Below are positions 1 through 38,156 of a stretch of DNA of 38,156 nucleotides, piece after piece (the first letter of the stretch is position 1; every line of letters begins with the position of its first letter). The stretch is from NCBI GenBank assembly GCA_025358885.1, contig JANYHW010000062.1, positions 1 to 38,156 of the forward strand. Direction: 5' to 3'. The position numbers and the translations under genes are program-made. The stretch comes from Cytophagales bacterium (GTDB lineage: Bacteria; Bacteroidota; Bacteroidia; Cytophagales; Cyclobacteriaceae). The notes beneath the pieces are model-generated. The model did no database searches. It was given only the letters and a program-made list of their open reading frames with translations, and was not told the origin of the DNA.

Positions 1-1390
1 CTATCGCCATAGCTTCAGATTTTAGGCGACTGTAGACTAAAGTGCGACCGTTCTTCCAGGTGAGCATGAGCGTGAAAATACAGATGCCAATGAGTAGCGG
101 CACCCAGCCACCATCAGGTATTTTGAGTAAACTTGCGCTAAAAAATGCCAAGTCTATGGTTAAAAATATTGCTACGAGTAAATAGGTTTTAAGTTTGTTC
201 CAACGCCAAATTTCTATGAATACGACTGAGGCAAGTAAGGTGGTCATAATCATATTGCCAGTTACTGCAATGCCGTAAGCGGCAGCCAAATTACCCGAGC
301 TACGGAATCCAAGCACCAGCGCCATTACAGCCAGCATTAAGACCCAATTAATGCGCGGCATATAGACTTGGCCTTGCATGCTTTCAGAAGTGTGTTGTAT
401 GTGCATACGCGGCAAATAGCCCAATTGCAGTGCCTGGCGGGATATTGAAAATGCACCTGTGATCACCGCTTGCGAGGCGATTACTGTGGCCACCGTGGCT
501 AAGCCAATTAGCGGAAATAGCGCCCACTCTGGCGCTAGTAAATAAAATGGATTTTTAATGGCTTCGGCATTGCGCAAAATGAGTGCGCCTTGTCCAAAGT
601 AATTCAATAATAATGCAGGTAATACCAACCCATACCAAGCCAGCGTAACTGGGCGACGTCCAAAATGTCCCATATCTGCATATAAGGCTTCAGCACCAGT
701 GACTGATAACACCACCGCGCCTAACGAGATAAATGCGATCAATGGTTGATGCATAAAAAATTCAATAGCATAAAACGGGTTAAGTGCGTGTAGTATTGTG
801 GCATTGTGGGCAATGCCAATAACGCCGAGTACTGCCAGAGCGCCAAACCACAGCAACATCACAGGCCCAAAAAATGCGCCTACGACATCGGTGCCTTTGC
901 TTTGCGCCCAAAATAAGCCAAATAGCACCAATAAGGTTATCGGTACAACTATTTCCTGCAAGTGTGGCGCGGCGATTTCCAAACCTTCCACTGCCGAGAG
1001 TACTGAAATCGCGGGGGTAATCATGCCGTCAGCATAAAACATACAGGCGCCCAAAATACCTAGCATCATGATTTTACGTTGTTTTTTAGAATTACTCTCT
1101 GCATTGCGGCTGGCAAGCGCCAGCAAGGCCATAATGCCGCCTTCGCCACGGTTATCGGCACGCATAATAAAGGCCACGTATTTGATCGAAACAATTAGGA
1201 TTAACGCCCAAGTGATGAGCGATAAAATGCCGTAAACGTTGCCAGGATTGAGTGCTACAGTATGATGTCCTGCCGAAAAAATTCCTTGAACGGTGTAAAT
1301 TGGGCTGGTACCAATGTCGCCAAACACCACGCCCAGAGCGGCTAAAGCCATGGTGTGCAGTGCGGTTTTGTGAGTGTTGTTATTATCCAT
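1..1390 (-). CDS. kup: Kup-family low-affinity potassium transporter, C-terminus cut by window edge
   Basis: The protein is an inner-membrane K+ uptake permease, probably K+/H+ symport, of the KUP/HAK/KT family. Translating the minus strand from the ATG at 1388-1390 gives an unbroken frame of 463 codons to the window edge; family members are about 620-630 residues, so the last part of the membrane domain and the cytoplasmic tail are missing. Visible family motifs are GDIGTSPIYT (residues 24-33), DNRGEGG in the second hydrophobic block, YADGMITPAIS, and ALYADMGHFG. Most of the rest is strings of hydrophobic segments, as expected for a 12-helix carrier. It lies 96 bp downstream of the xseA fragment on the same strand. 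Sequence style is proteobacterial and unlike the genes after 1708, so it belongs to the foreign part of the contig. Family call very sure; source taxon inferred. Confidence 0.95.
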   Translation of the reverse strand, partial: MDNNNTHKTALHTMALAALGVVFGDIGTSPIYTVQGIFSAGHHTVALNPGNVYGILSLITWALILIVSIKYVAFIMRADNRGEGGIMALLALASRNAESNSKKQRKIMMLGILGACMFYADGMITPAISVLSAVEGLEIAAPHLQEIVVPITLLVLFGLFWAQSKGTDVVGAFFGPVMLLWFGALAVLGVIGIAHNATILHALNPFYAIEFFMHQPLIAFISLGAVVLSVTGAEALYADMGHFGRRPVTLAWYGLVLPALLLNYFGQGALILRNAEAIKNPFYLLAPEWALFPLIGLATVATVIASQAVITGAFSISRQALQLGYLPRMHIQHTSESMQGQVYMPRINWVLMLAVMALVLGFRSSGNLAAAYGIAVTGNMIMTTLLASVVFIEIWRWNKLKTYLLVAIFLTIDLAFFSASLLKIPDGGWVPLLIGICIFTLMLTWKNGRTLVYSRLKSEAMAI

Positions 1391-1486
1391 TGGTTTTGAA
1401 GTCAAAGGCTAGCGGCTTTAAAGCGAACGAGCATTATCAATCAATTAGAGGTGCAAACCAATATGTAAATCAGATTATTTAACAAT

Positions 1487-1693
1487 TTAATCGGTTTTAA
1501 CATGAATTATTGTTGCATCGGCGCACCCTTTTTCAAAAACTAGGTTCACTGCATTACCTATTTTAAGCTGTTGCGCATTCTTTATGAGTGCGCCAGATTT
1601 ATCTTGCACCATGGCGTAACCGCGCGCCATGACATTCTGCGGGCTGAGTTGTTCGAGACTATTTTTTAGCTGTAAAACATTAACATTTAACAC
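1487..1693 (-). CDS. xseA: Exodeoxyribonuclease VII large subunit, C-terminal fragment
   Basis: XseA with XseB forms exonuclease VII, which degrades single-stranded DNA in the cytoplasm. Only the last 68 or so residues are present. They show the family's C-terminal block LEQLSPQNVMARGYAMVQD followed by a short beta-rich tail (LKIGNAVNLVF) and a normal stop at 1487-1489. The full protein is about 400-450 residues, so over 80% is missing. Reading upstream, the helix pattern still fits XseA to about 1690, then a TAG appears in frame at 1694-1696. The GTG at 1691-1693 is not a credible start: this is a broken gene. The break falls at the join with Bacteroidota DNA, so I infer a contig chimera rather than a real pseudogene. 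Confidence 0.85.
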   Translation of the reverse strand: MLNVNVLQLKNSLEQLSPQNVMARGYAMVQDKSGALIKNAQQLKIGNAVNLVFEKGCADATIIHVKTD

Positions 1694-1707
1694 CTAACAT
1701 TAGCCTT
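1690..1707. other. Probable chimeric join between proteobacterial and Bacteroidota DNA
   Basis: Left of this interval the frame encodes the XseA C-terminus; right of it lies the stop codon (1708-1710) of a Bacteroidota-type S10 peptidase. XseA-like sequence ends at an in-frame stop at 1694-1696. The heptamer TAACATT occurs at 1681-1687 and again at 1695-1701, a short repeat that could have allowed a false overlap or a microhomology join. No transposase, integrase or tRNA is nearby. Confidence 0.7.
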
Positions 1708-3192
1708 TTAATACTTGGCCGGTTGCCCCTTTTTCGGAGTCGATTTTAAAATAAACTCCCTGATATCTTCATTGGCCGTCACCAGATCCTCTGCACGCAG
1801 GTACATCATGTGCCCGCTTCGATATCCCTTGAATGAAAATCTGTCTTTCATTTTGCCACTGGGATCGATTTGCCACATACTGTACTTGGCATTGAAGTAA
1901 TCACAGGCACCATCGTAGTAACCCGATTGGATCATCACATTCATGTAGGGATTCTCCGCCATTGCCTGACGAAGATTTTCTCCGGTTTTGTCATTCTCCC
2001 GGTTCCAGGGATATACTGAACCAAACATGTTGTACTTAATATCTGTTTTGTACTTTAATACATCACGAAGATAGTAGTTGATGGCAGGAGTGAATGCGTG
2101 AAGCCATGAGGTGAGTTCTGAATTGAAGTCCGGGGAATTGCCAGCCTCCATCTTGTCGATCCCTTTGTAGCGTGAATCGAGGCGTCCTACTGTGAAGCCG
2201 CCTTTTTCCCTCAGGAGATCTTTCCAGAAAAAATTGGTGGGAACGTCTAAGTTATGTTGCAATATCACTTTGTCAGACAGTCCGGAATAGCGCGCCATTT
2301 TGGATGCGATCTCTTTCTTCTTTTGCTCTGGCAGGAACCCACCACGGGAGAGCGCAGGAATCAATTCATTGATGGTGAATTCTTCCACTTCCGGAAGCAT
2401 ATCTGTCAGGTCTTTCGATTGCAGGTCCGACGGAAGTTGTTTGTGATACCACGCAGTGGCCGCAAAGTAGGGCAGGCGCAGGCCCGCGTCAACAGGACCT
2501 CCCCGCTCTATGCCAAGGTCAGTGGGTGAAACAAGGATGACCCCATTGAGATACATCCAATGTGCATTTTGCAACTCAAGGGCGAGTCCGGATACACGGG
2601 TCGTGCCGTAGCTTTCGCCGATAATGTATTTTGGTGAAGTCCAACGGCTTTTGCGGGTAACAAAATTATTAAGCCACTCAGCGAGGTATTTGATGTCAGC
2701 ATTTACGCCAAAGAATTTTTCTTTCGGTGTATCCTTGATCAAAATTCTTGAGTAGCCCGTGTTCACAGGATTTACAAATACAATATCAGCCACATCAAGA
2801 ATTGAATAAGGATTCTCCTTTATACCATAAGGTTGAATCGGATAACCCTCACTATCAATCTCAAGAATCCTCGGACCCGTATAGGCAATGTGCATCCACA
2901 CGGAGGCAGAGCCGGGCCCGCCATTGAAAGAGATCACCAGCGGACGAAGAGACTTGTTGGTTACATCTGTTCTTTCATAGTAAGTATACTCCAATGCGGC
3001 AATTGCTTTTCCATCTTCATCCCAAACAGGCTGTGTGCCCGTGGTGGCCGTGTAAGGAAAACGTTTCCCTTTCACCGTGACTTCCCAATTGGTAGTAACT
3101 GTCGAATCGCCAGGGAGCTTCCGGGTCTTTTGAGCAAGAATCGGTGATGAAATGAAGAGACAGAGGATGATGATGAGACTGTGTTTGATCAT
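1708..3192 (-). CDS. Exported S10-family serine carboxypeptidase
   Basis: The enzyme would release C-terminal amino acids from peptides outside the inner membrane. The 494-residue protein starts with a signal peptide (hydrophobic residues 5-18, likely cleavage after A20). The S10 fold is marked by SFNGGPGSAS (88-97, oxyanion region), the nucleophile in GESYGT (Ser194), a likely acid Asp427 in SGYYDGACDY, and the catalytic His461 in SGHMMY. Length fits the bacterial COG2939 branch. It lies 85 bp downstream of the M24 peptidase on the same strand, so the two may be co-transcribed for peptide use. The upstream gap shows no clear promoter box. The gene is complete although its stop lies next to the contig join. 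Family assignment is firm; substrate preference is not visible. Confidence 0.93.
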   Translation of the reverse strand: MIKHSLIIILCLFISSPILAQKTRKLPGDSTVTTNWEVTVKGKRFPYTATTGTQPVWDEDGKAIAALEYTYYERTDVTNKSLRPLVISFNGGPGSASVWMHIAYTGPRILEIDSEGYPIQPYGIKENPYSILDVADIVFVNPVNTGYSRILIKDTPKEKFFGVNADIKYLAEWLNNFVTRKSRWTSPKYIIGESYGTTRVSGLALELQNAHWMYLNGVILVSPTDLGIERGGPVDAGLRLPYFAATAWYHKQLPSDLQSKDLTDMLPEVEEFTINELIPALSRGGFLPEQKKKEIASKMARYSGLSDKVILQHNLDVPTNFFWKDLLREKGGFTVGRLDSRYKGIDKMEAGNSPDFNSELTSWLHAFTPAINYYLRDVLKYKTDIKYNMFGSVYPWNRENDKTGENLRQAMAENPYMNVMIQSGYYDGACDYFNAKYSMWQIDPSGKMKDRFSFKGYRSGHMMYLRAEDLVTANEDIREFILKSTPKKGQPAKY

Positions 3193-3277
3193 AAATCAGT
3201 TTTAATTTGAAGGGTAAATCGATTTTGAATTTTGAAAATAGTGCCACTTCGGCAATATGTAATTTTATTACGTACTA

Positions 3278-4564
3278 TTAAGCGAACGGTTGATCAATCG
3301 AAGGACTTGGCTGAGTAAACCATTTCACTCCGTTCTCGGTCATGTATGCACAGTCTTCCAGTCGGATGCCGAACTCTCCGTATATGGAAATGGTTGGTTC
3401 GATACTGAAGCACATTCCCACCTGTAAGGGTTGTTTGTTTCCAAGTACCATATTGCCCCACTCGTGACCATCCATGCCAATGCCATGGCCGGTACGGTGG
3501 GCGAGGCCTGGAACTTTATATCCTGGACCGAACCCTGCGTCCGTAATAACTTTTCTTGCGGCGATATCTACATTCTCACAGGGATCTCCAAGTTTAGCAG
3601 CATCAAAGCCAGCGGCTTGTGCTTTTTTCTCCAGGTCCCAGATCTCTCGCTGACGCTTTGTTGGCTCTCCGAACACAACCGTCCGGCTGATGTCGGAAGA
3701 ATAACCACCAATCCTGCAACCACCATCCATCAGGACCACATCACCCTTCTGCAATTTCTGAGGAGTACTGCTGCCATGGGGGAAGGCTGACGGAACGCCA
3801 AAAGATGCGCCCGCACCTCCGCCTGGAGCACCGAGTCGCCTGTGTGCTTCCGCTGTATTGCCAGAAAATTCACCTTGTGACATGCCTTCCTTCAGCATGG
3901 CTACGGCAACTTTATACGACTCGAGGGTGATATCGTTGGCTTTTTGCATTAACGCCAGCTCTGTGGAACTCTTGATAAGTCGGCAAGCGGCAGTTACAGG
4001 GTCGGCACTTTGATAATTAATATTTGAAGCCTCTTTTCTGATGCCATCGAACAAAAAGAAGCGCACACGTTCTTCCATGCCCACCTTTCCGGTTTTGATT
4101 CCCAGGTCGGAAAAAATGCCTGCAACAACCTTGTAGGGGCTCTCATGTTCTTCCCACACGCGTAGGTCGGTACCGATCTTCATGAGTTCTCGGATCCGTT
4201 CTTCTTCAAAGTGCGGTCCTACATATTTTACATCGCCCTTCGCGGGGAGAATGGCAGCCATCATGCGCTCACTGTTACCCCACTTAATGCCGGTGAAATA
4301 TTCCATGCTGGTTCCTCCATCCAAATAGATAGCATCGATCTTGCTCTCGGCCATCAGCCGCTGGGCTTTTTCGATTCGGCCCTTTCGCTCATCAATGGAA
4401 ATGGGAACTATGTCGTCGGCCATAGATTTCAGTTGATCCATGGGGCCAGCGGCTGGCTCTGTCGTTTCGGGCTTGGAGGCACAGCCAGCAACACCCGAAA
4501 GTAAAGTGACCACTCCTGCACTGACTGCGGAAGTCTTTATGAAATTTCTTCTGGATAGGGACAT
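3278..4564 (-). CDS. Tat-exported M24-family metallopeptidase (Xaa-Pro aminopeptidase-like) lipoprotein
   Basis: A pita-bread metallopeptidase, likely removing N-terminal residues before proline. The 428-residue protein opens with a twin-arginine signal (SRRNFIK, residues 4-10) followed by a hydrophobic stretch and a lipobox-like VAGC with Cys28, so it is probably exported folded and lipid-anchored. A creatinase-like N-domain covers roughly 60-195. The M24 domain carries all five dinuclear-metal ligands: Asp280 and Asp291 (VLMDGG ... SSDISR), His360 in RTGHGIG, Glu389 in SIEP, and Glu403 in GIRLED. It precedes the S10 gene on the same strand and diverges from the S9 peptidase across 240 bp. 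Start ATG at 4562-4564 is set by the signal sequence. Exact specificity (prolidase or aminopeptidase P) cannot be told from sequence alone. Confidence 0.93.
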   Translation of the reverse strand: MSLSRRNFIKTSAVSAGVVTLLSGVAGCASKPETTEPAAGPMDQLKSMADDIVPISIDERKGRIEKAQRLMAESKIDAIYLDGGTSMEYFTGIKWGNSERMMAAILPAKGDVKYVGPHFEEERIRELMKIGTDLRVWEEHESPYKVVAGIFSDLGIKTGKVGMEERVRFFLFDGIRKEASNINYQSADPVTAACRLIKSSTELALMQKANDITLESYKVAVAMLKEGMSQGEFSGNTAEAHRRLGAPGGGAGASFGVPSAFPHGSSTPQKLQKGDVVLMDGGCRIGGYSSDISRTVVFGEPTKRQREIWDLEKKAQAAGFDAAKLGDPCENVDIAARKVITDAGFGPGYKVPGLAHRTGHGIGMDGHEWGNMVLGNKQPLQVGMCFSIEPTISIYGEFGIRLEDCAYMTENGVKWFTQPSPSIDQPFA

Positions 4565-4804
4565 AGGTAGGTTATGTTAGGTCGGCTAAACTAAGACTTT
4601 TTGTCAAATGTGAATGTGAGTGGATTTTGGATGGATGGGCAGGTTGACAAACGGTATAATAAATGACCACAGATTGTTCATATTTTCACTGTTTCAACCA
4701 GTGTTAATCTGTAATTTCTACCACTAAAAATTTTCCTGAGGACAGGCGCAGACGAATAATTAAATTTTATACTACATTTTAACCTCTATTTAAACTGCAT
4801 ACTC
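4565..4804. promoter_or_regulatory. Divergent intergenic region between M24 and S9 peptidase genes
   Basis: This 240-bp AT-rich gap must hold promoters for both peptidase genes. On the plus strand TACATTTT at 4773-4780 is one base from the Bacteroidota -7 consensus TAnnTTTG and lies 24 bp before the S9 start, but no good -33 element is visible. A small inverted repeat CACTG/CAGTG (4687-4691 and 4699-4703, 7-base loop) is present; it is too weak to call an operator. No small gene or RNA is evident. Confidence 0.35.
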
Positions 4805-6916
4805 ATGAAAAGAAGTTTGTCGATTATGGCTTTTTTGTTGTCCGGAACCTTTGCATGGTCCCAAGGACTCACCCTTGAAGCAATCAAGAGTTATCCGTTC
4901 CCAACAGAATTGACAGCCTCATCTCAAGGTTCCCGCATTGCATGGGCTCTGGATGAACAGGGTAGAAGAAATGTATACGTCGCAGAAGGTCCTGACTTTA
5001 AACCAAGGAAGCTTACCAACTATACCCAGGACGATGGCCAGGAAATCACAAGCCTCTCCATCTCTTCCGATGGCAAGTGGGTAGTGTTTGTACGTGGAGG
5101 AGACCATGGCTCCAATTGGGATGACGAGCTGCCAATAAACCCGTCTTTTAGTCTCGTGCCGATGAAAGTGAAGGTAATGAGCACCCCATTTACGGGTGGA
5201 GAGGTGAAAGTACTTTCGGAAGGTGATGCGCCGACCACTTCCCCAAAAGGAGATGTTGTCGCATTCATCAAGAACAATCAGGTGTGGACTGCTCCGCTGG
5301 ACGGATCTTCAGAGGCAAAGAATCTGTTCACGACCCGTGGCACAGTTGGCTCCCTGAATTGGTCGCCAGATGGATCAAGCCTCGCATTCGTTGCCAACAG
5401 GGGAGATCATTCATTCATTGGCATTTACTCTAAAGCGGACTCACCTATCCAGTGGATGACACCATCCTTTTCCTATGATTTTTCGCCCCGATGGTCACCT
5501 GATGGAAACCGGATTGCATTTGTCCGCATGGCAGGGGATGGGGGAAGCCCCGACTCCATCCTGACCCGACACCACGAGGCATGGTCCATATGGACTGCGG
5601 ATATAAAGTCAGAAAAGGGTGCTCAGCTTTGGAAGGCACCTACCACATTGGCTGGATCATATCCTACCACCCATGGTGAGACCAATTTGCACTGGGCTGC
5701 CGGAGACAGAATTACTTTCTTATCGTATCAAGATGGATGGCCTCATTTATATTCAATCTCCTCTGCGGGCGGAAGCGCCGTATTACTTACTCCCGGATCT
5801 TTCATGGCAGAGCATATAAAACTCAGTGCGGATGGAAAATGGCTTGTCTTCAGCGCGAACACAGGCCCTGACAAACTGGATATAGACCGAAGGCACGTAG
5901 TGCGCGTTCCTGTTGACAAAGCATTGCCTGAAGTAATGACTCCCGGCGATGGAAATGAATGGACACCCGTTGTGACTGGTGACGGCTCAATGCTCGTTTT
6001 ATTGAGTGCCACCTCAAGGCGACCTCCGGTTCCAGCGATCATGAACCTCAGTTCAAAATCTCCGCTTAGGTTGATCGGTCTTGAAAATATTCCCAAAGAC
6101 TTTCCTGAAAAAAGTCTCGTTACTCCAAAACAAGTTGTTTTCAAATCCTCGGATGGCTTTACAATCCATGGACAGTTGTTTGAACCTTCTGGTACCACGG
6201 GTAAGAAGCCGGCAATCGTGTACATCCATGGTGGTCCGCCGAGACAGATGTTACTTGGCTGGCACTATTCTGACTACTATTCAAACGCTTATGCTTCAAA
6301 CCAATACCTTGCCAGCCTTGGTTTCGTGGTGCTTACTGTAAACTACCGCCTGGGGATCGGTTATGGATTTGATTTCCACCGACCTGAAAAAGCAGGTATG
6401 AGTGGCGCTTCTGAGTACCTCGACATCAAGGCGGCTGCCCAATGGCTTGGGTCTCAGCCTCAAGTCGACGCATCAAAAATTGGAGTATATGGAGGATCAT
6501 ACGGCGGTTTCTTAACGGCAATGGCACTGGGCAAAGATTCGCCGTTGTTTGCGGCGGGCGTCGACATCCATGGCGTTCACGATTGGACGACAGGTCGGAC
6601 ACGTAATGTGATTTCGCCAGACAAATTCGAAAGAGCGCCAGACGCTGAGAAAGCGAGGCAAATAGCCTGGGAATCTTCACCCACGGCATTCATCTCTGGA
6701 TGGACCTCGCCGGTGCTGATTATTCATGGCGATGATGACCGTAACGTGCGCTTCAACCAAAGTACCGACCTTGTGCGACGACTTGAAAAGAAGGGCGTGC
6801 CCATGGAAACACTGGTGATTGTTGATGACACCCACCATTGGATGAAACATAGCAATGCCGTCAGGATATATGGGGCGTCAGCAGATTTCTTCGTTCGAAA
6901 GCTGATGAAACATTAG
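4805..6916 (+). CDS. Exported S9-family prolyl oligopeptidase / dipeptidyl peptidase-like protein
   Basis: A serine peptidase likely to cleave short, often proline-containing, peptides in the periplasm. The 703-residue protein has a signal peptide (about 1-19), an N-terminal beta-propeller with PD40/TolB-like repeats (WSPDGSSLAF near 186, WSPDGNRIAF near 230) to about residue 430, then an alpha/beta-hydrolase domain. The catalytic triad is visible: Ser565 in GGSYGG, Asp645 in HGDDDRNV, His677 in DDTHHW; HGGPP at 475-479 marks the oxyanion region. Length matches S9B/S9C enzymes. With the adjacent S10 and M24 genes it forms a set able to attack both ends of peptides. It could be a DPP IV-like or acylaminoacyl peptidase; no double-Glu motif typical of DPP IV was recognised, so subfamily is left open. 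Confidence 0.93.
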   Translation: MKRSLSIMAFLLSGTFAWSQGLTLEAIKSYPFPTELTASSQGSRIAWALDEQGRRNVYVAEGPDFKPRKLTNYTQDDGQEITSLSISSDGKWVVFVRGGDHGSNWDDELPINPSFSLVPMKVKVMSTPFTGGEVKVLSEGDAPTTSPKGDVVAFIKNNQVWTAPLDGSSEAKNLFTTRGTVGSLNWSPDGSSLAFVANRGDHSFIGIYSKADSPIQWMTPSFSYDFSPRWSPDGNRIAFVRMAGDGGSPDSILTRHHEAWSIWTADIKSEKGAQLWKAPTTLAGSYPTTHGETNLHWAAGDRITFLSYQDGWPHLYSISSAGGSAVLLTPGSFMAEHIKLSADGKWLVFSANTGPDKLDIDRRHVVRVPVDKALPEVMTPGDGNEWTPVVTGDGSMLVLLSATSRRPPVPAIMNLSSKSPLRLIGLENIPKDFPEKSLVTPKQVVFKSSDGFTIHGQLFEPSGTTGKKPAIVYIHGGPPRQMLLGWHYSDYYSNAYASNQYLASLGFVVLTVNYRLGIGYGFDFHRPEKAGMSGASEYLDIKAAAQWLGSQPQVDASKIGVYGGSYGGFLTAMALGKDSPLFAAGVDIHGVHDWTTGRTRNVISPDKFERAPDAEKARQIAWESSPTAFISGWTSPVLIIHGDDDRNVRFNQSTDLVRRLEKKGVPMETLVIVDDTHHWMKHSNAVRIYGASADFFVRKLMKH

Positions 6917-6972
6917 CCTGGTTTCATGCCAAGGAATGACATTTGTCATCTTAACAATTTGGATGATTGCTG

Positions 6973-6980
6973 TATTTTTG
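6973..6980 (+). promoter_or_regulatory. Candidate Bacteroidota -7 box TATTTTTG before the DUF4136 gene
   Basis: TATTTTTG matches the Bacteroidota sigma-A -7 consensus TAnnTTTG exactly. It ends 10 bases before the ATG at 6991, so the leader would be very short. Nearby TTTG copies (6942-6945 and 6958-6961) are not at the ideal spacing for a -33 element. If real, the box rules out the upstream TTG at 6967 as start. Confidence 0.3.
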
Positions 6981-6990
6981 TCAAAAGAGA

Positions 6991-7524
6991 ATGAGCCAGT
7001 CAGTGAAAATATTATTTCTGGTAGTAATTGCGTGTTTGCTTGGTGGATGTGCAGTGAATGTGCATACCGTCTACGATCATGATGCAAATTTCGATTCTTA
7101 CAAGACTTTCTGCTGGATGGATGGCTGTGAATTCAAGGTAGCAGGTCCTGAGTATCTCAAGGATAGTATGATCCGTGACAATATTAAGCTGGCCATCATC
7201 AGTGAGTTGAAACTGAAAGGACTTACCCAAAACATGGAGAGTCCGGATCTCCTTGTGGGCTTTAATATTACCATGAAAGACGAAAAGGCAATCATTTATC
7301 ACCATTCGCCCGATATGCCGTTCTATCGTCCTGTGGACAATGACAGCGATGTGGTTCCATACCTGAAGGGGACGTTGGTATTGGGGATGGCTGACAAGAA
7401 ACAAAGCAAGATCGTTTGGGAGTCATTCGCTGTGAGCTACCTGGACATTAATCCTGACTTTTCAGAAAAGGAGGTGCTCAAGGGCATCAAATTGGTCCTT
7501 AAGAAGTTCCCACCGAAAAAATAA
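6991..7524 (+). CDS. DUF4136-family lipoprotein
   Basis: A 177-residue envelope lipoprotein. It begins with a basic, then hydrophobic segment and a lipobox LGGC (Cys20), so it should be lipid-anchored. The following segment (VYDHDANFDSYKTFCW, then internal helices and a strand with KIVWE) is the DUF4136 pattern, common in Bacteroidota and with no assigned biochemical role. I chose ATG 6991 over the in-frame TTG at 6967 because the lipoprotein signal starts there and a promoter-like box overlaps the TTG. Two extra Cys residues (in FCWMDGC) are unusual and could form a disulphide. The next gene begins 4 bp after the stop, so the two are translated from one mRNA. Family call good; function unknown. 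Confidence 0.85.
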   Translation: MSQSVKILFLVVIACLLGGCAVNVHTVYDHDANFDSYKTFCWMDGCEFKVAGPEYLKDSMIRDNIKLAIISELKLKGLTQNMESPDLLVGFNITMKDEKAIIYHHSPDMPFYRPVDNDSDVVPYLKGTLVLGMADKKQSKIVWESFAVSYLDINPDFSEKEVLKGIKLVLKKFPPKK

Positions 7525-7528
7525 GAGT

Positions 7529-8200
7529 ATGTCGGGCTTGCCTGCCGTGAAAGAAATATCCATTGAAATATCCACTTCGCTGGGAAGCATATCAGCCACC
7601 CTTCAATCAGCCAATCAGCCCAAGGCGGTGATTACGTTTGCTCACGGTGCGGGAGCAGGCAAGGACCATCCGTTCATGAAATCACTATCGCTTGAACTTG
7701 CCAACAAGTCTATCAGCAGTCTGCGGTTCAATTTCCCTTACATGGAACATAAGAAGGGCAGACCGGATGCAGCTCCAATTGCTGAGAAAACAGTCGAGGG
7801 GGTAATGCTTAAGACCCACGAACTTCTGCCTGACCTCCCGGTATTTGGTGCAGGAAAATCGTTCGGAGGCAGAATGACCTCCCAAAGGTTGTCGAAAGAA
7901 TGTCCAGAATGGGTGAAGGGAATTATCTTTTATGGCTTCCCGCTGCATCCCACAGGTGCACCCGGCACCGATCGCGCAAAACATCTTGATGCAATCCCCA
8001 TTCCCTTGCTCTTCCTTCAAGGTACTCGTGATACCCTTGCTGAACTCTCTCTTATTAAAGGTGTAACAAAGAAGCTTTCCAATTCGACATTGGTCCTGTT
8101 TGAAGGTGCTGATCATTCATTCAAGATCAAAAAAATGATTGCCATCAATGAATTGGCCCTTGAGACAAGTTCCTGGATAGACAAAATACTCGCTAAATAA
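7529..8200 (+). CDS. Alpha/beta hydrolase of the KANL3/Tex30-like family
   Basis: A small cytoplasmic serine hydrolase of 223 residues without signal peptide. It has HGAGAGKDHP (39-48) as the oxyanion loop, a nucleophile motif GAGKSFGG with Ser111, a likely acid Asp168 in QGTRDTL and the catalytic His196 in GADHSF. These fit the family that includes Tex30 and the hydrolase-like part of KANL3; bacterial members are often labelled dienelactone-hydrolase-like, without proven substrates. It begins 4 bp after the DUF4136 gene and ends 5 bp before the next gene, so it sits in the middle of a three-gene unit. Natural substrate not inferable. Confidence 0.85.
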   Translation: MSGLPAVKEISIEISTSLGSISATLQSANQPKAVITFAHGAGAGKDHPFMKSLSLELANKSISSLRFNFPYMEHKKGRPDAAPIAEKTVEGVMLKTHELLPDLPVFGAGKSFGGRMTSQRLSKECPEWVKGIIFYGFPLHPTGAPGTDRAKHLDAIPIPLLFLQGTRDTLAELSLIKGVTKKLSNSTLVLFEGADHSFKIKKMIAINELALETSSWIDKILAK

Positions 8201-8205
8201 ACGAT

Positions 8206-8715
8206 ATGTATACATTGAGATTCAGAGCAATTCTGGCTGCATGGGTTGTTGCCTTCTCAATTTCTTGTGCACCAAATGACAGCGGTAAGGGAAATAGTCA
8301 GGAGGAGTCCCTCATTAGGTCATCGAGGGAGAAATCCAACCAGGCCATTGCCCAAAGAGATACAGCAACGCTTGCCAGCCTGTGGACGAATGACTTTCAT
8401 GTGGTATCATCCAGAAACGCAGAGATGTCTGGTCGCATCCCTAACCGTGATCGGTTTGCAGCTGACTTTGCTAACAGGCCCGATATACTCTATGTCCGCA
8501 CACCAGAGGTAATCAAGGTTTTTGAGCAATGGAACATGGCTTCCGAGGCTGGTCATTGGTCAGGTCACTGGACAGATAACGGAGTGCGCGTAGAATTGGG
8601 TGGTACCTATTTCGCCAAATGGCACAAGATCAATGGTCGATGGTTGATCCGGGCAGAAATATTCGTTCCGCTTACGTGTGCTGGAGGTAAATTCTGCGAC
8701 CAGGTGCCGATCTAG
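8206..8715 (+). CDS. NTF2-like (SnoaL/DUF4440-type) lipoprotein
   Basis: A 169-residue protein with an N-terminal hydrophobic segment ending in a lipobox-like SISC (about residue 21), so likely a lipoprotein or secreted protein. The mature part has the NTF2-fold pattern: a helix rich in charged residues with AIAQRDTATLASLWTNDF, then a beta-sheet with HWSGHWTDN and YFAKWHKINGRWLIRAEIF. In this superfamily the fold makes a cone-shaped pocket used for binding or for simple catalysis; no specific activity is suggested. It starts 5 bp after the hydrolase gene. Its stop TAG (8713-8715) lies inside CTAG, which also supplies the stop of the convergent gene. Confidence 0.75.
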   Translation: MYTLRFRAILAAWVVAFSISCAPNDSGKGNSQEESLIRSSREKSNQAIAQRDTATLASLWTNDFHVVSSRNAEMSGRIPNRDRFAADFANRPDILYVRTPEVIKVFEQWNMASEAGHWSGHWTDNGVRVELGGTYFAKWHKINGRWLIRAEIFVPLTCAGGKFCDQVPI

Positions 8716-10166
8716 TCCTTCTTTGTAACGATTGCCTCAGCCTCCATCTCCACCAGGTATTCATCACCAATAAGGTCGGCGCGGATCATTGTGTTGGACG
8801 GTTGAATATCCCTGAATCGTTCGCCATGGACACGCGCAACAACTTCCCAATCGGAAATATTTCTGATATAGATCCTTGTTCGGACCACTTCTTCCAGCTT
8901 TCCTCCCAGAGAGATAATCGCTCCTTCAATCTTGTCAACAATGAAGTTCATCTGAGCCGCAGCATCGCTGCCACCTACTGCTCTGCTTCCATGGGTAGCT
9001 GTTGTTCCTGAAACAAGTATGCGGTTTCCTTTTCTAACCGCACGGCTGAAACCTGCCACGTCTTCCCAAATTGTTCCGCTCAATGCCTTGTTCCTCCCGT
9101 CAGAACCCCTCATTACAGGGTAGGGGGCGGGCAAGCTTTCTACATGATGACTCAGGTCGCCCGAAGCAGTAAGAAAGGGTGGCTTTCGGTATTCATCTCC
9201 ACAGTCGCCAGCGATAGGATCAAGAGAAGAAAGTGACTCATGAATTCTCGACCTGGCTTCATTGCCGAGGCTGAAGCCAAACAGATTCATATTGTCCTGG
9301 ATATGATCAGTCTTACCCAATCGCGCACCGATGATTATTCCTGCCACTGCAGGCTGATCCAGAATATACCGCGAAGCGACATTTGAAATTGAAGCACCTT
9401 TTTCTTTCGCTATGACGCTAAGTACCTGAAGCAGGTCCTGATACTTGTTCCATCCTCCAGCCGCATCGATGAATCTCTTGTATTTCATTTCTGACCATGT
9501 CGTCAGCTGTTCTGGTTGTTCACGGTCAAGCCACTTCTCAGTCAGAAATCCTCCTGCGATAGTTCCAAAGGCCAGTAATTTTACATTATGCTTAATGCAC
9601 AGCGCAGTCATTCCCTTCCCGGCGCGTTGATCCAGTAGTGAGAAACAAACCTGGTTGGTCAATACTTTGATCCCGCTGTTCAACACAATGTTAAGATGGG
9701 CAGTGTCAAAGTTCGTGACCCCCAGATGGCCTATGATCCCTTCGTGCTGAAGTTCCTGAAGCCAGTACAAACAGTCCATCCAGCCTGCGTCAGCATAGTT
9801 CCAGGCATGGAATTGCATCAAGTCAATTCGTTTAACCTGAAGGCGGTCCAGGGCACGCTGAACAGCAGTACGTACATCATCTTTGGTGACCGGACCCGGA
9901 GCGGGCACCCATTTGGTTAAGATTTGAACTTGCTGATCGGCACCCAGTCGTTTTCTGAAAACCCCGGCAATAAGTTCCGCCGATCCATAATGATCAGCCA
10001 TGTCAAAGGATGTGAATCCTGCCTCAACATAGGAAGACATCGCCTCGGCAGTTTTCATTGGATCGAGCAAGTTGCCATCCCGTTCCATATCGGCGATCTG
10101 CCAAAGCCCCGTGAGCACGCGAGAGACGGATAAATCCGGGGCTAGTTTGATTTGTTCGACATTCAT
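8712..10166 (-). CDS. Aldo/keto reductase fused to a C-terminal Rid (YjgF/UK114)-family domain
   Basis: A 484-residue two-domain cytoplasmic protein. Residues 1 to about 320 are an aldo/keto reductase TIM barrel with the full catalytic tetrad Asp55, Tyr60 (DMADHYGSAE), Lys85 (ILTKW) and His120 (MQFHAW); such enzymes reduce aldehydes or ketones with NADPH. Residues about 365-484 form a Rid domain (ILVSGTTA, RIYIRNISDW, LVEMEAEA). Canonical RidA hydrolyses reactive enamines/imines, using an Arg just before the last strand. By my alignment that position is Asp463 (IRADLIGD), with Arg462 shifted, so classical activity is doubtful. The frame is continuous, so this is a true fusion. The gene starts 13 bp after the APC permease on the same strand, hinting at processing of an imported amino acid or amine. 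Domains firm; joint function inferred. Confidence 0.88.
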   Translation of the reverse strand: MNVEQIKLAPDLSVSRVLTGLWQIADMERDGNLLDPMKTAEAMSSYVEAGFTSFDMADHYGSAELIAGVFRKRLGADQQVQILTKWVPAPGPVTKDDVRTAVQRALDRLQVKRIDLMQFHAWNYADAGWMDCLYWLQELQHEGIIGHLGVTNFDTAHLNIVLNSGIKVLTNQVCFSLLDQRAGKGMTALCIKHNVKLLAFGTIAGGFLTEKWLDREQPEQLTTWSEMKYKRFIDAAGGWNKYQDLLQVLSVIAKEKGASISNVASRYILDQPAVAGIIIGARLGKTDHIQDNMNLFGFSLGNEARSRIHESLSSLDPIAGDCGDEYRKPPFLTASGDLSHHVESLPAPYPVMRGSDGRNKALSGTIWEDVAGFSRAVRKGNRILVSGTTATHGSRAVGGSDAAAQMNFIVDKIEGAIISLGGKLEEVVRTRIYIRNISDWEVVARVHGERFRDIQPSNTMIRADLIGDEYLVEMEAEAIVTKKD

Positions 10167-10179
10167 CCTCGAATTTATT

Positions 10180-11685
10180 CTATTCAGGTGGAAGTTTAGA
10201 AAAGAATTCCCCGATGGCGATGCCAGAACGCCTCAAGTTGACCCATTCACGAAAGTAAATTACGGAAGCAAAAATCATTACAATAACCCAAATTGGTGTG
10301 GAGTGGAAGTACCACGCACTCACCGTTGAATTCAAATCCTTGTAAATATGAATGACAAGAAATGAAGAGAGAAAAATGATACCAGAAGTAGCAAGCCAAA
10401 GCTGTGTTCTCCTGGACCGAATCACTTTAACTTCCCTGAAAATTTCCGGGTTGCGAATTGGCAAGCTTATCACCGAAATACACATCAGGATAAAATTCAC
10501 CAACATAGACGTCACCATGATGTCGACTCCCAGAAAGAAATCTCCAGCCCAATGACTGCCCAGGATACCCATGGTGGCAATCATGCCACTTAGTAGAATA
10601 GCTGTGTGCGGTGTGTGATGTTCAGGATGGATCCTGGTCACCCCTTTTGGGAAAATCCCATCTTCGGCCCAGGCAAACATAAGGCGCGATACAGACAAAA
10701 GCATCGCAGGAAGATCATTGGTTAATGCAATGGCTGCTCCGGCGACAATGGCTACTGTCCATCCGGGTGAAAGAAAGTAACTCATCAGGCCAGGCGCGGT
10801 AATATCCTTTTTACCGGCTTCTTCCGCCACAAAACTCCATGGGACCGCATGATACACCGCAGACGTAAATATCATATAAAATAATCCAACTGTGGTGACT
10901 GCAATCCCTATGGCGAGCGGTAACGAGGTTTGCGGATTCTTTGCTTCCCCTCCGGCTTGTGCGATGGAATCAAAGCCAATGAAACTCGAGAAGAGGATAG
11001 CTGAAGCTGAAAGAAATATAGAAAGGTTAAATTTTAAGTCAGGAACGGCAATCGTTCTGCCTTCTTTTAACATCAAAGCTTCGGCAAAATCCTGATGGGT
11101 GAAATGGAACCCAGCAATGATTACGATTGCACCCAATCCAAACATAAGGAACATCAAAGGAATGATTGTCCGCTCATACTGCTTTATCCCCCGGATATTC
11201 ACCCAGACAAAGAACCACAACACCCCCAAGGCCAGCACCACCCTGACGAATCCCTTGTCGAGCATGGAAGCCAGGCTATGCCACGCCATGGCCGCCGCGA
11301 TGTCTCTCATGAATGGAACGATCACATACGATACCACCCCAATTATTATTGAAAGTCCAAACCATTGAGAAAAGCTGGCCACGAAACCGAGGTAGGGATG
11401 AAGGCCTCTGCTTGCATAGATATAACTCCCGCCCGCCCGTGGCATGGCCGATGCCAGGATGCTGTAGGCGAAAGCGGCAAGGATAGCGGGTATAGCAGCC
11501 ACCAGAAAAGCAGGCAAAACATATGGACCAATGCCAGGCACATTACGCTGTATCATAAACGGAACAACATAAATAGAAGCACCAAGCATGGAACAAATGC
11601 CGGTCGACGCCAGCCCCAACAATCCCATCTGACGCGACAGTCCGGAGGTAGTATTAGGTTCAGTTGAATTCGATAGAGCAGGCAT
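10180..11685 (-). CDS. APC-superfamily amino acid permease
   Basis: A 501-residue inner-membrane carrier with about 12 hydrophobic segments. The N-terminal helix carries GLASTGICSMLGASIY, the broken-helix substrate site of APC transporters, followed by an Ala/Gly-rich second helix and RAGGSYIYASRGLHP (near 85-99), a strongly conserved loop. GFDSIAQAGGEAKNPQ (near 235-250) is the helix-6 to loop motif. These fit the amino acid/polyamine/organocation family (COG0531); substrate not determinable. Downstream at 13 bp is the reductase-Rid fusion, and the pair is probably one operon. The 102-bp divergent gap to the ABC-F gene should contain its promoter, but I see no clear box on this strand. Confidence 0.9.
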   Translation of the reverse strand: MPALSNSTEPNTTSGLSRQMGLLGLASTGICSMLGASIYVVPFMIQRNVPGIGPYVLPAFLVAAIPAILAAFAYSILASAMPRAGGSYIYASRGLHPYLGFVASFSQWFGLSIIIGVVSYVIVPFMRDIAAAMAWHSLASMLDKGFVRVVLALGVLWFFVWVNIRGIKQYERTIIPLMFLMFGLGAIVIIAGFHFTHQDFAEALMLKEGRTIAVPDLKFNLSIFLSASAILFSSFIGFDSIAQAGGEAKNPQTSLPLAIGIAVTTVGLFYMIFTSAVYHAVPWSFVAEEAGKKDITAPGLMSYFLSPGWTVAIVAGAAIALTNDLPAMLLSVSRLMFAWAEDGIFPKGVTRIHPEHHTPHTAILLSGMIATMGILGSHWAGDFFLGVDIMVTSMLVNFILMCISVISLPIRNPEIFREVKVIRSRRTQLWLATSGIIFLSSFLVIHIYKDLNSTVSAWYFHSTPIWVIVMIFASVIYFREWVNLRRSGIAIGEFFSKLPPE

Positions 11686-11757
11686 TGACTAACAGCGTTA
11701 TGTCGAGAAACACAAAGAATGTAAAGAACCGGTGCTTTTCCTCTTGCCCTGACAGTG

Positions 11758-11765
11758 TATCTTTG
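11758..11765 (+). promoter_or_regulatory. Candidate Bacteroidota promoter (TATCTTTG) for the ABC-F gene
   Basis: TATCTTTG fits TAnnTTTG exactly and lies 22 bp before the GTG start at 11788. A partial -33 element, TTTC at 11737-11740, stands 17 bp upstream. Transcription would start near 11770-11773 with a short leader, as is usual in this phylum. Match by eye only. Confidence 0.45.
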
Positions 11766-11787
11766 CGCCTCATTTTAACAGAACGCT

Positions 11788-13653
11788 GTGAATTATCTTT
11801 CTGCCGAGCTCATTTCGAAGACATTCAATGACAAATGGCTGTTCAGGGACATCTCGTTAGGCATCTCCCAAGGCGAGAAATTCGCCATGGTAGGCAATAA
11901 CGGAGTCGGCAAATCCACGCTGCTCAATATCCTTACCGGGGAACTCAAGTCAGACTCAGGCAAGGTTGTCACACGTGACGGCATCCGTCTTGGATTTCTA
12001 ACTCAACAGCCTCAAGTAGATAATAATCAGTATGTTAAGGATATTCTATTCGACGCTGCTAATAAGGTTGCTGCTGCCGTAAAGGAGTATGAAGAATGCC
12101 TCCATCACCCGGAAGTGGCTGGGGAAAGGATGCAAGCGGCGCTTGAAAAGATGGAGGAATACAACGCCTGGGACTACGACGCCAAGGTGCATGAAGTCAC
12201 CAGCAAACTGGATGTACCCGACCTGGACAAAAAGTTTGGTGAATTATCCGGAGGGCAAAAGAAGAGGATATTCCTTGCCCAACTCCTCCTGGCAAGCCCT
12301 GATCTCATTATTATGGATGAGCCTACCAACCACCTCGACCTGTCTGCGATTGAGTGGCTGGAGGAATACCTCTCTGGTCCAAATATTACCCTGATTATGG
12401 TTACCCACGATCGCTACTTTTTGGATAATGTGGCCACAGAAATTATTGAATTGGATCGAGGTAAACTTTTCCGGTATAAGGGTAATTATGCCTATTTCCT
12501 GGAGAAGAAATCGGAACGGGAGGAGATGCTGAAGACTGAGGTGACCAAAGCGCGCAACCTGCTCAAGAAAGAGCTGGAGTGGATGCGCAAGCAGCCTCGT
12601 GCCCGGGGAACAAAAGCAAAATACAGAATTGAGGCGTTCTACGAATTGAAGGAAGTGGCGTCACAGGATTTGAAGAAAGACCGTCTCGAACTGGACATCA
12701 GGGAGTCCCGGCAAGGAGGGAAAATCCTGGAAGTTGAACACATCTCCAAGAGCTACGGCAACCAGGTGGTGATTGAGGATTTTTCTTACGTGTTCAAGAA
12801 GTTTGATCGCATCGGGGTTGTGGGAAAGAATGGAATCGGAAAATCCACATTCCTTGATATCATTACACAGAAATTGAAACCGGATACCGGAATTGTAATG
12901 CCGGGACTAACCACCAAGTTTGGTTATTTCACACAGGATTCGATGACTCTCAATCCGGCCAACCGCATTATTGAAGAGGTAAAAGAAATTGCGGAGTTTA
13001 TTACCCTTTCGGACGGAAGTCAGGTTTCGGCATCGAAGTTTCTGGAGAATTTCCTCTTCCCACCCGAGAAACAATACACGTTTATTGAGAAGCTCAGTGG
13101 GGGAGAGAAGAAGCGGCTACAATTGCTTAAACTACTGGTACTGAGTCCTAATTTTCTTGTTCTGGACGAACCTACCAATGACTTCGACATTGATACCCTC
13201 AACGTGCTGGAGGACTTCCTGGAAAAATTTACCGGATGCCTGGTGCTTGTATCTCATGATCGTTATTTCATGGACCACCTCGTTGATCAACTCTTTATTT
13301 TTGAGGGAGAGGGTAAGATAAAGATGTTCAATGGCAATTATACATACTACCGTGATTCTATCAAAGATGCAGAAATGGGCATAGGTGAGCCCTTGAAGCA
13401 ACTGGTTGAACCGAAAGTATCAGAAGGCCCGTTGGCCAAAAAGAAAACTACGGTCAAGGAGAAGCAGGAATACACAAGTCTGGAAAAGGAAATTCAACTT
13501 CTTGAATTGGAAAAAACCAGGCTAACGGATAAACTGCTCGATGGACAGGCCGGACATGTGCAACTCCTGGAATGGTCGCAACAGATAAAAGGAATTACAG
13601 ACCAGATTGAAACCAAGACCGCCCGATGGCTTGAACTTGCTGAAATTGTCTGA
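11788..13653 (+). CDS. ABC-F family ATPase (Uup-like ribosome-associated protein)
   Basis: A soluble duplicated ABC protein of 621 residues that in this family acts on the ribosome rather than in transport. Domain 1 has Walker A GNNGVGKST (36-44), signature LSGGQKKR and Walker B LIIMDEPTNHLD. A charged linker follows (about 230-305, with KQPRARGTKAKYR). Domain 2 has Walker A GKNGIGKST, signature LSGGEKKR and LVLDEPTNDFD. A charged C-terminal coiled coil from about 545 resembles the Uup C-terminal domain. No membrane segment is present. The start is GTG at 11788: an in-frame stop at 11776-11778 leaves no alternative and homology begins at once. A promoter-like box lies 22 bp upstream. The ABC-F call is certain; the Uup subgroup is likely. 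Confidence 0.95.
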   Translation: MNYLSAELISKTFNDKWLFRDISLGISQGEKFAMVGNNGVGKSTLLNILTGELKSDSGKVVTRDGIRLGFLTQQPQVDNNQYVKDILFDAANKVAAAVKEYEECLHHPEVAGERMQAALEKMEEYNAWDYDAKVHEVTSKLDVPDLDKKFGELSGGQKKRIFLAQLLLASPDLIIMDEPTNHLDLSAIEWLEEYLSGPNITLIMVTHDRYFLDNVATEIIELDRGKLFRYKGNYAYFLEKKSEREEMLKTEVTKARNLLKKELEWMRKQPRARGTKAKYRIEAFYELKEVASQDLKKDRLELDIRESRQGGKILEVEHISKSYGNQVVIEDFSYVFKKFDRIGVVGKNGIGKSTFLDIITQKLKPDTGIVMPGLTTKFGYFTQDSMTLNPANRIIEEVKEIAEFITLSDGSQVSASKFLENFLFPPEKQYTFIEKLSGGEKKRLQLLKLLVLSPNFLVLDEPTNDFDIDTLNVLEDFLEKFTGCLVLVSHDRYFMDHLVDQLFIFEGEGKIKMFNGNYTYYRDSIKDAEMGIGEPLKQLVEPKVSEGPLAKKKTTVKEKQEYTSLEKEIQLLELEKTRLTDKLLDGQAGHVQLLEWSQQIKGITDQIETKTARWLELAEIV

Positions 13654-13722
13654 TAAGACTTTCCAGCTCTTGTAGACTATAACCTGGGCCGATCCGTCTT
13701 TGTGTAAAAGCAGGGTGACTTC

Positions 13723-14835
13723 ATGCGAATTCTGGGTATCATCATAAAATCGATTTTCTATTTCGTATTGGCGCTGGCCCTGGTAATCTATTTGTTTATG
13801 CAACAAAAATCATTCGGCAAGCTTCCCTCGGGAGATCGGTTGGAAAGAATTAAAAACTCCCCTCATTACAGAGATGGAAGTTTCATGAACATTGAAGAGA
13901 CAGAGATGCTGGCCAAGGATGCCTCTTATCCCAAAATGATGGTGGATTTTTTCAGCAAGGGGAATAACAGGGGTCCTTCCGTAACGCTTCCGTCCATTCG
14001 CACAAATCTTACAACAGTGCGTGATATGCCCTCCATTATTTGGTTCGGGCACTCTTCGTACCTTATTTCCATTGATGGCAAAAATATCCTCGTTGATCCC
14101 GTATTCAGTGAAAGAGCGTCGCCGGTTCAATATATGGGAAGCAAAAACTATCTCTATTCGACAACTTATTCAATAGAAGATTTTCCTCCCATCGATGTGG
14201 TGATCATTTCGCATGACCATTATGATCACCTGGATTATAATACTATCCTCAAACTCAATTCGAAAACAAAAGTATTTGTCACTGGATTGGGTGTAGGATC
14301 GCACCTTGAATACTGGGGTGTGGAAGAATCACGCATCAAGGAATTTGACTGGTGGGAGGGTGGCATGGTGTTGCCGGGAGTTGAGTTGATTGCCACCCCC
14401 GCCAGGCATTTTTCGGGAAGAGGCTTTAAGCGCTACCAAACTTTATGGTCATCCTTTGTACTCAAGACAGGTAACAAAACATTATTCATTGGTGGCGACT
14501 CCGGATATGACGCATCGTTTAAGAAAATTGGAGAGAAGTATGGCCCTTTTGATCTGGTGATGCTCGAGTGTGGACAATACGACAAGCAATGGCCGTTCAT
14601 TCACATGATGCCCGAACAAACAGTGCAAGCCAGTATTGATTTGAATTCAAAAGTTCTGATGCCTGTGCATTGGGGAAAATTCACTCTTGCTCTTCATCCC
14701 TGGACAGAACCTGTCGAGCGTGCACTCAAATCAGCCGACGAGTTGAAAGTAAAACTCACGACACCCATTATGGGTGACCCAATGAATCTTGATAGTATTA
14801 CCATCGGAAAGCGGTGGTGGAAAGGATTGGATTAG
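13723..14835 (+). CDS. Membrane-anchored metallo-beta-lactamase-fold hydrolase, NAPE-PLD-like
   Basis: A 370-residue protein with an N-terminal membrane helix (residues 4-25) and a metallo-beta-lactamase fold. Metal ligands are complete: HDHYDH (His164, His166, Asp168, His169), His229 in PARHFSGRG, Asp259 in GGDSGYD and His316 in VHWGKF. The segment IWFGHSSYLISIDGKNILVDP and the N-terminal arrangement fit the COG2220 branch with N-acyl-phosphatidylethanolamine phospholipase D, so an envelope phospholipid or amide is a plausible substrate; this is inference. It follows the ABC-F gene by 69 bp on the same strand and may be read from the same transcript. Start ATG at 13723 places the anchor at the very N-terminus. 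Confidence 0.9.
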   Translation: MRILGIIIKSIFYFVLALALVIYLFMQQKSFGKLPSGDRLERIKNSPHYRDGSFMNIEETEMLAKDASYPKMMVDFFSKGNNRGPSVTLPSIRTNLTTVRDMPSIIWFGHSSYLISIDGKNILVDPVFSERASPVQYMGSKNYLYSTTYSIEDFPPIDVVIISHDHYDHLDYNTILKLNSKTKVFVTGLGVGSHLEYWGVEESRIKEFDWWEGGMVLPGVELIATPARHFSGRGFKRYQTLWSSFVLKTGNKTLFIGGDSGYDASFKKIGEKYGPFDLVMLECGQYDKQWPFIHMMPEQTVQASIDLNSKVLMPVHWGKFTLALHPWTEPVERALKSADELKVKLTTPIMGDPMNLDSITIGKRWWKGLD

Positions 14836-14915
14836 AAATACCGTGGTAGGATTTAGCTGGATGGCCCTAAGGCTGCGTTTCTGTATCATTGCATATCGCT
14901 TGGTATTTCCTTTCC

Positions 14916-15392
14916 ATGAAAGCAGCTACAGTCAACGAAATCAAGAAAGAACTGGCTTCACTGGAAGCTCAGGCCTTGGTGGATCTCTGCCTTCGACTGG
15001 CAAAATTCAAAAAAGACAACAAAGAACTGCTCACCTATCTGCTCTATGAAGCACAGGATGAGCAAGCCTACGTGCGCACAATAAAAGCCGATATGGATGA
15101 GCAGTTTATTGCCCTTCCAACGACCAGCGTCTATTACTTTAAGAAAAGTCTCCGCCGGATTCTACGGGTGGTGAACAGGCAGATTCGCTATTCCGGCGTC
15201 CCGGCGTCGGAACTGGAATTGCGCATTCATTTTTGTACCCTTTTCAGGAATTCGGGTGTACCTTTGGACAAGAGTCCTGTGCTCCTAAATTTGTATCAGC
15301 AGCAAATGAAAAAGCTTCACGGGATGATCACCAAACTTCCGGAAGATTTACAATTTGATTATCAACACGACATTGAAAAGCTTTCATCCTAG
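14916..15392 (+). CDS. Uncharacterised helical protein (158 aa)
   Basis: A cytoplasmic, mostly alpha-helical protein with many charged residues and no signal peptide or membrane segment. The N-terminal part ([20 protein letters not shown], then [14 protein letters not shown]) looks like a short helical repeat; the middle is basic ([16 protein letters not shown]). It recalls small Bacteroidota proteins annotated only as DUFs, possibly DUF6155-like, but I cannot confirm this. ATG 14916 is preferred over the in-frame TTG at 14889, which would add an odd nine residues. The next gene starts 2 bp after its stop, so the pair is translationally coupled; the partner is a VF530-type protein. No function proposed. 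Confidence 0.75.
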
Positions 15393-15394
15393 GA

Positions 15395-15610
15395 ATGGAA
15401 CACCAACACAACAATCCCTTGCACGGTAAAACACTTGAAACAGTATTAGAGCACCTCGTAGACCGGTATGGATGGGAAGAACTGGGGAGGCGAATTGCCA
15501 TCAATTGCTTCATCCATGATCCCAGCATCAAGTCAAGCCTTGTCTTTCTCAGGAAAACCTCCTGGGCACGGAAGAAAGTAGAAGATCTTTACCTGGAATC
15601 CATCAGCTGA
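15395..15610 (+). CDS. VF530-family (DUF2132) small protein
   Basis: A 71-residue protein with the full family pattern: [10 protein letters not shown] at 6-15, [24 protein letters not shown] and [16 protein letters not shown]. The family is small, widespread in bacteria and folds as a helical domain; it is often described as DNA-binding from structure, with little functional proof. It begins 2 bp after the unknown helical gene and ends 24 bp before the DUF1080 gene. The length is normal for the family. Confident in family, not in function. Confidence 0.9.
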
Positions 15611-15634
15611 CCAACCTGCCTGTCAGGTCTATTC

Positions 15635-17014
15635 ATGACTACCACCGGACTTTCGAAGAGAACATTGTTGGTTTCATCAATCGTGTTGCTGACCCATGTA
15701 TTTACCGTGGCCCAGGATAACTGGAAACCACTCTTTAATGGAAAAGATTTGGCTGGATGGAAGCCTCTTAACGGAAAGGCGAAATTCGAAGTAGTCGGAA
15801 ATGAAATCGTGGGGACAACCACGGCCAATGAGCCAAATTCCTTTCTTGTTACAGAAGCCACCTATGGCGACTTCATCCTTGAATTGCAATTCAAAATCGA
15901 TGAGGGTACAAATTCCGGCATTCAATTCCGCAGCGAAAGCAGGCCTGAATATCAAAATGGAAGAGTCCATGGATACCAGTATGAGATCGATCCCTCTTCC
16001 CGGGCATGGACAGGGGGCATTTATGACGAAGCACGCAGAGAATGGCTGTACACACTGGAATATAATATTGATGCAAAAAGGGATTTTGAAAAAAATGAGT
16101 GGAACCTCGCGCGCATCGAATGCATCGGGAATACACTCCGTACATTTATCAATGGCTTTCCCGCTGCCCATGTAGTCGACAACCTTACTAAGAGCGGTTT
16201 CATTGCGCTTCAGGTACATTCCGTTGACAAGCCTGCCAATGCCGGTAAACAAGTCCGGTGGCGGAACATCCGGATTCAAACACAAGATCTAACCCCAACG
16301 CCGCTGGATGAAATCTTCGTGTCGAATTTTATTCCCAATACACTTTCTGAACAAGAGACTAAGAATGGTGTGAAGTTACTATGGGATGGGAAGACATCGA
16401 ATGGCTGGCGCGGCGCCTATCAAACAAAATTCCCGGACCACGGGTGGGAAATAAAAGAAGGGGAGTTAAGGACTCTTAAATCAACCGGGGGTGAGTCTAC
16501 AAATGGGGGTGATATAGTTTCGCAGGAAGAGTTTGCGGCTTTTGATCTTCAATTTGAATTTAGATTGAGTGAAGGCGCCAACAGCGGCGTGAAATACTTC
16601 GTAACCGAACAGGAGGGAAATAAGGGCTCAGCCATAGGGCTGGAGTACCAGATTCTCGATGATGAAAGACATTCCGATGCCAAGGAAGGGGTGGTGGGAA
16701 ATCGCACCCAGGCCTCGCTGTATGATCTTATTCCTTCATTGAAAATTGCCCGTGGCCAGCATAAAATAGGAGAGTGGAATTACGGGAGTATCATCGTTTA
16801 TCCAGACAACCGTGTTGAGCATTGGCTGAATGGTTACAAGGTGGTGGAGTTTCAGCGCGGTACTCCCATCTACAATGCCCTGGTGGCACGGAGCAAGTAT
16901 GCGCAATGGAAGAATTTTGGAATGGCGCCGAAAGGACACATCCTTTTGCAAGATCACGGCGATCAAGTATCTTTCCGCAGCATCAAAATTAAGGTATTCA
17001 AAACCTCACCCTGA
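15635..17014 (+). CDS. Exported protein with two DUF1080 (3-keto-disaccharide hydrolase-type) domains
   Basis: A 459-residue secreted protein: signal peptide at about 8-26 (cleavage near VAQ), then two tandem concanavalin-like beta-sandwich domains of DUF1080 type. Domain 1 (about 28-215) opens with LFNGKDLAGWKPLNG and has GTNSGIQFRSE; domain 2 (about 245-455) opens with LLWDGKTSNGWRG and has GANSGVKYFV. DUF1080 proteins include enzymes acting on 3-keto-glycosides, the products of Gfo/Idh/MocA-type oxidation. The oxidoreductase gene follows after 44 bp, then a DUF6807 gene, so a periplasmic keto-sugar route is likely. The tandem arrangement points to internal duplication; whether both halves are active is unknown. 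Confidence 0.88.
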   Translation: MTTTGLSKRTLLVSSIVLLTHVFTVAQDNWKPLFNGKDLAGWKPLNGKAKFEVVGNEIVGTTTANEPNSFLVTEATYGDFILELQFKIDEGTNSGIQFRSESRPEYQNGRVHGYQYEIDPSSRAWTGGIYDEARREWLYTLEYNIDAKRDFEKNEWNLARIECIGNTLRTFINGFPAAHVVDNLTKSGFIALQVHSVDKPANAGKQVRWRNIRIQTQDLTPTPLDEIFVSNFIPNTLSEQETKNGVKLLWDGKTSNGWRGAYQTKFPDHGWEIKEGELRTLKSTGGESTNGGDIVSQEEFAAFDLQFEFRLSEGANSGVKYFVTEQEGNKGSAIGLEYQILDDERHSDAKEGVVGNRTQASLYDLIPSLKIARGQHKIGEWNYGSIIVYPDNRVEHWLNGYKVVEFQRGTPIYNALVARSKYAQWKNFGMAPKGHILLQDHGDQVSFRSIKIKVFKTSP

Positions 17015-17026
17015 ACTCGTTGCTAG

Positions 17027-17048
17027 GGTTGTTGATGTTCAACTAACC
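17027..17048 (+). other. Inverted repeat in the 44-bp gap of the keto-sugar operon
   Basis: GGTTGTTG (17027-17034) can pair with CAACTAACC (17040-17048) across a 5-base loop with one bulged T, a stem of 8 pairs. No uninterrupted T tract follows, only AATTTGTTTT. It could tune expression between the DUF1080 and oxidoreductase genes, or be chance. Confidence 0.25.
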
Positions 17049-17058
17049 AATTTGTTTT

Positions 17059-18411
17059 ATGAAAAGAAGGACCTTCATCAAGAAATCAACGCTGGCTACT
17101 ACGGCGGTGGCAGCCGGCATGAATGCCTTTGGTGCCAGCAGCTATTCCCGGATCATCGGCGCCAATGACCGTGTACGGGTTGGGGTTGTAGGTTTCTCAG
17201 ACCGGTTTAACAGCAGCCTGCTTCCGGCTTTTTTGAACCATCACAAAGAATTGAATTTTGATATTGTTGCAGTCTCCGATATTTGGAAGGTAAAGCGCGA
17301 CAACGGCACGGCCATTCTCAAGCAGAAATTGAATCATGAAATTAGGGGTTGCCGCAACAATGAGGAATTGTATGGAGGTAAGGATATTGATGCTGTCATT
17401 GTAAGCACCGCGGATTTTCAGCACGCCCTTCACGCGGCAGAGGCGGCGCGGGCTGGCTGCGATGCGTACGTTGAGAAACCTTTTGCTGAAACCATGGCCG
17501 ACAACAAGGAAGCCCTGAAAACTATCCGGGAATCAAAGAAAACCTTCCAGATCGGTTCACAGCGCAGGAGCGGGGCTAACTACCATGCAGCTGCAGAGTT
17601 TATTCAGGCAGGAAAATTTGGTCCGGTAACCATGGTTGAGCTTACCTGGAATCTTAATCAACCTGGTCGCTGGAGACGGGAGCAATTGGTAGCGCAAATG
17701 CGGGAAGAGGACACTGACTGGACGCGCTTCCTCATGAACCGGCCGCCTGAACCATTCAGTGCCCGCAAACACCTTGAGTTTCGATTATTCTGGCCTTTTT
17801 CGTCGGGAATGCCGGGACAGTGGATGAGCCATCAGATAGATACCGTTCACTGGTTTACAGGATTGCAACATCCCCGAAGTGTTGTAGCCAACGGTGGGGT
17901 ATACGCATGGAAAGATGGACGACAAAATTGGGATACCATGACCGCAGTCTTTGAGTACGGACCGCAACAAGATCCTGCATCAGGCTTCCAGGTAACATTT
18001 AGTTCAAGGATGCATAATGGCGATGAGAATCCAAAGGAGATTTACTATTCAAACGGAGGAGAAATGAACTTGTCAACCAACAAGGTTTCTCCCATCGGAG
18101 GACTCACCGACGGATTTGCAAAGCCAATGAACATGAAAGCGAACCTGCTCCCGGAAGTTGACTTGACTTCCAGGGCTGAAAAAGTAGTTGCTTCCGCGAA
18201 CACGGGAGGTGATGTCCTCACTTCCAACCACATGCGGAACTGGATGGAGTGTGTTCGCAGCCGGAAAGAGACCAACGCACCTGTTGAAGCCGGTTATGCT
18301 CATGCCATTGCCTGCATCATGACCAATGCCGCCAGGCGCACGGGTGCGAAGGCAACTTTTGATGAAGCCACGCAGGAAGTAATGGCTGATGGGAAAATAT
18401 TCAGGTATTGA
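17059..18411 (+). CDS. Tat-exported Gfo/Idh/MocA-family oxidoreductase
   Basis: An NAD(P)-dependent sugar-type dehydrogenase of 450 residues, exported in folded form: twin-arginine signal KRRTFIKKS (2-10) followed by an Ala-rich hydrophobic stretch. The Rossmann domain begins near RVRVGVVGFSDRF (38-50), where the usual second Gly of GxGxxG is altered (GVVGFSDR). The EKP motif with the catalytic-site Lys is at 139-141 and a metal or substrate-type cluster HQIDTVH (His258, Asp261, His264) lies in the C-terminal domain. In exported members the cofactor is commonly bound tightly. Position between DUF1080 and DUF6807 genes suggests it forms or resolves 3-keto-sugars. It abuts the next gene with no gap. 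Substrate unknown. Confidence 0.92.
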   Translation: MKRRTFIKKSTLATTAVAAGMNAFGASSYSRIIGANDRVRVGVVGFSDRFNSSLLPAFLNHHKELNFDIVAVSDIWKVKRDNGTAILKQKLNHEIRGCRNNEELYGGKDIDAVIVSTADFQHALHAAEAARAGCDAYVEKPFAETMADNKEALKTIRESKKTFQIGSQRRSGANYHAAAEFIQAGKFGPVTMVELTWNLNQPGRWRREQLVAQMREEDTDWTRFLMNRPPEPFSARKHLEFRLFWPFSSGMPGQWMSHQIDTVHWFTGLQHPRSVVANGGVYAWKDGRQNWDTMTAVFEYGPQQDPASGFQVTFSSRMHNGDENPKEIYYSNGGEMNLSTNKVSPIGGLTDGFAKPMNMKANLLPEVDLTSRAEKVVASANTGGDVLTSNHMRNWMECVRSRKETNAPVEAGYAHAIACIMTNAARRTGAKATFDEATQEVMADGKIFRY

Positions 18412-19446
18412 ATGAAGGTTCTCACAATCTTAGTGCTGTTGCTGGCCAGTCAACTGGTGGTTGCGCAAACCGGGTTTTCCATCCGGGAAAATAAGAAGGG
18501 CAAGAAAATTGAAATTCTGTACAACAAGAAAATCGTCACCGCTTACTGCTATTTTGATTCCACAGAGAAGCCCGTACTATTTCCAATCAAGACATTGTCG
18601 GGCATCACCGTCACGCGGGGATTCCCAATTGCTCCCAGGGCGGGAGAGCGGACAGACCACCCCCACCAGGTTGGCATGTGGCTGAACTACGAAAACGTTA
18701 ATGACCTGGATTTCTGGAATAACAGTTATGCTATTCCAGCAGAAAAGAAAGCACTATACGGTTCGATCAAATATCAGAACATCCTTAACTCTTCCGCAGA
18801 GGGTGATAAAGCGGTGCTGCGAACCCATTGTCATTGGATCGATTCTAAAGGCAAAGTACTCCTGGAAGAAGTCTGTGAGTTTATCTTCCGGCAAGTGAAT
18901 GGCAACCTCGTGATTGATAGGACCAGTACATTGAAAGCGGGGCCAATTGATGTAAAATTCAAAGACGCCAAGGACGGGTTGCTCGGACTACGCGTTGCGC
19001 GGGAGCTGGAAATGCCATCCTCGCAGGAGGATACCTTTGTTGATGCCAAAGGAAATGTCACCACTGTACCGGCCATGAACAACACGGGTGTCACGGGGAT
19101 GTATGTCAACAGGGAAGGTATTACCGGAGACAACACGTGGGGCAAGCGGTCATCCTGGACTTGCCTCAACGGAATTAAGGAGGGTCAGCATATTTCCATT
19201 GCTATCATTGATCATCCACTTAATATCGGGACACCCACGTATTGGCATGCCCGTGGCTATGGACTTTTCGCGGCAAATCCCCTCGGGCGCAAAGTCTTTA
19301 CAGAAGGGAAAGAGGAACTGAACTACAAGTTGTTGAAGAATCAATCCGTGGCTTTCCGCTTTCGTATTGTCATTCATGATGGAAAAGCCTCCCTGCTACC
19401 TTCAGAAATAGAGGAGTATCTGAATGATTTCGCCAAGTTCAAATAA
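18412..19446 (+). CDS. Exported DUF6807 (PmoA-like) family protein
   Basis: A 344-residue secreted protein with a signal peptide (cleavage after VVAQ at about 19). The mature protein carries the family's conserved blocks: TVTRGFPIAPRAGERTDHPHQVGMW interrupted here as GFPIAPRAGERTDHPHQ (about 65-81), then NDLDFWN, and GVTGMYVNREG with WGKRSSW. Database names call this family PmoA or methane oxygenase-like, a label without biochemical basis here. It resembles beta-sandwich proteins that accompany glycoside-acting operons in Bacteroidota and Planctomycetes. Its ATG directly follows the TGA of the oxidoreductase, a strong sign of coupled translation. The conserved His residues could serve binding or catalysis. 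Function within the keto-sugar route is inferred from context. Confidence 0.85.
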   Translation: MKVLTILVLLLASQLVVAQTGFSIRENKKGKKIEILYNKKIVTAYCYFDSTEKPVLFPIKTLSGITVTRGFPIAPRAGERTDHPHQVGMWLNYENVNDLDFWNNSYAIPAEKKALYGSIKYQNILNSSAEGDKAVLRTHCHWIDSKGKVLLEEVCEFIFRQVNGNLVIDRTSTLKAGPIDVKFKDAKDGLLGLRVARELEMPSSQEDTFVDAKGNVTTVPAMNNTGVTGMYVNREGITGDNTWGKRSSWTCLNGIKEGQHISIAIIDHPLNIGTPTYWHARGYGLFAANPLGRKVFTEGKEELNYKLLKNQSVAFRFRIVIHDGKASLLPSEIEEYLNDFAKFK

Positions 19447-19508
19447 TCCTGACCGAACCCCTGCGTTATTTTGTTTTTTGATTGTGAGTGACAATTGCCA
19501 CTAATGCC

Positions 19509-19516
19509 TATTTTTG
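19509..19516 (+). promoter_or_regulatory. Candidate Bacteroidota -7 box TATTTTTG before the barrel gene
   Basis: TATTTTTG matches TAnnTTTG. A transcript starting about 5-7 bases downstream (near 19522) would include the ATG codons at 19529, 19532 and 19544 but not the TTG at 19514, which helps fix the start of the next gene. TTTG at 19477-19480 is a possible but distant -33 element (28 bp). Confidence 0.4.
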
Positions 19517-19543
19517 CCACGTTTTAGAATGATGTTGATTTGC

Positions 19544-20365
19544 ATGAGGTATTATTTCGTTGCATTCGCCTTTCTTTTTGTTTCATCCACACGGTCATTC
19601 GCCCAGGAATATCCAAAAACGTCGACAACGGATACTGAGAAGACGGATGGAACCTTCTACTTCAGTTGGGGGTATAACCGGGACTGGTATACGCCCAGTA
19701 CCATCCACTTTGTCAACCACAAGACGGATAATTATGACTTTGTGTTCTACAACGCAAAAGCGCACGATAAGCCTGATATGGAGAACTACTGGCAGTTGGA
19801 TCGATTGACTATTCCGCAGTATGACATGAATTTCGGCTACATGTTTAACGACAAACATGACCTGGGAATTGAATTGAGCTGGGACCACCTGAAATACGTG
19901 GTTACCGATAACCAGGTGATCCATGTGAAGGGCAACATCCGTGGTCATTACATCGACAAGGATACGCTTGTCACACCGTCATTCGTTCATCTGCAGCATA
20001 CCAACGGCAACAACTACCTTATGTTGAACCTGGTCAAGCGACTAAAGATTTTCACGTTTAAGAATTTTCAGTTGAGCGCCATAGGAAAAGTTGGAGCAGG
20101 GCCCATGATGTCATACACCATATCCACTGTCCTGGGAAGTTATGACCCTGGCCACTTTCACTACCATGGGTTTGTTATTGGAACGAGCCTTGGGTTGCGA
20201 TTTAACATCTTCAAATATTTCTTTATACAGACCGATCTGCAGGGTGCTTTTGCTGACTATACAAACACGGAATTAGGTGCAGACCGTCAGGGACTCGCCA
20301 CACACACGTTTTATTCTCTTCAATACATGTGGTCAGGCGGAGTAAGTTTTCCCATTGTACGATAG
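19544..20365 (+). CDS. Uncharacterised exported protein, probable outer-membrane beta-barrel
   Basis: A 273-residue protein with a signal peptide (MRYYFVAFAFLFV..., cleavage after SFAQ near residue 20). The mature part has alternating strands rich in Tyr, Phe, Trp and Gly, such as DGTFYFSWGYNRDWYTP, YDMNFGYMF, HDLGIELSWDH, GTSLGLRFNIF and YFFIQTDLQGAF, and ends SGGVSFPIVR, all typical of an 8- to 12-strand outer-membrane barrel. It is rich in His (for instance GSYDPGHFHYHGF), which is unusual and might bind metal. ATG 19544 is chosen for the cleanest signal; 19529 is possible. A lipoprotein gene follows after 13 bp and is probably co-transcribed. No known family recognised. Confidence 0.7.
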   Translation: MRYYFVAFAFLFVSSTRSFAQEYPKTSTTDTEKTDGTFYFSWGYNRDWYTPSTIHFVNHKTDNYDFVFYNAKAHDKPDMENYWQLDRLTIPQYDMNFGYMFNDKHDLGIELSWDHLKYVVTDNQVIHVKGNIRGHYIDKDTLVTPSFVHLQHTNGNNYLMLNLVKRLKIFTFKNFQLSAIGKVGAGPMMSYTISTVLGSYDPGHFHYHGFVIGTSLGLRFNIFKYFFIQTDLQGAFADYTNTELGADRQGLATHTFYSLQYMWSGGVSFPIVR

Positions 20366-20378
20366 ACAAAGTTAGACT

Positions 20379-20993
20379 ATGAGAAAGGTTATTTTTTTAG
20401 CGATTGTGTTGGCAGTAGTTTCCTGCTCAAAGACGCCGGAACTACCGTCAGAACCATTTGAGTTCAAAGGAAGTTGGTACACTGACCTAAAGGACGCCAG
20501 TGGTGCCTTCGATCCCGAATCCGACTATATGGAAATGTACGTATCGGACACGGCCATCTTCTTTCAGATGGAAACAGCAGGAACAAGTTTACGGAAGTAT
20601 TATATCGTGGACGACTCCATGTATCAATGTGTCGGCATGAGGGGGAGACCTTGTACATTCTATGGCATGTATAAAATTAACCGTTATTACCACGATACCT
20701 TGTGGCTCACCTCACCCAGGCAATACACGATTGGAGATACCGTTTCATACTGGGTTAGATTTCCCAAAGATGAATATGGCCCGGCTGATCTCACCTGGAC
20801 ACCAGCGACGAAAGACTCTCTTCAATTAAAAGTAATGTATGACTACTCGCGCAGAACAATACGATATCATGACCTCATGAAGGGCCGGAAGGCGCATTAT
20901 GACTCACTGCTCAAAGCTGGAGAATGGAATTGGACAATGAAAAGCGTCCGGAAAAAGCAGAGACGCGATTCCATTGCCAATTTGGTAAGATAG
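20379..20993 (+). CDS. Uncharacterised lipoprotein (204 aa)
   Basis: A lipoprotein with signal MRKVIFLAIVLAVVSC, lipobox VVSC with Cys16. The mature part begins with a Pro/Glu-rich tether and continues with strands (FKGSWYTDL, YMEMYVSDTAIFFQM, KYYIVDDSMYQCV) resembling a lipocalin-like or small beta-barrel fold. The C-terminus is basic (SVRKKQRRDSIANLVR). It follows the barrel gene by 13 bp, so the two may act together at the outer membrane. I recognise no family. Confidence 0.7.
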   Translation: MRKVIFLAIVLAVVSCSKTPELPSEPFEFKGSWYTDLKDASGAFDPESDYMEMYVSDTAIFFQMETAGTSLRKYYIVDDSMYQCVGMRGRPCTFYGMYKINRYYHDTLWLTSPRQYTIGDTVSYWVRFPKDEYGPADLTWTPATKDSLQLKVMYDYSRRTIRYHDLMKGRKAHYDSLLKAGEWNWTMKSVRKKQRRDSIANLVR

Positions 20994-21082
20994 CGTTGCT
21001 ATTGATGCACATCGTCCAGTATACATTGTCCATCTGTCATTAGCGTTTAAAACACCTACCATCCAACGTTTTCCACACTCCC

Positions 21083-22486
21083 ATGAGTGAACCGAATTTT
21101 AAGCCTGCTCTTGGTTTAGGTGATGCGACCATGATCGTGGCGGGTTCAATGATTGGGTCAGGAATATTTATTGTAGGTGCAGATATCTTAAGGAACGTGG
21201 GCAGTGCCGGCTGGCTGGTAGCGGTATGGGCGCTGACCGGGTTCATGACCATCACGGCCGCGGTGAGTTACGGTGAATTGAGCGGTATGTTTCCGAAAGC
21301 CGGCGGGCAGTATGTTTACCTGAAGGAGTCCTACAATCCGTTGGTGGCCTTTCTCTATGGATGGGGTTTCTTCGCAATTATCCAGACAGGAACCATCGCT
21401 GCCGTAGGAGTTGCTTTTTCTAAATTCACCGCTTACCTCATACCCGAAGTAAGCGAAGAGCTTGTGCTGCTCCAGATCGGCTCATTCACCATCTCACCAG
21501 CTCAGGTACTCTCCATATTCGTTCTTTGCCTGCTCACCTACATCAACACCCGTGGGGTGGAAGGGGGTAAAGTCATACAGACCACCTTTACGATCGCAAA
21601 ACTCATCAGCCTATTTGCCCTGATCATTTTCGGGTTGGCCTTGATGAAGCCTGAAGTCTGGAAAATGAACTGGGCTAATGCCTGGACAATTCGAAAAATG
21701 ACAATTGACGGGGGTTTTGAAACCTATGGCTTTATGGCTGCCCTTGGAGCAATGGCGGCCGCTATGGTGGGATCAATTTTCAGCAGCGATGCATGGAACA
21801 ACGTAACCTTCATCGCGGGTGAAATCAAGAACCCCAAACGCAATATCGGTTTGAGCCTATTCCTGGGAACTCTTATTGTTACGACCATCTATGTGCTCGC
21901 CAACACGATGTTTACCGCGGTACTACCCCTGCATGAGATTGCTTTCGCGGATAAAGACAGGGTAGCGGTCGCGGCTTCAACAGTCATCTTTGGGAACTTC
22001 GGAACAATCATCATAGCCCTTATGATCATGGTCTCTGCCTTTGGATGTGCGAATGGGATGATTCTGGCTGGCGCCCGAGTTTACTATACCATGGCCAAAG
22101 ATGGTTTATTCTTTAAGAAAGCAGGGGAACTAAATAAATTTGCCGTTCCTCAGGCTGCCTTGTGGGTACAATGTGCGCTGGCGTGTATCTGGTGCTTAAG
22201 CGGAAAATATGGTGACTTGCTTGACATGGTATCCTTTGTAGTAGTACTTTTTTACCTGCTCACCATTGCATCCATTTTTATACTCAGAAAAACAAGACCT
22301 CATGCTGAAAGACCCTATAAGGCTTTTGGATATCCGGTGCTGCCCATAATCTACATGGTAATGGGAACCTTGTTCTGCACTTTATTGATCATCTTCAAAC
22401 CAAAATTCACCTGGCCTGGACTGATCATCACACTGATTGGCATTCCAATCTACTATGGTTTTATGAGGGTCAAGCCCAGAGGATAA
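21083..22486 (+). CDS. APC-superfamily amino acid permease
   Basis: A 467-residue inner-membrane transporter with about 12 membrane segments. The N-terminal LGLGDATMIVAGSMIGSGIF contains the GSGIF motif of the APC helix-1 break; KAGGQYVYLKESYNP (near 73-87) is the conserved second loop, and FIAGEIKNPKRNIGLS (near 250) the helix-6 loop. It resembles LAT-type exchangers or related amino-acid permeases in which glycine/alanine-rich helices form the pocket. It is only distantly similar to the APC gene at 10180-11685, so not a recent duplicate. It stands alone on its strand and converges with the SecA-like gene across 38 bp without a strong terminator. Confidence 0.92.
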   Translation: MSEPNFKPALGLGDATMIVAGSMIGSGIFIVGADILRNVGSAGWLVAVWALTGFMTITAAVSYGELSGMFPKAGGQYVYLKESYNPLVAFLYGWGFFAIIQTGTIAAVGVAFSKFTAYLIPEVSEELVLLQIGSFTISPAQVLSIFVLCLLTYINTRGVEGGKVIQTTFTIAKLISLFALIIFGLALMKPEVWKMNWANAWTIRKMTIDGGFETYGFMAALGAMAAAMVGSIFSSDAWNNVTFIAGEIKNPKRNIGLSLFLGTLIVTTIYVLANTMFTAVLPLHEIAFADKDRVAVAASTVIFGNFGTIIIALMIMVSAFGCANGMILAGARVYYTMAKDGLFFKKAGELNKFAVPQAALWVQCALACIWCLSGKYGDLLDMVSFVVVLFYLLTIASIFILRKTRPHAERPYKAFGYPVLPIIYMVMGTLFCTLLIIFKPKFTWPGLIITLIGIPIYYGFMRVKPRG

Positions 22487-22524
22487 AACCAATCTCTGAT
22501 GTCAGGAAAGGGATAAGCTTTAAA

Positions 22525-23151
22525 TTAGTCTGGAGCGTTTCTGGTAAACCAATCACGTTCTGAAGTGGTTTTCATTTCGGCGGTGACTCGCTGGCTGATT
22601 TTTTCAAGGGCATTGCGCAGGGCACGGTTGATCATGGTATGCTCGATGCACTCATCGTCACCCATTCCCAATGTCTCCATCATGGCCTTCAGGGAAGTGG
22701 AGCCAAAGGATTCAAACAGGGCATCTTCCATCGACAAACAAAAGCTGATGAGGGCTTGTGGAAACCTGGCAGAAATCATTCCAACGAGTGTGTTTTCAGT
22801 TGAAAGCAGGGGATACCTCCCCAACAAAAGGAAGACGACCTTCGTCTCTACAGAAATGTTATTAATAAAGGTGCTGGAAGCAGACACGTCGGCTACGACA
22901 AGGGTATTTTTGTTTTGCCAAAAATCCTTTCCAGAGAATGCGTCGACATTTTGGTAAGGTACTCCCGAAGATTCGATGAAAGCACTCAGGTTCCTGTGCG
23001 ACTCATTGAAAAATGTGATCAGCACAGGAAGCTTACCGTCTTTCAGAGCAAGGAGTGCTTCCCGGACAATTCCTTTCAAGCAGGCCTGGCGGGTCTTCCA
23101 AACCTTGTTGCCAGGCTCAATAGCTGACTTCTTCGAGGAAAACAAACCCAT
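22525..23151 (-). CDS. Degenerate SecA second-motor-domain (NBD2)-like protein, stand-alone
   Basis: A 208-residue soluble protein that aligns by eye, in order, with NBD2 of preprotein translocase ATPase SecA. VWKTRQACLKGIVREA and GKLPVLITFF (17-48) match the SecA segment usually reading GQPVLVGT; SSGVPYQNVDAF (61-72) matches the segment ending in VLNA; FCLSMEDALFESFG (137-150), LGMGDDECIEH (161-171) and INRALRNALEK match SecA's LSMEDALM, LGM..GE.IEH and following helix. The ATPase motifs are gone: the TNMAGRGTDI region reads VADVSASSTFIN (86-97) and the arginine-finger region QLRGRSGRQG is lost. NBD1, with Walker A and B, is absent. It cannot be an ATPase by itself. ATG 23151 is chosen because the longer frame would overlap the upstream gene. 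It is third in a minus-strand unit, 23 bp after the acyl-CoA enzyme. Homology is likely; role unknown. Confidence 0.7.
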   Translation of the reverse strand: MGLFSSKKSAIEPGNKVWKTRQACLKGIVREALLALKDGKLPVLITFFNESHRNLSAFIESSGVPYQNVDAFSGKDFWQNKNTLVVADVSASSTFINNISVETKVVFLLLGRYPLLSTENTLVGMISARFPQALISFCLSMEDALFESFGSTSLKAMMETLGMGDDECIEHTMINRALRNALEKISQRVTAEMKTTSERDWFTRNAPD

Positions 23152-23174
23152 TCTATGAGATTGAGATATTAAGT

Positions 23175-25487
23175 TTATGCCTTCCTGGCAATGGGCGCCG
23201 ACAGGCAACTCTCTGGAATCTTAAATGCATTCACCAGCGGCACGGCTTCCTGCCGGATATCCCAGCAAAGCTGGTTCACCATCTTTCTGATGGCCTTGGT
23301 TTTTGCAGCCTCCATGTATCCGCTTTCGAGGTACCAGCCTTTGTTTTTCTCCATTTGGGAAAGCGCGAAAAGCTGGCAAAGTTTTTTCAACACATTCTTG
23401 CAGCCGGCATCTTTGGTTTGATTGACCTGAAGTATGAACTGCTCGAGGATGACACGTTCTATATGTGCAAATCCTACCTGAAGGAGATGATGCTGACTCA
23501 CGTTAAATGCATCGAATGAATCCATGCCCGCGCTGATGTGTTTCTTTAACCTCTTGGCCGAGGACATGAGGATGTCCCGCTCCCTGAATTTGAAGGCATT
23601 CATGTGGAACTCGGAATCAAGCAAGTGCTCTTCATCGGTACTCCGGGTGATAAATGGATTCATCTCTGAAATCGAAGTAGAAGCCTGACCGGCAACATAA
23701 TTCAATACACCGATGAGATTCATGTTGGCAAATTCCTGTTTGAATTCTGTAAGACGGCTCTTGGCAACCAATTGCATGAGCACGGTATTGTCACCTTCGA
23801 AGGTGGTATAGATTTCGGAGTCATTCTTAAGGCGATCAATCCGGTTTTCAGACAGATAGCCTTTGCCGCCACAACACTCCCGGCATTCCTGAAGTGTATG
23901 CGTGGTGTTCCAGGTGGTAAAAGATTTGATACCAGCCGCAAGCGCCTCAATCTCCTGCATGTCGGCCTCCGTGCGTTTTAGAAACCTGTCCGTCAGATAC
24001 TGCAGGGCGAAGTGAAGTGCATAGACATTGGCCAACAGGGGCATCAGTCTGCGCTGGTGGGTGCGGTAATTCAGGATCGGCACTTCTTTTCCGCCTTCTG
24101 GTCCGAACTGTGGGCGCTGGTCGCCATATCGAATCGCGATTGTCAAGCCTGTCTTGGAAGCGCTGTTCCCTGATCGGGGTATGCCAATACGGCCACCTAC
24201 CAATGTTCCAAGCATGGTAAAGAACCGACGATTGTCGCTGGAGATGGGACTTGCAAACGCTCCTTCGGGGGTGACACTGGAGAAGCGATCAAGCATGTTA
24301 TCATACGGAATCCGAACATGAGTAAACTGAATCTTGCCGTTGTCAACTCCATTTAATCCCATCTTCCGTCCGCAGTCTTCGATGACCACTCCGGCAATTT
24401 CCTTCCCCGATTTTTCCCTGAGTGGCACGAGGAACGCACTTACTCCATAGTCTTTGCCATCGAGTATCAGCTTAGCAAATGTAGTCGCCATTTGGCCGTG
24501 GCGTGCGGCATTGCCGATATACTCTTTCTTCGCAAGTTCATTTGGCGTATGAATGACAAAGGATCGCGTCGCGTGGTCGTATGTGGCCGTCGTCTCAATA
24601 CCCCGCACATTGGATCCATGACCAGTCTCTGTCATGGCAAAACAACCTGGCAGCTCCAGGCTTCCAATGGATTTCAGGTATTTCTTGTGGTGCTTCTCGG
24701 TGCCAAGGAAGTACACGCTCATGCCAAAGAGCCCAAACTGTACACCGAACTTAATCACCAAACTGAGGTCATGGTAGCTGAGTGCCTCCATAATGGCAAA
24801 GTATTTAGACATGTTTCCTTGTCCGCCGAATTCTAACGGGTAGGCCATGGATCCATATCCCTGTACGGCGAGGTGCTTGCACCAATGCAGCACCTTTTCC
24901 CTATAATCATTCAGGTTATCCGTATATAAATAGGCAAATTCCGGATCTGAAATAACGGTCTTGACTTTCTTGATGATATCAGCCTCAGGTCCATCCAACA
25001 ATTTCGAAAGAGTATCAACATCAAAGGTGTGCTGCGTTGCCCGCTGCTCTGTGATCGTAGTCCTTTTTTCTGGAAGGAATTCAAATATCGCCTCACCTTC
25101 AATCAGGCCAAGCATCCCTTCCACATCGAGTAAAGATTGTTTCGCGGCCTGAAGAGAATCATTCATGAACCCATCTCCTTTTAGCTGCGCAAGAGACACG
25201 CCGATGTCAACCAACCCGAGTTTTTGGCCGGGCGCGACACCCTGCACAGCGCTTCGTATTTCTGCCAGCCAACCTTTGAATTCATCAGGGGTAGGCGGCG
25301 ATAAAGGATTCAATTGATCGTTTAAGTAATCCCTCTCATTTTCTTTCAGCCACGTCTGTTTGCGAATCAAGTCCCTCAATGTCTTGATCTCGCTGGGGGT
25401 AAGTACGGCATCCGACCACACCTCATAAAAGATTGGAAGGAATACGTACAGGTTGGGATTGGCTTTGAGAAGGGGGGACTGTAGCAT
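23175..25487 (-). CDS. Acyl-CoA dehydrogenase/oxidase-like flavoprotein with long N-terminal extension
   Basis: A 770-residue FAD enzyme of the acyl-CoA dehydrogenase superfamily, expected to catalyse the first oxidation of fatty acyl-CoA. Typical dehydrogenases are about 380 residues. Here some 150 extra N-terminal residues precede the helical domain, and a long C-terminal part follows the core. The core has FAMTETGHGSNVRGIETTATYD (two overlapping blocks, about 283-304), close to acyl-CoA oxidases, and a C-terminal GGKGYLSENRIDRLK and TTFEGDNTVLMQ that positions the flavin and base. It is therefore oxidase-like; use of O2 or an electron carrier cannot be told. It begins 17 bp after the cyclophilin gene and is followed after 23 bp by the SecA-like gene, forming a three-gene unit. 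Confidence 0.9.
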   Translation of the reverse strand: MLQSPLLKANPNLYVFLPIFYEVWSDAVLTPSEIKTLRDLIRKQTWLKENERDYLNDQLNPLSPPTPDEFKGWLAEIRSAVQGVAPGQKLGLVDIGVSLAQLKGDGFMNDSLQAAKQSLLDVEGMLGLIEGEAIFEFLPEKRTTITEQRATQHTFDVDTLSKLLDGPEADIIKKVKTVISDPEFAYLYTDNLNDYREKVLHWCKHLAVQGYGSMAYPLEFGGQGNMSKYFAIMEALSYHDLSLVIKFGVQFGLFGMSVYFLGTEKHHKKYLKSIGSLELPGCFAMTETGHGSNVRGIETTATYDHATRSFVIHTPNELAKKEYIGNAARHGQMATTFAKLILDGKDYGVSAFLVPLREKSGKEIAGVVIEDCGRKMGLNGVDNGKIQFTHVRIPYDNMLDRFSSVTPEGAFASPISSDNRRFFTMLGTLVGGRIGIPRSGNSASKTGLTIAIRYGDQRPQFGPEGGKEVPILNYRTHQRRLMPLLANVYALHFALQYLTDRFLKRTEADMQEIEALAAGIKSFTTWNTTHTLQECRECCGGKGYLSENRIDRLKNDSEIYTTFEGDNTVLMQLVAKSRLTEFKQEFANMNLIGVLNYVAGQASTSISEMNPFITRSTDEEHLLDSEFHMNAFKFRERDILMSSAKRLKKHISAGMDSFDAFNVSQHHLLQVGFAHIERVILEQFILQVNQTKDAGCKNVLKKLCQLFALSQMEKNKGWYLESGYMEAAKTKAIRKMVNQLCWDIRQEAVPLVNAFKIPESCLSAPIARKA

Positions 25488-25504
25488 ATTATTTTCTTTT
25501 GATG

Positions 25505-25945
25505 TTATTTTTCATCCACGATGACAACTTTCTCCATCACATCGCCCTGCTTGACCTTATCAATTACGTCAAGACCTTCAAATACCTTACCGAACACGGT
25601 GTGGTTTCTGTCGAGGTGCTTGGTGTTCTCCCGATTATGGCAAATAAAAAGCTGTGATCCACCTGTATTGCGCCCGGCATGGGCCATAGAGAGAACTCCC
25701 TTGTCATGAATCTGGTTAGCACCTGTCAACTCACAATCAATGTGGTATCCCGGACCACCATTTCCAACACCATTAGGGCATCCACCCTGGATCATGAAAT
25801 TTGGAATTACCCTATGGAAAATGAGACCATTATAGAATCCCTTTTGTGCGAGGTCTATGAAATTCTTGACAGTTTTTGGGGCATCTTCTTCAAAGAACTT
25901 AATCTTCATCACGCCCTTTTTCGTATGTATTTCTGCTATCTTCAT
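25505..25945 (-). CDS. Cytoplasmic cyclophilin-type peptidyl-prolyl isomerase
   Basis: A 146-residue single-domain cyclophilin without signal peptide. It catalyses cis/trans isomerisation of peptidyl-proline bonds. Active-site residues are present: FHRVIPNFMIQGG with Arg45, Phe50, Met51 and Gln53; GSQLFI with Gln98 and Phe100; and His115 near the end of the site. The Trp that binds cyclosporin in eukaryotic forms is replaced (KHLD), normal for bacteria. It is the first gene of a minus-strand unit with the acyl-CoA enzyme and the SecA-like gene, and its start is only 27 bp from the divergent gene at 25973, so promoters must be compact or overlap coding DNA. Confidence 0.95.
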   Translation of the reverse strand: MKIAEIHTKKGVMKIKFFEEDAPKTVKNFIDLAQKGFYNGLIFHRVIPNFMIQGGCPNGVGNGGPGYHIDCELTGANQIHDKGVLSMAHAGRNTGGSQLFICHNRENTKHLDRNHTVFGKVFEGLDVIDKVKQGDVMEKVVIVDEK

Positions 25946-25972
25946 TAGCTTTAAAGTTTAGTTAGCAAGATA

Positions 25973-26230
25973 ATGATAAAGTGCATTAGCCATAAACGAG
26001 CATATCCTACTCAAGAAATTGCGGAAGATGCCCTTATTGATGCCAGGACCCATTTTGACTACGCCGATCAGCATGGTCCCGTTTCCGTATACCATTGCGA
26101 AGACTGCGGCCAATACCACCTTACGTCAAGGGGTCCAGCCAATGAAAAGTTAGCACAGTCTTTGGCGAATGGAAAAATCAACCGTCAAAAGGAAGCCAAT
26201 CGATGGCTGGATAAACTAAAGAGAAAATAA
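25973..26230 (+). CDS. Small Cys/His protein, possible zinc ribbon (85 aa)
   Basis: An 85-residue charged protein with Cys4, His7, and a knuckle YHCEDCGQYHLTS (Cys42, Cys45, His49) that may bind one zinc. The order Cys/His ... CxxC ... H with HLTS at the end resembles small bacterial and phage proteins of unknown role. Helix-forming residues dominate the C-terminal half, which is basic (NRQKEANRWLDKLKRK) and might bind nucleic acid. It starts 27 bp from the divergent cyclophilin gene and lies 9 bp before the SemiSWEET gene, so these two are probably co-expressed. Real gene likely because of the motif and tight packing; function open. Confidence 0.75.
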   Translation: MIKCISHKRAYPTQEIAEDALIDARTHFDYADQHGPVSVYHCEDCGQYHLTSRGPANEKLAQSLANGKINRQKEANRWLDKLKRK

Positions 26231-26239
26231 CAACAGCAA

Positions 26240-26500
26240 ATGACTTGGATCGAATTGGTAGGACATACAGGCGCATTTTTAACCAGCGTTACATTCATTC
26301 CTCAAGTGTACAAAGTTTGGAAAACCAAAAGTGTCAATGACCTCAGTCTGACAATGATGTTTATTGTCCTTACCAGCACCATCATTTGGCTGATTTATGC
26401 GGTTGCTCTTATGCTCTGGCCTGTGATTGTCGCCAACAGCATAGTTTGCTTCCTGAGTATTTTGCTGATCTACTTCAAATTGGCATATACCCGGAAATAG
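26240..26500 (+). CDS. SemiSWEET-family sugar transporter
   Basis: An 86-residue membrane protein with three helices, the exact size of a bacterial SemiSWEET, which works as a homodimer to allow sugar passage down its gradient. The PQ-loop motif is in helix 1 (TFIPQVYKVWKTKS, Pro21-Gln22), followed by SVNDLSLTMM, which is characteristic. Helix 2 has STIIWLIYAVAL with Trp, and helix 3 contains Asn (VIVANSIVCF), a residue that lines the pocket in the family. It follows the small Cys/His gene by 9 bp. Substrate could be glucose or sucrose-like sugars; not visible. Confidence 0.93.
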   Translation: MTWIELVGHTGAFLTSVTFIPQVYKVWKTKSVNDLSLTMMFIVLTSTIIWLIYAVALMLWPVIVANSIVCFLSILLIYFKLAYTRK

Positions 26501-26589
26501 AACTGCGTCTTATTTATTTTATTTCTGAATAATATTTATAGGGTTCCTCCGAAGTTTTGAATATTTTTCAGAACTAACTTAACATTCGC

Positions 26590-28785
26590 ATGGCCCTCCG
26601 CAAAGTGATTTTCTTAATGCTCTTGTCAACACCACTTGTTGCTCAGCGCTTTACGCCCCCTGAGATCACAAGGTGGAAACAGCAGGCGAAACGGGTTAGT
26701 ATTACACGGGATACATGGGGCGTACCACACATCAAGGGTAAAAGTGACGCCGATGCTGTCTTTGGCATGCTCTACGTCCAGTGTGAAGACGATTTTGAAC
26801 GCGTAGAGAGAAACTATATAACCGCGACAGCGCGGATGGCAGAAGTGGAGGGTGAGACTTATCTCTACAATGACTTGAGAATGCGCCTCTTCATGGATAC
26901 GGCCCAGGCGATAAAGCTTTATGCTACAAGCCCTGATTGGATGAAAAAGGTGTGCACTGCTTTTGCTGATGGAGCGAATTACTATTTGTATACACATCAA
27001 AAGGTTCGTCCCAGGCTTATAAGAAGATTTCAACCGTGGATGCCGCTCCTTTTCAGTGAGGGGAGTATTGGGGGGGATATTGATAATGTGTCATTGAATT
27101 CCATTAGGGAGTTTTATGGCAAGGAACCGGGCAAGGTCAAGGAAGAAGTCAATGATGATGGTCAGGAACCCGAACCAAAAGGTTCGAACGGTTTTGCCAT
27201 TGGCCCCTCACGGAGTGCCTCTGGGGCCCCCTTGCTGCTCATCAATCCCCACACATCGTTTTATTTTCGATCGGAGCTTCATATGTCAAGTGATGAAGGC
27301 CTCAACGCATATGGGGCTGTAACCTGGGGACAGTTTTTTATTTACCAGGGATTCAATGAGCATTGTGGATGGATGCATACCACAAGCCAGGCAGATGTAG
27401 TTGACTATTATAAGGAGACGGTAGTTAAGAAAGGTAATGATCTCTTCTATAAATATGGCGATGCCCTGAAGCCGCTCAAGCCTGAAAAAATTACCCTGCG
27501 TTATAAAGGTGAGAAGGGTATTAGCAAAAGAGAATTCTCCATATATCATACCCATCACGGCCCAGTCATCGCCCAGGACAATGGAAAGTGGATCAGTGTT
27601 CGATTGATGCAGGAGCCGGTCAAAGCACTGACACAATCCTATCTACGGACTAAATCTGTGACGTTTGAAGACTTCAAGAATACCATGAGCCTCAGGACAA
27701 ATTCTTCTAACAATACTGTATACGCTGATGATCAGGGTAACATAGCTTACTGGCATGGCGATTTTATTCCCAGGCGCGATCCTAAATTTGATTGGAGTGC
27801 TCCCGTTGATGGGAGTGATCCAGCCACCGAATGGAAAGACCTGCACACACTCGACGAAATCATTCATCTCTACAATCCGGCAAGTGGGTGGATCCAGAAC
27901 TGCAATTCAACACCGTTTACAGCGACGGGCACTGGCAATCCTGAAAAGAACGCCTATCCTTCATATATGGCTCCGGATGCAGAAAATACCCGAGGTCTTC
28001 ACGCCGTTCGTGTGCTGAAGGAGGCCACGAACATCACGCTCGACAAACTCATAACAATTTCCCAGGACTCATATCTACCGGCATTTGAAACCCTTGTGCC
28101 TTCACTGATCAGGGCATTCGATGGTCGCAGCATTACTAAAGATACCTTGACTACCCGGTTGTCTGAACCCATTGCCTTACTTCGATCCTGGGACCTTCGC
28201 TATTCCAGTTCATCAATCCCTACCACCCTGGCTATTTTCTGGGCGCAGCGATTGCGACAGGATGTGATGAAGCGGATGCCAGCCGGACTTGACCAATTAA
28301 GTATTTATCAGTTTCTCGAGACACAAACTTCGCACGATGAAAAACTAAACGCACTGTCACAAGCCTGTAGGGAATTGCAGAGGGATTTTGGTACATGGAA
28401 ACAACCCTGGGGAGAGATCAATCGTTTTCAGAGGCTTACCGGAAAAATTGAACCTACATTTGATGATCAGAAGCAAAGCCTCCCGGTTGCATTCACCTCT
28501 TCCTATTGGGGTTCCCTTGCGGCATTTGGAAGCAAGAAATTTCCGGGAACGAAAAAGATGTATGGGTATGTCGGAAATAGTTTTGTTGCCGTTGTTGAAT
28601 TCGGGAAGCGGGTAAAAGCCAAATCAGTCGTTACAGGCGGATCCAGCAGCGATCTTTCTTCCATCCATTTCAATGACCAATCTCTTTTGTATTCCCAGGG
28701 ACAATTCAAGGACATATGGTTCTACAAAGAGGATTACATGAATCATGCGGAGCGCACTTACTATCCCGGTCAATTGCCGAATTAG
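26590..28785 (+). CDS. Exported penicillin acylase-family Ntn hydrolase
   Basis: A 731-residue S45-family amidase, made as a precursor and cut by itself. It has a signal peptide (about 1-18, cleavage at VAQ). The alpha chain runs to about 198; a linker ends in PKGSNGFAIG, where Gly198-Ser199 should be the autocatalytic cut and Ser199 the N-terminal nucleophile of the beta chain. NPHTSFYFRSELH and HCGWMHTTSQADVVDYY further mark the family. Members hydrolyse amides such as penicillins, acyl-homoserine lactones or other acyl-amino compounds; aculeacin-type and quorum-quenching acylases are the same family, so the true substrate is open. It opens a dense run of plus-strand genes to 34527, the next starting 21 bp on. 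The upstream 89-bp gap is AT-rich without an exact promoter box. Confidence 0.93.
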   Translation: MALRKVIFLMLLSTPLVAQRFTPPEITRWKQQAKRVSITRDTWGVPHIKGKSDADAVFGMLYVQCEDDFERVERNYITATARMAEVEGETYLYNDLRMRLFMDTAQAIKLYATSPDWMKKVCTAFADGANYYLYTHQKVRPRLIRRFQPWMPLLFSEGSIGGDIDNVSLNSIREFYGKEPGKVKEEVNDDGQEPEPKGSNGFAIGPSRSASGAPLLLINPHTSFYFRSELHMSSDEGLNAYGAVTWGQFFIYQGFNEHCGWMHTTSQADVVDYYKETVVKKGNDLFYKYGDALKPLKPEKITLRYKGEKGISKREFSIYHTHHGPVIAQDNGKWISVRLMQEPVKALTQSYLRTKSVTFEDFKNTMSLRTNSSNNTVYADDQGNIAYWHGDFIPRRDPKFDWSAPVDGSDPATEWKDLHTLDEIIHLYNPASGWIQNCNSTPFTATGTGNPEKNAYPSYMAPDAENTRGLHAVRVLKEATNITLDKLITISQDSYLPAFETLVPSLIRAFDGRSITKDTLTTRLSEPIALLRSWDLRYSSSSIPTTLAIFWAQRLRQDVMKRMPAGLDQLSIYQFLETQTSHDEKLNALSQACRELQRDFGTWKQPWGEINRFQRLTGKIEPTFDDQKQSLPVAFTSSYWGSLAAFGSKKFPGTKKMYGYVGNSFVAVVEFGKRVKAKSVVTGGSSSDLSSIHFNDQSLLYSQGQFKDIWFYKEDYMNHAERTYYPGQLPN

Positions 28786-28806
28786 AGAATCACCGAATCA
28801 GCCTTC

Positions 28807-29562
28807 ATGAACCAGCAAGCACATTGGGACAAAATCGGTGGACGGTATGATGGAGAAATCTTTGATGTGTTCAAGAGCGATAAAAAAGGGAACCTCGCCG
28901 ATTATTTTAAGAAACATGCCAACCCGGCACACAGGGCAATAGATTTTGGATGTGGAATGGGTAAGGCGTTTCCCTTTTTGGCGCCAGCTTTCGAAACTGT
29001 ATTGGCGATCGATATATCCGGAGAACTTCTCAGCATTGCCAAATTAAGTCCATACTCAAACATCACATACAAAAGGGCGGACCTCACCGGCCGAAACCTG
29101 GTTTTCCCCTTGTCCCATTTTGTGTTTTGTTGCAACTTAATTATGTTGCCGGAGCTCAGAAAGAATGCCGTCATGATTGAGAATATATACAAGGCACTCC
29201 ATGCACAGGGTACTGCTATTGTTGTGATGCCTTCTTTAGAATCCGTATTATTTTCCTCGTGGCGGCTGATTGATTGGTACATAAAAGAAGGTGTTGACCC
29301 ATCGGACATACCCCAATCAGAGTTTAGTTATTTCAAAGCACCGAAGCGCGACATTGTTCAGGGTATTATTTATATTGATGACGTCCCGACCAAGCATTTT
29401 CTGGAAGCAGAAATCAGGTTACTTTTTGAAAAGGCGAATCTGACCATCACCACTTTAGATAAAATTGAATATGATTGGGATAGTGAATTTGCTGAACCAC
29501 CTTCATGGATGAAAGCACCCTATCCATGGGATTGGCTAATCGAATGCAAAAAGCAAAAGTAG
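28807..29562 (+). CDS. Class I SAM-dependent methyltransferase
   Basis: A 251-residue cytoplasmic protein with a Rossmann-like methyltransferase fold. Motif I is AIDFGCGMGKAF (about 44-55), the SAM-binding loop; an acidic residue after strand 2 lies in VLAIDISGELL, and motif IV-type VFCCNLIMLPEL follows the helix. It is close to the Methyltransf_11/25 group, which acts on small molecules. The acceptor cannot be judged. It begins 21 bp after the acylase and ends 17 bp before the nitronate monooxygenase. The C-terminus ends in basic residues (WLIECKKQK). Confidence 0.85.
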   Translation: MNQQAHWDKIGGRYDGEIFDVFKSDKKGNLADYFKKHANPAHRAIDFGCGMGKAFPFLAPAFETVLAIDISGELLSIAKLSPYSNITYKRADLTGRNLVFPLSHFVFCCNLIMLPELRKNAVMIENIYKALHAQGTAIVVMPSLESVLFSSWRLIDWYIKEGVDPSDIPQSEFSYFKAPKRDIVQGIIYIDDVPTKHFLEAEIRLLFEKANLTITTLDKIEYDWDSEFAEPPSWMKAPYPWDWLIECKKQK

Positions 29563-29579
29563 AAACTGAATCACCACAC

Positions 29580-30554
29580 ATGGGTTTGAACACACTGGCC
29601 AATATGCTCGGGATCAATTATCCGGTTATCGCCGCACCGATGTTCCTGATATCCAATACCAAGATGATTAAGGCGGCCCTTGACAATGGGATCACAGCGG
29701 CCTTCCCGGCAATGAACTATCGCACAGACCAGGAGTTGAGGGATGCCATCAAAGAGATCAAATCGTATACATCAAAGCCATTCGGGGTCAACCTAATTGT
29801 CAATAAATCCAATCCAAAATACAAAGCCCACCTGGAGACTTTGTTGGAATTGAGGGTTGCCTTTATCATCACATCCCTCGGAAATCCAAAAGAAGTTATT
29901 GATCAATGTAAACCATTGGGAATAAAAGTCTTTTGTGATGTTGTCGACCTGCCCTATGCCCGGAAAGTAGAGGAGCTCGGCGCCGACGCAGTGATTGCTG
30001 TCAACAGCAGGGCAGGAGGGCATGCGGGAAACATTCCACCACAGGACCTGATCACATTATTGAAAGCAAATTGCCATATCCCTATCATTTCTGCCGGGGG
30101 AATATCAAAAGGCAAGCACCTGAAACAGGTTCTGGATTGGGGAGCTGCAGGGGCATCCATTGGGACCATATTCATAGCATGCGAGGAAGCAGATATTTCT
30201 CCGGATTACAAGCAAGCCATGATTGACTATGGGGAGAAAGATATTGTCAGAACCAACAAGCTATCCGGTTCAGCACTCACGGTGATCAACACGCCCTATG
30301 TCCAGCAGCTTGGTACCAGGGCCAACTTGCTGGAATGGATTCTCAACAATAATAAGACCCTTAAGAAATATGCGAAGATGCTCATCGCATTGCGTGGCAT
30401 GAAGGCTGTTGAAAAGGCCGCCTTTGGGGCTACCTATAAGACGGTGTGGTGCGCAGGGCCGGCTATAGAAGATGTGACGAGTGTTCGTTCGATGAAAGAA
30501 ATCATTGTGACACTCACCCGGGAATATGATGAGGCCATAGCAAAAACAAAATGA
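29580..30554 (+). CDS. Nitronate monooxygenase-like FMN protein
   Basis: A 324-residue TIM-barrel flavoprotein of the nitronate monooxygenase / 2-nitropropane dioxygenase family, which binds FMN and detoxifies propionate-3-nitronate in characterised cases; other members are enoyl-ACP reductases or dehydrogenases. Markers are YPVIAAPMFLISN near 14-26, the loop NSRAGGHAG with active-site His148, and the phosphate-binding ISAGGISKG and GAASIGT-like GASIGTIF segments. I start at ATG 29580, 17 bp after the methyltransferase stop; the longer frame from 29505 overlaps that gene by 58 bases and adds unrelated residues. The gene ends in ATGA overlapping the next start. Enzyme subclass is uncertain. 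Confidence 0.88.
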   Translation: MGLNTLANMLGINYPVIAAPMFLISNTKMIKAALDNGITAAFPAMNYRTDQELRDAIKEIKSYTSKPFGVNLIVNKSNPKYKAHLETLLELRVAFIITSLGNPKEVIDQCKPLGIKVFCDVVDLPYARKVEELGADAVIAVNSRAGGHAGNIPPQDLITLLKANCHIPIISAGGISKGKHLKQVLDWGAAGASIGTIFIACEEADISPDYKQAMIDYGEKDIVRTNKLSGSALTVINTPYVQQLGTRANLLEWILNNNKTLKKYAKMLIALRGMKAVEKAAFGATYKTVWCAGPAIEDVTSVRSMKEIIVTLTREYDEAIAKTK

Positions 30555-31204
30555 TTGCCCCTTATATTACATACATACTTGCGTGTCTGATTTTACTGGC
30601 ACCTGCAAACCAATCAAAGAAAGATCCCCTGATTGATCCGGCCCATTTATTTTGGAAAACAGAGGCGCCGACAATTTTCACGGTAAGAATTACCAGTACG
30701 AAAGGCGAATTTATACTTGAGGTTCACAAGGATTGGGCACCCATTGGCGCTAAGCGGTTCTTTAATCTTGTCAGGGCTGGATTCTTCGATGACTCCAGGT
30801 TTTACAGGGTACGACCCGGCGCATTTGCACAATTTGGCATCCCGGGAAGACCTGTGATTGGAAAAGTCTGGCAACAAGAGAGCATCATAGATGATGCGGT
30901 ACTGCAAAAAAACATACGAGGAACATTTGCCTATGCAATGACTGGTCCGAATACACGCACAACACAAGTGTATATTAACATCAAGGACAATCCGCAGCAA
31001 GATGAGCAGGGTTTTGCGCCCCTTGGCCGCGTGATTTCTGGGATGGAGGTCGTGGATGCCTTATATTCCGGATATGGCGATACATCCGGTGGTGGAATGC
31101 GAGGTGGCAAGCAGGGACGATTGTTCGAAGAAGGCAACGCGTACCTCGATAAGGAATTCCCTACATTGGATAAATTGTTGAAGGCCGAAATAATCAAGAA
31201 GTAG
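30551..31204 (+). CDS. Exported cyclophilin-type peptidyl-prolyl isomerase, altered core
   Basis: A 217-residue cyclophilin with an N-terminal hydrophobic export segment (about 4-19). The fold is recognisable from RFFNLVRAGFFDDSRFYRV, TTQVYINIKDN and GFAPLGRVISGMEVVD. Catalytic Arg86 (FYRV) and Gln94 and Gln139 are kept, but the standard FMIQGG loop reads AFAQFGIPG, and QFF reads QVY, so activity may be low or the site may bind another ligand. The variant with DEQGFAPLGRV and a GYGD segment is seen in several environmental phyla. It overlaps the preceding gene by four bases (ATGA) and is followed after 1 bp by the hydrolase gene: tight translational coupling. Confidence 0.88.
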   Translation: MIAPYITYILACLILLAPANQSKKDPLIDPAHLFWKTEAPTIFTVRITSTKGEFILEVHKDWAPIGAKRFFNLVRAGFFDDSRFYRVRPGAFAQFGIPGRPVIGKVWQQESIIDDAVLQKNIRGTFAYAMTGPNTRTTQVYINIKDNPQQDEQGFAPLGRVISGMEVVDALYSGYGDTSGGGMRGGKQGRLFEEGNAYLDKEFPTLDKLLKAEIIKK

Positions 31205-31205
31205 T

Positions 31206-32264
31206 ATGAGGACATTGGTGTGTATGATGATGTTGCTGGCTAACCTTGGTTGGAGCCAGTCCAATCTAAAGGCTGAGGAGAGTGATTTTGTAATAGACAA
31301 TTTCAGGTTTTCACAGGGAGAGATTCTGCCTAAACTTAATCAGCATTACATCACGTTGGGAAAGCCAATAAAGAACAGCGCCGGCAAAGTGATCAATGCC
31401 GTACTTATAATGCATGGGTCAACTGGCAATGGGGGTGGATTTCTGAGCGAAAGATTTGCAGGAGTATTATTCGGGCCCGGTCAATTGCTGGATGCTACAA
31501 AATATTTCATCATCCTTCCCGATGCCATCGGCCATGGAAAATCAAGCAAGCCCAGCGATGGTCTTCGCATGAAATTTCCGGCATACACCTATGATGATAT
31601 GGTGAAAGCCCAATACCTGTTGCTCACAGAACACCTCGGCGTGAATCACTTACGGCTTGTCATGGGCACATCCATGGGCGCCATGTTCACCTGGGTATGG
31701 GGTTATACCTATCCTGACTACATGGATGCCCTCATGCCATTGGCGAGCCTCCCAGTTGAAATTGGCGGAAGGAACCGCATGCTTCGCAAGATGATCATCG
31801 ATGGTATAAAGAATGATCCCGAATGGAGGGACGGAAATTATGTCGCTCAGCCTCCCGGAATTACTACGGCAATCAATTCCCTGCTGGTGATGGTCAGTAG
31901 TCCGCTGCAATGGCAAAAAGCAGCACCTACGCGAGAGCAGGCTGAAAAGTTTCTTCAGGAGCAAATTGACCGGTATAGAAAGAGCCTGGATGCCAACGAT
32001 ATGATTTATGTCTTCGATGCTTCCAGGTATTACAATCCCGATCCTCATCTTGCTCTCATCAAGGCGCCCCTTTTCGCAATCAATTCGGCCGATGATCAGG
32101 TCAATCCCCCCGAGCTAGGCATTATGGAACAGGAGATTAAGAAAGTGTCCAGAGGTCGGTATATCCTGCTCCCAATTACAGATGAGACCCGCGGGCATGG
32201 CACACATTCTATTCCAAAAATTTGGAGCAATTATCTCGCCGAACTATTGAAGGCTTCGGAATAG
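31206..32264 (+). CDS. Exported alpha/beta hydrolase, homoserine acetyltransferase-like fold
   Basis: A 352-residue protein with a signal-like N-terminus (MRTLVCMMMLLANLGWSQS, cleavage near 18). The alpha/beta-hydrolase fold follows the MetX pattern: LIMHGSTGNGGG (67-78) as oxyanion region, GTSMGAMFTWVW with nucleophile Ser156, a likely Asp296 or Asp297 in NSADDQVNPPE, and His331 or His334 in RGHGTHS. Despite MetX resemblance, export argues against homoserine acetylation, so it is better called a hydrolase. It sits 1 bp after the exported cyclophilin and 17 bp before the SDR gene. Confidence 0.85.
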   Translation: MRTLVCMMMLLANLGWSQSNLKAEESDFVIDNFRFSQGEILPKLNQHYITLGKPIKNSAGKVINAVLIMHGSTGNGGGFLSERFAGVLFGPGQLLDATKYFIILPDAIGHGKSSKPSDGLRMKFPAYTYDDMVKAQYLLLTEHLGVNHLRLVMGTSMGAMFTWVWGYTYPDYMDALMPLASLPVEIGGRNRMLRKMIIDGIKNDPEWRDGNYVAQPPGITTAINSLLVMVSSPLQWQKAAPTREQAEKFLQEQIDRYRKSLDANDMIYVFDASRYYNPDPHLALIKAPLFAINSADDQVNPPELGIMEQEIKKVSRGRYILLPITDETRGHGTHSIPKIWSNYLAELLKASE

Positions 32265-32281
32265 CGCAGAAAAACATTTAT

Positions 32282-33109
32282 ATGGAGACCGCATCAACAA
32301 AACTTTTTTCACTGGACAAGAAAACGGCGGTGGTTACCGGCGGTACCGGGGTATTGGGCCATGCATTCGTCAATGGATTGTCCCAGGCCGGAGCCAGCGT
32401 TGCAATTTTAGGACGCAGAATTGAAGTGGCTGAAAAGTTAGCCCGGGAAATAAGAACAAAGGGGGGACGTGCGGTTGCTGTACAAGCTGATGTATTGAAC
32501 AGGGAGCAGTTGCTTGAGGCACACAAAAGAATTATCCAGGAATTCGGATCGATCGATATCCTGGTTAATGCTGCCGGTGGCAATATGGCCGGTGCCGTGA
32601 TTGCCCCTGACAAAACCTTCTTTGACCTCAGCATCGTAGATTTTGGGAAAGTGGTGGACCTCAACCTAATGGGTACCGTCTTGCCCACCCAGGTATTCTC
32701 TGCCGACATGGCAAATAGAAAAAAAGGGGTGATCATTAACATTGCCTCCATGGCATCTTTCAGACCGATTACCAGGGTAGTCGGATACTCAGCAGCCAAG
32801 GCTGCCGTGGATAATTTCACACAATGGTTAGCTGTAGAAATGGCGAAGAAATTTGGCGAAGGCATCCGTGTAAATGCAATTTCTCCTGGCTTCTTTTTGA
32901 CGGAACAAAACAAGGCACTGCTCACAAATGTTGATGGAAGTCTCACGGCGAGAGGAAATGCAGCTATCCAGCAAACACCTTTTGGCCGATTTGGCAGGCC
33001 TGAAGAATTGATAGGAACTTTGATTTGGCTATGCTCGGACGCATCAGCTTTTGTCACCGGGGTCAATGTCCCGGTGGATGGAGGGTTCAATGTCTATTGC
33101 GGGGTATAA
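32282..33109 (+). CDS. uxuB: SDR-family oxidoreductase, probable D-mannonate oxidoreductase
   Basis: A 275-residue short-chain dehydrogenase. The NAD-binding motif is TGGTGVLG (19-26); NAAGG (96-100) is the structural motif; catalytic residues are Ser156, Tyr169 and Lys173 (YSAAK). Bacillus-type UxuB (D-fructuronate to D-mannonate) belongs to the SDR family and is of this size, and the next gene, 8 bp on, is uronate isomerase, which makes D-fructuronate. That pairing supports the uxuB call; an alternative is another SDR sugar dehydrogenase. I start at ATG 32282; the frame could be read from 32222 but would overlap the previous gene. No uxuA or KDG kinase genes are in the window. Confidence 0.85.
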   Translation: METASTKLFSLDKKTAVVTGGTGVLGHAFVNGLSQAGASVAILGRRIEVAEKLAREIRTKGGRAVAVQADVLNREQLLEAHKRIIQEFGSIDILVNAAGGNMAGAVIAPDKTFFDLSIVDFGKVVDLNLMGTVLPTQVFSADMANRKKGVIINIASMASFRPITRVVGYSAAKAAVDNFTQWLAVEMAKKFGEGIRVNAISPGFFLTEQNKALLTNVDGSLTARGNAAIQQTPFGRFGRPEELIGTLIWLCSDASAFVTGVNVPVDGGFNVYCGV

Positions 33110-33117
33110 ATTCAAAT

Positions 33118-34527
33118 ATGTCAAAGAGAAAGGTATTCCTGGGAGATGATTTTTTGTTGGACAACGAAACTTCGTACCAGCTTTATCATCAATATGCATC
33201 GTCGTTGCCAATCATTGATTACCACAATCACCTCTCTCCAAAAGACATCGCAGAAAACAGGAAGTTTGATAACCTGACCGACGCGTGGCTCGAGGGTGAC
33301 CATTACAAATGGCGGGCCATGCGGGCCAATGGTGTGGCGGAAAAATACATTACCGGCAATGCCCCTCCAATGGAGAAATTCAGAGAATGGTCGAAAACCG
33401 TTCCGGCCACCTTGCGCAACCCACTCTACCACTGGACACACCTTGAGCTCAAGAATTATTTTGATATTACTTTATTCCTCGATGAATCCACGGCATCAGA
33501 AGTGTATGCGCAGGCTTCGTCCCTTCTTCACAGAGAGGAATTTCGCGTTCAGGGGCTGTTGGACAGGATGAAGGTTAAAGTTGTCTGCACAACCGACGAC
33601 CCGGTGGATAGCCTTCAGCACCACATTGCATTTGCCAGCAGCGACAGTAAGTTGAAAATGTATCCTTCTTTCCGTCCTGACAAAGCCTATGCAGTCGATT
33701 CTCCACCTGATTACAATCAATATTTGGAAAGGTTGTCATCCGCGTCAGGCATTCCGGTTACCTCTTTTGAGAATTTGATTGATGCCTTGTCAAATCGGAT
33801 CGCCTTCTTCAATCAATTGGGCTGCAGATCTGCCGACCATGGTCTGGAGCACATTCCTTTCGACGACGATGCGCTGAAGAATGCATCAGCAATTTTCAAA
33901 AAGGTACACGGAGGCAAGTTGTTGGACTACGGTGAGCGAAATCAATTTAAGAGCGCCGTATTGCTTTGCCTTTGCAGGGAATATCACAAGGCGGGATGGG
34001 TTCAACAATTTCATCTGGGTGGGCTCCGCAACAACAGTACAAGGATGATAAAGAAGCTTGGTCCTGACACCGGATTTGATTCCATTGGAGACTTTCAGCA
34101 AGCTTTGCCCTTGTCAAAGTTCCTGAATCACCTTGACCATACCAATCAGCTGGCGAAAACAATTCTCTACAATCTTCAACCATCTCAAAATGAAGTCTTC
34201 GCGACAATGGCTGGAAATTTTAATGATGGCTCCGCTCCAGGTAAAATGCAAGTCGGCAGCGCCTGGTGGTTCCTGGATCAAAAGGATGGAATGGAGAAAC
34301 AACTCAATACCCTATCGAATATGGGGCTGCTGTCTCGATTCGTAGGCATGGTAACCGACTCCCGCAGCTTTCTTTCGTTTCCAAGACATGAGTACTTCAG
34401 GAGAATCTTGTGCAACTTGATCGGCAAGGACGTTGAGCGCGGAGAACTTCCTGACCATCAGCCACTCCTTGGGGCCATGATACAAGCAATTGGTTTCTAC
34501 AACGCTAAGGAATACTTCAAGTTCTAA
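33118..34527 (+). CDS. uxaC: Uronate (glucuronate) isomerase
   Basis: A 469-residue cytoplasmic enzyme that converts D-glucuronate to D-fructuronate and D-galacturonate to D-tagaturonate. It belongs to the amidohydrolase superfamily. The N-terminal metal site is DYHNHLSP (His36, His38); DLTDAWLEGDHYKWRAMRANG-type text (NLTDAWLEGDHYKWRAM, near 48-64) is diagnostic; VVCTTDDPVDSL near 158 and FHLGGLRNNSTRM near 298 are further conserved sites, and SRSFLSFPRHEYFRRILC closes the barrel. Length is normal. ATG 33118 is preferred because the longer frame from 33025 runs over the SDR gene and adds non-homologous residues. It ends the seven-gene run and converges with the desaturase gene across 25 bp. 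Confidence 0.95.
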   Translation: MSKRKVFLGDDFLLDNETSYQLYHQYASSLPIIDYHNHLSPKDIAENRKFDNLTDAWLEGDHYKWRAMRANGVAEKYITGNAPPMEKFREWSKTVPATLRNPLYHWTHLELKNYFDITLFLDESTASEVYAQASSLLHREEFRVQGLLDRMKVKVVCTTDDPVDSLQHHIAFASSDSKLKMYPSFRPDKAYAVDSPPDYNQYLERLSSASGIPVTSFENLIDALSNRIAFFNQLGCRSADHGLEHIPFDDDALKNASAIFKKVHGGKLLDYGERNQFKSAVLLCLCREYHKAGWVQQFHLGGLRNNSTRMIKKLGPDTGFDSIGDFQQALPLSKFLNHLDHTNQLAKTILYNLQPSQNEVFATMAGNFNDGSAPGKMQVGSAWWFLDQKDGMEKQLNTLSNMGLLSRFVGMVTDSRSFLSFPRHEYFRRILCNLIGKDVERGELPDHQPLLGAMIQAIGFYNAKEYFKF

Positions 34528-34552
34528 GCTCATCCTACAGAGCGATTTCACA

Positions 34553-35599
34553 TCACACTGATGCAGGCGCCGCTTTTGGAGTTGCTTTAAGTCCGATCTT
34601 GGCAGTGAGCTGACGTTTGAATTGCCTCATCGTAATCATTGTTTCGCTTTCCTGGTCCCACAGTTTGAGGCGAAAGCAGCGTATCATATCCATGGGGCTC
34701 CAGGAGGTCGTAGCTACGTTATCGAGTTCGGGCATGCTCAGCACGGCTTCACGAAGTCTATAGAAAGGAATCCTGGAATTCAAATGGTGAACGTGATGGA
34801 AGCCAATGTCAGCGGTAAACCAATGCATAATCGGATTCATCCTCATGTGGCTCGTGGATGAAAGCGCAGCATAGTCATACTCCCAATCCTGGTTTTCACG
34901 GAACTTGGCGCCAGGAAAATTATGCTGGCAATAAAACAAGTATGAGCCCAGTCCATAAGCCATGAAGAATGGCATCCACCAGGTGAGGATAAGGGAATCA
35001 AGTCCAAGAAAGTACCAGATGGCGTAACCGATACCCCAGTGAAGAAGCAAAGCGAGGAGAGAATCAACATGCTTGGAAGGACTTTGTACAAATGATTTGA
35101 AGTTGAGCCAGTATGTGAACAAGGTGAAATATCCCAGGAGGATGACCGCTGGATTCCTATTAATCAAATAGATCCGTTTCTCCATTTTGGTCAGGTTCAT
35201 AAATCGGGTCTTGCTCACCGTGGGGTAAGAGCCAATGCCCGAAATGGTCAGTTTGGAATTGTTGTTATGGTGGTGCTCATGCGTCCGTCGCCAGATGGTT
35301 TCAGGCGCCAACAGGTAAATCCCCATGACCCGCATAAGCCATTCGGCTGTCTTGGATCTTGAAAGAATGGCCCTGTGTTGATAATCATGATAGATCACAA
35401 ACAATCGCATAATAAGCAAGCCTGCCACTATGCTGATTCCTACGCGGGCAATCATCGGAATATTATCAAATGCTGTAATCGTAACGACGATGGCCGCCAA
35501 GACTATAGTCAGAAGTACTTCAAACCAGCTTCTTAATGGATTCTCGACGGAAAATTGCTTGCTTGCCTTAATCAGTTCTTTGCCTGTACGCATGTTCAC
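34553..35599 (-). CDS. Membrane fatty acid desaturase
   Basis: A 348-residue membrane di-iron enzyme that inserts a double bond into acyl chains. The three His boxes are HDYQH (71-75), HEHHH (107-111) and HHVHH (268-272), between hydrophobic segments at about 26-42, 50-70 and 165-210. These fit the FA_desaturase family (PF00487). It follows the LpxL-like acyltransferase gene by 43 bp on the same strand, so both may adjust membrane lipids. Regioselectivity is not visible. The start ATG at 35597-35599 gives a normal N-terminus of about 24 residues before the first helix. Confidence 0.92.
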   Translation of the reverse strand: MNMRTGKELIKASKQFSVENPLRSWFEVLLTIVLAAIVVTITAFDNIPMIARVGISIVAGLLIMRLFVIYHDYQHRAILSRSKTAEWLMRVMGIYLLAPETIWRRTHEHHHNNNSKLTISGIGSYPTVSKTRFMNLTKMEKRIYLINRNPAVILLGYFTLFTYWLNFKSFVQSPSKHVDSLLALLLHWGIGYAIWYFLGLDSLILTWWMPFFMAYGLGSYLFYCQHNFPGAKFRENQDWEYDYAALSSTSHMRMNPIMHWFTADIGFHHVHHLNSRIPFYRLREAVLSMPELDNVATTSWSPMDMIRCFRLKLWDQESETMITMRQFKRQLTAKIGLKATPKAAPASV

Positions 35600-35642
35600 C
35601 CTTTGAAATCGATTGCAAAGTTAAGGATATTCAGTGGAATTC

Positions 35643-36536
35643 TCAGCCCGGAATCGGCGAGTCCTTCGTTTCTGCCGCCCTGGAATACTTCCACCTCTTG
35701 TGTGACCAAAGCCAGGGCACGGGATCCTGCAATATCTCCTTCTCAAGCCGCTTCATGAAGGCGTGTGATATTTCATTTTCTGACGTATTCTTTGGGTGCT
35801 CAAACATGAGCTCGGGAAAGATCTCGTAGTAACCGCGGCTCCTGCGTCTGGCATCAATGTAAACAACAGGATAGTCAAATTTTACAGCTAGTTTCTCGGG
35901 GCCTGTAAATACAGGTGTATCCTGATTTAGGAACGTCATCCAATATGCCTTGTCGGCGAACGCCGTTTGATCAGCAATAAACGCGGTGGCAGTAATCTCA
36001 CTGCGGGTAGCCACCATGTCACGAAGTGTTTGGTTTACGGCGGTGATCCGTGTACCATGCCTCGTCCTCATCCGTACCATCATTTTTTCGAAATAAGGGT
36101 GAGTTAGTGGTCTGTAGATCACAACCAGTTGGTGCTTTACATTCAATGAAAAACTTGGACCAGCCCACTCCCAATTGCCATAATGGCCCATCACGAGAAT
36201 AATGCTCCGCTTCTCATCATAGAGCCTGTCCAGCCACGGCTGATGGTGGAAAATACAATGATCACTCGCCTCTTGATCAGACATGGTAAGCGTCTTGAAG
36301 GTTTCAAGGATCAGGTCAACGAGATACCTGTAATAGGATTGGCATATGTCCTCAATTTCCTCAGGACTTTTGTCCGGGAAGGAATTTCTCAGATTCTGCA
36401 GGATAACCTTCTTGCGATAACCTGTCATCCTCAGCAGGTAATAAAAGAAGTCGGATACCTTATAAAGGACTCCAAAAGGGAGAATGGCTACCAGATAAAT
36501 TAGAGGATAGACCAGATAAAATACGAGTGCCTGCAT
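35643..36536 (-). CDS. LpxL/HtrB-family lipid A (KDO2-lipid IVA) acyltransferase-like protein
   Basis: A 297-residue membrane-associated acyltransferase that adds acyl chains, in this family to lipid A or a related lipid. The N-terminal hydrophobic helix is 3-25, then the helix pair with KKVILQNLRNSFPDKS typical of the family. The catalytic HX4E motif is HYGNWE (His118, Glu123). A RMRTRHGTR segment follows (about 155-165), and DQTAF further on. Bacteroidota often carry one such protein. It is first of two minus-strand genes, with a desaturase following. The 122-bp divergent gap upstream lies before dinB. Substrate inferred from family. Confidence 0.92.
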   Translation of the reverse strand: MQALVFYLVYPLIYLVAILPFGVLYKVSDFFYYLLRMTGYRKKVILQNLRNSFPDKSPEEIEDICQSYYRYLVDLILETFKTLTMSDQEASDHCIFHHQPWLDRLYDEKRSIILVMGHYGNWEWAGPSFSLNVKHQLVVIYRPLTHPYFEKMMVRMRTRHGTRITAVNQTLRDMVATRSEITATAFIADQTAFADKAYWMTFLNQDTPVFTGPEKLAVKFDYPVVYIDARRRSRGYYEIFPELMFEHPKNTSENEISHAFMKRLEKEILQDPVPWLWSHKRWKYSRAAETKDSPIPG

Positions 36537-36658
36537 GCCGCAATTTATGATCTAATCACCAATGGTGCATTTTTTTTGGACAAATCAGCCAAGCCAGGGC
36601 ATGGAATTGATCAAACAAGGAGTTATTTTCAATTCTTATTTAGCTTCCATGCATCCTG
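36537..36658. other. Divergent intergenic region between acyltransferase and dinB
   Basis: An AT-rich 122-bp gap. CACCAATGGTG followed by CATTTTTTTT (about 36557-36576) is a tiny palindrome and T run on the plus strand. No exact TAnnTTTG box was found for either gene. I see no SOS-box-like site, so regulation of dinB by LexA is not supported here. Confidence 0.3.
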
Positions 36659-37762
36659 ATGCAACCTGAAAAATCCACATCTTTCCGTAAGATCATTCAT
36701 ATCGATATGGATGCGTTCTATGCATCGGTTGAGCAACGGGACCATCCGGAGTATCAGGGCAAGCCCATTGTCGTAGGGGGACCACCCACGGGACGAGGTG
36801 GTGTCGTCGCAACTGCAAGTTATGAAGCGAGAAAATTCGGCGTGAAGTCTGCCATGTCTTCAAAGAGAGCGGCACAACTTTGCAAGGAACTTATTTTTGT
36901 CAAACCCCGATTCGACGTGTACAAGGAAGTCTCTTTAAGGATTCTGGAGATTTTCAGGCGTTACACAGATCTTATTGAGCCACTATCCCTGGATGAAGCA
37001 TTCCTCGATGTTACCGTCGACAAAAAGCAAATCGGATCTGCGCTAGAGATTGCCAGACAAATAAAGCAATCCATCAAGGATGAACTGCGCCTTACTGCCT
37101 CTGCCGGAGTTTCGATTAATAAGTTTGTGGCTAAAGTGGCATCGGACATGAACAAGCCGGATGGCCTTACGTTTGTTGGACCCTCAAAGGTCGCAGTATT
37201 TGTTGAAAAGCTTCCTGTTGAAAAATTCTTCGGCGTCGGGAAAGTAACGGCGGAGAAAATGAAACTAATGGGTCTTCACACGGGGAAGGATTTAAAGAAA
37301 TTAACAGAGGGAGAATTGGTCAGGAGTTTTGGAAAGATGGGGAAATTTTTTTTTAACACGGCGAGAGGCCGTGATGACCGCCAAGTGCAATCACATCGGG
37401 ATTTAAAGTCAGTCGGTGCAGAAGATACCTTCCCGTTTGATCTGGTTACTCTCGAGGAAATGAATATTGAGCTGGAAAAAATTGCCGACCTGGTACATGA
37501 CCGAATCCGCAGAAGAGGACTAAGGGCGAAGACCCTTACACTAAAAATAAAGTATCATGATTTTAAATTGATTACCCGCAGCAGGTCTTTTCAGGATAGC
37601 ATTGATGAATTAGAGGTCATTGTCCTTACAGCGAAAGAACTGCTTGCAAACACATTGGGTGCAAGTCAAAAAGTAAGGCTCCTCGGAATCTCACTGTCTA
37701 ACTTCGGGGAGATGATTCGACACAATAATGATGACTCAGATCAACTGACGCTTTTCCGCTGA
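36659..37762 (+). CDS. dinB: DNA polymerase IV (Y-family)
   Basis: A 367-residue translesion polymerase. The palm metal ligands are Asp16 in HIDMDAFYASVE and Asp112-Glu113 in SLDEAFLDVT, with a finger segment GGVVATASYEARKFGVKSAM (about 47-66). The thumb has helix-hairpin-helix (KFFGVGKVTAEKMK) and the little finger begins near residue 245. The C-terminus ends in QLTLF (362-366), a clear beta-clamp binding motif, so the protein is full length. It is divergent from the acyltransferase gene and converges with the VOC gene over only 8 bp. Length fits DinB (about 350-370). Confidence 0.96.
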   Translation: MQPEKSTSFRKIIHIDMDAFYASVEQRDHPEYQGKPIVVGGPPTGRGGVVATASYEARKFGVKSAMSSKRAAQLCKELIFVKPRFDVYKEVSLRILEIFRRYTDLIEPLSLDEAFLDVTVDKKQIGSALEIARQIKQSIKDELRLTASAGVSINKFVAKVASDMNKPDGLTFVGPSKVAVFVEKLPVEKFFGVGKVTAEKMKLMGLHTGKDLKKLTEGELVRSFGKMGKFFFNTARGRDDRQVQSHRDLKSVGAEDTFPFDLVTLEEMNIELEKIADLVHDRIRRRGLRAKTLTLKIKYHDFKLITRSRSFQDSIDELEVIVLTAKELLANTLGASQKVRLLGISLSNFGEMIRHNNDDSDQLTLFR

Positions 37763-37770
37763 CCTCAACC

Positions 37771-38156
37771 TTATTTTTGAGGCCCCGAATGAAAAGCAAT
37801 TCTGTTCCCTTCGGTATCTTCGATAACAGCCATATATCCAAAATCGGGTGAGATTTGTGTTTTAGGCACCTTAATTTTTCCCCCGGCAGTTTCAACTTTA
37901 TTCAACACCAGCTGAAGGTCCGGATCAGCATTTAAATATAAAAGTGGACCGTCCGTAGCTGACGGCTTGTGAAACCCGCCGCTGGACACCAGGGAACCAC
38001 CAACACCCATAGGGCTCTCCAATGGAAAAATCCGCATTTTCAATTGTGGAAGATCCAAGGCAGTCATCTTCATTCCAAAGATGGTCTCATAAAACTTCTG
38101 TGCACGGCTCAAATCCAAGGCTGGAATTTCAAACCAATTGATAGCATTCTTGAAAG
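37771..38156 (-). CDS. VOC-family (glyoxalase/bleomycin resistance-like) protein, N-terminus cut by window edge
   Basis: A partial vicinal-oxygen-chelate fold protein; 128 codons lie in the window and the start is outside. Reading the minus strand up to the edge shows NAINWFEIPALDLSRAQKFYETIFGMKM, a VOC N-terminal pattern (described here as two adjoining blocks, NAINWFEIPALDL and SRAQKFYETIFGM), so the frame continues past the TTG at 38116-38118. The end shows KTQISPDFGYMAVIEDTEGN and RIAFHS, the second half-repeat. Such proteins bind a metal and catalyse diverse reactions, or act by binding; the function is not predicted. It converges with dinB. Confidence 0.88.
   Translation of the reverse strand, partial: FKNAINWFEIPALDLSRAQKFYETIFGMKMTALDLPQLKMRIFPLESPMGVGGSLVSSGGFHKPSATDGPLLYLNADPDLQLVLNKVETAGGKIKVPKTQISPDFGYMAVIEDTEGNRIAFHSGPQK

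Follow-up and report, generated by a model that had tools for sequence, protein, structure and literature searches.

Stand-alone SecA NBD2 domains without ATPase motifs: an apparently undescribed family, mainly from Bacteroidota

As an essential protein, SecA is mostly studied as a single motor. It is represented by the NCBIfam model TIGR00963 and by the Pfam domains PF07517, PF21090 and PF07516, and its NBD2 (IRA2) has the same fold and the same order of elements as the family of short proteins described here, which is referred to as pseudo-SecA. The segment following motif VI and the junction LGMxEDExIEHxMVxxAIxxAQxK are likewise common to both. Unlike SecA, which measures 837-1115 aa in 30 SecA frames, the family proteins have a length of about 174-229 aa, are without NBD1, the preprotein-binding domain, the scaffold, the wing and motifs V and VI, and carry a C-terminal tail of their own. 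The SecA2 accessory motors are similar in that a second SecA-related gene is present beside the housekeeping secA, but SecA2 is a full motor ATPase; when 49 family members were scanned with two SecA2 models, each model was matched by one member, weakly (best E=0.0014). Shortened forms of SecA for which a separate role is proposed have also been reported, namely SecA-N of a proposed outer-membrane-protein pathway (PMC7137807) and a SecA form without the C-terminal tail, which is the secA product missing only about 70 C-terminal residues (PMC13178939). In the excerpts of these two sources neither form is presented as an NBD2 with a gene to itself.

The window, i.e. the whole stretch of DNA that was analysed (38,156 nucleotides from a Cytophagales bacterium), contains the pseudo-SecA coding sequence (P0001) on the minus strand at 22525..23151, with an ATG start at 23151 and the stop codon within these coordinates. 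The encoded protein of 208 aa had been read in the initial annotation as a separately kept, catalytically dead SecA NBD2, and the order of NBD2 elements given there was found again, with LSMEDAL from residue 139, LGM from 161 and IEH from 169. Residues 139-190 (LSMEDALFESFG ... LGMGDDECIEHTMINRALRNALEKISQRV; 22582..22737, minus strand) are the equivalent of the SecA NBD2/scaffold junction. Residues 112-119 (22795..22818, minus strand) read RYPLLSTE, where the family consensus is HYPLxxKE and SecA has ERHESRRID; SecA motif VI is lost right after this position. The short hydrophobic N-terminus, residues 1-8 (MGLFSSKK; 23128..23151, minus strand), is the window's version of the Phe-rich start of the family with one Phe only, and its pLDDT is below 50 in the AF2 model. 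Residues 197-205 (SERDWFTRN; 22537..22563, minus strand) form a family-specific tail with the consensus SxxxWxxxN, which is helical in the AF2 models of the window protein and of the short member L080 and was absent from the aligned SecA sequences. Within the family the window copy is divergent, with RYPL in place of HYPL and, as in SecA, SMEDAL where most members have SLDEPL. An antisense open frame of 130 aa within the gene (22565-22957, plus strand) is probably a chance frame.

The window protein was matched by the NCBIfam SecA models TIGR00963 (E=4e-10) and NF009538 (E=2.8e-10) with a score of 39 bits vs the curated NCBIfam cut-off of 814 for SecA, by the Pfam model P-loop_SecA (PF21090) at E=1.5e-5 with 25.1 bits, under the gathering score of 27, and by PDB SecA chains at E=1.3e-6. 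A profile built from 49 relatives matched E. coli SecA at E=4.9e-19 across the NBD2-to-scaffold stretch. The AF2 model of the window protein, computed from 17 sequences, had a mean pLDDT of 88.0 and a pTM of 0.85, and a Foldseek search of this model against the PDB returned SecA or SecA2 on ranks 1-33; for L080 the AF2 pLDDT was 88.8 and ranks 1-19 were SecA or SecA2. The profile and structure comparison proposed at the outset thus gave a significant profile match and SecA as the best PDB match for the predicted fold, and by these comparisons the similarity to SecA exceeds chance. With high confidence the window protein is assigned to a family with a single origin, whose members are SecA NBD2 domains that stand alone and are not ATPases.

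The distribution of the family was determined at several levels. With the window protein alone as query, a stand-alone copy was found in 17 of 35 other genomes labelled as the same genus. Named genomes were scanned with one peptide pattern and the best 80 of 405 confirmed stretches were kept; among these best 80, 49 were located in ORFs shorter than 320 aa (stand-alone), and the other 31 belong to SecA frames, 548 to 1111 aa long, some of them cut by contig ends. By record title the stand-alone members belong mostly to Cyclobacteriaceae/Cytophagales and to Chitinophagaceae (Ferruginibacter and others), and further members were found in Pedobacter nototheniae, in two Kaistella and in one Bacteroidales MAG. 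Single members labelled Burkholderiales and Phycisphaerales come from MAG contigs 21-24 kb in length and may have been binned wrongly; a relative was detected on a 92-kb contig in a second genome of the order of the Phycisphaerales-labelled genome. In the phylum-wide search a match in a frame of less than 300 aa was obtained in at least 5 of 198 genomes, the own genome included, in a list that reaches E values of about 1e-14, so that copies that are broken or have diverged strongly may have escaped it. The taxonomic family of carrier G182 yielded 20 of 147 genomes (this centre and one disrupted copy included) and the order of the Phycisphaerales-labelled genome 2 of 81 (centre included), while the order of the Burkholderiales-labelled genome had no carrier beyond the centre (1 of 120). 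The distribution is patchy. In a tree of 85 sequences, which was built without L062 and L074 and took 7 of the 24 members of the profile-search set, the 55 stand-alone proteins formed one clade with a UFBoot value of 100 and no SecA inside. The clade sits on a long stem (1.04), and its placement relative to Bacteroidota SecA is possibly affected by long-branch attraction. The gene is therefore not a singleton: homologous stand-alone genes exist, as one clade and mainly in Bacteroidota. A viral origin was set aside, since none of the 54 pattern matches in a scan of viral contigs was a relative. In tblastn searches of plasmids, 8 records were found with the window protein and 7 with the short member, 3 of each being annotated secA; the remaining records had no annotation or no listed feature at the match, and a stand-alone plasmid copy among them is possible.

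The view of the initial annotation that no such family had been described agrees with the databases and literature searched: scans of the 49 members with Pfam and NCBIfam brought up no model of their own, and no account of a stand-alone SecA NBD2 family was found among the papers listed from an open-licence library. The family, mainly from Bacteroidota, is apparently undescribed.

The four closest pairs of pseudo-SecA genes had dN/dS values of 0.033, 0.093, 0.133 and 0.140 at dS 0.15-0.34, and more distant pairs with finite dS had values up to 0.18. The low values in the closest pairs indicate purifying selection, and the picture of a SecA NBD2 fragment kept as a tidy, non-catalytic gene was thereby upheld. 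A decaying fragment of a secA duplication would fit the patchy distribution, the disrupted copy found in G393 and the altered C-terminal frame in L062 and L063, but the single clade, the many intact copies and the low dN/dS argue against it; on account of the dN/dS values and the intact frames this explanation was rejected and is given hardly any credence. Since the copy in G393 is disrupted and the frame in L062 and L063 is altered, some lineages can probably do without the gene. The loci L062 (8543-8585) and L063 (8543-8612) are from related MAGs that share the altered frame at approximately the same place of the C-terminal tail, with an ambiguous base at this place in one of the two.

As the initial annotation had held, NBD1 is missing: no match to PF07517 was obtained for the window protein at E values up to 10, and neither the preprotein-binding domain (PF01043) nor the scaffold/wing domain (PF07516) was matched in it by Pfam; PF07516 was touched weakly by 2 of the 49 family members (best E=0.0035). 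The proposed loss of TNMAGRGTD and GRSGRQG was borne out in alignments with 22 and with 30 SecA NBD2 sequences, in which the MAGRGTD columns (motif V) are gaps in 47 of 47 family rows and a counterpart of GRSGRQG (motif VI) is absent from the family; these alignments and the retention counts given below omit the three family rows L062, L063 and L074. Judged from its sequence, the protein is SecA-derived, yet it is not SecA by SecA's defining features. A complete SecA is present in the window genome besides the fragment, namely one protein, 1115 aa long, in which each of the four SecA Pfam domains is found, and the sole PF07517 match of this genome is on contig C175. Stand-alone copy and full SecA occurred together in all 8 genomes checked for both genes, which had been reached via named loci.

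Retention of SecA residues was counted at those columns in which 90% or more of 30 SecA sequences agree. From the front of NBD2 229 of 1034 cells were retained (22%), from the surroundings of motif V 23 of 940 (2%), from GGL through motif VI 143 of 1269 (11%), from FYLSLEDDLMRIF 112 of 329 (34%), from the NBD2/scaffold junction 419 of 517 (81%, a value inflated because 7 of the 11 junction columns sit in the peptide pattern by which most members were found) and from the scaffold helix beyond the junction 52 of 705 (7%). In the four junction columns outside the search pattern 120 of 188 cells were kept (64%). An earlier count with 22 SecA sequences, which are the 30 minus 8 SecA sequences without AQxK, gave 22, 2, 12, 42, 82 and 7% for these regions in turn, with 460 of 564 cells in the junction. 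In these alignments the retention is concentrated at the NBD2/scaffold junction.

The arginine-finger motif has a role in ATP hydrolysis. A protein that is shaped like NBD2, is without motifs V and VI and coexists with SecA could be thought of as a trans-acting inhibitor or regulator that replaces NBD2 on NBD1 of SecA and blocks ATP hydrolysis for want of this motif, and it would suit such a role that NBD2 is described, in the excerpted text of PMC6123708, as intramolecular regulator of ATPase 2, with nucleotide bound between NBD2 and NBD1. However, the NBD1-facing motifs are the least conserved ones, at the 2% and 11% of cells given above, and competition with NBD2 on NBD1 of SecA is disfavoured because these ATP-facing motifs, the surface needed, were lost; an inhibitor of this kind is considered improbable. 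Still less probable is that a nucleotide or small ligand is bound in a remodelled motif V/VI cleft via HYPLxxKE. In the family alignment of 49 rows the columns of H112, P114, L115 and E119, which replace SecA motifs, hardly vary, but P-loop (due to the absence of NBD1), motif V and motif VI are all missing, and the window copy has Arg in the His column.

Within the junction, K184 of the window protein aligns with K633 of E. coli SecA and R176 with K625, with a spacing of eight residues in the alignment to the PDB chain. All 46 family members parsed for the K625/K633 count, from which four further rows dropped out, have Lys at the K633 equivalent, while 22 Lys and 8 Arg are present in 30 SecA sequences; with Lys in 22 of 30, this column falls outside the columns conserved in at least 90% of SecA, and it had looked conserved in SecA because the set of 22 required AQxK and excluded the 8 SecA with Arg. 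The K625 equivalent is Lys in 21 and Arg in 7 of the 46 parsed members (28 of 46 with either). In the profile-search set, which is not independent as at least three of its genes are also in the first set, 20 of 24 members were parsed; the K633 equivalent was Lys in 19 of these 20, and AQxK was represented by Lys in 19, Gln in 19 and Ala in 18.

For E. coli SecA, the excerpted text of PMC6692507 reports that deletion of the N-terminus or of residues 604-636, with K625 and K633 inside, abolishes the contact with the uL23 tunnel loop, that the N-terminus also serves contact with SecYEG and phospholipids, and that the acidic FEVEVE patch of E. coli uL23 is SecA-binding; the excerpt of PMC6620043 names two SecA regions, one of them the N-terminal helix. 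The segment kept in the family spans the counterpart of the K625/K633 region. Since this segment is covered and the Lys equivalent to K633 is constant in the parsed members, pseudo-SecA is tentatively regarded as a non-enzymatic docking factor that would use the ribosome-, membrane- or partner-binding surface of SecA. In such a docking factor, the short hydrophobic N-terminus would touch the membrane or the ribosome, and the junction, corresponding to the K625/K633 area implicated in uL23 contact, would serve as the binding site for SecA itself or for one of its partners. Pseudo-SecA would then act in trans on early protein export and would compete with SecA or help to deliver clients. A docking or adaptor role of this kind in early export is possible, if doubtful, and the full proposal, in which a separate SecA NBD2 working without ATP gates or redirects early export in trans, at the ribosome exit, the membrane or SecA, is for now rather unlikely. 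Modulation of SecA or of a substrate, as suggested in the initial annotation, is a possible role as well. The junction may also be kept as part of the fold instead of as an interface. The uL23 of the window genome is collinear with PDB uL23 chains and, at the FEVEVE position matched by eye, has YGVNVE with one acidic residue vs three in E. coli, which would weaken the ribosome version of the docking model.

The N-terminus was compared with that of neighbouring proteins, which keep their longest-ORF starts, and L074 was omitted. At least two Phe in residues 2-8 were present in 46 of 49 family members vs 38 of 471 neighbours. Among the members with untouched starts 38 of 38 passed, and among the 11 with chosen starts 8 passed; in ten of these 11 the start codon had been shifted to a Met resembling the motif, and the eleventh is the window copy, which begins at an internal ATG. 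SecA N-termini were Phe-rich in 4 of 25 only. Starts that are hydrophobic plus basic were found in 39 of 49 family members, 15 of 25 SecA and 56 of 471 neighbours.

The family would represent a natural separation-of-function protein, in which NBD2 alone, with the ATP motifs lost and the junction kept, is selected beside full SecA, and what the NBD2/scaffold junction binds besides the rest of SecA becomes a directly testable question. The family could also explain weak 'SecA' matches on short proteins in Bacteroidota genomes. If true, action in trans at the ribosome exit, the membrane or SecA would constitute a layer of Sec control that was not found described among the open-licence papers listed.

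In the window, an acyl-CoA oxidase-type protein (ACOX-type; 23175..25487, minus strand) is encoded 23 nt upstream of pseudo-SecA, followed after a gap of 17 nt by a cyclophilin-type peptidyl-prolyl isomerase (25505..25945, minus strand). The presence of both genes on the same strand, as initially annotated, stands, but the operon as a clue to function does not, since this neighbourhood was seen nowhere else. Neither the acyl-CoA oxidase/cyclophilin neighbourhood nor any single neighbour across lineages recurred among the 17 relatives, the 51 loci and the 73 loci examined, three genes being counted twice among the 73 (L066/L137, L077/L142, L089/L141) and loci L097 and L098 missing. The search for synteny shared with this neighbourhood had a negative outcome in every other locus examined, and a function derived from the operon was dropped because no neighbour recurs across lineages. 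The neighbours do not predict the function of pseudo-SecA, and the two genes are not considered part of the system. Besides pseudo-SecA, a single window ORF was matched close to a copy of the 17 relatives, namely a short-chain dehydrogenase (SDR) at 32222 with 29-30% identity; short-chain dehydrogenases are a very common family.

In the clade of the window the usual order is ArsC-like protein, pseudo-SecA and a pbpC-type gene, the latter comprising transglycosylase and transpeptidase in the three copies scanned with Pfam. In 12 of the 73 loci, every one from this clade, the pbpC-type gene is found immediately downstream of pseudo-SecA, and in two more it is nearby. In the relative G023 the row reads alpha-2-macroglobulin, pseudo-SecA, desaturase, 149-aa ORF and pbpC-type gene, whereas a similar row of the window genome consists of alpha-2-macroglobulin, desaturase, 144-aa ORF and pbpC-type gene without pseudo-SecA. 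From this difference, the gene probably moved in the lineage of the window, or was lost there and gained at another place. The row in the window genome is locus L135 (contig C88, 10000-26000), and its desaturase is sphingolipid-desaturase-like. In loci of the Chitinophagaceae type the gene is typically located between divergent uvrA and methionine-pathway genes; of the 73 loci, 32 have uvrA no more than six genes away, and 29 have a methionine-pathway enzyme. SDR genes occur in the context of pseudo-SecA in other loci, and no Sec genes were among the recurrent neighbour clusters that were annotated.

Such variation of the context by lineage (pbpC-type gene, uvrA/methionine, SDR, acyl-CoA oxidase in the window), together with the strong divergence at the front of NBD2 (229 of 1034 cells kept), would suit a domain exapted for a job outside Sec export, e.g. 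as an envelope- or metabolism-linked adaptor keeping only the fold. However, the best-kept part is the SecA-specific junction, which is more than the fold, and no one alternative pathway recurs across lineages; exaptation is thus possible, but is viewed with reserve.

Two further proteins were observed near pseudo-SecA. A protein of about 206 aa (7191-7808 in L073), whose start looks by eye like a signal peptide and for which Pfam gave no match, has similar genes in 13 of 73 loci; it is located directly upstream of pseudo-SecA in 12 loci, one gene being counted twice, with gaps of 23-134 nt, and two genes upstream in one further locus. In the Cyclobacteriaceae/Cytophagales loci L050, L058 and L060, a protein of 398-405 aa, by eye similar to an AAA-type ATPase (GARGTGKT), is encoded between the ArsC-like gene and pseudo-SecA.
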